From Nostoc linckia FACHB-104 (GTDB taxonomy: Bacteria > Cyanobacteriota > Cyanobacteriia > Cyanobacteriales > Nostocaceae): a DNA stretch of 64,000 bases. Below are positions 1 to 64,000 of this stretch, piece after piece. A program made the translations under genes and the position numbers. The DNA lies in assembly GCF_014696615.1 (NCBI RefSeq), contig NZ_JACJQJ010000038.1, positions 1-64,000 on the forward strand, given 5' to 3'. How positions within the stretch are numbered: position 1 is the stretch's first letter; every line of letters starts with the position of its first letter. The notes beneath the pieces are model-generated. The model did not search any database. It was not told where the DNA came from and was given only the letters and a program-made list of their open reading frames with translations.

Positions 1-2
1 TT

Positions 3-170
3 ATTCGTTGGTTGGATGAGATAATCGCTTATTTCGACAATGGGACAACCAGTGGTGCTGTTGAAGGCGTTAATAATAAACTCAAGCTCATTAAACGCTC
101 TGGTTACGGTTTTAGAAACTTTGAAAATTTCCGAATTAGGTGCTTATTAAGTTGGCATTTTAGCTGTTAG
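3..170 (+). CDS. ISL3-type transposase, C-terminal fragment (cut by window edge)
   Basis: Open frame entering from the left edge and ending at TAG 168-170; only the last 55 residues are visible. The stretch S-G-A-V-E-G-V-N-N-K-L-K-L-I-K-R followed by G-Y-G-F-R-N-F-x-x-F-R-I-R is the typical C-terminal end of the DDE domain of ISL3-family transposases, including the last catalytic Glu in the E-G-x-N-N-K motif. Whether the gene is intact cannot be judged, because its start lies outside the window. No clear terminal inverted repeat was identified downstream. Confidence 0.75.
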   Translation: MRWLDEIIAYFDNGTTSGAVEGVNNKLKLIKRSGYGFRNFENFRIRCLLSWHFSC

Positions 171-225
171 TTTAGCATAACAAGTCCTGAAGAACCGAAT
201 TTTATTCCCATTGGTCAAGCTTAAT

Positions 226-975
226 TTATTTCCTTACCCATGCACAAAAGCCATGATTAATAAATAAATGGATAAAGTAAAAACAAAACTCTTCCCGAGA
301 AATATCACCAAATTTGCTTTTAATCTTACGTTGCTTTATATAGTACGCAATAGATAGAAAAATATCTAATATAAAGTTTGTAACTCTGCTTAATATACTA
401 TGTAATAGCGGAACGTAAGTAATAGCAGTCATTGTTATAATATACCAGAAAACATAACCAAATCCCTGACATCCTGAACTTCCTCCTGGGGAAAATATTT
501 TTAGTTCAGAAAATTTTTCTAACATTCTTGCAACTTCAGCATATGTAAATCGATGATAGTCCATTTGATCGTGAAAGCTCCAAACAAATGGAACATAAAT
601 AAAAGCCTCTCCTCCTGGCTCTAAAATATTATACATATTATCAATTGCTACCCAATACTCTTTAACATGCTCTAATATCGCATCACAGTAAATACCGCTA
701 AAAGAGTTTGGTTCTATTTTCGTATTGCAAATATCATCTACAATGTCTGGCTTGTAATCAGGAATAATGTCAGTGCTTACAATTACGTTATTAGGATTTT
801 CATTGAGTAAGTTAATTCTTTGACGACTGTTAGAAGAGCTATTTCTTCCACCTATATCAAGCAATCTATCTTTTGATACTACTCGTTTTTCATATTTGTC
901 TCTTACGTAAGGATTAAAATCAATTTTTGATTTGATACCTTGAAATAAATCTGTGTAATTACTCGCTAAAACCAT
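226..975 (-). CDS. Class I SAM-dependent methyltransferase
   Basis: About 249 residues. A Rossmann-type methyltransferase pattern is visible: R-L-L-D-I-G-G near residue 40 (motif I), an acidic V-S-T-D-I-I-P after the next strand, and Y-C-D-A-I-L-E-H-V followed by L-E-P-G-G-E-A-F-I-Y-V-P, the usual Methyltransf_11 core. The C-terminal third carries two hydrophobic stretches (F-W-Y-I-I-T-M-T-A-I and F-I-L-D-I-F-L-S-I-A) that could sit on a membrane. The frame extends four codons further to a TTG, but ATG 975 is preferred because GAGG lies six bases upstream of it. Substrate unknown. It stands alone next to a transposase remnant and is AT-rich, so recent acquisition is possible. Confidence 0.75.
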   Translation of the reverse strand: MVLASNYTDLFQGIKSKIDFNPYVRDKYEKRVVSKDRLLDIGGRNSSSNSRQRINLLNENPNNVIVSTDIIPDYKPDIVDDICNTKIEPNSFSGIYCDAILEHVKEYWVAIDNMYNILEPGGEAFIYVPFVWSFHDQMDYHRFTYAEVARMLEKFSELKIFSPGGSSGCQGFGYVFWYIITMTAITYVPLLHSILSRVTNFILDIFLSIAYYIKQRKIKSKFGDISREEFCFYFIHLFINHGFCAWVRK

Positions 976-2062
976 TTTACACCTCAAAAAATACTAAATT
1001 ACTATTTTTCGCAAGGATATAATTCAATGTTTAAAGCTCTTTGGCAAGATTGTTACTACTAAGTTGGTAATAATCAAATTTCCGTAATAGATATTAAATG
1101 ATATTTCAATATCTAGATAAAAAAATACGATATTAATACTACTTCAAAATTGCAATTGCTGATATACACAGCTAATAGTAAATAAGAATTAGAAAATTTA
1201 TTCTATTTAACAAATAAAATAAGATTATTTAATCAAAACAATAAATAATTAATATTCCCATTGCCAGACAAAGCTGTTCAAAAGCGTGTTTCATAATCAG
1301 TAGTAAATTAAAACTTGCTGAATTACGCTTGATTGCGCTTTAACTGAGTATATACTTCTATTACTTAATGGTTAACAGGAGTTAATAATTTGTTGCACTC
1401 TATCTAAAGAATTATTTTTTATATGTTTTAGATAGGTTTGATTTTGGAATAGGGTCATATCATGAGTAGCCAAGGATTTGAGCGGCAAACAACTTTAAAA
1501 GTTTACATAGTAAGCTTTGTTCTACCTCAAAGGGGCTGTAAGCGTGAGCTTAGATAATAAAATCACAGCTAGCGCATCTATCTAAATAAGTGTATTTTGT
1601 AAATTTCACAAAACTTTAACGAAAAGATAAATTCAAGTTAAATTTTGGTAATGTATTTTCGTCTGATAATTCTGTATGTAAATTTCGCACTTCTACATCT
1701 TGGCTAAAGTAATAAATTTGTACTTATATAAATTAAAGTAATATCTACTAAAAGCAAATTAATTATCAGGGCACAACAATGTTGTACCTTTACCTATTTA
1801 TCACCAAATACAGTTAAGTTAAGAAAATGAATTGATAACAAAACCAAAAAACTAGTGACTCAACAAAAAAACAGAACAATAATTTTGGAGGGGGTTTGGG
1901 GGACGCAACCGTCACCCAATCGGGGGTTTGGGGGATTCTCCCCCAATTGAGCTGGCTTTTTTAATCAGTGACAAATCAATCGCTAATGAGCTTAACCCAA
2001 GAGTATTGATTGATCGCCTTCTTTTTCAAATTTGTAATTACGAATTACAAATGACAAATTAT
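976..2062. other. Gene-free AT-rich stretch
   Basis: No convincing coding frame on either strand over about 1.1 kb. It should hold the promoter of the methyltransferase to its left. Near 1889-1950 a G-rich motif (GGGGGTTTGGGGGA) occurs twice, and near 2034-2060 a short inverted TTTGTAATTACGAATTACAAA appears, both typical of dispersed cyanobacterial repeats. Confidence 0.5.
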
Positions 2063-2467
2063 TTATATTTCAGCTGGTAAAGGTTGCCAAATTTCTCCAT
2101 ACTTATCTTTAAGAGCCTGCCAATTCTCTACCTGTCCAAGTTCATATTCTCCTGGCTTACCCCATTGCAAAAATAGGCTTAAAGCTGGCTCTTGTTTCTC
2201 ATCTAAAAACCGGATAGCATAGGTTGTAAAATTACCTCTTTTCGCCTCAGCAGTTTCAAATTTCACCTGAGTAATTTTGTCCATATTCAGATGAAACTCA
2301 AAATTTTCGGTATGCATATTGGCATATTTACCCTTAGATAACTCTGCATAAAATAGCTTTTCTAGCTTGCTTCTAACTTCTAAAACACCAGCACTGCTAG
2401 TAACAATTAATCGCAAAGTTCCTAAATTCTCGCAAGCTGTTAAAAATTCTTTTAAGGTTGTGGTCAT
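2063..2467 (-). CDS. Small conserved protein, possibly ChuX/HutX haem-carrier-like
   Basis: About 134 residues, no signal peptide or membrane segment, so cytoplasmic. Central T-E-N-F-E-F-H-L-N-M-D-K-I-T-Q-V-K-F and C-terminal L-S-L-F-L-Q-W-G-K-P-G-E-Y resemble the ChuX/HutX-type fold of haem-handling proteins, but this rests on memory of similar cyanobacterial proteins and no haem ligand can be pointed out. The longer frame starts inside an STRR (ATTTGTC units), so ATG 2467 is preferred. It follows the phoH-like gene by about 140 bases on the same strand. Confidence 0.6.
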   Translation of the reverse strand: MTTTLKEFLTACENLGTLRLIVTSSAGVLEVRSKLEKLFYAELSKGKYANMHTENFEFHLNMDKITQVKFETAEAKRGNFTTYAIRFLDEKQEPALSLFLQWGKPGEYELGQVENWQALKDKYGEIWQPLPAEI

Positions 2468-2603
2468 TTGACATTTGTCCTTTGTCATTTGTCATTTGTT
2501 GTTGGTCATGGTCTCATGAAATGACCAATTATTTATTGATGGTACAAAGAAAATGGATTAATTCGTGACATTAATCCAAAATCTAAAATTGCTCGATTCT
2601 GGA

Positions 2604-3557
2604 TTATGCTTCGTATTTTTCGTAAGCAGCAACAATGCGCTGAACTAGAGGATGGCGTACGACATCTCTTTGGGAGAATTCACAAAAGCTAATGCCTTCC
2701 ACGTGTTTTAAAACTTGTAAAGCTACTGCTAAACCTGATTGTTGGTTTACTGGTAAATCAGTTTGTGTCATATCACCTGTAATTACCATACGCGAACGGA
2801 AGCCCAAACGCGTCAAAACCATTTTGATTTGCGCTGGTGTAGTATTTTGGGCTTCATCCACAATCACAAACGCGTTATTTAGGGTGCGTCCTCGCATATA
2901 AGCAAGTGGTGCAACTTCAATCACACCGCGTTCTATTAAGTTAGGAACTTTTTCCGGATCGATAAATTCATTAATTGCATCATAAAGCGGGCGGAGATAA
3001 GGATTTACTTTCTGCTGCAAATCTCCAGGTAAAAAGCCGAGTTTTTCTCCTGCTTCCACGGCGGGACGAGTTAAAATCAGCTTTTCAAACTGATTAGCTA
3101 GGAGTGCTTGCACAGCAACAACAACCGCCAAAAAAGTCTTACCAGTACCCGCTGGCCCCGTGCAGAAAATGAGGTCACGTTTGCGGATAGCATCAATATA
3201 CTGCCGCTGTTTAAATGTTTTGGCCCGAATTTCCTCACCTCGGCGAGTTTTGGCAAGCACATCTCGCTGTAAATCTTGCAACTCGCCTTCTCGATGGGTA
3301 TCTAAAGCTTGACGGGCTGTATCAATATCCGCACTAGAGATAGAATTACCTTTAATCCAGAGATCTTCGAGCGATCGCACTAATCGTGAAGCCAGATCAA
3401 TTTGCTTTTGTGTGCCTGAAATATGTAAGTCCTGTCCGCGTAACACCAAGCTAGCCCCTGTTTGCTGGGATAGGAGTTTGAGATTCTCTTCTCCATCTCC
3501 AGCCAGAGCGATCGCACTGGGAATATTCGGCAGCTGAATCTTGAAGGCATCTGCCAT
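2604..3557 (-). CDS. PhoH-like ATPase (YbeZ type)
   Basis: 317 residues, the normal length for the family. An N-terminal KH-like segment (residues about 8-70) is followed by the PhoH P-loop domain: Walker A G-P-A-G-T-G-K-T at 134-141, Walker B F-V-I-V-D-E-A-Q-N near 230, then a conserved T-G-D-M-T-Q-T-D-L sensor region and S-Q-R-D-V-V-R-H-P near the end. PhoH/YbeZ proteins bind ATP and work in RNA metabolism, usually with the YbeY endonuclease. It lies downstream of rpsU, KH protein, rpsP and ffh on the same strand, an order common in cyanobacteria, which supports an RNA or ribosome-linked role. Confidence 0.9.
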   Translation of the reverse strand: MADAFKIQLPNIPSAIALAGDGEENLKLLSQQTGASLVLRGQDLHISGTQKQIDLASRLVRSLEDLWIKGNSISSADIDTARQALDTHREGELQDLQRDVLAKTRRGEEIRAKTFKQRQYIDAIRKRDLIFCTGPAGTGKTFLAVVVAVQALLANQFEKLILTRPAVEAGEKLGFLPGDLQQKVNPYLRPLYDAINEFIDPEKVPNLIERGVIEVAPLAYMRGRTLNNAFVIVDEAQNTTPAQIKMVLTRLGFRSRMVITGDMTQTDLPVNQQSGLAVALQVLKHVEGISFCEFSQRDVVRHPLVQRIVAAYEKYEA

Positions 3558-3595
3558 AGTATTTGTTAATCTATTTTTTTATTTGGTGTTTTGTA

Positions 3596-3725
3596 TGGGC
3601 ATAGGGCATGGGGCATGGGGCATTGGGCATTGGCTACTGGATAATTGGTAATGGGTAATTTATTCTCCTCCCTGCTCCCTGCCCCCTGCCCCCCTGCTTC
3701 CTCATCTCCCAATCCCCAATCCCCC
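3596..3725. repeat. Short tandem repeats (GGGCAT(T/G) and TCCCTGC types)
   Basis: Heptamer-like units GGGCATG/GGGCATT are followed by TGGTAATGGGTAATT and CCCTGC-CCCCTGC runs between phoH and rpsU. These match the STRR class seen at many intergenic sites in this window. They create a spurious open frame on the minus strand. Confidence 0.7.
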
Positions 3726-3734
3726 TTCAAGGGG

Positions 3735-3770
3735 AAAAGTAGAGACACGATGATCGTATCTCTACTTTTT
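3735..3770 (-). terminator. Intrinsic terminator downstream of rpsU
   Basis: A 15-bp stem (AAAAGTAGAGACACG pairing with CGTATCTCTACTTTT, one C-A mismatch) with a six-base loop lies about 55 bases beyond the rpsU stop. T-runs close the stem in both directions, so it could act on both strands. The AGAGACACGA stem also belongs to a dispersed repeat type seen near 50155. Confidence 0.6.
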
Positions 3771-3823
3771 GTAGAGTTGCTTTGATATGATTTCACTACA
3801 TTCAGCAAAGACACTACCGTAAT

Positions 3824-4000
3824 TTAGTAGCGAATACCTTTGCGTGCAGCTTCCTCTTTACGCTTGCGTCGTAAGCTAGGCTTTTCGTATCTTTCCCTGC
3901 GTCTAACTTCAGATAAAATTCCGGCTTTTTGAATTTTCTTTTTAAAGCGTCTAAGAGCAGAGTCTATTGACTCGTTCTCACCTAAACGAACTTCGGCCAC
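3824..4000 (-). CDS. rpsU: 30S ribosomal protein S21
   Basis: 58-codon gene starting at GTG 4000 and ending at TAA 3824. The product begins [22 protein letters not shown] and continues with [16 protein letters not shown] and [11 protein letters not shown], the signature of bS21. S21 sits at the 3' end of 16S rRNA on the small subunit and helps initiation. A GGGGG/AGGGA purine tract precedes the GTG; there is no usable ATG in frame. It lies between the KH-protein gene and phoH, and its own terminator follows. Confidence 0.93.
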
Positions 4001-4346
4001 TCCCTAGTTTCACCCCCTTAAAGAGATTATTCAGAGTTGCATAGAAATGTTAATAACAGCAGTATGGCGATCGCTTCTCTGGATGATAAATACTCATCTG
4101 TTCAATTCTCAAAAGAATTTCGAGCATTTATCTAGTGACGCGATGCCTAACGCCACTGATGCCAGATTAGCAAATTTGGACATTTTTTCACAATTCTCAA
4201 ATTTTTATTAGTAAAAGCCATACTGAAGCAATAAAGCTCTCAAAATAATTGTGGAATTCTGGCAATTTTATGATTGCATATCTGCTATTTTTGCCAGAAT
4301 GCCTGAGCGGAGTAGAAACCGCCCAGACTAATGTTGAAATTTCAAC
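4001..4346. other. Gap between the KH-protein gene and rpsU
   Basis: About 345 bases without a coding frame that looks real; it should hold the rpsU promoter. No strong hairpin followed by a T-run was seen after the KH-protein stop. Confidence 0.4.
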
Positions 4347-4784
4347 CTAGCGGATACGGGGTTTAGCAATAGGTCTGGGGCTATTTCCGTTTCCACGTCT
4401 TTCTCTTGATTTGGGCGGGGGTAATCGCTCTTCCCTCTCTTCATCAAAAGAAGCACCTTCTCGTGAGGCGCTGCTGCCATAAATATCCAGGTAGACTGAT
4501 TGTCCAGCAATTTCAGCCGCAGCTGCAATCACTGTGCGAATCGCCTGAATATTGCGTCCTCCGCGACCAAACACTTTTCCTTTATCTGTGCTGTCAAAGG
4601 CGATGCGAATCCAAGCCTTTTGCAGGCTCTGAGAAATTTCACAATCGACGCTTAGAGACTCTGGCGATTCTAAAAAAGGCTGCACTAAAAACTTGACCAA
4701 CCCCTCGTAGTTGGGTCTAGCTGCGGGGGATTGTGTTTCGACATTATGATGCGGCTGTTGTTGCACTGACCTGTTCAAAAACAT
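4347..4784 (-). CDS. KH-domain RNA-binding protein (KhpA-like)
   Basis: 145 residues. The single KH domain spans roughly residues 28-100, with the G-x-x-G loop present as G-R-G-G in [15 protein letters not shown] basic, Pro/Arg-rich disordered tail follows ([12 protein letters not shown]). KhpA-type proteins are small single-KH RNA chaperones, commonly encoded next to rpsP as here. The chosen ATG overlaps the end of rpsP by 41 bases, so the pair is probably translationally coupled. A later TTG near the start of the KH domain is an alternative but would remove a part that looks coding. Confidence 0.87.
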
Positions 4785-5007
4785 TGGCTTTTACTAGGAT
4801 GCGACGGACGGTGTCAGTGGGTTGAGCGCCTTGTTGTAGTCGCTTGACAATGCCGGGAACATCCAATCTTACTTCATCCGTTCTGGGGTTGTAGAATCCC
4901 AGTTCTTCTAAGGGACGACCATCACGGCGAGCGAGGCTGTTAATAGCTACGATGCGGTAACTCGCTTCCCGTTTTTTACCATATCGCTTCAAGCGCAGTT
5001 TGATCAT
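4744..5007 (-). CDS. rpsP: 30S ribosomal protein S16
   Basis: 87 residues starting [12 protein letters not shown] and including [25 protein letters not shown], diagnostic of bS16, a structural protein of the small subunit. It lies between ffh and the KH-domain gene on the minus strand and overlaps the latter by 41 bases. Confidence 0.97.
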
Positions 5008-5221
5008 GATTGAAGAATCGTTCTCCTGTTTACTAGGTATGATTTGACAGCAAGTGCCTTATGCGGAAGTCAAAAGTCGAAAAACTTTGCTAGCTATAGC
5101 TTTCGACCTTCATGAGGAAGCGAGCTAACTCTGGCTGTTGCCAATAAATTGCAGCCCAACTTCCTTTAGTCACAATTTTCCATACTGGAATGCTAATTTT
5201 AGCACTTGCTGGGCATTAACT

Positions 5222-5334
5222 GCTATTGGTCATTTGTCATTTGTCCTTTGTCGTTTGTCATTTGTCTAGGTTAAAGGCTAATGACTAATTACCAATTAGC
5301 AATTACCTAATGACCAATGACCAATGACAATTTT
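5222..5334. repeat. STRR tract (ATTTGTC and ACCAATT units)
   Basis: Repeats of ATTTGTC/CTTTGTC/GTTTGTC are followed by ACCAATTAGCAATTACC and AATGACC units in the roughly 330-base gap between rpsP and ffh. Besides the rpsP promoter that must lie in this gap, nothing else is visible. Confidence 0.7.
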
Positions 5335-6795
5335 CTAAAGATTTCCAAAGCCTTTCCTTTTTTTGTCTTTCTTTTTCTTTTTCGCTGCGCCAGGGTTGCC
5401 AGGGTAACCGCGCCAGCCGGGGGCTGCGGGACGATTGCCGCCACCAGCGAAGGCGTTGCCCATACCACCGCCGAACATACCGGGCATACCAGGAAATTGT
5501 CCTTGGCCCATTTGTTGCATGAGCGATCGCATTTTTTGGAAATCAGCTACTAGTTTGCTGACATCTGCTTCTTTATAGCCAGAACCAGAAGCAATCCGCC
5601 GTCTGCGGCTGGGAGAACTAGCTAATAAATCAGGGTCGTGGCGTTCTTGGCGGGTCATGGAGTTAATCATCGCTTCACAGCGTTTTAGCTGGGTTTCTCC
5701 ATGCTTTAGCTGGTCATCGGAAAGCTTGTTCATCCCAGGAATCATCTTGATGATTCCGCCCAATGAACCCATGTTTTTCAGCAGGCGTAGTTGCTTCAAA
5801 AAGTCGGTGAAGTCAAACTTTGCTGACAGGATTTTCTCCTGCATTTTCTCAGCATCAGCTAAGTCCATTTCTTCTTGGGCTTTTTCCACCAAAGTCAGGA
5901 CATCGCCCATGCCCAAAATCCGCGATGCCATCCGGTCTGGGTAAAATGGCTGCAGCGCCTCGACTTTTTCACCTACGCCCACAAACTTAATCGGCGCACC
6001 AGAAATTTGTCGCACCGACAGCGCCGCACCACCACGGCTATCACCATCTAGTTTGGTCAGAATTGCGCCTGTAATGCCAATTTCTTCATGGAAGGTACGG
6101 GTAAGATTTGCAGCTTCTTGCCCAGTCATAGAGTCCACAACCAGCAAGGTTTCATGGGGCTGGACGGTTTCTTTAATGCGGGCTAGTTCTGCCATCATGT
6201 CTTGGTCAATTTGCAGACGACCAGCCGTATCAATGATTACCGTATTCACACCTTCCGCCCTAGCGCGTTCTACACCTTGGCGAGCAATTTCTACTGGATC
6301 GGCATCGCTTCCCAGTTCAAATACTGGTACTTCAATTTGCTTACCCAAGGTAATTAACTGATCGATTGCTGCTGGACGATATACGTCTGTCGCCACCAGT
6401 AAACAGCTGCGATCTAATTTCCGCAAATGTAAAGCTAACTTAGCAGTAGCAGTGGTTTTACCAGTACCTTGTAACCCAGCCATTAACACAATGGTAGGTT
6501 GTTCCTCCACTTCTACTAGGGGAATATTTTCTTCCCCCATCACCCGCACCAGTTCATCGTAAACAATTTTGATGAATTGTTCGCCAGGTCGCACGCCAGC
6601 GATTACCTCAGCCCCCTGTGCTCTGGCTTCGACTCCACTAATAAAATCTTTGACTACCTGGAGATTGACATCTGCTTCCAACAAGGCGCGGCGTACTTCT
6701 CGCAAAGCGTCTTGAATATTGGACTGAGAAATTTTATCTTGTCCGCGGAGTTTCTTCCAGGCAGATTCTAAACGATCAGATAATGCATCAAACAT
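5335..6795 (-). CDS. ffh: Signal recognition particle protein Ffh (SRP54)
   Basis: 486 residues with the full SRP54 plan: N-terminal helical bundle (1-90), GTPase G domain with G1 G-L-Q-G-T-G-K-T-T at 107-115, D-T-A-G-R near 190 and T-K-L-D near 247, then the Met-rich M domain with G-G-I-I-K-M-I-P-G-M and the RNA-binding S-P-S-R-R-R-R-I-A-x-G-S-G. The tail is Gly/Met-rich and ends in Lys-rich K-K-K-K-K-D-K-K-R-K. Ffh binds signal sequences and the SRP RNA and delivers ribosomes to FtsY at the membrane. It heads the ffh-rpsP-KH block. Confidence 0.97.
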   Translation of the reverse strand: MFDALSDRLESAWKKLRGQDKISQSNIQDALREVRRALLEADVNLQVVKDFISGVEARAQGAEVIAGVRPGEQFIKIVYDELVRVMGEENIPLVEVEEQPTIVLMAGLQGTGKTTATAKLALHLRKLDRSCLLVATDVYRPAAIDQLITLGKQIEVPVFELGSDADPVEIARQGVERARAEGVNTVIIDTAGRLQIDQDMMAELARIKETVQPHETLLVVDSMTGQEAANLTRTFHEEIGITGAILTKLDGDSRGGAALSVRQISGAPIKFVGVGEKVEALQPFYPDRMASRILGMGDVLTLVEKAQEEMDLADAEKMQEKILSAKFDFTDFLKQLRLLKNMGSLGGIIKMIPGMNKLSDDQLKHGETQLKRCEAMINSMTRQERHDPDLLASSPSRRRRIASGSGYKEADVSKLVADFQKMRSLMQQMGQGQFPGMPGMFGGGMGNAFAGGGNRPAAPGWRGYPGNPGAAKKKKKDKKRKGFGNL

Positions 6796-6902
6796 AATTT
6801 CGATTACAGATAGTAAGCCAGTAGGAAATTTGGGTAGAGTTGTAACGTGCTATTTACCAGCTTAGTAGTTTTCCCAGCGACTTGAGCAACTCGATACGTA
6901 TC

Positions 6903-7010
6903 TGGGGGGATTGGGGACTTGGGACTGGGGACTGGGGATTGGGGAGATGAGGAAGCAGGGGAGAAATTTTCAATTACCGATTACCAATTACCGATTACTA
7001 GATTTTCTAT
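6903..7010. repeat. STRR tract (GGGGACT / GATTACC units)
   Basis: GGGGACT/GGGGATT heptamers followed by ATTACCGATTACCAATTACC units between ffh and the aminopeptidase gene. The repeat reaches into the last codons of that gene. Confidence 0.7.
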
Positions 7011-8369
7011 GGTAGTGGCATCATTAGGTAATGCAGCGGTTAAAACTTCGCTACCTGCATCTGTGACTAAAACGTCATCTTCGATGCGGATACCGCGGAC
7101 ATCGGCAAATTGAGATAAGCGTTCCCAATTGATTATATTTTGGTATTTTGAGCTTTGTTTGGCATCATTTAAAATTGCTGGAACTTGATAAAAACCAGGC
7201 TCAATTGTGACTAACATTCCTGGGCGTAGGGGACGATTTAAACGTAGGTAGCTTAAGCCAAAGCGATCGCTTCTTGTACGTCCTGCTTCATAACCTGCTA
7301 AATCACCCAAGTCTTCCATATCATGCACATCTAAGCCCAATAGATGACCAATACCGTGGGGGAAAAATAAAGCATGGGCATTTAGCTCTACTAAATCTTC
7401 AGCTTTTCCTCGTAAAATGCCTAAATTTGCTAAACCATCAGCTATTACTGTGGCAGCTAACAGATGAATTTCCCCATACTCAACACCTGGACGGATTTTG
7501 GCAATACAAGCATCATGGGCTGCCAACACCACATCATAAATATCTCTTTGGGTTGAGGAAAATTTACCGGATACAGGCCAGGTGCGAGTAATATCCGCCG
7601 CCCACCCCATTTCGGTTTCCGCGCCTACATCAGCCAGTAGTAAATCACCTGGTTGCAAGGGATGGTGATATTGCTCGTTGTGCAAAACTTCACCGTGGAC
7701 GGTGACAATACTGTTATAAGCAGTAGTCATGTTATGGGCGATGATTACTCCTTCCATAGCCCCACGTACTTCTGCTTCCCGTTTAGCAGCAGGTGTGGCG
7801 GACATACCCGCTTTATGGGCTTCCACACTCACAGCCGCGGCTTTGCGTAGTTCAGCTAATGCGCCTTCATCATGGGTGAGGCGTAAGGCAACAATAGCCA
7901 AGGCTAACTCTAAGTCAATTCCTTGGGGTGGACTTTGCGGTAAAACCCATCTATTGAATAGCTGGGATTGCTGCGTCCAAGTAGCCGCATCTTGGACTGC
8001 GATCGTCGCTGCGTCTGCTAACGACAACTCTAGTTCTGCCATTGGTTTAGCGCTATCAGCCCCCATCATCTGGGCGATTTCCTCACGCTTGGGCATTTCT
8101 CCATGCCAAAGAGCGCTGCTAGGTTTAGGATCGTCCATAAATAATTCCAGCTTTCCTGCTTCTAAGCGAATTGCCGCATTTGGTAAGGGTAGCCCAGCAA
8201 AATAGAGGAAATGGCTACTAGCGCGGAAAGGAAAAACATTGGCTTGAAAGTTACGCGGATTGCTACTTCCCGACCACAGAATAGCGGGAAAATCAATCAG
8301 GCTAGCTAAATTTTGCCGTCTTTGGCGTAGGATATCAATCAGAGAACTAGAGCTTTGTTGGATAACCAT
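6981..8369 (-). CDS. pepP: Xaa-Pro aminopeptidase (aminopeptidase P, M24B)
   Basis: 462 residues. An N-terminal aminopeptidase-P domain (1-150) is followed by the pita-bread M24 domain. The two-metal ligands can be assigned: Asp in L-L-A-D-V-G-A-E, Asp in A-A-D-I-T-R-T-W-P, His in H-G-I-G-H-L-L-G-L-D-V-H-D, Glu in I-E-P-G-F-Y and Glu in R-I-E-D-D-V-L-V-T. It removes N-terminal residues that precede proline, in the cytoplasm. The final residues L-V-I-G-N-W are encoded within the neighbouring STRR, so the extreme C-terminus is probably repeat-derived. It is unlikely to share a function with ffh despite the shared strand. Confidence 0.93.
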   Translation of the reverse strand: MVIQQSSSSLIDILRQRRQNLASLIDFPAILWSGSSNPRNFQANVFPFRASSHFLYFAGLPLPNAAIRLEAGKLELFMDDPKPSSALWHGEMPKREEIAQMMGADSAKPMAELELSLADAATIAVQDAATWTQQSQLFNRWVLPQSPPQGIDLELALAIVALRLTHDEGALAELRKAAAVSVEAHKAGMSATPAAKREAEVRGAMEGVIIAHNMTTAYNSIVTVHGEVLHNEQYHHPLQPGDLLLADVGAETEMGWAADITRTWPVSGKFSSTQRDIYDVVLAAHDACIAKIRPGVEYGEIHLLAATVIADGLANLGILRGKAEDLVELNAHALFFPHGIGHLLGLDVHDMEDLGDLAGYEAGRTRSDRFGLSYLRLNRPLRPGMLVTIEPGFYQVPAILNDAKQSSKYQNIINWERLSQFADVRGIRIEDDVLVTDAGSEVLTAALPNDATTIENLVIGNW

Positions 8370-8504
8370 AAATACAAACTCAGCTTTTATTAAAATTATG
8401 AATTAAAAAGTCTAATAGCCTTGGTTAGCGCAAATTTAGAAGTTTCAGCCAAAATTAGATTTTGACTGAAACACTCTTCAATAGACAATTGCACGAATTT
8501 TTAA

Positions 8505-8768
8505 TTAGTTTTTATCGTCATCGTCTTTTTCATCTTTGCTATCATTATCTTTTTCTTCATCATCATCTTCTTCATCATTATCCTGCTCGGATTCAGACTT
8601 TTCGGTAGATTTATTTTTGTACTGTTCTTTTTGTTGCTCGGTTTGCTCAAGCGGTTTCTGTACTTCATTAGTACAGCCGATTAATCCTCCAGAAATTAAC
8701 GCTAAGTTAATCGCTGTGAAAATAAACCCAAGGATTTTTATACTTAAATTCGGCTTCTGATGTAGCAT
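8505..8768 (-). CDS. Small acidic lipoprotein
   Basis: 87 residues. A hydrophobic signal (residues about 10-31) ends in G-G-L-I-G-C, a lipobox with Cys at 32. The rest is extremely polar, rich in Glu, Lys, Gln and Asp, ending in a run of D/E/K (about 30 residues). Such proteins are anchored to a membrane surface; the tail may bind cations or be a spacer. Function unknown. CAGGG lies close upstream of the ATG. Confidence 0.65.
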   Translation of the reverse strand: MLHQKPNLSIKILGFIFTAINLALISGGLIGCTNEVQKPLEQTEQQKEQYKNKSTEKSESEQDNDEEDDDEEKDNDSKDEKDDDDKN

Positions 8769-9734
8769 TACCCTGCACTTTTATATCGTAAGTGTACTCA
8801 TTTATTAAACATAAACTACATCTATATTTAAAAATAGTGCGGTTTATAAACAATCATTTGTACTACTTCAATTGATAGATATTATTGAGCGATCGCTCAC
8901 AAGCTATCAAGCCAATAAGGGACTTCCAACTAAAAAAATATTCCATCCCTGCGGGACGCTACGCGAACGCTTTGTATGCAGAAGAAGCTGAGGAGGCAGT
9001 CCCAATGAAACAAGTTTTAAGCTATTCGGCTTTTAAGTTGCACAATCTATTGTGAGGGCTGTTGACCGTTAACCGTTGACAGCCTTTATGAGTAGTTATG
9101 TAATTTAGACGCGTATTAGCTAATTGGAACTGCCTTCTTCAATTTTCAAATTAGTATAATACGCTACTGAATTGTTGACAAAAAATAGTATTCATGCAAA
9201 ATGGGCATTATATGTAAGTATGTAACGCTGACTCTTTATCTAAAAATTTTCTATCTAAGAACGGATCGAGTATTACTTTAATACGCCAATTTATATATTC
9301 AGCGGGCATCGAGTAACAATTAAGGGTTTTCGGTTGTCCCTATTGATGTTTACGGCTTCTAATGCACTGTATAAAGTTTGATTAAGCTAGAATTTGCTAG
9401 TTCATCTGTACTGTGTTCTGAGCATAGAAGCGATCGCCTAGCACACTCAACTTCTTAAAAACCTGTTGAAAGTGCTGCAATCGATAGAATTGGTAACGCC
9501 GGTAATGAGTTTTCTCAGAAAATGGCAATGGCTAGATATCTTGTGCTCTATTAATTAACTCCAATTTCTCTCGTTTAGTTTGCGATAATTCTATTTATCT
9601 ACCCTAAAGTCCTTTGATCTGCGCTGGACGATTTTGTTGATCACAACTTATGAATCTATTGGTTTCCTACTTTACTCCTTGAGCCCAAACCTGTGTGAGC
9701 CGATCCGCCTCTAGAATTGCAAAGCTTCCCAACC
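8769..9734. other. Gene-free stretch with dispersed repeats
   Basis: About 0.97 kb without a plausible gene. At 8919-9004 a GGGACTTCC...GGCAGTCCC element resembles the elements at 24546 and 48703; it contains GGGACGCTACGCGAACG, a common cyanobacterial repeat word. Near 9058-9087 GGCTGT...ACAGCC forms a small palindrome around TTGACCGTTAACCG. The remainder is AT-rich and should contain the promoter of the downstream histidine kinase. Confidence 0.5.
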
Positions 9735-12533
9735 ATGAACAATCAGGAACAAGACACTACTGCATCGGCATCTGAAGCAGCCTTTTTCTTTGAGCGATCG
9801 CTAGATTTGCTTTCGGTCATTGGTATGGATGGCTACTTTAAGCGGATCAACCCAGCATTTACTCAAATTCTCGGATACTCAAAAGCAGAATTGTTAGCCA
9901 GTCCTTTTCTGGATTTTGTGCATCCAGATGACCACTCTGTGACACTGGCAGAAATGGAGAAGTTAAAGGCAGGCGCACCCACCCTAAATTTTGAGAATCG
10001 TTACCGGACAAAGGATGGCCGCTATCGCTGGTGGGAATGGACAGCATCACCGGCGATTGATCAGGATGTAATCTACTGTGTTGCCCGTGATATTACTGAG
10101 CAAAAAGACACAGAAGCAGCCCTAGAACGCGCCAATCAGAAATTAGAACAACGCATTGCGGAACGGACTGCCCAGCTAGAACAGGTAAATGCCGCACTGC
10201 AGGAGAGTGAACAGCGCAATCAGCTAGCAATGGAAGTTGCCCGGATATTTACCTTTGAGTGGGAGCTACATACTGATATCGTTAAGCGATCGCCCCAATG
10301 TGGTGTAATTTTGGGGTTAACCTCAACAGAGGCAGAACTGGACACAGGAGCCAACTTTTTTCAGCGAGTTCATCTTGAGGATCGCGATCGCTTCATAGCA
10401 GTTTTAAAGGCACTGACACCTGAGAACAGCACTTACAAAACTACCTATCGAGTTGTACGCCCTGATGGACAAATCGTTACATTTGAAGAAAGCGCACGGG
10501 CGTTGTTTGACGAGCAGGGACAGTTAACCCGACTGATTGGGATAACGGCGGATGTGACAGAACGCCAGCGACTAGAAGCCGAATTACAGGAAATTCAGGC
10601 AACCTTACAACGCCAACTAGCTGAAATTGAAACTATCTACCAATCTGCCCCTATTGGGTTGAATGTTCTCGATCCAGACTTGCGCTTTGTGCGAATTAAC
10701 CAGCGATTGGCGGAAATCAATGGATTTTCCACAGAAGAACACATTGGGCGCACAATTCGCGAGTTACTACCTGACATCGCTGATACTGCCGAAGCGTTGC
10801 TGCGCCCCATCTTTGAAACCGGAGAACCGCTACTCAACGTCGAAATTCGCGGGGAAACTCCTGCACAACCAGGAATAGAGCGCGTCTGGTTAGAAAGCTT
10901 TTTACCATTGAAAGATGGCGATCGGGTAATTGGCATCAATACCGTTTGTCAAGAAATTACCGATCACAAACAGGTAGAAGAAGCCTTGCGTCGCTCGGAA
11001 GAACGCTATCGCACATTGTTTGAGACGATGGAAGACGGCTTTTGTGTGGTCGAAATGCTGTTTGATGAAAATACTACGCCAATTGATTATCGCTTTTTGG
11101 AAATTAACCCTGCATTTGAGCGAGAAACTGGACTGCAACAGGCAATTGGTAAAACAGCACGTCAACTGCTGCCCAATCTGGAAAAATTTTGGTTTGAAAC
11201 TTATGGCAGAGTTGCTCTCACGGGTGAACCGGTGCGCTTTGAAAATGGCTCTGATGCCATGAATCGCTGGTTTGAGGTTTATGCTTTTCCTATCGAAGGG
11301 CCAGAAAAACACAAAGTTGCTATCTTGTTTAAGAATATTAGCGATCGCAAAGCCATCGAAGCTCAAAGAGAAAAGTTACTTCAGCAAGAGCAAGCTGCAA
11401 GGGAAGCCGCAGAACGTGCCAACCGCATGAAAGATGAATTTCTTGCCATCCTTTCTCATGAACTGCGAACACCGCTGAACCCAATTTTGGGCTGGACAAA
11501 AATACTGCAATCACCAAAAATCACACCGGATAAGATTCAGTACGGTTTAAATACAATCGAGCGCAATGCTCAACAACAGGTGCAACTAATTGATGATCTC
11601 CTCGATATCTCTCGCATCATTCGTGGCAAACTCTCCCTGAGTTTTGCAGCGATTAATTTATCAGAGCCGATCGCCGCAGCTGTAGAAACCGTAAGTTTAG
11701 CAGCAGAAGCAAAAGCTATTCAGTTTGAGGTGTTGCTCGATCCAAAAGTAGGGTATGTCAAAGGGGATGCCAGCAGATTACAACAGGTAGTCTGGAATTT
11801 ACTCTCGAATGCGATTAAATTTACCCCCACAGGGGGGCGGGTAACAGTGCAACTTACCCGTGCTGATTGCTATGCTCAAATTCAAGTCATTGACACTGGC
11901 AATGGTATTAAACCAGAATTTTTGCCCCATGTGTTTGAGCTATTTCAACAACAGGACAGTTCTACCACCCGTGCCTTTGGGGGATTGGGTTTAGGACTGG
12001 CGATCGCGCGTCAGGTGGTGGAAGCCCACGGTGGTAAAATTGCTGTTGCTAGCGCAGGAGAAGGACTAGGGGCAACCTTTAGCGTACAGTTGCCGTTGAT
12101 GTCTGTATCAAATATCAATATTCTTGATTCCTGCAACAATCCCACGCTCAATTTAAAGGATCGGCGAGTGATAGTGGTAGATGATGAGCTAGATTCTCTG
12201 GAACTGGTTAAGGTGGTACTAGAAGAGGAAGGCGCAGTTGTGGAAGTAGTATCCTCTGCTACTAACGCTTTGCCAGTACTGATTCAAGCACCATTCGATT
12301 TGCTCATCAGCGATATTGGAATGCCAGAGATGGATGGTTACAACTTCATTCGTCAGATTCGCGCTTTACCACCTCAATTCAACCGAAATATTCCGGCGAT
12401 CGCCCTCACCGCCTATGCTGGTGAGGCAAATAAACTCAAAATTCTCGCCGCTGGATTTCAAGCACATTTAGCCAAACCGATTGAACCACAAAATTTGTTG
12501 GATGCGATCGCAGCTTTAATGATTTCAAATTAG
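9735..12533 (+). CDS. Multi-PAS hybrid sensor histidine kinase / response regulator
   Basis: About 932 residues, soluble. Order: four PAS/PAC modules (roughly 15-130, 165-280, 300-415, 430-545) separated by short coiled coils, HisKA with the phospho-accepting His of L-S-H-E-L-R-T-P-L-N-P at about 575, HATPase_c with N-box L-L-S-N-A-I-K-F and G-L-G-L-G-L-A-I-A, then a receiver domain with V-V-D-D-E-L and phospho-acceptor Asp in I-S-D-I-G-M-P-E-M-D-G at about 860. No membrane helix, so it senses an internal signal. The frame reaches a TTG at 9717, but ATG 9735 is the first ATG. No cognate regulator lies next to it. Confidence 0.93.
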   Translation: MNNQEQDTTASASEAAFFFERSLDLLSVIGMDGYFKRINPAFTQILGYSKAELLASPFLDFVHPDDHSVTLAEMEKLKAGAPTLNFENRYRTKDGRYRWWEWTASPAIDQDVIYCVARDITEQKDTEAALERANQKLEQRIAERTAQLEQVNAALQESEQRNQLAMEVARIFTFEWELHTDIVKRSPQCGVILGLTSTEAELDTGANFFQRVHLEDRDRFIAVLKALTPENSTYKTTYRVVRPDGQIVTFEESARALFDEQGQLTRLIGITADVTERQRLEAELQEIQATLQRQLAEIETIYQSAPIGLNVLDPDLRFVRINQRLAEINGFSTEEHIGRTIRELLPDIADTAEALLRPIFETGEPLLNVEIRGETPAQPGIERVWLESFLPLKDGDRVIGINTVCQEITDHKQVEEALRRSEERYRTLFETMEDGFCVVEMLFDENTTPIDYRFLEINPAFERETGLQQAIGKTARQLLPNLEKFWFETYGRVALTGEPVRFENGSDAMNRWFEVYAFPIEGPEKHKVAILFKNISDRKAIEAQREKLLQQEQAAREAAERANRMKDEFLAILSHELRTPLNPILGWTKILQSPKITPDKIQYGLNTIERNAQQQVQLIDDLLDISRIIRGKLSLSFAAINLSEPIAAAVETVSLAAEAKAIQFEVLLDPKVGYVKGDASRLQQVVWNLLSNAIKFTPTGGRVTVQLTRADCYAQIQVIDTGNGIKPEFLPHVFELFQQQDSSTTRAFGGLGLGLAIARQVVEAHGGKIAVASAGEGLGATFSVQLPLMSVSNINILDSCNNPTLNLKDRRVIVVDDELDSLELVKVVLEEEGAVVEVVSSATNALPVLIQAPFDLLISDIGMPEMDGYNFIRQIRALPPQFNRNIPAIALTAYAGEANKLKILAAGFQAHLAKPIEPQNLLDAIAALMISN

Positions 12534-12587
12534 CTCGTTAATACATGAGCACTAAATAATTAAAGATATTTCAAATAGGGTGGCACT

Positions 12588-13385
12588 ATGGGACAAATAA
12601 TTACACAGGTGGATGCTTTCACCAATACACCATTTGCAGGCAACCCTGCGGCTGTTTGTGTTTTACCAGCGCCGAAAAGCGATCGCTGGATGCAAAATGT
12701 AGCCCAGGAAATGAATTTATCGGAGACGGCTTTTCTCGTCAAGCAGGATGATGGCTTTAATCTGCGTTGGTTTACACCAACTGTAGAAGTACCCCTTTGT
12801 GGACATGCAACCTTAGCTAGTGCCCATGTACTTTGGTCTGAGGGACATTTATCATCCAATGAAGTTGCGCGTTTTTATACTAAAAGTGGTGTGTTGATTG
12901 CCAAAAACCTGGGTGAATGGATTGAGTTGGATTTTCCTGTTAATTATTCGCAACCTACTGATGCACCAGCGGAACTGTGTGAAGCTTTGGGTGTGGGTTG
13001 TAAATCCGTTTTACAAAATTCCCTCGGTTATTTGGTAGAAGTAGATTCTGAAGATTTGGTATGGCATATCCAGCCTAATTTTCAACAACTAAAAACTTTG
13101 CTAGTGTCGGATGTGATTGTTACTAGCCTGACTCACTGCAATTCCGACTATGATTTTGTTTCTCGCTTTTTTGCGCCTGGCTTGGGTATAAATGAAGACC
13201 CAGTTACTGGTGCGGCTCATTGCTGTCTTGCACCCTTCTGGCGCGATCGCTTAGGTAAGGATGAGTTTTTAGCTTATCAAGCATCCAGCCGTGGAGGAGT
13301 GGTAAAGGTGCGTTATCCAGGAGGCGATCGCGTCTTTTTAGCAGGACAAGCAGTTACTGTATTACGTGGGGAATTGTACAATTAA
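12588..13385 (+). CDS. PhzF-family isomerase-like protein
   Basis: 265 residues. N-terminal V-D-A-F-T-N-T-P-F-A-G-N-P-A-A-V-C-V-L, the general-acid Glu in M-N-L-S-E-T-A-F, R-W-F-T-P-T-V-E-V-P-L-C-G-H-A-T-L-A near 60-75 and the second-half G-I-N-E-D-P-V-T-G-A-A-H-C-C-L are the hallmarks of the two-lobed PhzF/DAP-epimerase fold. Family members isomerise small metabolites; the substrate here is unknown, and there are no phenazine genes nearby. AGGGTGG precedes the ATG. Confidence 0.92.
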   Translation: MGQIITQVDAFTNTPFAGNPAAVCVLPAPKSDRWMQNVAQEMNLSETAFLVKQDDGFNLRWFTPTVEVPLCGHATLASAHVLWSEGHLSSNEVARFYTKSGVLIAKNLGEWIELDFPVNYSQPTDAPAELCEALGVGCKSVLQNSLGYLVEVDSEDLVWHIQPNFQQLKTLLVSDVIVTSLTHCNSDYDFVSRFFAPGLGINEDPVTGAAHCCLAPFWRDRLGKDEFLAYQASSRGGVVKVRYPGGDRVFLAGQAVTVLRGELYN

Positions 13386-13530
13386 TTTTGATAAATTTAA
13401 TCACGAATTACCAAAGTAAAGTTCACAAATAATTACAATATACCTCTTGCATAAGTTTTGAGCATCAGCGTTTATCAAGTAATAACAAATTAATGTTATT
13501 GATGCTGACTGACTGATTGATATTGAGGCT

Positions 13531-14391
13531 ATGAAATTATTTTATTCCCATAAAAATGGTGAACTTTGGCGAGGAGATGCAATCGAGTGGCTGGGTAGTT
13601 TACATACAGAGTCGGTTGATTTAGTTATTGCCGACCCTCCATATAATATTAATAAAGCAGAGTGGGATACCTTTGCATCTCAGGAAGCTTATGTACAATG
13701 GTCTTTAACTTGGATTGAGCAAGTATCGAGAATTCTTAAACCAACGGGAAGTTTTTATATTTGTGGTTTTTCGGAAATATTAGCTGATATTAAATTACCA
13801 GCTTCGCGTTTTTTTCAAGGTTGTCGTTGGTTAATTTGGCATTACAAGAATAAGGCTAATTTATCCAATGACTGGGGGCGTTCCCATGAAAGTATTTTGC
13901 ATTTTCGCAAGTCAAAAAAATTTTATATGAATATAGATCATGTCCGAATTTTATATGGAGAACATACATTAAAATATCCATCTCATCCACAAGCTATCAC
14001 TAGCCAGTATGCAAATAATGGTAAGAATAATGGCAAAAATTGGTATCCACATTCAAAGGGTGCTAAACCTAGAGATGTGATAGAAATTCCTACAACTTGT
14101 AATGGAATGAATGAAAAAACTCTACATCCTACACAAAAACCAGAGGAATTAATCAGAAAATTTATTCTTGCTTCTTCTCAACGCCAAGATATTGTTATTG
14201 ACCCATTTTTAGGATCAGGTACTACAGCAGTAACGGCTGAACAATTAGGTAGAAAATGGTTAGGATGTGATATTAATGCTGAATATTTAGAGTTAGCTTA
14301 TCAAAGGATAAACAATGCCAATCACATGAGTGATGAAGAATGGTTTTGGTTTGATAGAAAAAATGAAGAACGCAGAAAAAAAATCAGGTAG
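13531..14391 (+). CDS. DNA methyltransferase, beta class (N6-adenine or N4-cytosine)
   Basis: 286 residues. Catalytic motif IV D-P-P-Y-N-I at 35-40 precedes the SAM-binding motif I D-P-F-L-G-S-G-T at 224-231, and H-P-T-Q-K-P lies just before it; this order defines the beta class. DPPY is more usual for adenine-N6 enzymes. No restriction endonuclease is adjacent, so it is probably a solitary methylase of the kind common in cyanobacteria. The target sequence cannot be read from the gene. GAGG lies directly upstream of the ATG. Confidence 0.92.
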   Translation: MKLFYSHKNGELWRGDAIEWLGSLHTESVDLVIADPPYNINKAEWDTFASQEAYVQWSLTWIEQVSRILKPTGSFYICGFSEILADIKLPASRFFQGCRWLIWHYKNKANLSNDWGRSHESILHFRKSKKFYMNIDHVRILYGEHTLKYPSHPQAITSQYANNGKNNGKNWYPHSKGAKPRDVIEIPTTCNGMNEKTLHPTQKPEELIRKFILASSQRQDIVIDPFLGSGTTAVTAEQLGRKWLGCDINAEYLELAYQRINNANHMSDEEWFWFDRKNEERRKKIR

Positions 14392-14430
14392 CAGTGATAG
14401 GTTAATTCAGAAATTGCATCTAATATATCA

Positions 14431-14617
14431 GGACTTACGCAACTGGTACACCAATCTTCTGGTTTAAGAGTCAACAGTCAAGGGGAGCCACTGCGGTCTT
14501 GGGGTTTCCCCAAGTAGAGCAAGTGGCGTTCAAGGGTCAAAAATTCAAGTTTTTTGGACTTTTGACTCTTGATTCTGGACAGCCTCAACGAAAAAAATGT
14601 GACACTTGCGTAAGTCC
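14431..14617. mobile_element. MITE-like inverted-repeat element
   Basis: Starts with GGACTTACGCAA (14431-14442) and ends with its exact complement TTGCGTAAGTCC (14606-14617); the similarity continues a few bases inward and outward. No transposase is encoded in its 187 bases; the interior has STRR-like AGTCAACAGTCAAGG words. It looks like a non-autonomous element mobilised in trans. An open frame crossing it (14499-14735) is not a convincing gene. Confidence 0.6.
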
Positions 14618-14789
14618 TAATATTTGCCATAATGATTCAAGTGTATTGAACGTTTCTATTGCAGCTAAAATTACTTCTAAAGTATTAATATTCTCTATAG
14701 CTGTCATTTATGGTCAGCATAGCCGCCTTATTTAACTACAATAATTCTGCGGCACAATAGTTAAAGCAGCCCTAATTTAATGTGCAAAA

Positions 14790-15239
14790 ATGCCACATAA
14801 ACACACACTTAGTATAAGTTCTATCCAATCGTGTAACTGGCCGATTGAACAATTACCGGGATTAAGCCAAGAAGAACAATCCCAATTGCAAAATTGTGGA
14901 ATTACAACCACAGGATTATTAGTGAAAAATGGCAAAACTTTAGAAGCAAGAGTGGCGTTAGCTAATAAATTACAGGTTCATCTTCAGTATGTAAACAAAT
15001 GGGTAGCCTTAGCTGATTTAGCGCGTATTCCCACTGTTGGCACACAATATTGTGGTTTATTGCTACACGCAGGTATTGGTTCTGTTGCACAATTGGCGCA
15101 GGTTCCAGCCCACCGATTACACAGACAAATTTTACGCTTGCAGGTAGCAACAATGCAGCGCCGGGATTTGTGCCCAGCAATTGAGTTAGTACAGCAGTGG
15201 AGTTATCAAGCGAGAACAGTACTGAGTGCTGAGTTCTGA
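14790..15239 (+). CDS. DUF4332-type helix-hairpin-helix protein
   Basis: 149 residues. Two helix-hairpin-helix-like segments are visible: L-P-G-L-S-Q-E-E-Q-S-Q-L-Q-N-C-G-I near 24-40 and L-A-R-I-P-T-V-G-T-Q-Y-C-G-L-L-L-H-A-G-I near 78-97, followed by V-A-Q-L-A-Q-V-P. This is the pattern of the DUF4332 family, widespread in cyanobacteria and thought to bind nucleic acid or protein partners; the role is not established. Soluble, no neighbours in an operon. Confidence 0.72.
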   Translation: MPHKHTLSISSIQSCNWPIEQLPGLSQEEQSQLQNCGITTTGLLVKNGKTLEARVALANKLQVHLQYVNKWVALADLARIPTVGTQYCGLLLHAGIGSVAQLAQVPAHRLHRQILRLQVATMQRRDLCPAIELVQQWSYQARTVLSAEF

Positions 15240-15299
15240 GTTCTGAATCTGTGAGTAAAAAATACTAGTTCCTAGTCCCCAGTCCCCAGTCGCCAGTCC

Positions 15300-15914
15300 C
15301 TATTCTTTCGCTAAAACTCCATTAAGAAAGATATCAGCAAGTCCTTCTGCCATTTGTTGCATTTCTTGGGGTGAGGCGTTTGGTTCCATGAGGGTATTGT
15401 TGGAAAAGCCTGCGATCGCGAACATTCCCAAGAATACCTTAGCAACCAGTTTGGCATCTGTTTGGCGATAAACGCCTTTATCCATAGCGGTTTGGAAGAA
15501 AGCCTCAGCAACATCCGTCATTTTCTCAATCACATCCAATTGAATGCGATCGCGCAAGTCTGGATGAAACTGCACTTCCATAAAACAGACTCGCATTAAA
15601 TCAACATTTTTGTGTAAATTCCACATCCGACGGCGCATTACCTGAGCAACCGCTTTATAGCTTCCCATTTCGCTCAATTCTGTGAGTAAATCTGTAAGAA
15701 TATCTACCCAGCCGCCAGTTGCCACTTCTACCAAAATTGCTTTTTTATTAGGAAAATGACGAAACAAGGTGCCTTCAGCCACACCAGCTGCCTGTGCTAA
15801 GTCGCGGGTAGTAGTACCATCAAAGCCTTGGGAGGCAAACAATTTTTGTGCCGCTTGTAAAATACGGGTACGTGTTTGCGCTTCTGAGGGGGGAGAAGAA
15901 TTAAAGACTCGCAT
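15300..15914 (-). CDS. TetR/AcrR-family transcriptional regulator
   Basis: 204 residues. N-terminal HTH (residues about 13-60): R-T-R-I-L-Q-A-A-Q-K-L-F-A-S-Q-G-F-D-G-T-T and D-L-A-Q-A-A-G-V-A-E-G-T-L-F-R-H-F-P-N-K, typical TetR. The C-terminal ligand domain is unspecific. It is flanked by oppositely oriented genes, so its target is not obvious. An STRR (CCAGTCCCCAGTC) sits directly after its stop codon. Confidence 0.9.
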   Translation of the reverse strand: MRVFNSSPPSEAQTRTRILQAAQKLFASQGFDGTTTRDLAQAAGVAEGTLFRHFPNKKAILVEVATGGWVDILTDLLTELSEMGSYKAVAQVMRRRMWNLHKNVDLMRVCFMEVQFHPDLRDRIQLDVIEKMTDVAEAFFQTAMDKGVYRQTDAKLVAKVFLGMFAIAGFSNNTLMEPNASPQEMQQMAEGLADIFLNGVLAKE

Positions 15915-16345
15915 AGTAGTTATTGTTAATTTTCCGGAACATGACTTGTAGCATTATTGTCTAACGTCAAGTACAAAAATTACAGAAAGCTTAATACAAG
16001 ATTAACGCTCTGTTGCTCAATCAGCCTGTCTCTTAGGTATTAAACAATTAGTAGTTCATAGTTCGTAATTAATAATTCGTAATCATGTGATGTCAATTCA
16101 TCTAGAAAATATGAAATTACTCGTTAAGCTAGGCAAAAGTCAACAGTTTACAGGGAGGAGTTCTCAATAATTTAGGGCTGTTATCTGTGACAAAGACTGT
16201 TTTAATAAACGAGGATATCACTTCAAATTTAATTACGAATTACGAATTAGTAATTACGAATTATGATGAAACTTTGCTTTAATTACCGCTTATGAATCAA
16301 CCCAGTTACTTGCCAGCAATTTTATATTTACCAAAGAAGGTATCT
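15915..16345. other. Gap between TetR gene and M16 peptidase gene
   Basis: About 430 bases carrying divergent promoters and dispersed repeat words: repeated AATTACGAATTA/TAGTAATTACGAATTATG near 16225-16263. No gene seen. Confidence 0.4.
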
Positions 16346-17917
16346 ATGATACTTTATCGCCTGTTTGCTACTTTATTAGCGCTGACTATGCTCTGGAGTA
16401 GCGTGCTACCAGAAGTTGCTTTAGCTCAAACTCAAACAGCACCTCCAGCGCCAAGAGTACAGCCGCCTAGCAAAACTCCAAGTTCGATTCAACCTTATTT
16501 GGATCGCGTAATTAAGCAGTTGACGGAGTTTCGCCTAGATAATGGGCTAAAGTTCATTGTTTTAGAACGGCATCAAGCACCTGTAGTTTCCTTTCTTACC
16601 TACGCCGATGTGGGTGGCGTGGATGAGCCAGATGGAAAAACAGGTGTAGCGCACTTTTTAGAGCATTTGGCTTTCAAAGGCACCAAACGCATTGGTACAA
16701 CAGACTACAATGCTGAGAAACCATTATTAGAGCGCTTGGAACAGTTAGATGCTCAAATTAGAGCCGCGAAAGCTGAGGGTAAAAAAGATGAACTTGCCAA
16801 GCTGCAAGCCGAGTTTGAGCAAGTAGAATCGCAAGCAACCAAGCTCTCCAAGCAAAATGAAATGGGCAGAATTGTCGAACAAGCGGGAGGTGTGGGTTTA
16901 AATGCCAATACTTCCACGGAGGCGACTCGTTATTTTTATAGCTTCCCTGCCAATAAATTAGAACTGTGGATGTCTCTAGAATCAGAGCGATTTTTGGAAC
17001 CTGTACTCAGTCGCGAGTTTTATAAAGAAAAAGAGGTGATTTTAGAAGAACGGCGTTTACGGGTAGAAAATTCACCTATCGGCTTGATGATCGAAAAGTT
17101 TATCGATGCAGCCTATAAAGTCCATCCCTACAGACGACCGGTAATTGGCTATGACCAAGATATCCGCAATTTGACACCTGAAGATGTGCAAAAGTTCTTT
17201 AACACTTACTATGTACCCAGCAATTTAGCGATCGCAGTTGTGGGTGATGTGAACCCAGCAGAAGTAAAAAGACTGGCACAAATTTACTTTGGACGTTTCC
17301 CTGCAAAACCCAAAGCGGTTGAGCAAATCCCCACAGAACCAACACAAAAACAAACGCGAGAGGTAACTGTACAACTACCTTCGCAACCTTGGTACTTAGA
17401 AGGTTATCATCGTCCAGCAATTACCCATCCCGATAATGCTGTCTATGAAATCATCGCTAGTTTATTGAGTAATGGGCGGACTTCGCGGTTGTATAAATCT
17501 TTGGTAGAACAGCAGCGTGTAGCGTTGACTGCCCAAGGTTTTAGCGGATTTCCTGGCGATAAATACCCAAACCTGATGTTATTTTATGCTCTGACAGCGC
17601 CTGGTCATACAGTTGATGAATTAGCAGCGGCTTTACGAACAGAAATTGAGAAATTGAAAACTGAGCCTGTAACAGATGCAGAATTGCAGCGTGTGAAAAC
17701 CCAAGCTAGAGCCGATTTGTTGCGTACCCTCGATTCTAATATGGGAATGGCGCAGCAATTGTTGGAATATGAGGTGAAAACTGGCTCTTGGCGGAATTTG
17801 TTTAAGCAGTTGGATCAAATTGCGGCGGTAAAGACTGCTGATATTCAACGTGTAGCGAAAGCATCGTTTACAGCCGAAAATCGCACAATTGGCAAGTTGT
17901 TATCAAAGCAGGGATAA
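16346..17917 (+). CDS. M16-family zinc peptidase, catalytic subunit
   Basis: About 523 residues from ATG 16346, which is chosen over the ATG 54 bases upstream because AAGAAGG lies six bases before it and the protein then begins with a clean signal peptide ending at V-A-L-A-Q. The inverted zinc motif H-F-L-E-H is at about 103-107, with the distal Glu expected in the following helix region (N-T-S-T-E-A). The peptidase_M16 N and C domains are both present. An unusual charged insert (L-E-Q-L-D-A-Q-I-R-A-A-K) lies between motif and distal ligand. Exported to periplasm or thylakoid lumen. The next gene encodes a paralogue lacking the motif, so the two probably form a heterodimeric protease. Confidence 0.93.
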   Translation: MILYRLFATLLALTMLWSSVLPEVALAQTQTAPPAPRVQPPSKTPSSIQPYLDRVIKQLTEFRLDNGLKFIVLERHQAPVVSFLTYADVGGVDEPDGKTGVAHFLEHLAFKGTKRIGTTDYNAEKPLLERLEQLDAQIRAAKAEGKKDELAKLQAEFEQVESQATKLSKQNEMGRIVEQAGGVGLNANTSTEATRYFYSFPANKLELWMSLESERFLEPVLSREFYKEKEVILEERRLRVENSPIGLMIEKFIDAAYKVHPYRRPVIGYDQDIRNLTPEDVQKFFNTYYVPSNLAIAVVGDVNPAEVKRLAQIYFGRFPAKPKAVEQIPTEPTQKQTREVTVQLPSQPWYLEGYHRPAITHPDNAVYEIIASLLSNGRTSRLYKSLVEQQRVALTAQGFSGFPGDKYPNLMLFYALTAPGHTVDELAAALRTEIEKLKTEPVTDAELQRVKTQARADLLRTLDSNMGMAQQLLEYEVKTGSWRNLFKQLDQIAAVKTADIQRVAKASFTAENRTIGKLLSKQG

Positions 17918-17949
17918 GAAACTAACCGCAAAAGACGCGAAGGGAAAAA

Positions 17950-19479
17950 ATGAAGAAAAATATACATAGGTATCAGGTAAAGGGTAAAAAACAAGTGGCG
18001 TTCAAAATCCCAAATGGTAAGAAGTTCATTTCTGCTTTGGTAATTGCTTTTGCCTTTGTACTTTTTACTTTTAACTTTTCTCAGGCGGCGACAGCAGCAG
18101 CCAAGCATTACACAGAGTTACAGCTACCGCCATTACCTGAGATTAAGTTACCCAAGTATGAACGCTTTGTAATGCAAAATGGCATGGTTGTCTATTTAAT
18201 GGAGGATCACGAGTTACCATTAGTAGGCGGTACAGCTTTGGTGCGGACAGGAAGCCGCTTAGAACCTGCAGATAAAGTTGGCTTGGCTGACTTTACAGGT
18301 GAGGTAATGCGAACTGGCGGAACTAAGAAGCATTCGGCTGATGAACTCAACGAATTGTTGGAACAACGCGCCGCATCAGTAGAAACTGGGATTGGTGAAA
18401 CTTCTGGTAGTGCTAGCTTTGAAGCACTGACGGAAGATTTAGAAACAGTGTTTGGGTTATTTACTGAGGTGCTGCGAGAGCCAGTATTTGCCCAAGAAAA
18501 GTTAGAATTGGCGAAGACACAAGAGAAGGGTAGTATTGCTCGCCGCAATGATAATCCCAATTCTATAGCTGGTCGAGAATTTCGCAAATTAATCTATGGG
18601 AAAGATAGCCCCTATGCTCGCACCACAGAGTATGCAACTATCGATAAGATTTCCCGTGAGGATTTGGTGAAATTTTATCAGCAATATTTCTACCCGAATA
18701 ATATAATTTTGGGCATTATAGGTGATTTTGACCCGAAGAAAATGCGATCGCTCATTCAAGCAAAATTAGGCGATTGGAAATCTAACCCTAAACTAGCTAA
18801 ACCCCAATTACCGCAAGTATCCCAAGCGAATACTAACGGAGTATTTTTTGTCAATCAACCGCAATTAACCCAAAGTAATATTTACATAGGGCATTTGGGA
18901 GGAAAGCTAGACAGTGTAGACTATCCAGCTTTGGATGTAGTCAATGGGGTATTGAATGGCTTTGGCGGACGCTTATTTAATGAAGTGCGATCGCGTCAAG
19001 GTTTAGCTTATTCAGTATACGGTCAATGGAGTCCCCGTTACGATTATCCCGGAGTTTTCATTGCTGGAGGACAAACGCGATCGCAAACTACTGTGCAGTT
19101 CGTGAAATCTCTACAAGCTGAAATTAAGCGCCTGCAAACTCAAAGAGTCACCCCACAAGAATTAGCTTTTGCGAAGGAATCTACACTCAATTCTTTTGTT
19201 TTCAACTTTGAAGATCCCAATCAAACTATCTCGCGGTTGATGCGATATGAATATTACAGCTATCCTGCTGATTTCTTATTTCGCTATCAAAAAGCAGTCG
19301 CAGCCACAACTACCGCCGATGTACAACGAGTAGCAAGAAAATACCTCAAACCAGAAAATTTAGTAACTCTGGTTGTGGGAAATCAAACTGCTATTCAACC
19401 GCCATTGACACAACTAGCAAAGCAAGTAACACCTATTGACGTAACGATTCCCCCTGCACAACCACAAGCCAAAAACTAG
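17950..19479 (+). CDS. M16-family peptidase-like protein, non-catalytic partner
   Basis: 509 residues, 32 bases after the catalytic paralogue, so clearly co-transcribed. An N-terminal hydrophobic segment (residues about 25-50) ends at S-Q-A-A, a signal peptide. The peptidase_M16 fold is intact, but where H-x-x-E-H should be it has A-D-F-T-G-E-V-M-R-T-G-G-T, so no zinc can be bound. The R/Y pair motif typical of inactive partners is suggested by G-F-G-G-R-L-F-N-E-V-R-S-R-Q-G-L-A-Y. Known bacterial M16 heterodimers pair one active and one inactive subunit, which fits. AAGGG precedes the ATG. Confidence 0.92.
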   Translation: MKKNIHRYQVKGKKQVAFKIPNGKKFISALVIAFAFVLFTFNFSQAATAAAKHYTELQLPPLPEIKLPKYERFVMQNGMVVYLMEDHELPLVGGTALVRTGSRLEPADKVGLADFTGEVMRTGGTKKHSADELNELLEQRAASVETGIGETSGSASFEALTEDLETVFGLFTEVLREPVFAQEKLELAKTQEKGSIARRNDNPNSIAGREFRKLIYGKDSPYARTTEYATIDKISREDLVKFYQQYFYPNNIILGIIGDFDPKKMRSLIQAKLGDWKSNPKLAKPQLPQVSQANTNGVFFVNQPQLTQSNIYIGHLGGKLDSVDYPALDVVNGVLNGFGGRLFNEVRSRQGLAYSVYGQWSPRYDYPGVFIAGGQTRSQTTVQFVKSLQAEIKRLQTQRVTPQELAFAKESTLNSFVFNFEDPNQTISRLMRYEYYSYPADFLFRYQKAVAATTTADVQRVARKYLKPENLVTLVVGNQTAIQPPLTQLAKQVTPIDVTIPPAQPQAKN

Positions 19480-19558
19480 CATCCTACTGTACATTTCATT
19501 TGATAATATTTGCGAATCTGCTGTAAGCAGATTGCACGTTGGTGAGGTACAGATAATT

Positions 19559-19790
19559 GTAAGGGCAAGGCAGTGCCCATACGTTTCAACTTAACGTGAA
19601 ACCCGCTTAGTTGCAAGGTTTCGCCCTCACCCCCAGCCCCTCTCCCACCAGGAGAGGGGAGCAAGAGATTTAATTCCCCTTCTCCTGCGGGAGAAGGGGT
19701 TAGGGGATGAGGGCGCGGGTATTTGTACAACACGCACTGTATATAGCTTTTAGCTTAAGTTGACACGAATGGGCAGTGCCTTGCCCCTAC
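19559..19790. mobile_element. MITE-like element with 36-bp terminal inverted repeats
   Basis: Left end 19559-19594 begins GTAAGGGCAAGGCAGTGCCC, and the right end 19755-19790 is its complement with four mismatches in 36 positions. Inside lies a second palindrome of CCCTCACCCCCAGCCCC...GGGGTTAGGGGATGAGGG type, a repeat widely dispersed in cyanobacteria. 232 bases, no transposase; a minus-strand open frame across it is an artefact of the repeats. Confidence 0.7.
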
Positions 19791-19833
19791 CTATGTAACT
19801 CATTTACCTAAAATAGGCTGTAATTTTTCCGCA

Positions 19834-20019
19834 TCAAATAGTATTCCTATAATACAGCCGATCTAAAATTTGCTTTGTTTTCAAAAGTGTTTTCATGTAA
19901 GTGACTTGACTATGCCAAGCAGAACGAGGTAACAGATGTATATTTTGCATTTTATCTGTTAATAAATTCTCGCTAATTACTGCTTCTTGTATTGTTATAT
20001 TCTCTGGATTTTCTGCCAT
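19834..20019 (-). CDS. Short hypothetical protein or gene remnant
   Basis: 61 residues from ATG 20019. Sequence is polar and unremarkable, with I-Q-E-A-V-I-S-E-N-L-L-T-D-K near the N-terminus and L-L-P-R-S-A-W-H-S-Q in the middle. There is no clear ribosome-binding site. It lies about 200 bases beyond the radical SAM gene on the same strand, with a dispersed repeat between them. It may be real or the leftover of a longer gene. Confidence 0.3.
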   Translation of the reverse strand: MAENPENITIQEAVISENLLTDKMQNIHLLPRSAWHSQVTYMKTLLKTKQILDRLYYRNTI

Positions 20020-20065
20020 AATTATTGTTCTAGAATTCAATAATCAATGCGATATAAAAGCTTAT

Positions 20066-20123
20066 ACCAATTTACAAAAAGAATACGACAGATTGTAGGG
20101 GCAAGGCAATGCCTTGCCCTCTA
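20066..20123. repeat. Dispersed palindromic repeat (GACAGATTGTAGGG family)
   Basis: TACCAATTTACAAAAAGAAT followed by ACGACAGATTGTAGGG and the palindrome GGGCAAGGCAATGCCTTGCCC. A second copy with the same flank but a different stem (GTCACGGCACTGCCGTGAC) is at 48637-48693, and a reversed remnant is near 56561-56578. Compensating changes in the stem suggest selection on the hairpin. Confidence 0.6.
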
Positions 20124-20214
20124 GCATATATTGATGTGTCGCCAACATTATTTGAATTAGTATTATTTCTTTTTAGCTATTCCCTTTTATACGCAAGAAT
20201 TTTACAGTCAACCG

Positions 20215-21465
20215 TCATCCGTCAACCGTCATCAGTAAATTAGATTCAGTCTGCCAATTTTCTGACCAATTAATACTATCTGCACTAAACTTTAATGAAT
20301 CGTTTTCTGGTAAGGGAGCGTCTATCGGCTCGACAATTAGCTCAAATTCTCCATTATCAAAAGGAAGTCCTGGAGCTTTGACTTTGGGAACTACTCTCTC
20401 CCGCAAACCTCGTTCTTGATGGACAAGAGCGCGATGATGACAGTAAGGATTGTTACCTCTCTTATCAAAGAAAACGTGAGCAGTCCAACTGCAACCCCCA
20501 CGACAAAGTTCTGCAAATTCGCAGGTTTGGCAAAAACCCCAGAGATGGCTTGTTCCTGCTCCCAAATTGAAACGCAATTCCTCTGTATTTTCAACAATAT
20601 CTTTGAGAGAACGGTCTCTGATATTACCACCTGTATAGGCTGTTGTCGGGAGCGAAGGACAACCTTTAATCGCTCCGTCAGCTTCTATTCCTAAGGTAGA
20701 AAGCCCAGCACCGCAACCTTGCCAAAATGAGAATTCATGCTCGTTACCCCGTCCCCGTAACAACCTTTCATAGGGGCCGTAGTAACCAATGTTATTTCCC
20801 GCCTGAACTTGCACTCCTTCGTCATAAGCACGACGAACTACACGAGCAATCATCGGGTAAATATCTAGCAGTTCATAAGGTTGGAGGAGGATATCTGCAT
20901 TATCGGCTGCATTTCCCATCGGAACAGTCAACTGAATTTGCCAAGCACGAGCGCCTGCATCACGTATGCATTCATAAATCTGGGGAAACTCTGGCGCTGA
21001 TAAGCGGTTGATTTGGGTATTGCAACCAAAAGCAATACCAGCTGTTCGCAGATGACTCATGGTTTTAAACGCATACTTCCATGAGCCTTTTCTTCCCCGT
21101 AGGCGATCATGAGTTGCTTCTAAGCCATCGATAGAAACCGAGACAGTACGTATACCCGCCGCTTTCATTTTTTGTGCAGTTTCTAAAGAAATACCATAAC
21201 CGCCAGTAGTCATTCCGCAGAGCATCCCCGCCTCGGTAATGGCTTTAGCTATTTCCAGCCAGTCTGGACGCAAAAAGGCTTCTCCACCAATGAGGGTAAC
21301 TTCTTTAATCCCCACTTCTGCCATCTGTCTCACCAGATCCAAAGCTTCCTCTGTGGACAGTTCTTGACTGCGTTCATGTCCAGCGCGGGAACCACAATGA
21401 TTACAAGCTAAATTGCATTTTAAGGTGATTTCCCAAACTGCATAACTTTTGCGGCGGTATGTCAT
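20215..21465 (-). CDS. Radical SAM/SPASM peptide maturase (candidate RiPP-modifying enzyme)
   Basis: 416 residues. The [4Fe-4S] SAM motif C-x3-C-x2-C is C17-N-L-A-C21-N-H-C24. Radical SAM TIM-barrel follows with T-L-I-G-G-E-A-F-L-R (GGE motif) and S-V-S-I-D-G-L. The C-terminal SPASM region has many Cys (C-G-A-G, G-C-P-S-L, F-C-Q-T-C, A-E-L-C-R-G-G-C-S-W, N-P-Y-C) for auxiliary clusters. Such enzymes modify ribosomal peptides. The gene is 39 bases after a double-glycine precursor gene and close to a Nif11-type precursor with L-Y-G motifs; a PlpX-like splicease is one candidate activity, thioether or cyclophane formation are others. The last codons (L-M-T-V-D-G) run into an STRR. Confidence 0.88.
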   Translation of the reverse strand: MTYRRKSYAVWEITLKCNLACNHCGSRAGHERSQELSTEEALDLVRQMAEVGIKEVTLIGGEAFLRPDWLEIAKAITEAGMLCGMTTGGYGISLETAQKMKAAGIRTVSVSIDGLEATHDRLRGRKGSWKYAFKTMSHLRTAGIAFGCNTQINRLSAPEFPQIYECIRDAGARAWQIQLTVPMGNAADNADILLQPYELLDIYPMIARVVRRAYDEGVQVQAGNNIGYYGPYERLLRGRGNEHEFSFWQGCGAGLSTLGIEADGAIKGCPSLPTTAYTGGNIRDRSLKDIVENTEELRFNLGAGTSHLWGFCQTCEFAELCRGGCSWTAHVFFDKRGNNPYCHHRALVHQERGLRERVVPKVKAPGLPFDNGEFELIVEPIDAPLPENDSLKFSADSINWSENWQTESNLLMTVDG

Positions 21466-21504
21466 GGTTCACCCCTAAAAATTTCAGAGAGTTACTAATT
21501 TTTG

Positions 21505-21843
21505 CTATTTGTTTGGTTTATCAATTGCTCTAATCTTAACAATCTCTAACTCATAATTTGGGCCATATTTGTTAATAGTTTTGACCTTGACTTTATCAAA
21601 ACCCGCTAGCCCGTAGTAGACATCAGCATCATAATCATCACCAGATGCGAAAGCAACTCCAAGACCCTTTAATTTAGCACCACCATTCTTTTTAACTTTC
21701 AGGTCGAGGTCGGTCTTAGTATAAGTAAGACTATCATCACCAATAGCTGAAGCAATAGCTCCTATGATAGCACTTGCGCCACCTGCTACCGGTTGGTTTT
21801 CTGGAGCATTTTCTAAATACGATAAATCTTGGATTAATAGCAT
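21505..21843 (-). CDS. Double-glycine leader precursor protein
   Basis: 112 residues from ATG 21843, with AAGAAAGAG directly upstream; six earlier codons up to a TTG are discarded. Residues 1-22 form a leader with I-Q-D-L-S-Y-L-E and P-V-A-G-G, matching two other small genes in this region (24765 and 25978). After G-G comes a small-residue helix (A-S-A-I-I-G-A-I-A-S-A-I-G), then a polar beta-rich part with Y-Y-G-L-A-G-F and N-K-Y-G-P. Cleavage after G-G by the C39 peptidase exporter at 30151-33204 is expected, releasing about 90 residues. Function of the product unknown: bacteriocin-like or signal protein. Confidence 0.72.
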   Translation of the reverse strand: MLLIQDLSYLENAPENQPVAGGASAIIGAIASAIGDDSLTYTKTDLDLKVKKNGGAKLKGLGVAFASGDDYDADVYYGLAGFDKVKVKTINKYGPNYELEIVKIRAIDKPNK

Positions 21844-21905
21844 TGCTCTTTCTTTAGCCAACTTTTTGGTTTGATATTTAAAAATGACAAACTGAATTAG
21901 CCTTA

Positions 21906-22044
21906 GAGATTATTTATAAAGTAAAAATAAAATTATTGTAGGATGCGTTAGGCGCTAGTTTCCAAGATGATTTGTCACGAAATAACTATCCTAGCGCCTA
22001 ACGTATCATCCATGCGGCAGTGCATTACTTTATAAATGGTCTCT
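21906..22044. mobile_element. MITE-like element, copy 1, abutting the Nif11 stop codon
   Basis: Ends carry AGAG-AxxATTTATAAAGTAA in inverted orientation (left GAGATTATTTATAAAGTAAA, right TTACTTTATAAATGGTCTCT), with an inner inverted pair GCGTTAGGCGCTAG / CTAGCGCCTAACG. About 139 bases, no coding. A second copy with the same ends is at 27649-27806. The right end touches the TAA stop (22044-22046) of the Nif11-type precursor. Confidence 0.7.
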
Positions 22045-22493
22045 TACTCTAGTTCTTGTGGTGCAACTACTCCATATAAAGCTTGTACAGGTGGATCAAT
22101 GACTATGCCATATAGAGGTTGAGGTTGTGGATCTATTGGTCTAGGAAAAGGAATTGGATAGGGTTTGGGTATTGGTCGAGGATAACCTTGGGGAGGCCAA
22201 TTAGGATAACCTTTAGGAGGCCAATATTTAAATTTATCATCAATGATTGTTAGACCCCCAATAGCTCCTATTAATTCCTCCTCGTTGAGGTCTTCAAACT
22301 GACCTATTTCTTTTAATTCTAGGATTTTAATAGCAGCTGTTTCAAATTCTTCTTTAGAGAAGATATAACCGCTATTTTGCAAAATTTCTTTAACTTCCTC
22401 CGTTTTTTCACTCATGAGTTGAGTGCGAAAAGCTTCATCTTTAACAAGTTTAATCAGGAAGTATTTGACTTTTTCTAAAATTGATAAAGACAT
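22044..22493 (-). CDS. Nif11-type leader peptide precursor with Pro/Tyr-rich core and two L-Y-G motifs
   Basis: 149 residues. Residues 1-80 are a Nif11-like leader: K-V-K-Y-F-L-I-K-L-V-K-D-E-A-F-R, a helical Glu/Lys-rich middle, and E-E-E-L-I-G-A-I-G-G with G-G at 79-80. The core (81-149) has no Cys, contains the repeat W-P-P-K-G-Y-P / W-P-P-Q-G-Y-P at 91-105, a Pro-x run (P-I-P-K-P-Y-P-I-P-F-P-R-P), and two similar units P-L-Y-G-I-V-I-D-P and A-L-Y-G-V-V-A-P with Y-G 12 residues apart. X-Y-G is the motif cut by PlpX-type radical SAM spliceases in cyanobacterial precursors. AGGAGGT precedes the ATG. A MITE sits on its stop codon, so the tail may be truncated or changed. Confidence 0.85.
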   Translation of the reverse strand: MSLSILEKVKYFLIKLVKDEAFRTQLMSEKTEEVKEILQNSGYIFSKEEFETAAIKILELKEIGQFEDLNEEELIGAIGGLTIIDDKFKYWPPKGYPNWPPQGYPRPIPKPYPIPFPRPIDPQPQPLYGIVIDPPVQALYGVVAPQELE

Positions 22494-22556
22494 ATTTTGA
22501 ATTACCTCCTAGAAGCAGGTAGTATGACAAGATTTATCGGGTAAAAGCAGCTAGTA

Positions 22557-24299
22557 CTAAGCGTAAATCAGAGTCTCATGCTTACTTTGTTTTTGAAGTA
22601 GTTGTTCCAAATTTTGGTGAGCTTCTTTTAAGTCTGGCTTTAGAGAAATGGACTGCTGATAGTAAGCGATCGCATTTTGAAAATCCCCTAGCTGTCTACA
22701 TTTGCAGCCTAAATCGTTGTTCATCTGTGCGTAATGAGCTTGTTTGTCTGGGGAGAGTTTTCCTTGAGCATGAAGCGCATTTGCTAGGTTAACCTCGGCT
22801 TCCATACAGTCAGGCTGTAGTTCTAAAGCTTTTTGATAGCAGGCGATCGCATCTTCCCATTTCCCTTGCTGTTGGAGAGCGTAGCCCAGGTTATTGTATG
22901 CAGCGATCGCATTTGGTTGTAGAGTTAAGAGTTGATTATAGGTTGCGATCGCTTCCGATAACTGACCTTGAGTTTGATATAAGTTCCCTAAGCTAAATAA
23001 AGCCTTGATCAAATTTGGTTGTATCTGAAGCAGGTTTTTAAATATATTTTCAGCAGATTGGTAATCACCCTTTTGTCTCATCAACACACCTAGTCCATAC
23101 AGTGCTTCTGGGTGATTTGGCTGTAGTTCCAGAATCTGGCGGTATTCCTGCTCGGCTTTTGTGAGTCGGTTTGATCGATGATCTCGAACAGCAAGCTGAA
23201 GCGCTAAAGGAATAATCTCCTGAATATCTTGTTGCCGATTATGGTAATTCTTGTCTTTGACTACAATATGCTGAATATGGCGCTCTTGAGTTCCAAAAGC
23301 ATACTTGTATTCCTCATTCCCCATTAAAAAGTCGTAAATTTTAAATCCATTTTGAATAGCATATCGGATTGCGTCAGAATGGAGAATCAGCCCAGGTGGA
23401 GGATTTTTAAAGCTTTCATCACGGCCTGTGATGACAAATAGCATAGATTTTTGCTGAACATCAACAAAGTTAGCGATCGCTCCTAAAGGTCTGTTCCCTT
23501 GCCACAGAACCGGAAGATATAGACAATTATTTTTAAAACAATGACGTAAAATCAGATGATAGTAATTTATGTTTACGTCAAAATTTGCCCGAAATTGCTT
23601 CTTCCATCTCGACTCCCAAAACTTAAGTAGTATATCTATCTGAGATTCCAAATTATCTGCGTTAACGTGGGTGATATAAAACTCATCAGAGGTTTCAATT
23701 TTCCTTAAAAAGCGCCTAATTTTTTGGCGAGTATTGGAACCAACGTAGTTTTGCAAATAGCTATCCCAGTCATTTGGTAACGAGATATAAGGGGCAATAT
23801 AATGATCGGGATCTTTTTCATTGATGCTTTGAATGCGAATCTGACTAAGTTCAAAACTATCTTGAGAAAAACTCCTCAATAACAGAGATATCTTTGTATC
23901 TGTTGATAGAATACTTTTGACATCGAAACTAGACCAGACAAACTTTTGCTGAATGTAGGTAACAAAGGCAGAAATTACCTTTTCTTCATAACCTGGCAGG
24001 CAAATAATTCCTGTATAATCTGCCATGCTATTTCCTGCCATGCAGATTTCAGTTTCAAATGCGCCTCCATGTTGGTTTTTTAATGAAATTTTCAGAGGGA
24101 AAAAGGCAACATAAGATGAATCGTCGGTATCTGGTTTAGCAGCTAATATAAACCAAGGCTCATGAGTCTGAGGTAACCATCCAGATAACCAAACCCAAGA
24201 TAAGAAGAAATGAGCTTGAGGATCAGCCTTGTAGACAAAATCCCAATTTTCTCTAATTTTATTAAATGTTTCAAAATTATCAATTTTGTCAATATGCAT
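22557..24299 (-). CDS. GNAT-family acyltransferase fused to TPR repeats
   Basis: 580 residues. Residues about 1-345 are a FemAB/CelD-type double-GNAT (Acetyltransf_6) domain: F-F-L-S-W-V-W-L-S-G-W-L near 31-42, L-L-K-F-W-E-S-R-W and G-F-K-I-Y-D-F-L-M-G-N-E-E-Y-K near 316-330. Residues 365-570 hold about five TPRs with the A-x-x-x-Y-x-x-x-L-x-L-x-P-x pattern (L-Q-P-N-H-P-E-A-L-Y-G-L-G). Cytoplasmic. It lies 63 bases upstream of the Nif11 precursor on the same strand. CelD-like enzymes are usually tied to polysaccharide work, but GNAT enzymes that fatty-acylate Nif11-type peptides are known, so peptide acylation is possible. The TPR part might hold the substrate. Confidence 0.85.
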   Translation of the reverse strand: MHIDKIDNFETFNKIRENWDFVYKADPQAHFFLSWVWLSGWLPQTHEPWFILAAKPDTDDSSYVAFFPLKISLKNQHGGAFETEICMAGNSMADYTGIICLPGYEEKVISAFVTYIQQKFVWSSFDVKSILSTDTKISLLLRSFSQDSFELSQIRIQSINEKDPDHYIAPYISLPNDWDSYLQNYVGSNTRQKIRRFLRKIETSDEFYITHVNADNLESQIDILLKFWESRWKKQFRANFDVNINYYHLILRHCFKNNCLYLPVLWQGNRPLGAIANFVDVQQKSMLFVITGRDESFKNPPPGLILHSDAIRYAIQNGFKIYDFLMGNEEYKYAFGTQERHIQHIVVKDKNYHNRQQDIQEIIPLALQLAVRDHRSNRLTKAEQEYRQILELQPNHPEALYGLGVLMRQKGDYQSAENIFKNLLQIQPNLIKALFSLGNLYQTQGQLSEAIATYNQLLTLQPNAIAAYNNLGYALQQQGKWEDAIACYQKALELQPDCMEAEVNLANALHAQGKLSPDKQAHYAQMNNDLGCKCRQLGDFQNAIAYYQQSISLKPDLKEAHQNLEQLLQKQSKHETLIYA

Positions 24300-24545
24300 C
24301 TCACTGTTTACCTCAGCGATAATATTCTCATACTTCTTGGGTTAGGCTAGTTTCTCCTTAAGTTAAAGTTTAGAAAAGTATCTTGTGCAACATAAAAATC
24401 CAGGTAAAACTAACCCAATTTATTAGTAGAAAATAGTAGTTGAAAATTTCGAGTAAACTTTGCAGCTTTGAAGATATTCTCACATTCTCTTACAAAGCAG
24501 CATTGTTTTATTCCTTAACTAAGTAGTATTGATAATCTACCTATT

Positions 24546-24752
24546 GGGACTTCCATAAATTAAATTATCCATTTTTCGGAGCGAAGACCATAATTATATT
24601 ATTCCTCTGACTTGAAAGTGCTGAGTGCTGAGTGCTGAGTGCTGAGTAAAAATCCCCCCTCGACTTTCATACTTGGCTATGAAAATTGTTTCATCGGGAC
24701 TGCCTCCTCTGCTTGCAAAAGCAGTTGATTATCTTTTTATTTGGAGGTTCCT
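24546..24752. mobile_element. MITE-like element, GGGACTTCC family, copy with STRR insert
   Basis: Begins GGGACTTCCATAAATTAAAT and ends TTTTTATTTGGAGGTTCC, the inverted form. An inner pair matches the copies at 8919 and 48703. The middle carries four GTGCTGA heptamers (24618-24647). No coding. It lies between the GNAT-TPR gene and the precursor at 24765, filling most of a 465-base gap. Confidence 0.55.
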
Positions 24753-24764
24753 TAGATGAGACTA

Positions 24765-25082
24765 TTAACTTCCGTTGTAATAAATTGAAGTACTTTTACT
24801 CCAAGATTTAGCAGTTTGGTTGCCAGTGTTTCCATAAGCTATGGCTTGTGCATCGGCTCTAGTAGACTCAGCACTACCCCAGTTTTTAACAGTTGTGTTG
24901 GCTACAGTGTTTGTATAAGTGTTATCACCAATAGCAACTGCACCTGCAACTGCTGTTGCAGATCCAGAATTGGCTGAAGTTCCGGTGACTGTAACAGCGT
25001 AAACATAGCCACCTACTACAGGGCTGCTTTCGTTAAGGGGTTGTAAATAACTTAAGTCTGAGATGATTAATAGCTTTCTCAC
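24765..25082 (-). CDS. Double-glycine leader precursor protein
   Basis: 105 residues from GTG 25082, with GAGG nine bases upstream; the longer frame to 25139 has no better signal. Leader residues 1-25 contain L-L-I-I-S-D-L-S-Y-L and S-S-P-V-V-G-G. The product is rich in Ala, Thr, Ser, Gly and Asn, with A-V-A-G-A-V-A-I-G-D-N resembling beta-roll or YadA-head type repeats, and R-A-D-A-Q-A-I-A-Y-G-N near the end. The A-D-A-x-A-Y-G block and the S/T-rich tail are shared with the precursor at 25978, so the two are paralogues in the mature part as well. No Cys. Likely trimmed and exported by the nearby PCAT. Confidence 0.7.
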   Translation of the reverse strand: MRKLLIISDLSYLQPLNESSPVVGGYVYAVTVTGTSANSGSATAVAGAVAIGDNTYTNTVANTTVKNWGSAESTRADAQAIAYGNTGNQTAKSWSKSTSIYYNGS

Positions 25083-25219
25083 ACCTACCTCACGAGAAAT
25101 TTTGAGACAACTCAGGAATGTGGATTGAATAATATCCAATACTTTGGCTAGGGCTTTGGCAATAATAAAGCCTTAAAAGATAGAGATTGTTATAGGTTCT
25201 TGAACCCACAATCTTCAAT

Positions 25220-25456
25220 TCAGTAACCTGAAGAACTGCTGCTAGAACTAGATGCAAAGGAATGACTGGAATGAGATTTTGCATAACTCCTAGAACTACT
25301 GCCAGATGAAACATTGACGGAAACGGTTTGGCTAGTTTCACCTTCACCATCACCAGATGTTTGCACTACGCTTTTCGCTTCGGCAATAACCTTACCATCG
25401 GGTGAGACTATGCGTTTAACTACAATTTTCTGCTGATTCATGAGTTGAACAACCAT
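25220..25456 (-). CDS. Small Ser-rich protein of unknown function
   Basis: 78 residues (or 73 if ATG 25441 is used). The N-terminal half M-N-Q-Q-K-I-V-V-K-R-I-V-S-P-D-G-K-V-I-A-E-A-K looks like a beta-hairpin; the C-terminal half is low complexity, with a run of eight Ser near the end before G-Y. There is no double-glycine leader and no signal peptide. It sits between two candidate precursor genes on the same strand. It could be a scaffold, immunity or substrate protein of the peptide system; nothing in the sequence decides this. Confidence 0.6.
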   Translation of the reverse strand: MVVQLMNQQKIVVKRIVSPDGKVIAEAKSVVQTSGDGEGETSQTVSVNVSSGSSSRSYAKSHSSHSFASSSSSSSSGY

Positions 25457-25505
25457 TTTACTGATTGAAAAAATTGCGATCGCTTTGATGCGATCGCATC
25501 AAATA

Positions 25506-25817
25506 CTAACTGGTTTTTTTAGAGTATGAAAAGGCATAAATACGGTCACCTATACTTCCAGATCCTCCAGCAAGGATATGTTTCCCATCTTGCCTAGAAG
25601 CTCGATATCCGTAATTTTCGCCTTTTTGATCACCAAAGATTTCCAGCAAATATTCACCTTTTTGTTCTGAAGATAATTTATCAAATTCCGGAATGCTATT
25701 TGTTAACCAGTCTAATAGATCAAGTTCCCGTTGTTCCTCTTCTAATAATCCGCCTTGAACGCAGCTACCAACAATTGTTTCACAAATGCTTAAATCATGA
25801 ATCTTTAATGCGCTCAT
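25506..25817 (-). CDS. Small protein with a possible double-glycine leader
   Basis: 103 residues from ATG 25817, behind AGAGGT. Residues 1-23 include L-K-I-H-D-L-S-I-C-E and C-V-Q-G-G, which follow the leader pattern of the neighbours (I-x-D-L-S, then V-x-G-G), but less closely and with two Cys. The following segment is acidic and helical (L-L-E-E-E-Q-R-E-L-D-L-L-D-W-L), then I-L-A-G-G-S-G-S-I-G-D-R-I-Y-A. It may be a fourth exported precursor or an accessory protein. Confidence 0.55.
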   Translation of the reverse strand: MSALKIHDLSICETIVGSCVQGGLLEEEQRELDLLDWLTNSIPEFDKLSSEQKGEYLLEIFGDQKGENYGYRASRQDGKHILAGGSGSIGDRIYAFSYSKKTS

Positions 25818-25977
25818 ATGACCTCTTAAAGCCATTTATAAAGATAGCCAGAAACTCTTTATATTTAGTTTCTGGCTGCTTTAAATTATAGGTATACCGA
25901 TTTCAGATACCAGCCAAAAAATTGATTTACTAGCTGAATAGATGAGAATCAGTATCTCAAACTTCGACTGCTAATAA

Positions 25978-26238
25978 TTAGTTAGTAGCAGCAATAGAAA
26001 CGCTAGTAGAAGAGTATGGAGTGACGGTAGCAAAGGTTTGGGTTAGAGTATCTTTACCATAAGCATCAGCTTCAGCAGTAGCAAGATTACCTTTAACATA
26101 TGTCTTCGACACTACATTTTTTTTAATTTTGAAGTACTCGTTGAAGTAGATATCGCTGTAGTCATAACCTTGGTTAAAACCACCTACAACATTAGCAGAC
26201 TCAACGTTTTCTAAAAGATTTAAATCAGAAATAATCAT
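25978..26238 (-). CDS. Double-glycine leader precursor protein
   Basis: 86 residues from ATG 26238; AGGAG seven bases upstream fixes this start over the longer frame. Leader of 20 residues with I-I-S-D-L-N-L-L-E and N-V-V-G-G. The product is Tyr-rich at its start (G-Y-D-Y-S-D-I-Y-F-N-E-Y-F) and ends with A-E-A-D-A-Y-G-K-D and a Ser/Thr-rich tail, similar to the product of the gene at 24765. No Cys. First gene of the small-protein series downstream of the parvulin-like gene; it probably starts a transcript, as about 290 AT-rich bases precede it. Confidence 0.72.
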   Translation of the reverse strand: MIISDLNLLENVESANVVGGFNQGYDYSDIYFNEYFKIKKNVVSKTYVKGNLATAEADAYGKDTLTQTFATVTPYSSTSVSIAATN

Positions 26239-26551
26239 TTGGTTTCTCCTGAGAATCAATCATTGTCTGGGATTTATTTTGAGCAATCTCTTTTTATCGC
26301 TCACATTAATACTTTAGCTTATTCACCAAAAAAGTCAATATGTTTTGCCGTTTTTTAAATAAAGAAATATTAAAATAGGAGCTTAAAAATATTAATCAAA
26401 ATATTAGCAATTAACGCGATCAAAGAACACAAAAATCTGAGCAATACACTTTAAAGCCTTGCTCAGAATAAAGATAGAGATTATTTTTATTTATGAATTA
26501 AATTTTTAATTCATAATATATTGGAGCTATCCAATCATATTTATTATTAAA

Positions 26552-27334
26552 TTAAGCTTGCTTTAGCAATTCCTCTTGTGTTTGCAAATTAGTATTTAAA
26601 TCTAACTGTGTAAGCATTGCTATTCCTTCTACTTGTTGCTTTAACCAAGCAGTAAATAATTCCGAAATAATTTTTTGGTGCAATTGCTCATCTAATTTGG
26701 GTTGAATGATTTCTTCCACCCAAATCAAATACACTCCTTTGAGAGTTGTAATTGGTTTGAGGAGTTCTGGTGGTTTAGCTGCAAATACGGGTGCTGCTAT
26801 TTCTGGGCGAAAATCTTTCCGATATCTGACTCCTTGATATCCATATGCACGTCTTTGTTCTGGTTCTGAAATATATAAACGAGCTATTTCTGGAAATGTA
26901 ATTTCCCCTTCTTCCAGAGCATAAAAAAGTTCCAGAGCTAAGTCCCTATCCTCAAAATTGACTTCGTAAGTGGCTGCTGCATCGTAATCTAGCCGATTAT
27001 CATAAAAAAACTTTTCGACTTGCGCGGAAAAAAGATGATTCGCCAACTTTTTAGAAATCAGGCTGTTATAAACTAGTTCCTCAAAATCTTTGACAGATAA
27101 ATGGTGTTTATCTAACCAAGCCCAGGTTTCTTTCGCAGTAACGAGTTTTTTATCTAACCTGAGTTTGTCTCCCTCTTCTTGTAATTGTGCTTCTGTAACT
27201 TCAATACCAGCTTCCTGAGCTGCTTCGGTAATGATTTGTTGAGATAGGATAGTGTTTACAACATCAGGAATCTGACAAGATAGTTTGAGGCTATGTATTA
27301 AGTCTGAAGTAGAGATGGTTAGATATTCGGGCAT
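26552..27334 (-). CDS. SurA/parvulin-type peptidyl-prolyl isomerase-like protein
   Basis: 260 residues from ATG 27334 (GAAGGA seven bases upstream). The N-terminal half is a helical SurA_N-like chaperone part; residues about 130-225 resemble a rotamase domain (Y-E-V-N-F-E-D-R-D-L-A-L-E-L-F, F-P-E-I-A-R-L-Y, L-L-K-P-I-T-T-L-K-G-V-Y-L-I-W-V-E-E). No signal peptide is seen, so it may act inside the cell on precursor peptides before export. Cyanobacterial C39-exporter clusters often encode such a protein next to the HlyD and ABC genes. Confidence 0.82.
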   Translation of the reverse strand: MPEYLTISTSDLIHSLKLSCQIPDVVNTILSQQIITEAAQEAGIEVTEAQLQEEGDKLRLDKKLVTAKETWAWLDKHHLSVKDFEELVYNSLISKKLANHLFSAQVEKFFYDNRLDYDAAATYEVNFEDRDLALELFYALEEGEITFPEIARLYISEPEQRRAYGYQGVRYRKDFRPEIAAPVFAAKPPELLKPITTLKGVYLIWVEEIIQPKLDEQLHQKIISELFTAWLKQQVEGIAMLTQLDLNTNLQTQEELLKQA

Positions 27335-27391
27335 GGCGCTATCCTTCAATTATTAGTTTGATAGCTGTTAGTGGTTAGAACGCCTCTCCAA

Positions 27392-27459
27392 GTCTCCCCT
27401 ATCTTGATGCTCCTAGTTTGCAGCAATGCTAACTTGAGCAAGTCTAAGTAAGGGGAGAC
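27392..27459 (-). other. Imperfect hairpin in the leader of the parvulin-like gene
   Basis: GTCTCCCCT (27392-27400) pairs with AGGGGAGAC (27451-27459); inside, TGCTC and GAGCA can pair too. On the minus strand it lies about 60 bases before the parvulin-like start codon. It might be a regulatory leader structure or part of a repeat; further short inverted pairs follow up to 27590. No known riboswitch class was recognised. Confidence 0.35.
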
Positions 27460-27648
27460 AGTGGAGTAGCGCTGGTGGGGTTTCGAGGCTAAATTCCTTG
27501 CTATAAACAAGGAACAAACTGTTAGTCAGACGTGTGGTTCTATCCTGGGATTTTATCTAGAGCCTAGATAGGATCTATTCTTGATTCCTTATTAAACCCC
27601 GGCTTGGAAGAAGGTTCTAGGTCACTTTGGTGGTAACAATGGTTCTAA

Positions 27649-27806
27649 GAGATGATTTATAAAGTAAACCTGAAATTGTAGGGTGCGTTAGCAGCGAGAG
27701 TACGGCGCTGAGAAAGATGGTGCGTTATGGCTAATTATTACTCTCTTAAGTTCCAAAATCCTTGTACAGCCGTAATACACCCTACATTTACTTTATAAAT
27801 AGCCTC
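27649..27806. mobile_element. MITE-like element, copy 2
   Basis: Inverted ends GAGATGATTTATAAAGTAAA and TTTACTTTATAAATAGCCTC, with inner GTAGGGTG / CACCCTAC, match the copy at 21906-22044. 158 bases, no coding. It lies between the parvulin-like gene and the small HTH gene, in a gap of about 0.8 kb that otherwise shows no gene. Confidence 0.7.
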
Positions 27807-28162
27807 TAATACTAATGCTTCAAAATAAAGCTACACATTGACAGTAGAAGTATCTGAAGTCAGGATTTAGAAAAATTCTCTAAAAACAAAATCCCCGCAT
27901 TTTTTAAGGATGCTATTGCCAAATAAGGGTTGATAGGACTTGTTTCCTCAAAAATAGCTGATTTTATGTCTCCATTTCGGAGAATAAATAGCATCATTCG
28001 TGTGAGGATTCATATCCTTGAATAAGTAACAACCGTCATGAACTGCGTACACCAGCACGCATGAAAATCTCTCTTTCCAGTCAACAGTCATCTGTCATCC
28101 GTCAACACTATTTACAAGTCAGTATCCCTAAAAAATTCGAGGATTTTAATTTGTAAATATTG

Positions 28163-28360
28163 TTATGCAGATGCCAATATAATTGATAATTCTCGGTCAA
28201 TTTTTTCTGCTAGTTTGTAAGCCATTAAAGGGGGATTGCGGTAGTTGCTGGCAGTTTTTCTAAATCCCCATCGTCTGGCTTCAGCTTCGGAAACTCCAAA
28301 CTCTGCGGCTAGTTGGTGGTAAGACCAGCCATATTTTCTCATGAGGTCGATTGGATGCAT
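28163..28360 (-). CDS. Small helix-turn-helix-like protein
   Basis: 65 residues with AGGAG seven bases before the ATG. M-R-K-Y-G-W-S-Y-H-Q-L-A-A-E-F-G-V-S-E-A-E-A-R-R-W-G reads as a helix-turn-helix (second helix near 14-20, recognition helix near 24-33). It may regulate the peptide region or be a small adaptor. It lies 59 bases downstream of the HlyD gene on the same strand, so probably in the same transcript. Confidence 0.6.
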   Translation of the reverse strand: MHPIDLMRKYGWSYHQLAAEFGVSEAEARRWGFRKTASNYRNPPLMAYKLAEKIDRELSIILASA

Positions 28361-28419
28361 AATCTTGCTCCTATGGGCTTGGTAGATGAGAACTGGAATG
28401 TTTTCTTAGGCAACGAATG

Positions 28420-29967
28420 CTATATATCTAAACCACCTTTTTGGAGTTTCTTAAAGGGATCTAAGACAAAATCAATCACCCGACGCTGACGAATAATTAC
28501 TTCTGCGTTGGCTGACTGTCCGGCGGTTAAGGGAATACGTTTTTCGCCGTTTTGAATGTACTGTTTATCTAAGCTGATTTCTAATTCATAGGTTTCAAGG
28601 TTTCCTTGGGGTGTTTGCTGTACCTTGGAGTCAGGAGATAGCCAAGTAACTTTTCCTTGAGTAATGCCATATTCTTGGAAAGGATAAGCATCAAATTTGA
28701 TTTTGACTGGCATTCCTACCTTTAAAAAACCACTATCCTGACTGGGTATATTGGCCTTGAGGACAACACCCACATTTTTAGGCGCAATTTGGGCAATTCT
28801 TTGTCCAGGCTGTACCACAGATCCCGGCTTGCTGACGGGAAACTCAAAAATTGTCCCATCTACAGGCGATCGCACTATTCTCTGCTGTAACTGGATCTTT
28901 AAGGCTGTCACTTCGCTACGGGCTTGGAAAATTTGCGATCGCAATGCTGCAATTTGTGTTTCTATATCCTTGAGTTGTTGCTGATTTTTTAAAACTGCTA
29001 ATTTACCAGTTTGCAGTAAGCTTTGATAGCTATTTTCTTCTTCTTGTAGTCGCAGCTTTGCTTGCTCAATATCAGCCTGCAACTGGTTCATGGTTGTCTG
29101 ATAACGGCTTTGTTCCTCAGTTAAACGCAATTTTGCTTGCTGAACGTCAGATTTCGCCTTGTCGTAAAGTCTTTTACTTTCTTGTTGTTCTTTGATGAGT
29201 TGGTCAATTTGAGTCGCAGACACAGCACCATCTGTCAACAATTTACTAAAGCGCTCAACTTGTCTAGAATCAATTTTTAAACGGCTTTCAGCCGCTTTTT
29301 GGTCATTTTCCGAGGTGCTAATTTGTTGCTGTGCCTGGTTGACTAATGCCTGTTTCTCTAAATTTTGTAATTTATAAATACTCTGCTTTGTATCCAGGTT
29401 TTGTTTAGCCTGGTTAACTTGGGCAAGTTTCTCCAAAGCTTGGGATTGATTTTGTTGTTCCTGGGTACTCAGAGTTAACTGTAATTGATGTTTGAGTATA
29501 TCCAACTGTACCCTTTGATTTAAAAATCCAGTTAGTTTGGCCTCTGCTTGCTGAAGTTGTGTTTGTAACACATCAGACTCTAGTTCTAGTAAAACCTGCC
29601 CAGCTTTGACAGTATCGCCTTCTTTTACCTTCACAACCTTGACACTCCCACCAGCTTGGGAGTCCAATTTTTGAGTTGCACCTTGAGGTTCTATCCTTCC
29701 TCTAGCGCTTCCTGTCTCATCAACTTTTGCCAGTGTAGCCCAGGGTAAGGCGAGAATAGCAAAGGCTAATAGGACAGAAAATACTCCATGAGTCCAAACT
29801 CGAGGTAAGGCATCTAAAAGCTCTTCGGTACTATAGTGCAAATCGTTACTATTATCGGTGGTTGGTACAGCAACCTCAGTATATTCCTCATGGTTGCTGT
29901 AATCTGTGTAATTATTATCTTCCTCTTTAGCTAGTGCAGATGAGGAATTAACAAATGGATGTGGCAT
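28420..29967 (-). CDS. HlyD-family membrane fusion protein (secretion adaptor)
   Basis: 515 residues from ATG 29967 (the frame continues to a TTG). One transmembrane segment at about 55-75 (V-F-S-V-L-L-A-F-A-I-L-A-L-P-W-A), then a biotinyl-lipoyl-like half G-D-T-V-K-A-G-Q-V-L-L-E-L, long coiled coils (about 120-370, very Gln/Leu-rich), the second half I-V-R-S-P-V-D-G-T-I, and a beta-barrel domain. The architecture is that of type I secretion adaptors linking an inner-membrane ABC exporter to the outer membrane. It follows the PCAT gene by about 180 bases with an STRR between. Confidence 0.92.
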   Translation of the reverse strand: MPHPFVNSSSALAKEEDNNYTDYSNHEEYTEVAVPTTDNSNDLHYSTEELLDALPRVWTHGVFSVLLAFAILALPWATLAKVDETGSARGRIEPQGATQKLDSQAGGSVKVVKVKEGDTVKAGQVLLELESDVLQTQLQQAEAKLTGFLNQRVQLDILKHQLQLTLSTQEQQNQSQALEKLAQVNQAKQNLDTKQSIYKLQNLEKQALVNQAQQQISTSENDQKAAESRLKIDSRQVERFSKLLTDGAVSATQIDQLIKEQQESKRLYDKAKSDVQQAKLRLTEEQSRYQTTMNQLQADIEQAKLRLQEEENSYQSLLQTGKLAVLKNQQQLKDIETQIAALRSQIFQARSEVTALKIQLQQRIVRSPVDGTIFEFPVSKPGSVVQPGQRIAQIAPKNVGVVLKANIPSQDSGFLKVGMPVKIKFDAYPFQEYGITQGKVTWLSPDSKVQQTPQGNLETYELEISLDKQYIQNGEKRIPLTAGQSANAEVIIRQRRVIDFVLDPFKKLQKGGLDI

Positions 29968-30108
29968 GGTTATATTTCCCAAAATGGTAGTGTCATTTGT
30001 CCCTGATCATTCGTCCTTGGTCATTTGTTAAAGCCTATTTACGTTTTGGAAAAAGTTTGATTTATTACAATTAAATTGCGAATTTTCACTAATTTCAGTC
30101 AAAATTCA

Positions 30109-30145
30109 TCAGTCAACAGTCAACAGTTAACAGTTAACAGTTCCT
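30109..30145. repeat. Heptamer STRR (GTCAACA / GTTAACA)
   Basis: About five units of the AGTCAAC/AGTTAAC heptamer between the HlyD and PCAT genes. The same family forms the long tract at 43053-43257. Confidence 0.75.
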
Positions 30146-30150
30146 CAAAT

Positions 30151-33100
30151 TCAACTGACTTGCGCTAGTTGCTGTTGATTTAGATAGTAGTAATGACCTT
30201 GTTTAGCGATTAATTCGTCATGAGTACCGCTTTCTAATAAAACACCACGATCCAAGACGAGGATTAAGTCAGCGTTGCGGACGGTGGAAAGGCGATGGGC
30301 AATAATGATACTGGTGCGCCCTTTAAGAATAGTTTTCAGGTTGTTCTGAATAATCCGTTCTGACTCTGTGTCTAGGTGGCTGGTGGCTTCGTCAAACAGT
30401 AATAACCGAGGATTACCTAACAAAGCACGAGCGATCGCTAAACGTTGGCGTTGTCCACCAGAAAGCATTCCCCCACCTTCACCGATTTGGGTTTCGTAAC
30501 CTAGGGGTAGTTGCTGGATAAATTCATCTGCTCCCGCTAATTTTGCGGCTTGAATAATTTCGTCGAGGGTGGCTTCTGGGTGCGCTATGGCAATGTTTTC
30601 GCGGATGGTACTACCAAATAGAAAGGTGTCTTGGTCTACAACACCAACTTGAGAACGAAGCGATCGCAATGAAATACTAGTTACGTCATGGCCGTCAATC
30701 AGCACTTTGCCATCTGTGGCTGGATATAAGCCTAAAATTAATTTGCTCAAGGTGGTTTTCCCCGAACCACTACGTCCGACGATCGCCACCATTTGCTCTG
30801 GCTGAATTTCAAAACTGATATTTTCTAAGACGTTATTCTTACTTTCGGGGTGATAGCGGAAGGTGACATGATCAAAGCAAATGTGACCGCGTAGCTTACC
30901 TAAGGTCTTGCGGGGTTTATTGTGCAAGTCTTCTTCTGGTTCTGCTTCTAGAACATCATTGATGCGTTCGGTGGAAATAATGATTTCTTGGAATTCATTC
31001 CACAGTTGAGAAAACCTTTGGAAAGGCCCTAAAACATTACCCACCAACATATTGAAAGCTACTAATTGTCCAACGGTGAGTTCTCCTTGAATTACCTGCC
31101 ATGCGCCAAACCAGAGCAAGGCGGTACTGGTAAAGGTATTGATGGCACCACTAAGCATGGAGAGGCGAATGCCGATCACCTGAGCATTAAAGGCTTTTTT
31201 CACCAAACTATTTAGTAGTTCTTCCCAATGCCAACGCACAGTCTGTTCAATTGCTAAGGAACGGACTGTGCGGATTCCTGTGAGGGACTCGATAATATAG
31301 CTGTTTTCTTTGGCTCCAGCATTAAAAATATCTCTGGAGATGCGGCGTAAAATCCCTGTGCTAGCTAGGGCCAGAATAAAAAATGGTGGTACGGTAACTA
31401 ACACAAATAATGCCATTTTCCAGCTATACCAAAACATCAGGGCTAGATAGACAACTAGCGTTAATAAATCCAGCACGATGGATAGGGTTTGACCAGTGAG
31501 AAAGCTTTGAATTTTCTGATTTTCTTGGATGCGGGAGACGATATCGCCTACATAACGAGATTCAAAATAAGCCAGCGGTAAGCGAAAGGTATGTTTGATA
31601 AAACCTACCAATAAAGAGACGCTAATGCGGTTAGCGGTATGACTGAGTAAATATGTCCGCACTCCGTTCATGGCAATGCTAAACAACCCAAAAACGATCA
31701 TCCCGATCCCCACGGCGTTGAGGGTCGCAATGCTGCGTTGTACGAGTACTCGGTCAAGTAATAACTGAGTAAAGATTGGGGTGACTAGACCAAATATTTG
31801 AATTAGTACCGAAGCAACAAAGACTTCGATCAGGACTTTATAGTGGGGTTTGATTAAAGCAAAAAACTTCCACAAACCGATATCCTGATTTTGAGCATCT
31901 TTGAGTAAAGATGTTGGTTGTAGTAATAATGCAAACCCAGTCCAACCTGCTTTAAATTCCTTGAGGGTAAGTTTGCGTTGCCCAAGGGCGGGATCACCGA
32001 CAATTACCTGTTTTTTGGTAATTTCATAAACAACGATAAAGTGATTGCCTTCCCAATGAGCGATCGCAGGTAAAGATTGTTCAGCAAATTTATCTAGGGT
32101 GGCTTTGACTGGACGGGTGGTAAAACCCAAACTTTCTGCTGCTGTGGCGATCGCTTGCAAAGATGCACCACTCCGGCCGACGTTGGTCATATCTCGTAGC
32201 CGATTGACGCTAAAGTGCTTACCCCAATAGCGACCAATCATCACTAAGCAAGCTGCACCACAGTCAGAGGCACTATGTTGAGCATAGAAGGGATATTGAT
32301 GAGTCAGATGTCCCCACCAATGACCTATTTGCACCTTGGGATGAGGAAAGTAAGCACGTTGTTTGGGTTCGGTTTTTTTGGGTGGAGTCTGGGAAGGAAA
32401 GGCAATCACGTTACTGCGATTGCGGGTAAATACGGCTGGGGATTTTTGTACAGTAGCGGTTTGGGGTGCTGGTGAATCAATCAATTCTGCCAATTCTCCC
32501 CAATCTTGGAGCGCTGTTTGCCAATCGCTATGGTTGAGAATGTAAGCGATCGTGGGTTGTGTAGCTTGCCAACTCCCCGGTTTCACAGCACATATGTCAC
32601 CTGGTATTAATTTACTCCCGTCTGTATGGCGTAATTCTCCTCGACGCACTACCCATAGCTGAGTTTGTGCGGTGAGGTTGGTTGGTACTGCACCAATATC
32701 TAGCTGCTGGCGCGAGAAATAAGCTAAGGCTTGCAGCATATCTTCAACGGATGCATTGCCTTTTTTTCTGGAGTTCTGGCGACACAACATTAATAAATCC
32801 CAAAGTTCTGCACGCGCAAATAGGCGATCGCGGATTTTGGGATATTTCTCTATCAAAGTTTGCAATGTCTCTTGTGGGAGATAACCCAGCTTTAAGTTCA
32901 ACGAAGATCTGGCTGAGTATGGTTGCAAACTTGCTTGGGGAAATAAAGTGAGTTCTCCAAAGGATCTACCTGGGGATAGAGTAGTAATTAAGTTCTCTGC
33001 ATTATCCAGCAACCGGACTTTACCCGCTAAGACTAAATAAATTCCTGACTTAGCCTCTGTTGCTTGCCAAAACTCTTTTGCTATTGGCGGTTCCACAATT

Positions 33101-33204
33101 TCCATCGCCGCCAAACAGCTTTGCAGTTCTTTATCTGCTAACTTCTCACCCAAAATTATGGCGAGATGTTCGCTCAGCTCTACTTGTGAAGATATTAATT
33201 GCAT
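30151..33204 (-). CDS. Peptidase-containing ABC exporter (PCAT, C39 type) with N-terminal cyclic-nucleotide-like domains
   Basis: 1017 residues. Order: a cNMP-binding-like domain (about 30-125: S-P-G-R-S-F-G-E-L-T-L-F-P) and a second, degenerate one (165-240); linker; C39 peptidase with Gln309, Cys315 (S-A-S-D-C-G-A-A-C-L), His388 (G-N-H-F-I-V-V) and Asp404 (V-G-D-P-A), a complete catalytic set; six-helix ABC membrane domain; ATPase with Walker A G-R-S-G-S-G-K-T-T and signature L-S-G-G-Q-R-Q-R. This is the plan of HetC and related cyanobacterial exporters, which cut leaders after Gly-Gly and export the product. GGAG lies eight bases before the ATG. It is the natural partner of the double-glycine precursors downstream. 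Confidence 0.95.
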   Translation of the reverse strand: MQLISSQVELSEHLAIILGEKLADKELQSCLAAMEIVEPPIAKEFWQATEAKSGIYLVLAGKVRLLDNAENLITTLSPGRSFGELTLFPQASLQPYSARSSLNLKLGYLPQETLQTLIEKYPKIRDRLFARAELWDLLMLCRQNSRKKGNASVEDMLQALAYFSRQQLDIGAVPTNLTAQTQLWVVRRGELRHTDGSKLIPGDICAVKPGSWQATQPTIAYILNHSDWQTALQDWGELAELIDSPAPQTATVQKSPAVFTRNRSNVIAFPSQTPPKKTEPKQRAYFPHPKVQIGHWWGHLTHQYPFYAQHSASDCGAACLVMIGRYWGKHFSVNRLRDMTNVGRSGASLQAIATAAESLGFTTRPVKATLDKFAEQSLPAIAHWEGNHFIVVYEITKKQVIVGDPALGQRKLTLKEFKAGWTGFALLLQPTSLLKDAQNQDIGLWKFFALIKPHYKVLIEVFVASVLIQIFGLVTPIFTQLLLDRVLVQRSIATLNAVGIGMIVFGLFSIAMNGVRTYLLSHTANRISVSLLVGFIKHTFRLPLAYFESRYVGDIVSRIQENQKIQSFLTGQTLSIVLDLLTLVVYLALMFWYSWKMALFVLVTVPPFFILALASTGILRRISRDIFNAGAKENSYIIESLTGIRTVRSLAIEQTVRWHWEELLNSLVKKAFNAQVIGIRLSMLSGAINTFTSTALLWFGAWQVIQGELTVGQLVAFNMLVGNVLGPFQRFSQLWNEFQEIIISTERINDVLEAEPEEDLHNKPRKTLGKLRGHICFDHVTFRYHPESKNNVLENISFEIQPEQMVAIVGRSGSGKTTLSKLILGLYPATDGKVLIDGHDVTSISLRSLRSQVGVVDQDTFLFGSTIRENIAIAHPEATLDEIIQAAKLAGADEFIQQLPLGYETQIGEGGGMLSGGQRQRLAIARALLGNPRLLLFDEATSHLDTESERIIQNNLKTILKGRTSIIIAHRLSTVRNADLILVLDRGVLLESGTHDELIAKQGHYYYLNQQQLAQVS

Positions 33205-33297
33205 TTTCTCATCTCCAAGACTGAATGATTAATTGGTCGATGGCAAATTGCATGACCAAGGAAATTAAGCCGGATGTTATCGAATTGGCGAGGTTTC

Positions 33298-33330
33298 AGA
33301 TCCCCGACTTCTTCAAGAAGTCGGGGATCT
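33298..33330. repeat. Palindromic hairpin repeat (GATCCCCGACTTCTT)
   Basis: Arms GATCCCCGACTTCTT (33299-33313) and AAGAAGTCGGGGATC (33315-33329) are perfect complements. This word is a dispersed cyanobacterial palindrome. It lies between the HTH gene stop and the PCAT start; without a T-run it is not a standard terminator, but could still separate the two transcripts. Confidence 0.65.
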
Positions 33331-33347
33331 TATTGCATATAACATCC

Positions 33348-33866
33348 TTAAAGAGATTCAGTTGCTTGTGGTGATGAGGATTTTAGCTTGGTTGACAACC
33401 CCATTTGTTTGAGGAGCCGATTAATATGGCGATCGCTAATTTTAATTCCCAATTCCTGATTCAGATGTTGACTCAAACAAGAGGCTGTCCAGTTACTAAA
33501 TGCATAACCGTAATTACGGGGACTCCCACTCACCAATTCTTGCAATCTTTGAAGATATTGATGATTAACAGTCTTTGGTCTTCCAATTGGTCGTTTATTC
33601 AATTTATGCGCTATCCCTGCTTCTGCTAGAGCCATCCTGTATCCTACCTTCTCTTGAGAAGAATTGAATATTTCGCAGATATGATGTTGAGATTTATTCT
33701 TATCTGTTAGCAACATCATTTCACTAGGATGGCGATATTCTGGCAGTAAATCTGTTAGCAAATTCTGAGGTAATACCTGTCGTGGAAAAGGTTTAAAGAA
33801 TTTATTTCCTTGCGTAGTATCACTATCGCAAATCTTGTTTTGGCTCGAATAATGTGACATAATCAT
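33348..33866 (-). CDS. Winged-helix protein related to the IS630 transposase N-terminus; likely regulator
   Basis: About 172 residues from ATG 33866; the frame continues to a TTG at 33941. The C-terminal 100 residues carry R-P-I-G-R-P-K-T-V followed by L-Q-R-L-Q-E-L-V-S-G-S-P-R-N-Y-G-Y-A-F-S-N-W-T and I-S-D-R-H-I-N-R-L-L-K-Q-M-G-L-S, the HTH plus winged-helix DNA-binding part of IS630-type transposases. The catalytic DDE part is absent and the frame ends cleanly, so it is either a truncated transposase or a domesticated regulator. Position right before the PCAT gene and a 14-bp perfect inverted repeat upstream favour a regulator of the peptide region. Confidence 0.7.
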   Translation of the reverse strand: MIMSHYSSQNKICDSDTTQGNKFFKPFPRQVLPQNLLTDLLPEYRHPSEMMLLTDKNKSQHHICEIFNSSQEKVGYRMALAEAGIAHKLNKRPIGRPKTVNHQYLQRLQELVSGSPRNYGYAFSNWTASCLSQHLNQELGIKISDRHINRLLKQMGLSTKLKSSSPQATESL

Positions 33867-33955
33867 TGTCCAGTTGCATTCAACTGTTAAAAATGTGGGC
33901 GAAATCCTCCGTTGCAATTGTGATTGAATCGCGACATCCAAGGTTTCACAATTGC

Positions 33956-33989
33956 GTAGTTAATTAGTCCGGCAAGACTAATTAACTAC
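33956..33989. promoter_or_regulatory. Perfect 14-bp inverted repeat upstream of the winged-helix gene
   Basis: GTAGTTAATTAGTC and GACTAATTAACTAC flank CGGCAA. It lies 90 bases upstream of ATG 33866 (15 bases before the TTG alternative). It could be an operator for the winged-helix protein, or an RNA hairpin. Confidence 0.4.
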
Positions 33990-35871
33990 TTAACTTTTGT
34001 TTGTAGCTAACTTGGGAGTTTATTCCCCTAGGCTTTTAAAAGCCTAGGGGAATGTCCCTGGTTAAGTTTGTTGAAGCTTGCACTATTAGCATGATGAAGC
34101 TATGCAATGAGAAATAAGCAAGATAGTATCTACTTAGCATCTACTTATTTTCTCTTGCTGTAAAGTTTGCCTGAAGCGATCTCTGAGGTAAATATCCTTG
34201 CTAACAGCAAAAAAATCTTTCCAAAATATCCGTAAAGCATAGTTGCAATCTCCCCTGATAAAAAACAGTAATCTTTAGATTCAGTAATTCAGACTCAAAA
34301 ACCAAACTATTCTGATTTTAGAGAAAACCCAGACTACCTTTATTCTTTCTTTCCTGTTCCCCTTCGGATTCGCCAGTTGCTCATAGGGAGCCACTGCGTT
34401 GCATATTCATAGCATAAACCTATTACTAAATCTTGCTTGAGCTAAAGCTATCAAATTTGAGTCAAATCTAAGCAATTTCTGCAAAATAATTTTACAAGTA
34501 AATCAACAATAATTGATGTAGTTTCTATCACAAATATTCTTCACAATAAGCCCTATAACTTTGATGTATCCGGCTTGCAGCAACTGATATTAGATTGCCT
34601 TTACAGTAACCCTTTCTATAGCAATTACCAATCTTTAGTTAAAGAAACAATTTATGAAAAGCCTATGAATACTTATTAAATCTGTATTTGGGGACTTTTC
34701 AATTTTGGATTGCTATAGATTAATTTTGAATTTTGAATTTCGCGTAGTTTCACTAGTGGGTAAATTGTCACCCTTCCGGATATTTTTATAATCTGTAGAT
34801 GACCTATAACACTAGTATTTGATTGTAAAAATTAGTCGTAGATACTGAAAAACTGATTAGGGAAACAAGAAAGAAGAGAATCCAAAATGTAAGTAGGTGA
34901 TTGATAAAATTTATGAGTACATCGTTGCGCTTTTAAGCCAGCAATCACAAGTATTTTAGGTAGTTTCTCCTTGCATAGATAAGTTGCTCTATGCATACCT
35001 CATTCTGTATCTATTCAGAAATAAAACTACATTTATATATCCAAACAAGTATACACAAATTGTTTAAGTTTCAGAATTTAATACAGATGTGACATTATTG
35101 ACATAATGTACTACTTACTCTTTTTAATTAATTATATTTCTCTGACTTAGTCAAGCATTTTTAAAAGAAAGTTAACATTTTCACAATAGCTTTATAGTAA
35201 CTTGACTAAATCTTTAAAGTTATAGGATTACTTTTTATGATATAGGTAACCAAATCTTAAAATTGCTGACTCTACAATACCTACAATACATCTACCGCAC
35301 CTAAATACTTGTTCAGCAAACCCCTAGATATCGAAGAATTTGTTGCTTTGCATGAATAAACTTTGGGGTTTCTATATTTAACTATTTCAGGAAATTGGGC
35401 AATAGATTTTTTGACTATGATCTACGAGAGCTATATTTATAAGTTATGTTACTTTATTTATATCACTTTGGGTAGATGAAAATATATTTACCACTATTTA
35501 CTATCAATAATCTATCATTAATTAAACATTAATTAAAGCTAAAAGAGAATTTCAGATTTTTGCACAGATGCTAAAATCTCCACTAATAAACTGAACATCA
35601 TACACTCAGTATTTTTAGATAAATAGATCAAATCACTATCAGGGTACAATCACAGATGTGCCCTGACATGCGGCTATCTTTGAAAAACACGCACGCCTCA
35701 GAACATTAGTTCAATATTTGGTAAGTAGCCCAGTGTTAAAAGTTATTGTTATGGCAAGGCAGGAGTCAGCAGAGAAGACGATTCTAGCTTTGTTTACCTT
35801 TCTTAACTTAGTTTTGTTTTTCCCACCGACTTACTTAAAGCGTAATTACGAATTACGCCTTGCAATAGTAG
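33990..35871. other. Gene-poor AT-rich region of about 1.9 kb
   Basis: No convincing gene on either strand. Contains a perfect 32-bp palindrome at 34022-34053 (arms ATTCCCCTAGGCTTTT / AAAAGCCTAGGGGAAT) and dispersed words such as AATTTTGAATTTTGAATTTCGCG near 34727. The stretch 34900-35700 shows only low-complexity AT-rich sequence. Confidence 0.5.
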
Positions 35872-36891
35872 TCAAACTTTGCCACTACCAATTAGATACA
35901 ACAATGCCATCCGCACTGCGACACCACTGGTAACTTGCGCTTGAATCAGGCTAAATTCTGGGTCATCCATTAAATCAGAACTGATTTCAACACCACGATT
36001 AACTGGCCCTGGATGCAAGACTTTGACATTAGGCTTGCAAAGCCGGAGTTTGTCACGGGTAATGCCAAATAACTGGTGATATTCTCGTAAACTAGGCAAT
36101 AAATGAGCAGTCATGCGTTCCTTTTGGAGACGCAAAGTCATCACAAAATCAGCATCACGTAAAGCGGGTTCTAGCTGCCAATGTAAAAATAATTGCCGAT
36201 TAGATATGCTAGAAGAGGATTCCTGTGTTGCTTCTTCCGCGAAATACTCAGCAAATAACTTTGGTAGAAGAGTGGGTGGTGCGGCTAAATGCACCTCGGC
36301 ACCACTGGCGGTTAAACTGCTAATATTCGATCGCGCTACACGAGAATGGAGGATATCGCCAACGATCGCAATTTTTTTACCTTTTAAAAGTTCGATTCGG
36401 GGATTAGTGGGGTCAATTAAAGTACAAATAGTGAATAAGTCTAGCAGTGCTTGGGAAGGATGCTCATGTTGACCATCGCCAGCATTTAGTACACTAACTT
36501 TTACACCTAAACGATCCATTTCTTGAGCGATCGCATTGGGTACACCTGCTTCCCGATGGCGAATTACCATGATATCAGTGCCCATCGCCAAATAAGTCTT
36601 CGCAGTATCGAGAATTGTTTCTCCCTTAGTCATAGAAGAAGTTGCAGCCGCAAAGTTCAGTGTATCTGCACTGAGGCGTTTGGCTGCAATTTCAAAACTA
36701 CTACGAGTGCGGGTAGAGGGTTCAAAAAATAAATTCGCCACCACTTGTCCCTGCAATGTTGGGACTTTCTTCGTCCGTCTTGATAGCACTTCTTGGAAAC
36801 TAGCAGCAGTTTGCAAAACAGCGTCGTATTCAACGGGAGAAAAGTCTGTTAGGGAAAGAATGTGATGACGGTTCCAAGTACTAGTAGGCAT
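35872..36891 (-). CDS. pyrB: Aspartate carbamoyltransferase catalytic subunit
   Basis: 339 residues. Carbamoyl-phosphate site [13 protein letters not shown] at 55-67, H-P-S-Q-A-L-L-D near 140-150 and the late [13 protein letters not shown] identify ATCase. It condenses carbamoyl phosphate with aspartate in pyrimidine synthesis. No regulatory pyrI is adjacent, as usual in cyanobacteria. The last codons and stop lie beside an AATTACGAATTACG repeat word. Confidence 0.97.
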
Positions 36892-36978
36892 AAATATTTA
36901 TCAGTTTTTGGTGTAGAGACACAATTTAGTAATTCTCTACAGCTTTTAATTTACATATGCAGTGGCAATGATACCAGC

Positions 36979-37031
36979 TGTCTATGGGGATTGGGGATTG
37001 GGGATTGGGGATTGGGGACTGGGGACTGGGG
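36979..37031. repeat. Heptamer STRR (GGGGATT / GGGGACT)
   Basis: About seven GGGGATT/GGGGACT units between pyrB and mgtE, the same class as at 6903, 15270 and 58449. Confidence 0.8.
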
Positions 37032-37120
37032 ATGAGGGAACAAGAGGAAATTACCATTACCAATGACCAATTACCAAAGCCAAAAAAGAGGGGTTGTTCA
37101 ACCCCCAAATATACTTTGAT

Positions 37121-38473
37121 TTAACTCGGTAAGTGTAAGACGTTCAATGCTACAGAAATTAGCGAGAGGAAGGTTAAAAAGCCAATTGTATCTAGCATTG
37201 TAGTAACTAAGGGCCCACTGACGAGGGCTGGATCTAGTTTTAAGCGCTTTAAACCCATAGGGAGTAAAGTACCCAATGTCACAGCTACCATCGTATTGCT
37301 GGCCATTACCATCCCTGCAACTAAAGCTACCCATCTTTCTTGAGGGCGCGCCCAAATTAACGACAGCAGAATCATCGTCAGACATAAAGCTAATGCTGTA
37401 CCTAATCCAGCACAAAGTTCTTTACGGAGGATTTTTAGAGTATCTTTAGGTGTGACTTCACCTACACCTAAGCCTCGGATGGTGACTGTTAAGGCTTGAA
37501 TACCGACAGTCCCACCAGTATTAGAAAAGATGGGCATAATTACCGCTAGAACGGGTACTGCAGAAATTACAGATTGAAAAGGCGCGATCGCACTAGCTGC
37601 ACCAATGTACAGTGCCATAATTCCTAATAGCCAAGGTAGGCGGTTGCGGATGGTGAGTACAGGGGAAGACAAAGCTGCTTCATCACCACTGACACCGGCG
37701 AGTTTTTGAATATCTTCTGTGGCTTCTTCCTCCAAAATATCAACTACATCATCAATGGTGATAATACCGACTAATCTATCTTCCCTGTCCACTACCGGGA
37801 TGGCGATTAAGTCGTATCGCTTCATGATTTGGGCGACTTCTTCTTGGGGAGTTTCAGTTCTGACTTTGATGACGCGATCGCTGGCGATATCTCTAATCAA
37901 AACATCAGGAAAAGTAAATAACAATTGCCGCAGTGAAACTACCCTCACCAATGTGCGATTGTCGTCTGTGACATAAGCGTAGTAAATTGTCTCTTTATCT
38001 TCATCTTGACGACGGATTTTGCTGAGGGCTTCACCGACAGTTAATCCTTCCCGCAACCGGACATATTCTGTTGTCATAACACGCCCAGCAGTACCTTCGG
38101 GATAACCAAGAATTGTAGCTGTGGCTTGTCTTTGTTCTGGACTTAATTCCTGTAATAAACGTTTAATTACTCCTGCTGGTAATTCATCAAATAATTCTGC
38201 CCTTTCATCAGGACTCATCGCCTCTACAATTTGGACAACTTGCACATCATGAAGAGAATTAATTAATTCTTCTTGTACCTCTGTGGGTAGATATTCAAAA
38301 ACATCAATTGCTTGCGCTTTATTGAGCAGACGAAATGCGATCGCTCGTTGATTTGTTGGTAATTTAGAAATGTATTCGCCAACGTCTACTGGTTGTAAAT
38401 GATTTAAATCCCATTTGAGTTGGTTTAAGTCAGCGACATCAATCATTGAATCGCGCATTTCTTGTGTCAGCAT
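37121..38473 (-). CDS. mgtE: Magnesium transporter MgtE
   Basis: 450 residues. N-terminal superhelical MgtE_N domain (about 20-130, L-P-A-G-V-I-K-R-L-L-Q-E-L-S-P-E-Q-R), two CBS domains (about 135-260, with M-T-T-E-Y-V and I-P-V-V-D-R-E-D-R-L-V-G-I-I-T-I-D-D-V), and five transmembrane helices (about 285-445) including P-I-F-S-N-T-G-G-T-V-G-I-Q. The cytosolic CBS/N domains gate the channel by binding Mg2+. AGGAGG precedes the ATG, and a strong hairpin sits just upstream. Confidence 0.95.
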   Translation of the reverse strand: MLTQEMRDSMIDVADLNQLKWDLNHLQPVDVGEYISKLPTNQRAIAFRLLNKAQAIDVFEYLPTEVQEELINSLHDVQVVQIVEAMSPDERAELFDELPAGVIKRLLQELSPEQRQATATILGYPEGTAGRVMTTEYVRLREGLTVGEALSKIRRQDEDKETIYYAYVTDDNRTLVRVVSLRQLLFTFPDVLIRDIASDRVIKVRTETPQEEVAQIMKRYDLIAIPVVDREDRLVGIITIDDVVDILEEEATEDIQKLAGVSGDEAALSSPVLTIRNRLPWLLGIMALYIGAASAIAPFQSVISAVPVLAVIMPIFSNTGGTVGIQALTVTIRGLGVGEVTPKDTLKILRKELCAGLGTALALCLTMILLSLIWARPQERWVALVAGMVMASNTMVAVTLGTLLPMGLKRLKLDPALVSGPLVTTMLDTIGFLTFLSLISVALNVLHLPS

Positions 38474-38489
38474 AGATTCCTCCTAATCT

Positions 38490-38518
38490 CATAGTCTCCT
38501 CCGCGCTAGGAGACTATG
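38490..38518 (-). promoter_or_regulatory. Hairpin directly upstream of the mgtE ribosome-binding site
   Basis: CATAGTCTCCT (38490-38500) and AGGAGACTATG (38508-38518) form a perfect 11-bp stem with a seven-base loop, ending about 10 bases before the AGGAGG of mgtE. The position suits control of translation. It does not show the conserved core of the M-box Mg riboswitch as far as can be read. Confidence 0.4.
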
Positions 38519-39247
38519 TCGCCAGCTTAGAGGAGGTTGATACTACCGTCTTGTGGACTCTGGTCCATAACTTTCAACAATTCACTCTCGATATCCAATC
38601 AGGCATCGCTAAGTCATAATACTAACCTGGAACACTGTTATCCGAAATAGATGCAGAAGTTCAGTATGCGGAATTCATAGCATCCACATAAGTACGTAAC
38701 TCTTTGCCCTGATTTTTCTTTTGATAAGAGTAGATTCTACTACTGTTACAACCTGTGTCAAGCGCTTAAGAGAATTTACTGGCTAAATTCACACAGTTAA
38801 AATATTTACTGCTTTTGTAGTAGTCTAGAGTTGGGATATCAAACCAACTCTTGTGTAATTGTACTGAAGATTGACACCCTTATGTAGCTGAGTATTTTTG
38901 ATATTGCCAGTAATACCACTTTTAGAAAAAATTTCGCTTCTGTCCTAGGAAGCAACTATCAAGCAGCTAATATAATTAAAGCGTGACTTGAAGAATATAT
39001 CTGCTAAAAAATTAGCAGTTTATTAATACTCTTGGCTGACGCATAATTTTGCGACACTCACTGCAAGTTAATAAGTGATTTGGGTAAAAAATATGTACTA
39101 GAGATTATAGAGGAATAAGGTGCAGACGAGCATCGCAATTTTGGCAAAAAATAGCAAAAATAAAGATGATAAAACCTCTAGACTTTTTAATTTTCAGAAT
39201 GATACATTATTTTTTTAAAAGTTATCATTCATAATGGATGATTTAGC
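38519..39247. other. Gap upstream of mgtE
   Basis: About 730 AT-rich bases between the mgtE leader and the stop of the CHAT gene; no gene seen. Contains the mgtE promoter. Short inverted words occur near 39218-39240. Confidence 0.4.
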
Positions 39248-42200
39248 TTATCGCGGTTCACCAATTAAAGTGAATGCTGCCCAATTTATAGGGTGAGGAT
39301 GCTTTTTCATTGCGTTCAACATAGCTGTTCGCAATGCAACGGCTTTATCGGGATATTGCTGCCATTGTTGATAAAATTCGGTCATTAATTCTGATGTTGG
39401 TGAATCAGGTACTGACCATAATGAGACAATCACACTCGACGCACCGGCAGTAATTAACGAACGAGATAAGCCAATTACGCCATCACCAGTAATTGTACCT
39501 CTACCGGTGTCACAAGCGCTCAAAACTACCAATTCGGCATTGATGGGTAAATTGACGATTTCTGCTGGCGTAAGTAAACCGTCATCACTACCAGTAGGTG
39601 CAAGAGCAATGGCAGTTTCTATGCCTTTGGTGGTATCATCCAACAACCCATGCGTTGCTAGGTGAATCACCCTAGCGGAGGATAGCTTTTGTTTAAAAGC
39701 AGCTTTAGTCGCATCATCGCCGATAATCGCTTTGGTATTAAGAAGGCTAGCAATAGTTTTTGCTTCTTGTTCTGCACCTAATAATGGTTCAAGTTGCACA
39801 GGTGGAATACCCACTTTTGGCATTGTGGGATTACCAATAACTAATACATCCTTAGCTGTCAGCCTTTGTCTTTGTTTACGTGTTAGTTCCAACATCTGAA
39901 TTGCTGGTGCAGTTAGGATGGTATGTTTTTCAATTAAATATTTATTGTTTTTGTCTTGTAGCGCTGCAAATGGTACTAAAAAAAGCGATTGATGGGGAAT
40001 AAAAATTACCCGTTCGTTGGGGTTATTTGGTAGATGATCTGCAATCGGTGCAATTAAAATTTGATAGAGTTCTTGTAGGTTTTGTTGTTGTAGAGGTTCA
40101 CCAATAGGTTCTACTTTAATTCCCCGTCCACCTGCTCCCAGGGATCTGCGGCTTTGGTTGACAATATCAGCCAGAGATTGATTGAGAGATTTAAAATTGA
40201 CTGATTTAAAAGCAATTTCACCATTAGGTTTAACTACCCAAATGTATATTTCTGAATTATCCCATGCTTTTTTATTACCTTTTTGAGGATAATTCGATAA
40301 GGAATATTCTACAATAGTAGCTTTTTGGGATTGAGCAATCTGCTTAATTTTAGCTATTGTGGGAATCTCAGCCGTAATTTTACTACTTGATTGTGTTGAT
40401 AAACGCGAACTTAATAAATTCACAAATGCTCTAGCGCGACTGCGTTCAGCAACTTCTAAAGCTTCATCAATTTTGTTTTGAGCAATTAAAACTCTTTGTA
40501 AAAGGCTATAGGTTTGGGCTTGGGTTTCAAAAATCGAAATTTGACTTTTATCTGTTAAGTCAAGGCGAATAGATTCATATACTTTAATAGCCTCATATAA
40601 AGCCACTGTCGCTTCCGGTAGCTTCCCAGCAGCATAACTGGTGATACCAACCTGATTAAACATGAGTGCTTCATCAAACTTTTTTTGAGCTTTTCTGGCA
40701 GATAAAGCAGCTTGTCTGTAAAAATTAATAGCTAAATCATATTTTTGCTGATTTTCGTAAAATCCTCCGACTTTAAAAAAGATATATTGCTGAAATTGGG
40801 GATATTCTTGCGATAATGCAATCGCTTTTTGATAGTATTCCCAAGCGCGATCGCTCTCCTGCAATTTGGCATAAGCATCACCAATTTGTGCCAAAGCAAA
40901 GGCTACCATTTCCGGTTTACCTAATGATTGAGCTTCCTTTAATTTTTGCAGCGCTTCTTCTAATTCTGGTGAAGTTTTAGGAGGGTTTGATTTATTTTTA
41001 GCAGTTAAACTTTTGACATTAGGAGAAATTTCTGCACAAGCTTGCTTAGATTCCTCAAATTGTCCCAAAGATTTATAAGCTAAACACATCTGTACATAAC
41101 TGAATTTAATTCCCTGGTTGAGTTGTTGCTTGGCTAAATCAACCGAAAACTTTTTAGAAGTATCAGTAATTTGTTCAACTTGTTTAAGAGATGATTGTAA
41201 AATTCCTAAAGCATCTTGATAAGATTGAATGGCTTGGTCATATTTACCAGTATCAGAGTAAATATTGCCAATATTTGCAATCAGTAATCCTTGCTCCTTA
41301 TTTTTTTCTACAATTTCTAAAGGAGAGCTAGCTGGTATTGTTTTAGCAATCACCAAAGCTTGCTGATAATATTTCAATGCTGATTCTGGTTGACGCAAAC
41401 CTTTATAAACTTCACCCAACTTAGATAAAGTATCGCGCAATTTACTTGGTGATTTTTGCTCGGTTTGGAAAATTTGTAGCGCTTGCTGGAGAGGTTCTAC
41501 GGCTTCTGTATACTTACTCTTGGCATTGTACATATTACCCAAACCCAACAGTGCTTCTGCAAGTTGACGGCGATCGCCTGTTTGTTTCGCAATTGTGATA
41601 GCTTGTTGATAAGTTGCGATCGCTCGATCAAAAGATCCGCCTGGTACTTGACTCTCAACCACACCCTTGTAAACACCAGTGAGATAATAATTCCTCGCTA
41701 GCGCAATCAAAATATCTGTTTCCTGTTTGCGTAGACGTAGCTGAGTATCTGGAGAACCACCAGACTGTTTGCGTAGCACCACTACAGCTTGTTCTAAATA
41801 ATCTATTGCCTTGGGAAGATTCACACTAAAGTGGGTATAACCGAGATTTTCTAACGTGCTAGCTTCTCTATCAAGATTCTTAATTTCACGGGCGATCGCC
41901 AATGCTTTTTCATAGTATGCGATCGCTTGAGGTAAATTCCCTAAAGCGCGATAATTATTTCCTAGATTATTCAGCGCTCTTGCTGCTAAATCCTTATCTT
42001 TGGTACTTTGACCAATTTCTAAAGCTTGTTGTTGATAGCTAATTGCTTGATTGAAATCATGCAAATCATAGTAAACATTACCAATTCCTTTCAGCGTTCT
42101 ACCTTCACCAGGACGATACTTAATTTGACGATAAATTTTCAAAGCTTGCTGGAAAGTTTTTAACGCCGCTTGAGATTGATATTTATCCAGCAGTTCTTCA

Positions 42201-42382
42201 CCTTGTTGGAGTAGTCTATCAGCCTCAGTTTTACGTGCATCTGAGCCTTGCGCTAATACCTGTGAAGTTCCCAAGGGCTCGACTAACAATGCTCCCAAGG
42301 GAAACGTCAGGTAAAATACCAAAGAAGCCAGCGTCAGGCTTTGCAGACGGTAACTCAGGGAGTGATGAAGATGAAAACGCAT
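39248..42382 (-). CDS. Secreted TPR-CHAT protein (caspase-like protease)
   Basis: 1044 residues. N-terminal signal segment (residues about 14-45) ending near S-Q-V-L-A-Q; about a dozen TPRs through residue 640 (G-N-V-Y-Y-D-L-H-D-F-N-Q-A-I-S-Y-Q-Q-Q-A-L-E pattern); a coiled linker; then a CHAT domain to the end with the His/Cys dyad His911 (H-L-A-T-H-G) and Cys957 (V-L-S-A-C-D-T-G-R-G). CHAT is the clan CD caspase-like fold. Many filamentous cyanobacteria have several such proteins; substrates are mostly unknown. The intact dyad implies an active protease. Confidence 0.92.
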   Translation of the reverse strand: MRFHLHHSLSYRLQSLTLASLVFYLTFPLGALLVEPLGTSQVLAQGSDARKTEADRLLQQGEELLDKYQSQAALKTFQQALKIYRQIKYRPGEGRTLKGIGNVYYDLHDFNQAISYQQQALEIGQSTKDKDLAARALNNLGNNYRALGNLPQAIAYYEKALAIAREIKNLDREASTLENLGYTHFSVNLPKAIDYLEQAVVVLRKQSGGSPDTQLRLRKQETDILIALARNYYLTGVYKGVVESQVPGGSFDRAIATYQQAITIAKQTGDRRQLAEALLGLGNMYNAKSKYTEAVEPLQQALQIFQTEQKSPSKLRDTLSKLGEVYKGLRQPESALKYYQQALVIAKTIPASSPLEIVEKNKEQGLLIANIGNIYSDTGKYDQAIQSYQDALGILQSSLKQVEQITDTSKKFSVDLAKQQLNQGIKFSYVQMCLAYKSLGQFEESKQACAEISPNVKSLTAKNKSNPPKTSPELEEALQKLKEAQSLGKPEMVAFALAQIGDAYAKLQESDRAWEYYQKAIALSQEYPQFQQYIFFKVGGFYENQQKYDLAINFYRQAALSARKAQKKFDEALMFNQVGITSYAAGKLPEATVALYEAIKVYESIRLDLTDKSQISIFETQAQTYSLLQRVLIAQNKIDEALEVAERSRARAFVNLLSSRLSTQSSSKITAEIPTIAKIKQIAQSQKATIVEYSLSNYPQKGNKKAWDNSEIYIWVVKPNGEIAFKSVNFKSLNQSLADIVNQSRRSLGAGGRGIKVEPIGEPLQQQNLQELYQILIAPIADHLPNNPNERVIFIPHQSLFLVPFAALQDKNNKYLIEKHTILTAPAIQMLELTRKQRQRLTAKDVLVIGNPTMPKVGIPPVQLEPLLGAEQEAKTIASLLNTKAIIGDDATKAAFKQKLSSARVIHLATHGLLDDTTKGIETAIALAPTGSDDGLLTPAEIVNLPINAELVVLSACDTGRGTITGDGVIGLSRSLITAGASSVIVSLWSVPDSPTSELMTEFYQQWQQYPDKAVALRTAMLNAMKKHPHPINWAAFTLIGEPR

Positions 42383-42705
42383 AACTAGAGTACAGATAGT
42401 ATGGGAAGATTTACTTACATATAGCCATCCTAAATGATTTGTGAAATATTACGTGCAGGGTGCTTGATAGTTAACAGTTAACTGTTGACAGTCAACAACC
42501 AAAATCGATATTGTACACAACCGAAATAGTATTGCTATATATCTCTTATCATTCAAAGAGGAACATTCTTGTTAAGTTCAAAAATGAGAATAATTTATCT
42601 TTTGGATTTCGCTGAAATTTATTAATGGCTAAGGACTAATACCAATTACCAATTACCATAAATTCCAACTTACGAACTTTTGAACTCTAAGCAGTCAAGA
42701 AAATT

Positions 42706-42993
42706 ATGATATCAACGCAATTATTTAAAGTTATTGAAGAAGCAATTACCAAACCGCCAATTCCTCACGAACCATACAAGCAGTCTTTGAAAGCTTGGGC
42801 AATGTATTGTTTAAGAGATAGAGGGTTTAAAGTAGTTTATGCCCAAAATGCTGATTTTGCCATTGAACCAAAGAATGGAGATAAGCTGTATTTTAAGGTA
42901 ACAAATAATGCCGATGATGTAGATAATTCTTGTAGCTGGATAGTTTGGGATAGTACAGCCAAAAGCGCCAGTGTGATTCCTTTGAAGTCTTAA
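42706..42993 (+). CDS. Hypothetical protein, 95 residues
   Basis: Compact protein with R-D-R-G-F-K-V-V-Y-A-Q-N-A-D-F-A-I-E-P followed by K-L-Y-F-K-V-T; the alternating strand pattern and D-x-x-x-E...K-x-Y-F-K loosely recalls a restriction-endonuclease-like core, but this is a weak impression. No signal peptide. AAGAAAAT precedes the ATG. It lies just before the long heptamer repeat. Confidence 0.6.
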   Translation: MISTQLFKVIEEAITKPPIPHEPYKQSLKAWAMYCLRDRGFKVVYAQNADFAIEPKNGDKLYFKVTNNADDVDNSCSWIVWDSTAKSASVIPLKS

Positions 42994-43052
42994 GATTATC
43001 AGGAAATATACCAATCCTATTTCATCTGTGAAAAATATATGTTTTAGCTGTT

Positions 43053-43257
43053 CACAGTCAACAGTCAACAGTCAACAGCCAACAGTCAACAGTCAACAGT
43101 CAACAGTCAACAGTCAACAGTCAACAGTCAACAGTCAACAGTCAACAGTCAACAGTCAACAGTCAACAGTCAACAGTCAACAGTCAACAGTCAACAGTCA
43201 ACAGTCAACTGTCAACAGTCAACTGTCAACCGTCAACCGTCAACCGTCAACAGTTAA
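43053..43257. repeat. Long heptamer STRR (AGTCAAC)n, about 29 units
   Basis: Nearly perfect tandem AGTCAAC units over about 205 bases with single variants (GCC, CTG, CCG) mainly at the ends. There are no spacers, so it is not a CRISPR. It gives rise to an open frame encoding a meaningless S-Q-Q-S-T-V-N repeat. It lies about 100 bases upstream of the CHASE2-cyclase start and may affect its expression through length variation. Confidence 0.92.
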
Positions 43258-43355
43258 ACTTTGATAACTTTCTGACAAAATGAGTAACACATCATTTACG
43301 ATGCAATTATTTTGCGCTAGCAAAATACAGTACAAAATAATTCTGGTCTGGTTTA

Positions 43356-45590
43356 ATGTGGACAAAGCTGAGACAGCTGCTTTGGCAATGGCGTAGCTTA
43401 TGGATTATTACCCCTAGTGTTACCGGATTGATTATCTTACTACGCTTTTTTGGTGTACTTCAATTCTGGGAATGGAGAGCATTTGATCAATATATGCGTC
43501 TACGTCCGCAAGAATCACGTGACGATCGCATAGCCATTGTTGGTATTGATGAAGCAGATTTACACGAGCTGATTGGTCAGGATTATGTACCAGACAAGCT
43601 TTTGGCTCAGTTAATCCTCAAACTGCAAGCGAGAAAGCCTAGAGTCATTGGTGTTGATATTTATCGGGATTTACCTGTAGAACCAGGAAACGCAGATTTA
43701 GTTAAGGTTTATCAAACTTATAAGAATATCATTGGTATTCAGCAAGTAATTGGTGCAGGTGTTCCGCCTTCTCCTGTGCTGAAAGCTAAAGAACAAATAG
43801 GTGCTAATGGTTTACTGATTGACGCAGACGCGAAAGTTAGGCGTGGGTTTTTGTCAATTAGCGATCGCCAAGGGAAAAAGATTTGGAGCTTTGGTATGTT
43901 GCTGGCTTTAAGATATTTACAGCCCCAAGGAATCAATCCCCCAGAAATCGACGCATCTATATATCGTTTAGGTAAAACTACATTTCCTGCATTTGCTGCA
44001 AATGATGGTGGTTATGTAGGCACTGATGCAAGAGGATATCAGATTTTATTAAACTATCGCGGGCCAAAACAGTCCTTTGAATCGGTTTCCATGTCAGATA
44101 TTTTGCTAAATCGCCTCCCACCCGATTGGGGACGCGATCGCATTATCTTGATTGGAAATGTGGGAGAAATTTTTGAAGATTTCGTCTTTTCTCCCTTTAA
44201 TAGTAGTTTTCCTTTCGGTATCGAACGCACACCTAGAGTAGAAATCCATGCAAATCAAATTAGCCAAATTCTTAGTACTGTACTCGATCACCGTCCTTTA
44301 ATTAAAACTTGGGCCGAACCATTAGAATATTTGTGGATTTTATTCTGGTCTGGATTGGGTGCTACCCTAATTTGGCAATTACGATACACAGGTGGAATGA
44401 GCAAAGTCTCACTTGCTCAAGTACTAACTCCCGTGATCGCCGCAGGTGGGTTGGTGGGTTTTTCTTATAGTGCTTTTTTAGCAGGCTGGTGGATACCAGT
44501 GATACCGCCATTATTAGCTTTAGCTGGAAGTGCGATCGCAGTTACGGGTTATTTAGCTCGCACTGCTGGTTCTATACGTAAAACTTTTGGCCGTTACTTA
44601 ACTGATGAAGTAGTGGCTAATTTACTAGAAAATCCCCAAGGACTGAAGCTAGGGGGTGAACGACGGAATATTACTATTCTTACATCAGATATTCGCGGCT
44701 TTACAGCTATATCCGAGCGCTTACCAGCCGAAGAGGTAATTAAAATCATCAATCTCTACTTGGGATACATGGCTGATGTCATCACCCAGTACCAAGGAAC
44801 CATCGATGAATTCATGGGAGATGGGATTTTAGTGCTGTTTGGCGCTCCTACCCATCGCGAAGACGACGCAACCAGAGCGATCGCTTGTGCGGTAGGAATG
44901 CAATTAGCGATGAATGCTGTCAACGAAACCATGAAACAACGAGGATTACCTAATTTAGAAATGGGAATTGGGATTAATACTGGTGAAGTTGTCGTAGGTA
45001 ATATTGGCTCTGAGAAACGTAGCAAATATGGAATTGTTGGCGATCAAGTTAACCTCACCTATCGTATTGAATCCTACAGTATTGGCGGTCAGATTTTAAT
45101 TTCTGAGTCCACTTTAAAAGCAGTCGAGAAAATAGTAAGAATTGATGGACAAAAACAAGTCCAACCCAAAGGTGTACAACAACCTATCACAATTTATGAA
45201 ATTGGTGGTATTGGTGGAGAATATAATCTTTACCTGACTAAAGAGGAAGAAGTTTTTTTAACTTTAACTGAAGCAATTCCTCTGCAATATAACGCTTTGG
45301 ATGGTAAACATCTAGATAGCATTATTATGCAAGGAAAGTTGAGCAAGCTTTCATTACATGGTGCAGAAATCTCTCTTATCCAAGATGACGTTTCGCAAGT
45401 ATTAGCACCTCTCACCAATATCAAGCTCAACTTCAAGATGCCTAATAGTGAACTATTAAGCGAAGATGTTTATGCCAAAGTTTTAGAACAATCTACAGAT
45501 AATATTTTCTATATTCGCTTTACCAATAAACCACCAGAAGTTGAGAAGCAGTTAAGCATCATCTACAAAAATTTGAATGATAAATCATGA
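43356..45590 (+). CDS. CHASE2-domain class III adenylate/guanylate cyclase
   Basis: 744 residues. One N-terminal transmembrane helix (about 15-35), an extracytoplasmic CHASE2 sensor (about 45-320), three further helices (about 325-400), a linker F-G-R-Y-L-T-D-E-V-V, then the class III cyclase domain (about 420-600) with metal-binding Asp in T-S-D-I-R-G-F-T-A-I-S-E and in E-F-M-G-D-G-I-L-V-L-F-G-A-P, and Asn/Arg in V-N-L-T-Y-R-I-E. The last 120 residues form a beta-rich domain, possibly PilZ-like. It should make cAMP (or cGMP) in response to an external signal. Confidence 0.92.
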   Translation: MWTKLRQLLWQWRSLWIITPSVTGLIILLRFFGVLQFWEWRAFDQYMRLRPQESRDDRIAIVGIDEADLHELIGQDYVPDKLLAQLILKLQARKPRVIGVDIYRDLPVEPGNADLVKVYQTYKNIIGIQQVIGAGVPPSPVLKAKEQIGANGLLIDADAKVRRGFLSISDRQGKKIWSFGMLLALRYLQPQGINPPEIDASIYRLGKTTFPAFAANDGGYVGTDARGYQILLNYRGPKQSFESVSMSDILLNRLPPDWGRDRIILIGNVGEIFEDFVFSPFNSSFPFGIERTPRVEIHANQISQILSTVLDHRPLIKTWAEPLEYLWILFWSGLGATLIWQLRYTGGMSKVSLAQVLTPVIAAGGLVGFSYSAFLAGWWIPVIPPLLALAGSAIAVTGYLARTAGSIRKTFGRYLTDEVVANLLENPQGLKLGGERRNITILTSDIRGFTAISERLPAEEVIKIINLYLGYMADVITQYQGTIDEFMGDGILVLFGAPTHREDDATRAIACAVGMQLAMNAVNETMKQRGLPNLEMGIGINTGEVVVGNIGSEKRSKYGIVGDQVNLTYRIESYSIGGQILISESTLKAVEKIVRIDGQKQVQPKGVQQPITIYEIGGIGGEYNLYLTKEEEVFLTLTEAIPLQYNALDGKHLDSIIMQGKLSKLSLHGAEISLIQDDVSQVLAPLTNIKLNFKMPNSELLSEDVYAKVLEQSTDNIFYIRFTNKPPEVEKQLSIIYKNLNDKS

Positions 45591-45691
45591 ACTATATTTC
45601 ACCACGATACCTGAAGCATTCTAGGTGGAGTGTAAGTCATAGCTCATGTTTTGAAGACAGCACTTTGATATTTTCAGTGCTGACATCAATT

Positions 45692-46942
45692 TTAATAATA
45701 TTTCTTGAAAGCTAAGGTAACATTATGACCGCCAAATGCATAAGAATTGGAAAGTGCTACTTCAACTTGATGATGACGATATTGATGCGGTACATAATCT
45801 AAATCGCAAGCCGAATCGGGATTTTCTAAATTAATTGTCGGCGGAATCTGGTCATTTGCTATCGCCATAACTGTAGCGACGGCTTCAATTCCACCCGCAC
45901 CACCTAATAAATGTCCTGTCATAGATTTGGTGGAACTCACAGGTACTTGATAAGCATACTCACCCAAGGCTTTTTTAATTGCTGCGGTTTCTGTGGCATC
46001 ATTCGCTAAGGTGCTTGTACCGTGAGCATTGATATAACTCACTTGATGGAGATTAATCCCTGCATCTTTGAGCGCAAATCTAATAGCTCTAGCGGCTCCT
46101 TCACCACTGGGATCGGGTAAAGTGATATGGTAAGCATCGCTCGTCATACCGTAACCAACAATTTCTGCATAAATTTTCGCTCCCCGGCTTTGAGCATGTT
46201 CTAATTCTTCTAACAACAAAATCCCTGCGCCTTCACCCATAACAAAACCATCGCGATCGCGATCAAAAGGACGAGAAGCACGAGTAGGATCGTTATTGCG
46301 TCTAGATACAGCTCGCGCCGCTGCAAACCCAGCAATTGAAAGTGGTGTAATTGCTGCTTCTGTACCACCACAAATCATTGCTTGCGCGTCCCCGCGTTGA
46401 ATTAAGCGAAATGCATCACCCACCGCATGAGCGCCAGCTGTACAGGAAGTTACGGTACATGAGTTAGGCCCTTTTGCACCAATGTAAATCGCTGTGAATC
46501 CCGCAGCCATATTTGCAATCATCATCGGGATCATAAATGGACTGGAACGATCCGGCCCTTTGCTGAGGTAGATTGCTTGTTGGTCTTCTAAAACCTTAAT
46601 TCCACCAATCCCGGAACCAATAATCACGCCGATTTGTTCAGCATTGAGCTCGTTGATTGTGAAATTCGCATCAGCAAGCGCCTGTTGACTGGCTGCGATC
46701 GCAAATTGCACAAACCTATCTGTACGTTTGACATCCTTGCGTTCTAAATAATCAAATGGATTAAATTCTTTCACTTCTCCTGCAATTTGACACCCATGAT
46801 TTGCCGCATCAAAGTGCGTAATGGTGCTAATACCACTGCGCCCTAAAATCAAATTTTGCCAATATTCTGTTACTGTATTTCCTACAGGTGTAATTGCTCC
46901 TAAGCCTGTAACAACTACTCGTTTTAATTCGACATTAGCCAT
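45692..46942 (-). CDS. fabF: Beta-ketoacyl-ACP synthase II
   Basis: 416 residues with the thiolase-type condensing fold. Catalytic Cys167 in C-T-V-T-S-C-T-A-G-A-H, His in N-A-H-G-T-S-T and His in G-H-L-L-G-G-A-G-G. It elongates acyl-ACP by Claisen condensation with malonyl-ACP. It lies 29 bases after a thioesterase gene and ends a TetR-tautomerase-thioesterase-fabF series, so it may be a dedicated paralogue rather than the housekeeping enzyme; T-S-C-T-A-G differs from the usual T-A-C-A around the nucleophile. GGAG precedes the ATG. Confidence 0.92.
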   Translation of the reverse strand: MANVELKRVVVTGLGAITPVGNTVTEYWQNLILGRSGISTITHFDAANHGCQIAGEVKEFNPFDYLERKDVKRTDRFVQFAIAASQQALADANFTINELNAEQIGVIIGSGIGGIKVLEDQQAIYLSKGPDRSSPFMIPMMIANMAAGFTAIYIGAKGPNSCTVTSCTAGAHAVGDAFRLIQRGDAQAMICGGTEAAITPLSIAGFAAARAVSRRNNDPTRASRPFDRDRDGFVMGEGAGILLLEELEHAQSRGAKIYAEIVGYGMTSDAYHITLPDPSGEGAARAIRFALKDAGINLHQVSYINAHGTSTLANDATETAAIKKALGEYAYQVPVSSTKSMTGHLLGGAGGIEAVATVMAIANDQIPPTINLENPDSACDLDYVPHQYRHHQVEVALSNSYAFGGHNVTLAFKKYY

Positions 46943-46971
46943 CTTTCAACTCCAAAATTTAAAATTTATCG

Positions 46972-47409
46972 TTATTTATTTGCGTTTTGATAATCTAAAT
47001 ATATTTGCTGCAATTTTTCAGGAACTGGCACAGGTCGATTATTATGAGAACTGAGAAATGCACCTTTTTGTATAGCTACCGCAGCTATTACATTGTTAGC
47101 TAATATTTCTGCTTGCACAGTCCACTTCAAACGTCCTAAACTATTTACCCATAAACGACCTATAACTTTATCAATCAGTTTTACTGGACGTTTATATTCA
47201 ATTTCCGTCCCAGCAAGAATAGGTATATATCCTTGCTCAATTTGCTCATCAAGTGGCAAATATTCATTTAAAAACTTTAAACGTAAATCTTCTAGCCATC
47301 TGATATAAACTATGTTGCTCACAATGCCAGCGAAATCAATATCATAAGTCCTCACAGGTATGGCAAGTTCTACTTCTAATGGTCTTTGCAAGTTGTCAGT
47401 CAATAACAT
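46972..47409 (-). CDS. 4-hydroxybenzoyl-CoA-thioesterase-like (hot-dog) acyl thioesterase
   Basis: 145 residues. Hot-dog fold pattern: R-T-Y-D-I-D-F-A-G-I-V-S-N-I-V-Y-I-R-W-L-E-D-L-R near 19-42, where the Asp of D-I-D-F is the expected catalytic residue in FadM/YbgC-type enzymes, and I-E-Y-K-R-P-V-K-L. It would hydrolyse acyl-CoA or acyl-ACP. ATG 47409 is preferred over the TTG ten codons upstream because CAGGAG lies just before it. A TetR-type palindrome sits at 47432-47447 in its promoter. Probably co-transcribed with fabF. Confidence 0.85.
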   Translation of the reverse strand: MLLTDNLQRPLEVELAIPVRTYDIDFAGIVSNIVYIRWLEDLRLKFLNEYLPLDEQIEQGYIPILAGTEIEYKRPVKLIDKVIGRLWVNSLGRLKWTVQAEILANNVIAAVAIQKGAFLSSHNNRPVPVPEKLQQIYLDYQNANK

Positions 47410-47431
47410 AATTACTCCTGATTTTATTTTT

Positions 47432-47447
47432 AAGACCAATCGGTCTT
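47432..47447. promoter_or_regulatory. TetR (NemR-like) operator palindrome, site 1
   Basis: AAGACC-AATC-GGTCTT has perfect six-base half-sites with a four-base centre, the layout of NemR/AcuR-type operators. It lies 23 bases before the thioesterase ATG. A near-identical site precedes the tetR gene (48549-48564). Confidence 0.7.
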
Positions 47448-47533
47448 TTTGTTTACAAAAAAAAGCATAATCAATGTAGCTATAGCTATGTCATACAATC
47501 CACAGATAAAATGAGCTACAAAATTTGCAATAC

Positions 47534-47923
47534 TTAAACTTCTACTTGATAATTCAAGATTAATTCATCTCCTGGTAAGCCTCTAATACCCCAGTTAGAT
47601 TTAGGGGTTTCAAAAATAGTAATCTCAATATCAGCTACAGCAATATTAAACCGTTCATTAATCTTTTGAAAGAGTTGGCGAATCAACTGTTTTTTAGTTT
47701 CTATAGAGCGTCCTTCAAACATTATAATCTCGATAATGAGATATTGCTCTGACCTATCCGAGGGATAGTAAAAATCATTTGCTGCCAGTGGAAAGAAGCG
47801 ATGAAATCGTTTTTCAGGGCTAATTTGTAAGACATCAATTAGAGCAGCATGAATCGTATTGGATAACTCCGCCTTAATCGGGTTTAATTTCTCTGCTAAA
47901 CCATATACTTTGATTTGTACCAT
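47534..47923 (-). CDS. Tautomerase-family protein
   Basis: 129 residues. M-V-Q-I-K-V-Y-G lacks the N-terminal Pro1 typical of 4-oxalocrotonate tautomerases, but the double beta-alpha-beta pattern (I-I-E-I-I-M-F-E-G-R-S-I-E-T-K-K-Q-L-I-R-Q-L-F near 64-86 and I-E-I-T-I-F-E-T-P-K-S-N-W-G-I-R-G near 100-116) matches the Tautomerase_2 group of the MIF superfamily. It starts 20 bases after the tetR stop, so the two are co-transcribed. Function unknown; the missing Pro1 suggests a different chemistry or a non-catalytic role. Confidence 0.8.
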   Translation of the reverse strand: MVQIKVYGLAEKLNPIKAELSNTIHAALIDVLQISPEKRFHRFFPLAANDFYYPSDRSEQYLIIEIIMFEGRSIETKKQLIRQLFQKINERFNIAVADIEITIFETPKSNWGIRGLPGDELILNYQVEV

Positions 47924-47943
47924 ATTTTTTATATTAGGTAAAA

Positions 47944-48537
47944 TTACGAATTCCTTTGATTATTAATGTATTGATTTAGGTGATTAATCGCCCTTTGCAT
48001 ATGAATCGCATCATCATATAACTTGCTCATCATCATGGCTCCTTCTAGAGTTGCAATGATGATAGTGGTAGCTTCATCAGCATCTAACCCAGCGCGAATT
48101 TCACCTCTAGAAATTCCTTTTTCTATAATTAAGCGAATTAGTTCTCGCCAAGAGTTCATCGCTTTTTGAGTGCGTTCTCGTAAGGCGGGATGAGCATCAT
48201 CACTTTCAATCGCAGTATTTAATATTGGACAACCTCCTTTGATAGGTGGGTTGTCTACAAAGCTGCTAAATACGCCAATAATGGCTTGTAAACGTTCAAT
48301 AGCATGGCGTTTACTACGCAATGCAGCTCTAGTATGCTGAGTTACAGAGGCGATCGCAAAATCAAAAGCCTGTAGTGCTAAGTCATCCTTACTTTGAAAA
48401 TGATTGTAAATTCCTCCTTTTTGCAATCCTGTCACCCGCATGATGTCCGAAATTGACGAGCCAGCATATCCCTGTTGGTTAAACAGTTCTGCTGCTTGTC
48501 GGATAATTTTTGCTTTTGTTTCTTCGCCTTTGGACAT
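47944..48537 (-). CDS. TetR-family regulator (NemR/AcuR-like)
   Basis: 197 residues. HTH at about 9-55: T-K-A-K-I-I-R-Q-A-A-E-L-F-N-Q-Q-G-Y-A-G-S-S and V-T-G-L-Q-K-G-G-I-Y-N-H-F-Q-S-K-D-D-L. The ligand domain contains P-P-I-K-G-G-C-P-I-L-N-T-A-I-E-S-D-D-A-H-P; a Cys at this place is used by NemR-like repressors to sense electrophiles. An operator-like palindrome lies 12 bases before its start codon and another before the thioesterase gene, so it probably represses itself, the tautomerase, and the thioesterase-fabF pair. Confidence 0.9.
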   Translation of the reverse strand: MSKGEETKAKIIRQAAELFNQQGYAGSSISDIMRVTGLQKGGIYNHFQSKDDLALQAFDFAIASVTQHTRAALRSKRHAIERLQAIIGVFSSFVDNPPIKGGCPILNTAIESDDAHPALRERTQKAMNSWRELIRLIIEKGISRGEIRAGLDADEATTIIIATLEGAMMMSKLYDDAIHMQRAINHLNQYINNQRNS

Positions 48538-48548
48538 CTAAATTATTT

Positions 48549-48564
48549 CCGACCGCTTGGTCTT
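48549..48564. promoter_or_regulatory. TetR (NemR-like) operator palindrome, site 2
   Basis: On the minus strand AAGACC-AAGC-GGTCGG, differing from site 1 only in the centre and the last two bases. Located 12 bases before the tetR ATG, suited to autorepression. Confidence 0.65.
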
Positions 48565-48636
48565 AAGTAATTTACCATAGTCAATACTTGAGAATCAAGG
48601 GTCATGATCCAAACAAATTCATCAACAAAGTTGAGA

Positions 48637-48693
48637 TACCAATTTTAAAAAAGAATGCGACAGATTGTAGGGTCACGGCACTGCCGTGACCTA
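48637..48693. repeat. Dispersed palindromic repeat (GACAGATTGTAGGG family), copy 2
   Basis: Same flank as at 20066 (TACCAATTTTAAAAAAGAAT, then GCGACAGATTGTAGGG) with the stem GTCACGGCACTGCCGTGAC. Confidence 0.6.
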
Positions 48694-48702
48694 TTAATAT
48701 TA

Positions 48703-48807
48703 GGGACTTCCAGAAAATAAATTATCCCATTTTCATAGCGGCAGATTCTTTCTCCTCTGCTCCCTCTGCTCACCAAAGCGATTGATTATTTTTTATTTGG
48801 AAGTCCC
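48703..48807. mobile_element. MITE-like element, GGGACTTCC family, short copy
   Basis: Starts GGGACTTCCAGAAAATAAAT and ends ATTTTTTATTTGGAAGTCCC, inverted. 105 bases, no coding. It sits directly downstream of the dispersed palindrome at 48637 and just beyond the alpha/beta hydrolase stop. Related copies are at 24546 and 8919. Confidence 0.65.
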
Positions 48808-48830
48808 ATAATCCTCTTCGCCCTCTGCGG

Positions 48831-49655
48831 TCAATCCTTAAGGAAGGACAGGAGGTCGGCGTTTAGTTGGTCTTGGTGGGTGTTGGTCAGTCCGTGGGGT
48901 GCGCCAGGATAGATTTTCAATGTGGCATTCTTCACCAGTTTGGCGGAGGCGATCGCCGCAGCACCAATAGGCACGATTTGATCATCATCGCCATGAACAA
49001 TTAGCGTTGGCACATCGAACTTTTTCAGATCTTCGGTGAAATCCGTCTCAGAAAATGCCTTGATGCAGTCAAACGTGTTTTTGTGACCCCCCTGCATTCC
49101 CTGCAACCAGAACCAATCAATCATCCCCTGGGAGACTGTAGCACCTGGACGGTTGAACCCGAAAAACGGGCCGCTGGCGAGGTCTTTGTAAAGTTGCGAT
49201 CGGTCAGCAAGGGAGCTAGCACGAAGCCCGTCGAACACCTCGATGGGCAGTCCATCGGGATTATTTGCAGTCTTCAGCATGAGTGGCGGCACTGCAGATA
49301 TCAATGCAGCTTTGCTAACTCGTGCTGTACCATGACGACCGATATAGCGGGCGACTTCACCGCCGCCTGTGGAGAAACCAATCACAGTAACTCCGTTCAA
49401 ATCTAAGGTTTCAATTACAGTAGCTAGGTCATCGGCATAGGTATCCATTTCATTACCGTTCCAGGGTTGGCTTGAGCGCCCATGTCCTCGGCGATCGTGG
49501 GCGATCGCTCGATAGCCGTGGTTGGCCAGAAATAACATCTGAGCTTCCCAACTATCGGAACTTAGGGGCCAGCCATGACTGAAGACAACAGGCTGTCCTG
49601 CACCCCAGTCTTTGTAATAGATTTGGGTGCCGTCTTGGGTCGTGATTGTACTCAT
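48831..49655 (-). CDS. Alpha/beta hydrolase (non-haem chloroperoxidase/arylesterase-like)
   Basis: 274 residues. Oxyanion region [12 protein letters not shown], nucleophile Ser95 in G-F-S-T-G-G-G-E, Asp225 in H-G-D-D-D-Q-I-V-P and His254 in G-A-P-H-G-L-T make a full catalytic triad. The closest known group is cofactor-free perhydrolases/arylesterases such as non-haem chloroperoxidase. Cytoplasmic. Base composition is more GC-rich than its flanks, compatible with horizontal acquisition. Confidence 0.92.
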
Positions 49656-50443
49656 TATGAAAGCCTCACTGAAAATTATGTGGGAGGTAAAAGGGTTAAC
49701 TCCGATTCAATTTATAGTCTTTATTGTTCAAGCATCTAATACATACCACTGAAATTATTTGATTTAAAACACTATTTGCTACTTATGTACTGAATTTCTT
49801 CCTAAAGACAGATTTTTCTCTGCCTAGTGACCTCAAGAAGAAAATAATTCGACAAAGCCTGATATTACTGGCGGCAGTAAGCTGTTAACAGCACATTGAG
49901 GCTGCAGGGGAGCAGGGGAGCAGGGGAGCTAGCGCCAAGGGAGTTTCCCCCATAAGCAACTGGTGAATCTATTCAACGAAGTCGTTCCCGTAAAGCCTAC
50001 GGCATAGCTTCTCTACGAGAGGCTAGCGCGCAGCCTCTCCGTCAGGAGAAGGGTAGGAGGACAAGGGAGAGGATTTACAGCTTTTACCAGCATGAAAATG
50101 ATGCAATTTAAATGACGATTAGCTTACCGCTGTGCGGAAGTCAAAAGTCACAGAGACGCGATTAATCGCATCTCTACTCACAAGGATTGTATTGCTTGCT
50201 TTTACACCATGCTGTACTAGTTCAGAGTTGGGCAGTTATTTAACGTAAATTTTTATACTGCTATAATGATTTAATTTACTGTTTACGGCACTTTAATGAT
50301 ATGAGCAGAGCTTCTCAATGGGACAAATAGGGATAAATGACCTCACTAGAGTTGGAAATGCATTCTCAGCTTGTCCTATTACGTAATCTGGCTTAAGAGC
50401 ATATCGCTTGAATGTCTAAACTCCAGCCAATGTGGATTTGTTT
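49656..50443. other. Gene-free stretch with palindromic repeats
   Basis: About 0.79 kb. Contains GGGGAGCAGGGGAGCAGGGGAG (49914-49935), CCTACGGCATAGCTTCTCTACGAGAGGC-type palindromic words (about 49998-50045) and AGAGACGCGATTAATCGCATCTCT-type inverted repeat (50152-50175). No gene is visible; it must hold promoters for the genes on both sides. Confidence 0.5.
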
Positions 50444-51412
50444 ATGAACTCCCATAAACGTTTATACTTCCTTGCTTCTCTTGCTTGTCTTTTGGTAATT
50501 CTTAGTAGTTGCTTACAATCTCCACCTCAACCCCTACGAGTAGGTGGGAATGTTTGGCCAGGCTATGAAAGCCTCTATTTGGCGAGCGATTTGGGCTATT
50601 ACAACAATAACCAGATTCAATTAGTAGATTATCCTTCGGCAACGGAAGTTAGTCGAGCCTTGCGTAATGGCGATCTAGAAGTGGCCGCCTTGACCTTAGA
50701 TGAAACACTTTCCCTGGCAGAGACCAATCATGATGTCCGGGTGGTGCTGATTACCGATGTGTCTGCTGGGGGGGATGCGATTCTTGCCAAGCCAGGAATT
50801 GAGACGTTGGCAGCATTAAAAGGGCGGCGAGTGGGAGTAGAATCTAACGCTCTAGGTGCGCTTGTGATTACACGGGCGTTGGAACAGGTGAATTTGTCTC
50901 CCCAGGATCTAAAGATTGTCTCTCTGGGAGTTTCTGAACACGAGTTTGCCTTCAAGCAGGGATCTGTGGATGCAGTGGTAACCTTTGAGCCTGTTCGGTC
51001 TAAGCTCCTGAAGATGGGCGCAAATTTATTGTTTGACAGCAGGCAAATTCCAGGGGAAATAGTAGATGTATTAGTTGTACCGCAAACAGTTCTGGAAAGT
51101 CAGAGAAAGCAGCTTGACGTGCTGATACAGGGCTGGTTTCGTGCCCTCGATTATCTAAACAAGCATCCTGAGGATGCAGCAAAACGGATGGCTCCTCGGC
51201 AAGGCTTAAACCCGAAGCAATTTTTGGCCACGCTGGAACTGCTTCATATCCCAGACTTTCAGGAGAATCAACAATTGCTCAGTAAAGCCGATCCCAAGCT
51301 GCTGAACGTGTTACGGAAGTTATCTAAACTGATGCTTGAAAAAGATTTATTGAAACAAGCAGTTCAGGTAGAGTCACTATTGGATGATCGTCTGGTGAAA
51401 GCGTTGCCATAG
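50444..51412 (+). CDS. Periplasmic substrate-binding lipoprotein (NMT1/SsuA-like)
   Basis: 322 residues from ATG 50444 (a GTG four codons upstream is possible). Signal peptide with lipobox L-V-I-L-S-S-C. The NMT1-type binding fold is seen in R-V-G-G-N-V-W-P-G-Y-E-S-L-Y-L-A, L-A-A-L-K-G-R-R-V-G-V-E-S-N-A-L-G and A-V-V-T-F-E-P-V-R-S. No permease or ATPase of an ABC importer follows; instead a hybrid histidine kinase gene follows after 146 bases, suggesting this protein delivers a ligand signal to the kinase. Confidence 0.9.
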   Translation: MNSHKRLYFLASLACLLVILSSCLQSPPQPLRVGGNVWPGYESLYLASDLGYYNNNQIQLVDYPSATEVSRALRNGDLEVAALTLDETLSLAETNHDVRVVLITDVSAGGDAILAKPGIETLAALKGRRVGVESNALGALVITRALEQVNLSPQDLKIVSLGVSEHEFAFKQGSVDAVVTFEPVRSKLLKMGANLLFDSRQIPGEIVDVLVVPQTVLESQRKQLDVLIQGWFRALDYLNKHPEDAAKRMAPRQGLNPKQFLATLELLHIPDFQENQQLLSKADPKLLNVLRKLSKLMLEKDLLKQAVQVESLLDDRLVKALP

Positions 51413-51558
51413 CCATATCGGTAGTCTTTTTTAATCAAAGATGAGGTAAAAGAACACCCTTTCAAGCAATTGATTGCTTCTACCGAATCGTTGACTGTAG
51501 TCAGAGAAATACCTCCACATATTGAACTCTTTTTCAAAAATAAACCCACGAAGCCTCT

Positions 51559-54168
51559 ATGAAGCGTTTTCCATTTCCGTTACAGTATTCGATCCCAGTG
51601 ACTCTGTTGTTGTTCAGCAGTATCGCTGGTTTCTATGCTTTCCAGCAGGAAGTGTCGATGGCAAATCGACGGGTGGAGGAACAAACGATTCAAAAAGCCA
51701 AGTTTTTAGGCAGCAAAACCTCTGCGCTGTTGGAGTTTATTTACCGAACTCATAACAATAAATCGGCTGACCTAGAAAGTGCCAATCTCGTGGTTAGTCA
51801 GCTGGGGGGAGAGCCGAATTTAAAACTGGCGGTGTTGCTTGATGAGAATGATCGGGTTATCTTAGCGACCCATTATAAGTTGCGTAGTCGGCATTTAAGG
51901 GAAACACCGTTAACAAAGGAGGCACAAATCAGTACTTGGTTGTCCCAGTCTAGGAAAAACCTAGCGGGACAGGTCAAAATCTCCCAGGATCGGAAAAGCC
52001 TAGCTGTCTTTTATCCTGTAAGGTTTAAGCCGAAATCAGGTGAACTACGTTCGTCGCGAATTGGTGTTCTGGTGTTGGAATATGATTTGTCTGCCCAGGA
52101 ACAACAAGCGTGGCAGTTTGCGTTGCAGCGATCATTGCAGACTGGTGGCATTTTAATGTTGCTGAGTGCGATCGCATGGTTCTTCTTTGAAAGAACTGTA
52201 ACCCGCCGAGCGGCTAATCTGGTTGCGGTCAGCAATAGTTGGGGTGGCGGGAATCTGAGTGAGCGAACCCAATTGCAAGGGTCAGATGAACTTGCACAAA
52301 TTGCTGCTGCGTTTAACCAGATGGCGAATCAGTTACAGCAAGAAACTCAGAATTTACGCGAAGCCAATCGCAAGCGAGAAAGTGCTGAGGAAGGATTGCG
52401 ACAAATCATTGAAGGGACGGCCGCTGTTACGGGACAAGACTTTTTCCCAGCGTTAGTAGCCCACATTGCCAAAGCCCTGGAAGTTCGCTACGTTTCGGTT
52501 TCTCAGGTAACTCCCGAGGGGTTCCAAGTACTAGCTTTTGTTGCGGATGGAACTCTGCAAGTCCCGGAATCATTCCACAAATTATTCCCCCGCTGTACAG
52601 AGTCCTTGCAAGCTGGGCAATGTTGCATTCCTGAATCAATCAAGATACTCTACCCAGATCAAGCTCCGTTTTCAGACTTAAACATTGAAAGTTACTTGGG
52701 GGTTGAACTACAAACAACCGAGGGTAAACTCATTGGCAATTTGTGCATTTTCCATGATCACCCCTTACTCCATCCTGAATGGGCCAAGACACTCTTACGC
52801 ATCTTTGCAGCTCGCGCTGGCTCTGAGCTAGAACGCTATCAAACCTCTCTAGAACTGGAAAAACTAAATCATGAACTCGAACAACGAGTACAAGAGCGTA
52901 CTGAGCAACTACAAGAACGAGAACTACAACTGCAAGCGACCAATGCAGAATTGCTACGAGCGACTCGGCTTAAGGATGAATTCCTGGCCAACATGAGTCA
53001 TGAACTCCGAACTCCCCTCAATGCCATTTTAGGGATGTCCGAAAGCTTGCAAGAACAGATATTTGGAGCCATTAACGAAAAACAAGAATTGGCTTTGAAA
53101 ATGATTGAACGCAGTGGTTCACACTTACTTGAACTCATTAACGAAATTCTTGACTTGGCCAAAATTGAATCGGGTCAAATTGAGCTGGATTATCAACCAA
53201 CTGCGATCGCACCACTGTGTCAATTAAGCCTTGCTTTTATTAAGCAGCAAGCTTATAAAAAACGCATTCAGGTTGAAACTCAACTGCCTGAGTATCTGCC
53301 AAACTTAATGGTAGATGAACGACAGATTCGTCAGGTTTTGCTTAATTTACTCAATAATGCGGTGAAATTTACGCCGGAGGGCGGGCAAATTACACTCAAA
53401 GTTGAGTATTTTCCGGTGTCTACACCTATTGCAGAAAGAGCGGTTATCCCTCAGTCCCTAACAGACGAGCTAAGTTCTCTGTGTTGTGTGAGGTTTTCCG
53501 TGCAAGATACTGGAATTGGCATTGCACCTGAAAATATCCATAAACTCTTCCAACCTTTCATTCAAATTGATAGTGCGCTCAACCGTCAGTACTCTGGTAC
53601 AGGTTTAGGTTTAGCGTTGGTGAAAAATATTGTTGAGCTACATGGTGGAGAAGTCGGTCTCACTAGCGAAGTAGGGATCGGAAGCTGTTTTACCTTTACG
53701 CTACCCTGTGCAGAAAATCATTCTATAGTCGCCACACCGACAATTCAGTCAGAAACGACTTCTGAATCTAGTCAGTTCTTGGATCTAGCACACAAATCAC
53801 CCATCATTTTGTTGGCTGAGGATAACGAAGCTAATATTGCTACAATTTCCAGTTACCTAACCACAAAAGGCTATAAAATTCGCCTTGCTAAAAATGGTCG
53901 AGAAGCATTAGAGCAAGCTCTAGCCGAACCTCCCGATCTAATTTTGATGGATGTGCAAATGCCAGAGATGGATGGCTTAACAGCAATGCAAAAAATTCGT
54001 CAAATTCCCGAGCTTGAAATCGTCCCTATCATTGCCCTTACTGCATTAACAATGAAGGGCGATCAAGAAAAATGCCTACAGGCTGGAGCGAATGATTACC
54101 TGAGCAAACCTGTAAAACTCAAGCAACTTGTGACTATGATTCAGAAACTCTTACTCCCAGTTTACTAA
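51559..54168 (+). CDS. Membrane hybrid sensor histidine kinase / response regulator
   Basis: 869 residues. Transmembrane helices at about 10-28 and 192-212 flank an extracytoplasmic sensor; then HAMP (about 213-268), a GAF-like domain (285-430), a coiled coil, HisKA with His481 (N-M-S-H-E-L-R-T-P-L-N-A), HATPase with L-L-N-N-A-V-K-F and G-T-G-L-G-L-A-L-V, and a receiver domain with Asp798 in L-I-L-M-D-V-Q-M-P-E-M-D-G. The gene follows a substrate-binding lipoprotein gene on the same strand, so periplasmic ligand sensing through that protein is likely. Confidence 0.93.
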   Translation: MKRFPFPLQYSIPVTLLLFSSIAGFYAFQQEVSMANRRVEEQTIQKAKFLGSKTSALLEFIYRTHNNKSADLESANLVVSQLGGEPNLKLAVLLDENDRVILATHYKLRSRHLRETPLTKEAQISTWLSQSRKNLAGQVKISQDRKSLAVFYPVRFKPKSGELRSSRIGVLVLEYDLSAQEQQAWQFALQRSLQTGGILMLLSAIAWFFFERTVTRRAANLVAVSNSWGGGNLSERTQLQGSDELAQIAAAFNQMANQLQQETQNLREANRKRESAEEGLRQIIEGTAAVTGQDFFPALVAHIAKALEVRYVSVSQVTPEGFQVLAFVADGTLQVPESFHKLFPRCTESLQAGQCCIPESIKILYPDQAPFSDLNIESYLGVELQTTEGKLIGNLCIFHDHPLLHPEWAKTLLRIFAARAGSELERYQTSLELEKLNHELEQRVQERTEQLQERELQLQATNAELLRATRLKDEFLANMSHELRTPLNAILGMSESLQEQIFGAINEKQELALKMIERSGSHLLELINEILDLAKIESGQIELDYQPTAIAPLCQLSLAFIKQQAYKKRIQVETQLPEYLPNLMVDERQIRQVLLNLLNNAVKFTPEGGQITLKVEYFPVSTPIAERAVIPQSLTDELSSLCCVRFSVQDTGIGIAPENIHKLFQPFIQIDSALNRQYSGTGLGLALVKNIVELHGGEVGLTSEVGIGSCFTFTLPCAENHSIVATPTIQSETTSESSQFLDLAHKSPIILLAEDNEANIATISSYLTTKGYKIRLAKNGREALEQALAEPPDLILMDVQMPEMDGLTAMQKIRQIPELEIVPIIALTALTMKGDQEKCLQAGANDYLSKPVKLKQLVTMIQKLLLPVY

Positions 54169-54375
54169 AAACTAGGCATGTCCTGTCGCGTAGGCTGCTT
54201 GTATATGTGGACTCTTACCTAATAGATTTCTATGTGTTAAAAAAGTAGAGTCAGTCTAAAAGATTACCGCACCGCACAAATTATTAGAGCTTTACTGACG
54301 TACTTTTAAGTTATTCTTCGTCGGTCAATTAAGTCTTGAGACTGTCAGGGTATGTTTAATAGGAAATAAGGTAAC

Positions 54376-55179
54376 ATGATAGTGACAGACTCTAGCTACG
54401 TATTTGCTAAGTCCCAAGATTCTCCGGAACTGGAAAGACTGCAAACAATCGAAAAAGTATTTGATCCAGCAACTCGCAAACGAATACTGGCAACAGGCGT
54501 AACCACAGGTTGGCGATGTCTAGAGGTAGGCGCAGGAGCTGGTTCTGTTATGGGATGGATGGCAGACATAGTTGGCGAAAGCGGCAATGTTGTGGCTGTA
54601 GACATGGATACTCGGTTTTTACAAGACTCCCAGCCATCTAATGTAGAAATCTTACAAGAAGATATTCGGTATTTAGAGCTAGAAAAGCATTCTTTTGATT
54701 TGATTCATGCACGTTTTGTTCTCGTCCATATCCCCGACTTTCGAGTTGCATTATCCCAAATGCTCAGTATGTTGAAACCAGGTGGATGGATTGTGCTGGA
54801 GGAGCCTGATTTTGCTGCTGCTAGGGCAATTGTGGGCAATTCAAAAGTATTGCAGTCGGTGAATCGAGTTAATCAAGCTATTTTGCGGATGTTTGCGAAT
54901 AAAGGACTTGATTATGCTTTGGGTGTAAAGTTACCTGCTATTTGCCAGAGACAGGGCTTACAACTGCTATCTATAGACAATGATACACCCTTAGTTAATG
55001 GTGGTTTTGGTATAGCAACAGTAATGAAGATGTCTGCTATGCAACTTGCAGAAGTTTATATTGCAACTGGTCAAGCCAATCATGAGGACATTGAACAGTA
55101 TTGCCAATTTGCAGATGATCCAAGTACTTGGGCCATTTATCACGCCACTGTGGGAGTTGTGGCTCAAAAGGCTAAGTAA
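54376..55179 (+). CDS. Class I SAM-dependent methyltransferase
   Basis: 267 residues. Motif I C-L-E-V-G-A-G-A-G-S near 50-59, acidic V-V-A-V-D-M-D-T-R-F near 75, then D-L-I-H-A-R-F-V-L-V-H-I-P-D and L-K-P-G-G-W-I-V-L-E-E-P-D-F: the usual Methyltransf family pattern of UbiE/COQ5-like enzymes. Substrate unknown. AAGG precedes the ATG. It is followed after 0.75 kb by a Nif11-type peptide gene, but the distance makes a shared operon unlikely. Confidence 0.88.
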   Translation: MIVTDSSYVFAKSQDSPELERLQTIEKVFDPATRKRILATGVTTGWRCLEVGAGAGSVMGWMADIVGESGNVVAVDMDTRFLQDSQPSNVEILQEDIRYLELEKHSFDLIHARFVLVHIPDFRVALSQMLSMLKPGGWIVLEEPDFAAARAIVGNSKVLQSVNRVNQAILRMFANKGLDYALGVKLPAICQRQGLQLLSIDNDTPLVNGGFGIATVMKMSAMQLAEVYIATGQANHEDIEQYCQFADDPSTWAIYHATVGVVAQKAK

Positions 55180-55935
55180 GCCGTGGTGAAAATTTACAAC
55201 TATTTAACAAACAATTAAGGAGAAGAATTAAAGTGAAATCTGACACGTTGTGTACTGTAATTTCCTTTTTCTCCTCTTCTTTGAACTCCATCCATCACAG
55301 CATAAGCGGAATTTGGTTTGGGGAAAAGGTGTACCCCTGCGGGGAAGCAAGCTACCCGAACGAGAACATTCCGCTTCGCTCCATTCGTAATGACTAGTTC
55401 TAATTTGGTAAGTTTGCAGAATTGGGATGATCCCTAACCGATTAGTATTGTGCCCTTATACCAATTCTCCAAAATTCAGCAACAGATCCAAACTCAAAAA
55501 CCCTTGCGACACATGGTTTTCTTAATTTTGAATTTTGTTAGCGAGTCATCTCCCAAGGGGAGACGCTACACGAACGAGCGTCATTTTTAATTTTGAATTG
55601 GTATTACCTATTTATCGCATTATATATTTTGATTGGTATAAAACTTAAAATATCCAAAATAGTATTGAGAAACATTTCATGGATGAATTTAAAACTTTAA
55701 ATTTTACTTTGTTTTGTCTTCCTCCTATAGATATAAATTAATTGTTAATTACTGCCATCTCCTAGGAGAAACTTATATTTTCTTGTCAAAATCAATTTAT
55801 TTTATCTTAAGGTTTTACAATCTAAATTTATAAGCTTAGTGAGAATTTTCTCGACTAAAGTTTTAGATTTGGCAAAAAGACAGCAGTCAAATTTGTAGAT
55901 TCAAATCTAATTTTTAAAATAGGAGATGGACTGTC
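55180..55935. other. Gene-free stretch upstream of the Nif11 peptide gene
   Basis: About 0.75 kb, AT-rich, with dispersed words such as AATTTTGAATTTTG and GGGGAGACGCTACACGAACG. No gene visible. It contains the promoter region of the peptide gene. Confidence 0.45.
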
Positions 55936-56169
55936 ATGCCACGACAAAATGCTGCCCAACTTTTAAAAGCTGTAAAACAGGATCAAGCATTAAAACAAAA
56001 GCTCAGAGCAACAGCCAATCCAGAAGCTTTCGTTCAAATTGCAAAAGAACGCGGTTACGACTTCACAGTCGATGAACTAGAAACTGAACTCGATAATTTA
56101 TCTGAAGAAGACTTAGCCGGTATTATCAATCCGGGATGGGGCCCTAGACGGCATATTCATCCTAGATAA
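55936..56169 (+). CDS. Nif11-type peptide without a Gly-Gly site
   Basis: 77 residues. N-terminal Nif11-like helices: A-A-Q-L-L-K-A-V-K-Q-D-Q-A-L-K-Q-K-L and F-V-Q-I-A-K-E-R-G-Y-D-F-T-V-D-E-L, then N-L-S-E-E-D-L-A-G-I-I. Where other Nif11 leaders have G-G it continues I-N-P-G-W-G-P-R-R-H-I-H-P-R to the end, a short basic, His/Arg/Pro-rich tail. AGGAG precedes the ATG. There is no modifying enzyme or exporter directly beside it, so it may depend on genes elsewhere or may not be a precursor at all. Confidence 0.82.
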   Translation: MPRQNAAQLLKAVKQDQALKQKLRATANPEAFVQIAKERGYDFTVDELETELDNLSEEDLAGIINPGWGPRRHIHPR

Positions 56170-56701
56170 TTATCGATTTAGGAGATTGTAACTATCTAAT
56201 GATGAGAGAATAGCGAACGAGGAACAGGGAAGGGTTTTAAATCTTGACTTGTTTTTGTACAGTCATATTGCTAAGCTAATACGCGTTTAGATCAAATATT
56301 CTGGTGTTAAGGCTGTCAAGGGTCAAGAGTTAAAAGTCCAAGCTAGCCGTTGACCCTTGACTGTTGACTTTTGACCACCTGAGCGCGAAATATACAATTT
56401 AAATGCGTAACAGCTTCTTGCTGGTTTGAATTGCCCTTTTTGTATAGATACTAGTAGCAATTCTTCATTAGGGAAGTCTAGAAAATAATCCCAACCAAAT
56501 AATGTTCACGACGCATAAATGATTTTTTAGGGCACAAAATTATTGTGCCCTTATTTCTCTGTCGCATTCTTTGGTATAAATTATTTTCAGTTCTGGAGTC
56601 AGCATGGCAGTGTCTCTCCCCTGCTCCCTACTCTATCTTTAAGGAGATATTTTGTTTAGTTGGAAGTTCTGGAAAAATTCCCTTTAGCGATACATACCAA
56701 T
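56170..56701. other. Gap downstream of the Nif11 peptide gene
   Basis: Holds AAGGGTCAAGAGTTAAAAGTC / GACTTTTGACC-type repeats (about 56315-56378) and a reversed remnant of the GACAGATTG repeat family near 56561. No gene seen. Confidence 0.4.
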
Positions 56702-56750
56702 GAAAAAACGCCCGGGAGTGTTGCCGTGTTTCCACCCCAGGCGTTTTTTC
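56702..56750. terminator. Bidirectional intrinsic terminator downstream of purH
   Basis: GAAAAAACGCC (56702-56712) pairs with GGCGTTTTTTC (56740-56750); inner CGGG/CCC pairs extend the stem. A- and T-runs at both sides allow termination of purH (minus strand) and of transcription from the left. Confidence 0.8.
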
Positions 56751-56855
56751 TTTTCAACTTGCTCCTCACACACAACTAAAAAATATCATTACTGTCAACA
56801 AACCACAAGTAGACTGAGTGACAGTTTATCAACTGTCCCAAGTACGGGAACCAAA

Positions 56856-58397
56856 CTAGTGTAAAAAGTGTCTCACACCAGTTAATACCATAACTAAGCC
56901 TAATTCATTTGCAGCTTTGATGGAGTCTTTATCGCGCAGGCTACCTCCAGGTTGAACAATGGCAGTAATTCCCGCCTCTGCTGCTGCGCGTACGGAATCA
57001 TCGAAGGGGAAAAAGCCATCACTGGCGAGAAAGCCGCCTTTGGCTCTGTCTCCTGCTTGTTCTAGGGCAATTTTCGTAGAACCAACACGGTTCATTTGCC
57101 CTGCGCCTACTCCTAGTGTAGTGCGATCGCGGCTGACAACAATAGCATTTGATTTGACGTGTTTACAAACTTTCCAAGCAAAGAGTAATTCAGCTAATTC
57201 GCTTTGGGTGGGTTGGCGTTCGGTGACGACTTGCCATTTGCTAGTATCAGAAATCGCATCATCAGCAGCTTGTACCAAAAAACCACCTGCGATCGCTTTG
57301 ACTGTTTCTTTAGGGCCGCTGGTCAAATCTGGTAAAATCAGGACGCGCACCTTAGATTTAGCAGTGAGAATTGCTTGAGCATCGCCTTCACAGCCTGGAG
57401 CCACCACACATTCTAAAAATGTTTTAGTTAATTCACTCGCTGTCGCTTCATCAATCGGACGATTTAGGGCAACAATACCCCCAAAGGCAGAAACCGCATC
57501 AGCATTAAAAGCTTTTTCATAAGCTTCTTTAAGGGAATCACCCACAGCGACACCACAGGGATTAGTGTGTTTGAGAATCGCAGCGGCGGGAGTATCTGTA
57601 AATTCTGAGATAATGCGGCGTGCGGCTTCTAAATCCACCAAGTTATTGTAACTAAGTTCCTTACCTTGCAGTTTACTTGCAGCCGCCCAACCAGTTGGGG
57701 TACTACCTGTTTCATACCAAGCAGCCGCTTGATGGGGATTTTCGCCATAACGCAGAGATTGCAGGAGGTTACCAGAGATGCTGTATTGCTGAGGTAACGA
57801 TTCACCATCCTGGGCCTTGGTGAGGTAGGATGCGATCGCTTGGTCATAGCTAGCAGTATGTAAAAAGCCCTTTAAGGCACACTTTTGGCGAAACGCTAGA
57901 GAAGCTTCACCATTGTGTTGACGTAATTCTTGTAAATATTCATCATATTGGGCAGGGTCACATAATACAGTCAGATGAGCAAAGTTTTTTGATGAAGCCC
58001 TTAACATCGCTGGGCCGCCAATATCAATTTGTTCGATGGCTTCTGGTAATGTTACACCTGGTTTGGCAATAGTTTCTTCAAAAGGATAAAGATTAACTAC
58101 AACCAAATCAATGGGACGAATTTGGTTATTTTCTAAATCTGTAATATCTTGCGGAAAATCCTTCCGTGCCAAAATCCCCCCATGAATTCTGGGATGTAAG
58201 GTTTTGACTCTACCTCCTAAAATTTCTGGTGAACCCGTATAATCAGAGACCTTTGTAACAGGAATCCCAGCTTCTTTAATTGCTTTAGCAGTGCCGCCAC
58301 TGCTAATTAAATCAAAGTTAAATTCTTCCACCAAGCTGCGGGCAAGGTCAATTAAACCAGTTTTATTAGATACACTCAGCAAAGCCAGACGCGCCAT
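56856..58397 (-). CDS. purH: Bifunctional AICAR formyltransferase / IMP cyclohydrolase
   Basis: 513 residues. N-terminal MGS-like IMP cyclohydrolase domain (A-L-L-S-V-S-N-K-T-G-L, S-S-G-G-T-A-K-A-I near 33-41, G-G-R-V-K-T-L-H-P-R-I-H-G-G-I-L near 61-76) and the AICARFT domain from about 130 with A-I-L-K-H-T-N-P-C-G-V-A and Q-M-N-R-V-G-S. It carries out the last two steps to IMP. Normal length. A terminator follows at 56702-56750. Confidence 0.98.
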   Translation of the reverse strand: MARLALLSVSNKTGLIDLARSLVEEFNFDLISSGGTAKAIKEAGIPVTKVSDYTGSPEILGGRVKTLHPRIHGGILARKDFPQDITDLENNQIRPIDLVVVNLYPFEETIAKPGVTLPEAIEQIDIGGPAMLRASSKNFAHLTVLCDPAQYDEYLQELRQHNGEASLAFRQKCALKGFLHTASYDQAIASYLTKAQDGESLPQQYSISGNLLQSLRYGENPHQAAAWYETGSTPTGWAAASKLQGKELSYNNLVDLEAARRIISEFTDTPAAAILKHTNPCGVAVGDSLKEAYEKAFNADAVSAFGGIVALNRPIDEATASELTKTFLECVVAPGCEGDAQAILTAKSKVRVLILPDLTSGPKETVKAIAGGFLVQAADDAISDTSKWQVVTERQPTQSELAELLFAWKVCKHVKSNAIVVSRDRTTLGVGAGQMNRVGSTKIALEQAGDRAKGGFLASDGFFPFDDSVRAAAEAGITAIVQPGGSLRDKDSIKAANELGLVMVLTGVRHFLH

Positions 58398-58448
58398 AAT
58401 TCCCCAGTTTCCTTTGGTACAAACATTGAAAGACAGAAGATTATTTTA

Positions 58449-58540
58449 CATGGGGCATGGGGTATGGGGATTGGGGACTGGGGATTGGGGACTGGGGACT
58501 GGGGACTGAGGACTGGGGATTGGGTAATGGGTAATTACTA
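58449..58540. repeat. Heptamer STRR (GGGGACT / GGGGATT)
   Basis: About ten units of GGGGACT/GGGGATT/TGAGGACT followed by TGGGTAATGGGTAATT and CCCCTCATC units between the divergent purH and esterase genes. Confidence 0.8.
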
Positions 58541-58630
58541 TTCTCCCCTTATCCCCCTCATCCCCCTCATCTCCCTCATCCCCTCACTTTGGATTAGGAT
58601 TATTTTTTAACAGCGATTAGTTATTGACTG

Positions 58631-59257
58631 ATGACTCAAACTCTAGAATTTATTTCAGTTCCTCCAGAAACCGAACAAGCGCCTTTGGGCTTAATCGTAA
58701 CTTTACATGGTTGGGGTGCTAATGCCGATGATGTGGCATCGCTATTGCCGTTTTTTAACTTGCCAGAATATCACTTTGTCTTTCCTAATGCCCCTTATCC
58801 TTATCCTTATGCCCCTATTGGTAGGGCTTGGTATGATTTGAGGTCAGAAAATATGTATGAGGGTTTGCCAGAAAGTCGGCAAATACTAACAGATTGGTTG
58901 CTATCTTTAGAAGGTGTGACTGGTGTGCCTTTATCGCGGACAGTTCTCAGTGGATTTTCGCAAGGAGCAGCAATGACATTAGATGTGGGATTAAACTTAC
59001 CTTTAGCTGGTTTAGTGGCAATGAGTGGTTATTTGCATCCTGATGCTGGTAAGGTAGCTAAAAATAGTTTTCCGCCTACTTTAATTACTCATGGTACACA
59101 AGATCAGGTTGTGCCCCTTTTAGCAGCAGTAAAAGCCAGAGAAATCCTAGAATCTATAGGTGTAGAGGTGCAATACCAAGAATTCCACATGGGTCATGAA
59201 ATAGGTCAGCAAATGTTAGACCTGCTACGGAATTTTGTTGTGAATGCAATTGCCTAA
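58631..59257 (+). CDS. Phospholipase/carboxylesterase-type alpha/beta hydrolase
   Basis: 208 residues. L-H-G-W-G-A-N near 25-31 (oxyanion loop), nucleophile Ser110 in L-S-G-F-S-Q-G-A, Asp158 in H-G-T-Q-D-Q-V-V-P and His189 in H-M-G-H-E-I complete the triad. Same size and motifs as YpfH/acyl-protein thioesterase-like esterases. Cytoplasmic; substrate not known. Confidence 0.92.
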   Translation: MTQTLEFISVPPETEQAPLGLIVTLHGWGANADDVASLLPFFNLPEYHFVFPNAPYPYPYAPIGRAWYDLRSENMYEGLPESRQILTDWLLSLEGVTGVPLSRTVLSGFSQGAAMTLDVGLNLPLAGLVAMSGYLHPDAGKVAKNSFPPTLITHGTQDQVVPLLAAVKAREILESIGVEVQYQEFHMGHEIGQQMLDLLRNFVVNAIA

Positions 59258-59411
59258 TCTCAATTGTAATTTTTTTACAAATTAACGTATAAATTCGGAA
59301 AATTTTTACAAAATCCACGCCATCTAATGAGTAAGATATATTGGGTGGCCGTGAAAAGCATAACCCAACCCATGCTGGGTACGAATGCTGCATAAGGGAG
59401 GGGCAAGCATT

Positions 59412-59624
59412 ATGAAAACTCTAGGCATTTCCAGAAAAGAAATTGCTGCCATGACTGCAGCAGAAGTTGAGGAGCTAGCTGCACGTCTAGAGCTAGATAA
59501 TTATAGCAATGCTTTTGAGGGTTTAAACGATTGGCATATACTGCGAGCGATCGCATTTCAGCGGCCGGAGTTAGTGGAACCCTATATCCACCTCCTTGAC
59601 TTAGAACCCTATGACGAAGCTTAA
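59412..59624 (+). CDS. DUF2555 protein
   Basis: 70 residues from ATG 59412, chosen because AAGGGAGGGG lies about ten bases upstream; a TTG nine codons earlier is unlikely. I-S-R-K-E-I-A-A-M-T-A-A-E-V-E-E-L-A-A-R-L-E and F-E-G-L-N-D-W-H-I-L-R-A-I-A-F are typical for the DUF2555 family, small conserved cyanobacterial proteins of unknown role. No membrane segment. Confidence 0.85.
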   Translation: MKTLGISRKEIAAMTAAEVEELAARLELDNYSNAFEGLNDWHILRAIAFQRPELVEPYIHLLDLEPYDEA

Positions 59625-59810
59625 ATGAAGGATAAAGGATGAAAGATGAAATTACCTGGCTGACATCTTCCATCCTTTTCCATGACTGTAGTGTCTATTC
59701 GTCAACAATAGTTTAGGCATCAGGATGAAGCATGAGGATGAAATCAACAACATATTTACTAAATACTCTTCATTTCAGCCTTTATTCTTTATACTTCATC
59801 CTTTTTACCC

Positions 59811-61025
59811 ATGCCTGATTCCACATCTAAGGTTTTAATTGGCGTAGGTGGGGGTATCGCCGCCTATAAAGTTTGTGAATTAGTTTCCTCGCTGTTTAAA
59901 ACTGGTGTAGAAGTGCGCGTCATCCTCACCAATTCAGCACAAGCATTTATCACCCCCCTAACTTTAGCTACCCTTTCCCGTCATCAGGCTTATACAGATG
60001 ATTTGTTTTGGCAGCCAACTCACTCGCGTCCATTACATATAGAATTGGGTGAATGGGCAGATTTGCTGGTGATTGCGCCATTAACAGCGAATACACTCGC
60101 CAAGTTAACTTATGGCATGGCTGATAATTTGCTCACAAATACAGTGCTGGCTTCTACCTGTCCAGTGTTACTAGCACCCGCAATGAATACAGATATGTGG
60201 GAACAGCTAGCAGTACAGCGCAATTGGCGGCAATTGTTGACAGATAGCCGATATCATGGAATGGGTACAGCATCAGGATTATTAGCCTGCGATCGCGTTG
60301 GTGCTGGACGGATGGCAGAACCTCCAGAGATTTTGACTTACATTCAATCGCTATTACACACAGGTGGTAAACGAGATTTAGCCGGGAAGCGGGTATTAAT
60401 TAGTGCTGGCGGAACCCGAGAATATTTAGACCCAGTCAGGTTTATTGGCAACCCTTCCACAGGTAAAATGGGTTTGGCTTTAGCTCAAGCTGCCTTGCAT
60501 CGTGGGGCAAACGTCACCCTAGTTCATGGCCCAGCTAGCTGGAATGTTCCCTTGGGAGTGCAAGCAATTCCTGTAATTAATGCTGAGGAAATGCAGCAAG
60601 TTATGGGGGAATATTTCGCCAATGCAGATGTGATAGTCATGTCCGCAGCTGTCGCGGATGTCAAGCCTAGAGATTATAGTACCGAGAAATTACCCAAGCG
60701 ATCGCTTCCCCAATCTTTACCCTTGGAATCTGTACCAGATATCGTCAGTGAATTAGCCAAACTCAAGCAACCACATCAAAAATTAATTGGATTTGCTGCC
60801 CAAACTGGAGATATTATTACCCCTGCTTTAGAAAAGCTAGAGAAGAAAAAATTAGATGCTATTGTTGCTAATCCCATCGATAAAACTGATAGTGGTTTTG
60901 GCAGCGATAATAATCAGGCAGTTTTTTTAGATAAACAAGGAAACAAAGTAGAAATTGCTCCTTGTTCTAAATTAGAAATGGCACATCATCTCTATGATTT
61001 TGCTTTCAATAGACAAATTGAATAA
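59811..61025 (+). CDS. coaBC: Phosphopantothenoylcysteine decarboxylase / phosphopantothenate-cysteine ligase
   Basis: 404 residues. CoaC half (1-185): [10 protein letters not shown] at the FMN site, P-A-M-N-T-D-M-W near 124 and [11 protein letters not shown] with the catalytic Cys. CoaB half (190-404): [26 protein letters not shown]. It makes 4'-phosphopantetheine for CoA. A diverged copy of its last 57 codons is found downstream at 63583-63753. Confidence 0.97.
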
Positions 61026-61538
61026 ACCCAATAGATGCGTTTGCTTAGTAAATTTATTCGATAAAAATAAAATATATCATCAGATAGGCGCACACATCTT
61101 TACATCCCTAGAGATGTGTGATGTACTGCCATTTTTTTAATTCATATTATTACTAATTTTCGCGAAAAATAAAGCGTTTTTCTCATCCCCTGTAGTAATT
61201 TCTGCATCATTAATACTCTTACGCCAGTATCTTGCATTTATTTAAGATAACTAATTTTGATGTCGTCGTTGCTACAGTAAAGAGCCACAGATTTCTTCAT
61301 CTTTTAGGATTGTAATGCAGCCTCGGTAAGGGATTATCTAATCTTTATTGTTGATTAATTTTGTATAACTTGTGGCTATCCTGAAATAACTACTACTTTC
61401 GATAAGAAATAATTTAGTGATGTGTTTCTTTAGAGCAGTTAACTTATTGCTTGTAATTGTTAGGTTTGTACGTGGCACTAATTAACGTTCATTATTTAAT
61501 GTTTGTTAACCCGTTGTAATCTTAAGGAGACAATTGAT
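61026..61538. other. Gap upstream of the LEA-like gene
   Basis: About 510 bases. CACACATCT and AGATGTGTG (about 61091-61120) form a short stem after coaBC, followed later by a T7 run, a weak terminator candidate. The rest is AT-rich promoter region for the next gene; no other gene seen. Confidence 0.4.
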
Positions 61539-62579
61539 ATGGTTGAAAGTAGCCAAGGTATAAACAACCAGAGCAAAAATTTTGACCGCATAACAGGTCA
61601 ATCTTATCCAGGTTCAACTAATATGAACCAAGCTACTGGTTTACCTGAAAACCAATACTCTGACCGAACAAATATGGGTCAATCTTATCCAGGTTCAACT
61701 AATATGAACCAAGGCGCTGGACTATCTGGAAATCAATACTCTGACCGCACAACAATGGGTCAATCTTCAGGTTCAACTAACATAAATCAAGGCACTGGAG
61801 CACAAAGAGATATCAATCCTCCTAGAACTACGCCTCAACCCGATACTCGTTCCGAAAATAAAGGCATCAATCCTACCTTAACTAGAGCATTGATAGGCGG
61901 ACTCATCGGTGCTACCGTGGGTGCGCTGGCTGGTAAAAGAATTGGTATGGGTTTGAACATTGCAGCCAAAGGTATAGCAGAGGCATCAAAGACTATTGGA
62001 GAGGGTCTTGGTCAAACCGCCAAAGGTTTAGGAGAGGCAGCAAAGAGTGTTGCTGATGGCGCTTCTCAAGCTATTGTTGGTGGCACATTAGATACAGCTG
62101 AGGGTGTAGCTGAGGGAGTCAAGCAAACCGCAGCAGGTGCATTGGACGCAGTACAGAATACAGCTCAAGGTGTTAGCCAAGTTGTACAAGCTGGTGCAAA
62201 CATTGCCAAAGATGCAGCACAAAACGTCACTGACGTAGCTAGGCAAACTACAGCAGGTACTCTAGATGCAGTACAAAATACAGCGCAGAGTGTTAACCAA
62301 GCTGTGCAAGGTGCAGCAGGTATAGCCAAGGATACAATTAACAATGCCCAATCTTCTGGAAGTCAGGGTTATCAATCTCAAAACCAAATGACCGATACTC
62401 AGCAGAACCGGAATGAGCAAATGGGTATGGGTCAAGACCGTGAGTCGATGTTCTATATTTCATCTCCAGAAGAGGCTGAGGGACTGATTGTTACCTCAGT
62501 TATTTTACAAGAAACGGAAGCACCGGGAAACCCTTTTGATGCTAACTCACTTGAAGAAGAAATTGCTCGTCTTGACTGA
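61539..62579 (+). CDS. LEA-like/YtxH-like protein with glycine-zipper and amphipathic repeats
   Basis: 346 residues from ATG 61539 (AAGGAGA eight bases upstream). Residues about 20-95 contain three 27-residue repeats G-Q-S-Y-P-G-S-T-N-M-N-Q...Y-S-D-R-T. A glycine-zipper segment (G-G-L-I-G-A-T-V-G-A-L-A-G) at about 128-143 could insert in or lie on a membrane. Residues 145-275 are 11-mer-like amphipathic repeats (A-K-G-L-G-E-A-A-K-S-V-A; L-D-A-V-Q-N-T-A-Q-G-V) as in group 3 LEA stress proteins. Then Gln/Asn-rich linker and an acidic tail. A shorter paralogue follows. Desiccation or stress role is inferred from composition only. Confidence 0.8.
   Translation: MVESSQGINNQSKNFDRITGQSYPGSTNMNQATGLPENQYSDRTNMGQSYPGSTNMNQGAGLSGNQYSDRTTMGQSSGSTNINQGTGAQRDINPPRTTPQPDTRSENKGINPTLTRALIGGLIGATVGALAGKRIGMGLNIAAKGIAEASKTIGEGLGQTAKGLGEAAKSVADGASQAIVGGTLDTAEGVAEGVKQTAAGALDAVQNTAQGVSQVVQAGANIAKDAAQNVTDVARQTTAGTLDAVQNTAQSVNQAVQGAAGIAKDTINNAQSSGSQGYQSQNQMTDTQQNRNEQMGMGQDRESMFYISSPEEAEGLIVTSVILQETEAPGNPFDANSLEEEIARLD
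61596..61775 (+). repeat. 81-bp in-frame tandem repeat inside the LEA-like gene
   Basis: Units begin at 61596, 61677 and 61758, exactly 81 bases (27 codons) apart; the third is shortened and diverged. In-frame expansion is evident because all units encode the same G-Q-S...N-x-N-Q pattern. Confidence 0.85.
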
Positions 62580-62803
62580 CTATCGGATACATAAGTAGTC
62601 ATCATAAACTGCAATGAAAAGGGATTAGAGGCTATTCAGGAATTGAGTTTTGGTGTTCAAGCAATAAATTGCTGACTACGAAATAACTAAAACTTTTTTT
62701 AGCCTTAATAAGTCCCAATTTTGCCAGTATTCCTAAGTTATTTAACTTAGGAATACTGAATTAATTAGTCTTCGGTAGTTTGGCTATTAAGGAGAAAATC
62801 AAA

Positions 62804-63373
62804 ATGAATGGCAACCAGCAACTTTTAGATAAATCTCAAGCAAGTATTGACCTTTATACAGGTGAAACTGAGGCTAATACAGCAGATACAGAAAGCAATA
62901 ATTTAGCTAAGGTAGCAATGGGAGCAATTATTGGTGCTACCGTTGGCGCGATAGCTGTTGCTTTAACTCTTAAGGGTACAACCCAAAGGATTAACAAAAC
63001 AATACAAGGGTTAGGAAACGGAGTAAAAACCACAGCTGACAATCTTAACCAAACTGCTAAAGGTGTAGGGGAAGCAATCAAGACTGTCGCAGAAGGTGTT
63101 AACGATACTGTCAAAGATATAGGCGATGCTGTTAAAGTTTCAGTGCAGGGTGTTAATGACACTGTAAAAAATACAGTAGATGCTGTTAAAGTGACATCGG
63201 TGAGAGTGAATGAAACTGTTCAAGAAACAGTAGATACTGTTAAAGGTCAGGCTGTTGATGCTAAAGATACTATCAAAAGTGTAGTCAAGGAGGAAAAGCC
63301 TGAGAGTCAGAATCCTAAGCAACCTAATGATCCGACAACCTACATTTTAGTCCCAGTAGATAAAAATAGTTGA
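62804..63373 (+). CDS. LEA-like/YtxH-like protein, shorter paralogue
   Basis: 189 residues from ATG 62804 (AAGGAGA upstream); the frame continues to a TTG eight codons earlier. Glycine-zipper M-G-A-I-I-G-A-T-V-G-A-I-A at about 41-53 followed by amphipathic repeats (L-N-Q-T-A-K-G-V-G-E-A-I-K-T-V-A; V-N-D-T-V-K-D-I-G-D-A-V-K), then a charged tail ending T-Y-I-L-V-P-V-D. Clear paralogue of the preceding gene in the zipper and repeat part, lacking its N-terminal tandem repeats. About 225 bases separate the two. Confidence 0.8.
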   Translation: MNGNQQLLDKSQASIDLYTGETEANTADTESNNLAKVAMGAIIGATVGAIAVALTLKGTTQRINKTIQGLGNGVKTTADNLNQTAKGVGEAIKTVAEGVNDTVKDIGDAVKVSVQGVNDTVKNTVDAVKVTSVRVNETVQETVDTVKGQAVDAKDTIKSVVKEEKPESQNPKQPNDPTTYILVPVDKNS

Positions 63374-63491
63374 GTAGTTGAATCTGGAAATTTTTTACAA
63401 ATGCAGATTTAGGTTTTTAGCTACTCAAATTGAATAGCTGAGCGAACACAAACATAATATTAATTCAAATAATGTTTGCGACATATAAATT

Positions 63492-63535
63492 ATTCTTAAG
63501 TTGACGACAATTTTCATTGTTGTCAACTTAAGAAT
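63492..63535. terminator. Strong inverted repeat downstream of the LEA-like gene
   Basis: ATTCTTAAGTTGACGACAA (63492-63510) and TTGTTGTCAACTTAAGAAT (63517-63535) form a 19-bp stem with one G-T pair and a six-base loop. It lies about 120 bases after the stop. No T-run follows, so it may be a repeat end or a factor-assisted terminator. Confidence 0.5.
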
Positions 63536-63582
63536 ATCAAGCCCAAATTTTTTGAGTGTAAGCGTCAATATCAAGGGCGGCG

Positions 63583-63753
63583 TTAGATGCCATTGTTGCC
63601 AATGCCATCAATGAAACTGATAGTGGTTTTGGCAGCGATAATAATCAGGCAGTATTTTTAGATAAACAAGGAAACAAAGTAGAAATTCCGCCTTGCTCTA
63701 AATTGCAAATGGCACATTATCTCTTTGATTTTGCCATCGGTAGACAAATTTAA
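63583..63753 (+). pseudogene. Duplicated 3' fragment of coaBC
   Basis: 57 codons ending in TAA, starting L-D-A-I-V-A-N and containing [20 protein letters not shown]. It matches the last 57 codons of coaBC (60852-61025) at about 47 of 56 residues with no gap, and is even closer at the DNA level in its middle. There is no start codon or promoter for it. Two LEA-like genes separate it from intact coaBC. Confidence 0.9.
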
Positions 63754-63831
63754 GAAACTAATCAACCTCAGCTAAGATGCACTGACTCTGGTAGGATAGT
63801 TACCGATTGAGTACGATAAAGAGACTATATT

Positions 63832-64000
63832 TTGTCACTCACACGTTCTGATCTCGAATCTAGACGCTTGCAACAGACGATTGTCAAGTCTGGGACTGGC
63901 ATAATATTAAGTGAAGCACAGTTACAAGAATCTTTCAGCCAAACAATGAAGCAACATCAGCCAAATTCTGATGTTTGGTTGTTTGCATATGGTTCGCTTA
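63832..64000 (+). CDS. ChaC-type gamma-glutamylcyclotransferase, N-terminal part (cut by window edge)
   Basis: 56 codons from TTG 63832 to the right edge. S-L-T-R-S-D-L-E-S-R-R-L-Q-Q and the closing V-W-L-F-A-Y-G-S-L match the start of cyanobacterial ChaC-like proteins, where Y-G-S-L is the substrate-binding loop. These enzymes cleave gamma-glutamyl peptides such as glutathione to 5-oxoproline. The start codon is uncertain because no in-frame ATG precedes the conserved part. Confidence 0.75.
   Translation, partial: MSLTRSDLESRRLQQTIVKSGTGIILSEAQLQESFSQTMKQHQPNSDVWLFAYGSL

What the first reader, a model, noticed from the sequence alone, without database searches (positions are those of the whole stretch)
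22044..22493. Nif11 precursor core with two L-Y-G motifs 12 residues apart: candidate splicease substrate
Seen: residues 126-134 and 138-146 read P-L-Y-G-I-V-I-D-P and A-L-Y-G-V-V-A-P in a Cys-free, Pro-rich core; a radical SAM/SPASM gene lies nearby. Known: PlpX-type cyanobacterial radical SAM enzymes excise the tyramine part of an X-Y-G motif in such precursors, leaving an alpha-keto-beta-amino acid. Inference: two Leu-derived beta-residues could be formed in one peptide. The W-P-P-x-G-Y-P repeat upstream may hold a second kind of modification or serve as spacer.
Basis: partly seen in the sequence, partly recalled or inferred. Interest (0 to 1): 0.85.

Follow-up and report, generated by a model that had tools for sequence, protein, structure and literature searches.

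The report
Cyanobacterial spliceotide cluster with two-site precursor
A cyanobacterium carries genes for a small peptide and an enzyme pair that very probably cut a piece out of the peptide's backbone at two places, leaving unusual reactive residues; this is a new example of a known kind of peptide natural product, and two cutting sites per peptide turn out to be usual in its relatives.

Summary
Minus-strand ORF 22044-22493 encodes a 149-residue Nif11 precursor with a Cys-free, Pro-rich core and two L-Y-G sites (127-129, 139-141), 12 residues apart. The interpretation also holds as far as sequence can take it. The radical SAM enzyme at 20215-21465 passes the cut-off of TIGR04103, as does PlpX; it is 77% identical over 409 aligned residues to the PlpX of a fetched, unnamed locus that carries both published PlpA splice sites.

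Two sites are not exceptional: of 135 distinct related precursors 79 have two or more Y-G sites, the commonest spacing is 12 (14 of 93), and Leu/Leu is the commonest combination (22 of 135). [quoted passage not shown] The W-P-P-x-G-Y-P repeat varies in copy number and matches the tail of an upstream X-Y-G site in a relative, so it looks like spacer. A new member of a known kind (spliceotides). Splicing was not tested.

The parts
22044..22493 (-). Nif11-type precursor peptide, 149 aa
   Evidence: ORF; TIGR03798 and PF07862 above curated cut-offs
22254..22493 (-). leader, residues 1-80, ending in Gly-Gly
   Evidence: TIGR03798 match at residues 7-80; cleavage point inferred
22047..22253 (-). core, residues 81-149, Cys-free, Pro-rich
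22107..22115 (-). first L-Y-G site (residues 127-129), context QPLYGIVIDP
   Evidence: family flanks
22071..22079 (-). second L-Y-G site (residues 139-141), context QALYGVVAP
   Evidence: family flanks
22176..22223 (-). W-P-P-x-G-Y-P tandem (2 x 24 bp), probable spacer, perhaps left from a lost first X-Y-G site
20215..21465 (-). PlpX-type radical SAM/SPASM enzyme, 416 aa
   Evidence: TIGR04103 803 bits, cut-off 725; 77% identity over 409 aligned residues to PlpX of L103; 11 Cys present in all 87 distinct rows aligned
19834..20040 (-). PlpY-like small protein, at most 68 aa (TTG start; an ATG seven codons in is also possible)
   Evidence: same family and position in 94 of 96 loci; 10 of 25 residues identical to PlpY of L103, E 2e-4; only match in the genome
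30151..33204 (-). ABC exporter with an N-terminal peptidase-like region, candidate for leader removal and export
   Evidence: matches peptidase/export ABC models from about residue 310 on, below their cut-offs; Q..DCGAAC, H and D-P-A strings seen by reading; role inferred
28420..29982 (-). HlyD-type adaptor, candidate partner of the exporter
   Evidence: TIGR01843 239 bits, cut-off 208.65; role inferred

Best explanation
This is a spliceotide (PlpXY-type) cluster. The Nif11 precursor is made with an 80-residue leader and a 69-residue core. The radical SAM/SPASM enzyme (20215-21465), working with the tiny PlpY-like partner (19834-20040), takes a tyramine unit (C8H9NO, 135.07 Da) out of the backbone at each L-Y-G site and rejoins the ends, leaving two Leu-derived alpha-keto-beta-amino residues; the unmodified core (7915.205 Da) would lose two units (to 7645.068 Da). 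The leader is then cut after Gly-Gly, perhaps by the peptidase-like part of the ABC exporter upstream, and the product exported. Shown: gene content, family membership by sequence, motif conservation. Inferred: splicing at both sites, leader removal, export, and a protease-inhibitor-like role of the reactive ketoamides.
For: TIGR04103 is passed by the window enzyme (803 bits) and by PlpX of L103 (824.4 bits). The two share 316 of 409 aligned residues and 11 Cys found in all 87 distinct rows aligned. L103 is very probably the plp locus: its genome is the only one of 388 searched with DNA for the published PlpA3 splice site, and it has both published splice-tag cores, a PoyD-family epimerase, an NHLP precursor and a 56-aa ORF after the enzyme. 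A PlpY-like ORF follows the enzyme in 94 of 96 loci. Y-G is enriched about ninefold in 135 distinct cores, X is Leu in 108 and Met in 60 of 224 sites, with recurring flanks Q-P/A before and V/I-V/I after. [quoted passage not shown]
Against: No chemistry was tested. The match to PlpY is short (25 residues). The window's PlpY-like ORF starts 175 (TTG) or 196 (ATG) bp after the enzyme gene, with no clear ribosome-binding site by eye; in L008, L009, L012, L018 and L100 it starts 4-7 bp after, though L006, L007, L057, L059 and L088 also show gaps of 131-173 bp. No PoyD-family epimerase was found in the genome, but that search rang in no control genome. L103 is identified by content, not by name.
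Confidence: 0.9

Rival explanations
1. Only one of the two sites is spliced, most likely the C-terminal one; the upstream L-Y-G is a poor substrate or a relic, so the product holds one ketoamide.
For: In an alignment of 16 precursors of close relatives the last Y-G is kept in all 16 rows, while the upstream one is absent or shifted in several. The last Y-G lies a median of 8 residues from the C-terminus in the 131 distinct cores that have one, as in the window. 52 of 135 precursors have a single site.
Against: Both window sites carry the family flanks (Q-P or Q-A before, aliphatic residues after). Both are kept in the near relatives L006, L007, L010 and L032. Site 1 resembles the published PIRPLYGLPI tag and site 2 the AVAAxYGVVFP tag.
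Confidence: 0.2
2. The radical SAM enzyme makes a crosslink (cyclophane, ether or thioether) at the conserved Tyr instead of excising it.
For: Many radical SAM/SPASM peptide maturases do this (recalled), and the enzyme gives weak scores to several such families.
Against: Those scores are far below the cut-offs (for example DynA 66 of 450, StsB 92 of 625, 25 of 91 matches shown). The core has no Cys. The enzyme is 77% identical to PlpX and has the PlpY-like neighbour.
Confidence: 0.04
3. The W-P-P-x-G-Y-P repeat is the site of a second modification.
For: It is a clear tandem, and W-P-P recurs in 44 of 135 cores.
Against: Copy number is 2, 2 and 1 in the window, L006 and L007, and L032 has no W-P-P. 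In 33 of the 44 cores W-P-P trails a Y-G by 1-6 residues, and in L100 YWPPKGYPKP follows LYGVI directly. The one ORF of note between precursor and enzyme (21505-21861) matches no family in NCBIfam or Pfam at E 0.1.
Confidence: 0.07

Closest known systems
plp spliceotide cluster (PlpA1-A3, PlpX, PlpY, PlpD) of Pleurocapsa sp. PCC 7319, taken here to be L103
   Same: TIGR04103 enzyme (77% identity), tiny ORF directly after it, Nif11 precursors with X-Y-G in the core upstream on the same strand.
   Different: L103 has two Nif11 precursors with one X-Y-G each, an NHLP precursor and a PoyD-family epimerase; the window has one precursor with two sites, a long Pro-rich spacer, and no epimerase match in the genome (no control rang).
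Two-site Nif11 precursors of other cyanobacteria with TIGR04103 enzymes (for example L006 Calothrix membranacea FACHB-236, L007 Nostoc carneum NIES-2107, L010 Calothrix sp. NIES-3974)
   Same: Precursor, then a Gly-Gly peptide gene, then the enzyme, then the small ORF; the same two sites 12 apart with near-identical flanks.
   Different: Small changes: VVAP to VVVP at site 2, repeat copy number, Leu or Met as X at site 1.
TIGR03913 GDL-motif peptide radical SAM maturases
   Same: Second-best family, 433 bits.
   Different: Below that family's cut-off of 591.75; a different precursor type by its name.

Membership tests
PlpXY spliceotides | radical SAM/SPASM enzyme of the PlpX family | tested here: met
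   TIGR04103 above cut-off for the window enzyme and for PlpX of L103; 77% identity; joint 38-row group 100/99. That IPR026482, named for PlpX in PMC11002830 (passage), corresponds to TIGR04103 is recalled; one search makes the same link directly, given that L103 is plp.
PlpXY spliceotides | small partner PlpY next to PlpX | tested here: met
   ORF 19834-20040; family in 94 of 96 loci (the window's own copy included and some places fetched twice); 10 of 25 identical to PlpY of L103, E 2e-4. The match is short, so position and family conservation carry most of the weight; function not tested.
PlpXY spliceotides | Nif11- or nitrile-hydratase-type precursor leader | tested here: met
PlpXY spliceotides | X-Y-G motif in the core | tested here: met
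   two L-Y-G
[quoted passage not shown]
   needs co-expression and mass spectrometry
Cyclophane- or thioether-forming radical SAM maturases | score above the cut-off of such a family | tested here: not met
   of the best 25 of 91 NCBIfam matches shown, none but TIGR04103 is above its cut-off; no Cys in the precursor

The most novel reading that the evidence does not exclude
In cyanobacteria with TIGR04103 enzymes the splicease system has settled on multi-site precursors with a favoured register (an upstream P-X-Y-G site and a terminal P- or A-X-Y-G site, often about 12 residues apart, about 8 residues from the end), so the natural products are two-warhead linear peptides, for example bivalent protease inhibitors, in which spacing and X tune the target. 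The window's core would then combine in one chain the two site types that plp keeps on separate precursors. Against a strict register: only 28 of 93 intervals lie at 11-13, and 52 of 135 precursors have one site.
Probability: 0.25. Interest if true: 0.5.

Novelty: new member of a known kind. Interest (0 to 1): 0.33.

Why it matters
It adds a well-formed two-site substrate and a close PlpX relative to a class used for protein labelling (PMC10533398 passages), and a survey of natural sites: 224 Y-G sites in 135 distinct precursors, with X, flanks and spacing. The survey suggests which residues the enzymes tolerate and that double splicing is a common natural task, which can be tested directly.

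Tried and rejected
The W-P-P repeat as a modification site: thought unlikely from copy-number variation and its place after X-Y-G sites in relatives. A ~146-aa Cys-rich protein upstream in 37 of 96 loci was first taken as a PlpY candidate; dropped because none of the window's neighbouring ORFs resembles it by eye, one member had no Pfam match, and the downstream small ORF fits PlpY better. The TPR/GNAT gene 22557-24299 as a tailoring enzyme: its GNAT half was found in 3 of 96 loci, or 2 of the 53 that are longer than 17 kb (many of the others are too short to tell), and its single-sequence fold was poor (mean pLDDT 48.9), so no fold search was made. The Y-Y-G and K-Y-G of the Gly-Gly peptide 21505-21861 as further splice sites: the Y-Y-G is lost in L007, the K-Y-G kept; not pursued. 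Solved structures: six distant radical SAM sequences for the enzyme at E 1e-5, none for the small ORF at E 1. Rfam: no match at gathering score in 19000-26000. The three other Nif11 ORFs of the genome above the Pfam cut-off have no Y-G.

Limits: the loci are the best 80 of 202 from one scan (79 distinct) plus matches from 58 relatives, so they lean towards this enzyme's near kin, and some places came in from both collections. Two sets of 96 were used: the 101 loci then held less L002-L005 and L036, in which my text filter found no enzyme (the window's own L001 counted), L006-L101 less L099, plus L103. Six of 96 loci gave no precursor (L036, L040, L041, L042, L070, L097); at least L041 and L097 show Y-G ORFs, so the leader profile missed some. 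The small-ORF rows aligned were picked by a motif, so that part of their consensus is by construction. In the tree L099, below the cut-off (481.7 bits), fell on a long branch among the unresolved family rows. The key papers (Morinaka 2018; Scott 2022; Richter 2024) were not held; what they show is known here from passages of other papers, titles or recall.

Full report
What is there. The ORF at 22044-22493 lies on the minus strand and encodes 149 residues with a Nif11 leader, both curated cut-offs passed. The leader ends in Gly-Gly at residues 79-80. The core, residues 81-149, has no Cys, is rich in Pro, and holds P-L-Y-G-I-V-I-D-P and A-L-Y-G-V-V-A-P with their Tyr residues 12 apart.

The enzyme. 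The radical SAM/SPASM gene at 20215-21465 scores 803 bits against TIGR04103, cut-off 725; of the best 25 of 91 NCBIfam matches shown no other model is passed. It is the only TIGR04103 match over the cut-off in the genome. In a draw of 291 genomes of the order, 33 (the own genome included) carry one over the cut-off; in 58 relatives 15 do, again with the own genome, and of the other seven of the genus G003, G004, G005 and G007 have one while G001, G002 and G006 show none. The family is thus patchy.

Link to PlpX. PMC10533398 prints splice tags made from PlpA2 and PlpA3 type sequences and says that PlpXY of Pleurocapsa sp. [quoted passage not shown] DNA coding for the PlpA3-type site was found in 1 of 388 genomes of the order. 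The fetched stretch L103 holds two Nif11 precursors, one ending in PIRPLYGLPI and one containing AVAAMYGVVFP, a TIGR04103 enzyme (824.4 bits), a PoyD-family epimerase (617.8 bits), an NHLP precursor and a 56-aa ORF right after the enzyme, as PMC11002830 describes plp (passage). The window enzyme and this PlpX share 316 of 409 aligned residues. Eleven Cys, the CxxxCxxC triad among them, occur in all 87 distinct enzyme rows aligned. In a tree of 92 rows both lie in one group of 38 rows with support 100/99; the bootstrap had not fully settled, the outgroups have very long branches, and L099, which is below the family cut-off, fell among the unresolved family rows.

The partner. An easily overlooked ORF at 19834-20040 follows the enzyme gene. 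Its family follows the enzyme in 94 of 96 loci in which my filter found an enzyme (the window's own copy counted, some places fetched twice). The 74 distinct rows aligned share LLPRsA-W, two residues, a stretch with Y and L, and aK-aLD; they were picked by an L-P-R-x-A-W type motif, so that part is by construction. The match to PlpY of L103 is short: 10 of 25 residues, E 2e-4 in that 20-kb stretch. It is the only match in the genome. Its start is unsure: TTG, or an ATG seven codons in, neither with a clear ribosome-binding site by eye. PMC12710340 says that PlpY is too small for a true RRE fold (passage), in keeping with this size.

Are two sites special? I gathered 147 Nif11 precursors, 135 distinct, from 90 of 96 loci (the window's own not counted). 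Y-G occurs 224 times in their cores against 25.4 +/- 4.6 in 500 shuffles, and 4 times in the leaders. Four cores have none, 52 one, 67 two, 10 three and 2 four. Counting from the Tyr, the residue before it is Leu 108 times and Met 60; -3 is Gln 150 times, -2 Pro 141 or Ala 40, +2 Val 149, +3 Val or Ile 179, each of 224 sites (fewer where the core ends). Of 93 intervals between neighbouring sites 12 is the commonest value, 14 times; 28 lie at 11-13 and 65 elsewhere. Leu/Leu is the commonest combination, 22 of 135. The last Y-G is a median of 8 residues from the end, as in the window. So the window's arrangement is a typical one. [quoted passage not shown] Searches for 'spliceotide' and for family and motif names listed 15 and 6 papers. 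I looked at passages of eight held papers (PMC10533398, PMC11002830, PMC12710340, PMC10373908, PMC9505594, PMC8326336, PMC9484694, PMC11837572), no whole text, and saw no report of this cluster. The last of them lists spliceotide clusters among those annotated in cyanobacterial genomes. The class's main papers are not held, so I do not claim that this cluster is unpublished.

The repeat. W-P-P-K-G-Y-P-N / W-P-P-Q-G-Y-P-R is an imperfect 24-bp tandem. It is there twice in L006 and once in L007, and L032 has no W-P-P. In L100 the string VIQPLYGVIYWPPKGYPKP shows the same tail directly after an X-Y-G site, and 33 of 44 cores with W-P-P have it 1-6 residues after Y-G. I infer that the window's repeat is what is left, and then duplicated, of a third, first-in-line site that lost its X-Y-G. 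This speaks for a spacer.

How it works, with steps marked. Shown by sequence: a Nif11 precursor, a PlpX-family enzyme, a PlpY-like neighbour, two conserved sites. Inferred: tyramine excision at both sites (core mass 7915.205 to 7645.068 Da), leader removal after Gly-Gly and export by the ABC exporter 30151-33204 with the HlyD protein 28420-29982, and use as a protease inhibitor (PMC10373908 says that such residues confer protease inhibition; passage).

Verdict. The finding is a new member of a known kind; its two-site core is usual for the family rather than remarkable. Interest 0.33.

Noticed in passing
L008, L011, L024, L043 and others (37 of 96 loci), in most of them upstream of the enzyme (median 1.3 kb): A ~146-aa Cys-rich protein (LCPSARPE...CQHFDG...CRLA...CRWWQQEG...C.RCPQ) recurs beside many TIGR04103 enzymes; one member scanned had no Pfam match; no such ORF seen in the window's cluster.
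   Followed up: partly
32 of 96 loci, for example L008, L011, L024: Peptides of about 80-100 aa with a Gly-Gly leader and G-x-I type strings in the core recur near many of these enzymes; none of the six shown has Y-G, so they may be a second type of precursor.
   Followed up: no
L043, L047, L048, L051 and others: Genes of about 386 and 369 aa (21 and 19 of 96 loci) look by reading like an APH-type kinase and a HopA1-type protein, as in class V lanthipeptide clusters (recalled), which suggests mixed clusters.
   Followed up: no
window 22557-24299 (-): A PF13480 GNAT domain fused to TPR repeats directly upstream of the precursor; the GNAT half was found in 3 of 96 loci (2 of the 53 longer than 17 kb).
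   Followed up: partly
window 21505-21861, 24765-25139, 25978-26259 (-): Small ORFs with a D-L-x-x-L...V-x-G-G leader-like start, perhaps further peptides of the same exporter; one lies between precursor and enzyme.
   Followed up: partly
window 21937-22012 and 19559-19790: Small inverted repeats between the genes (22-nt arms, 86% paired; 43-nt arms, 84%), like dispersed elements; a related copy at 20092-20113 lies between the enzyme gene and the small ORF and may explain the gap there.
   Followed up: no
window 55918-56166 (+): A second Nif11 ORF in the window, 70.9 bits, without Y-G.
   Followed up: partly
window 26552-27349 (-): A PpiC-like protein (TIGR04500, 65.2 bits, cut-off 180); relatives lie in 48 of 96 loci.
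   Followed up: partly
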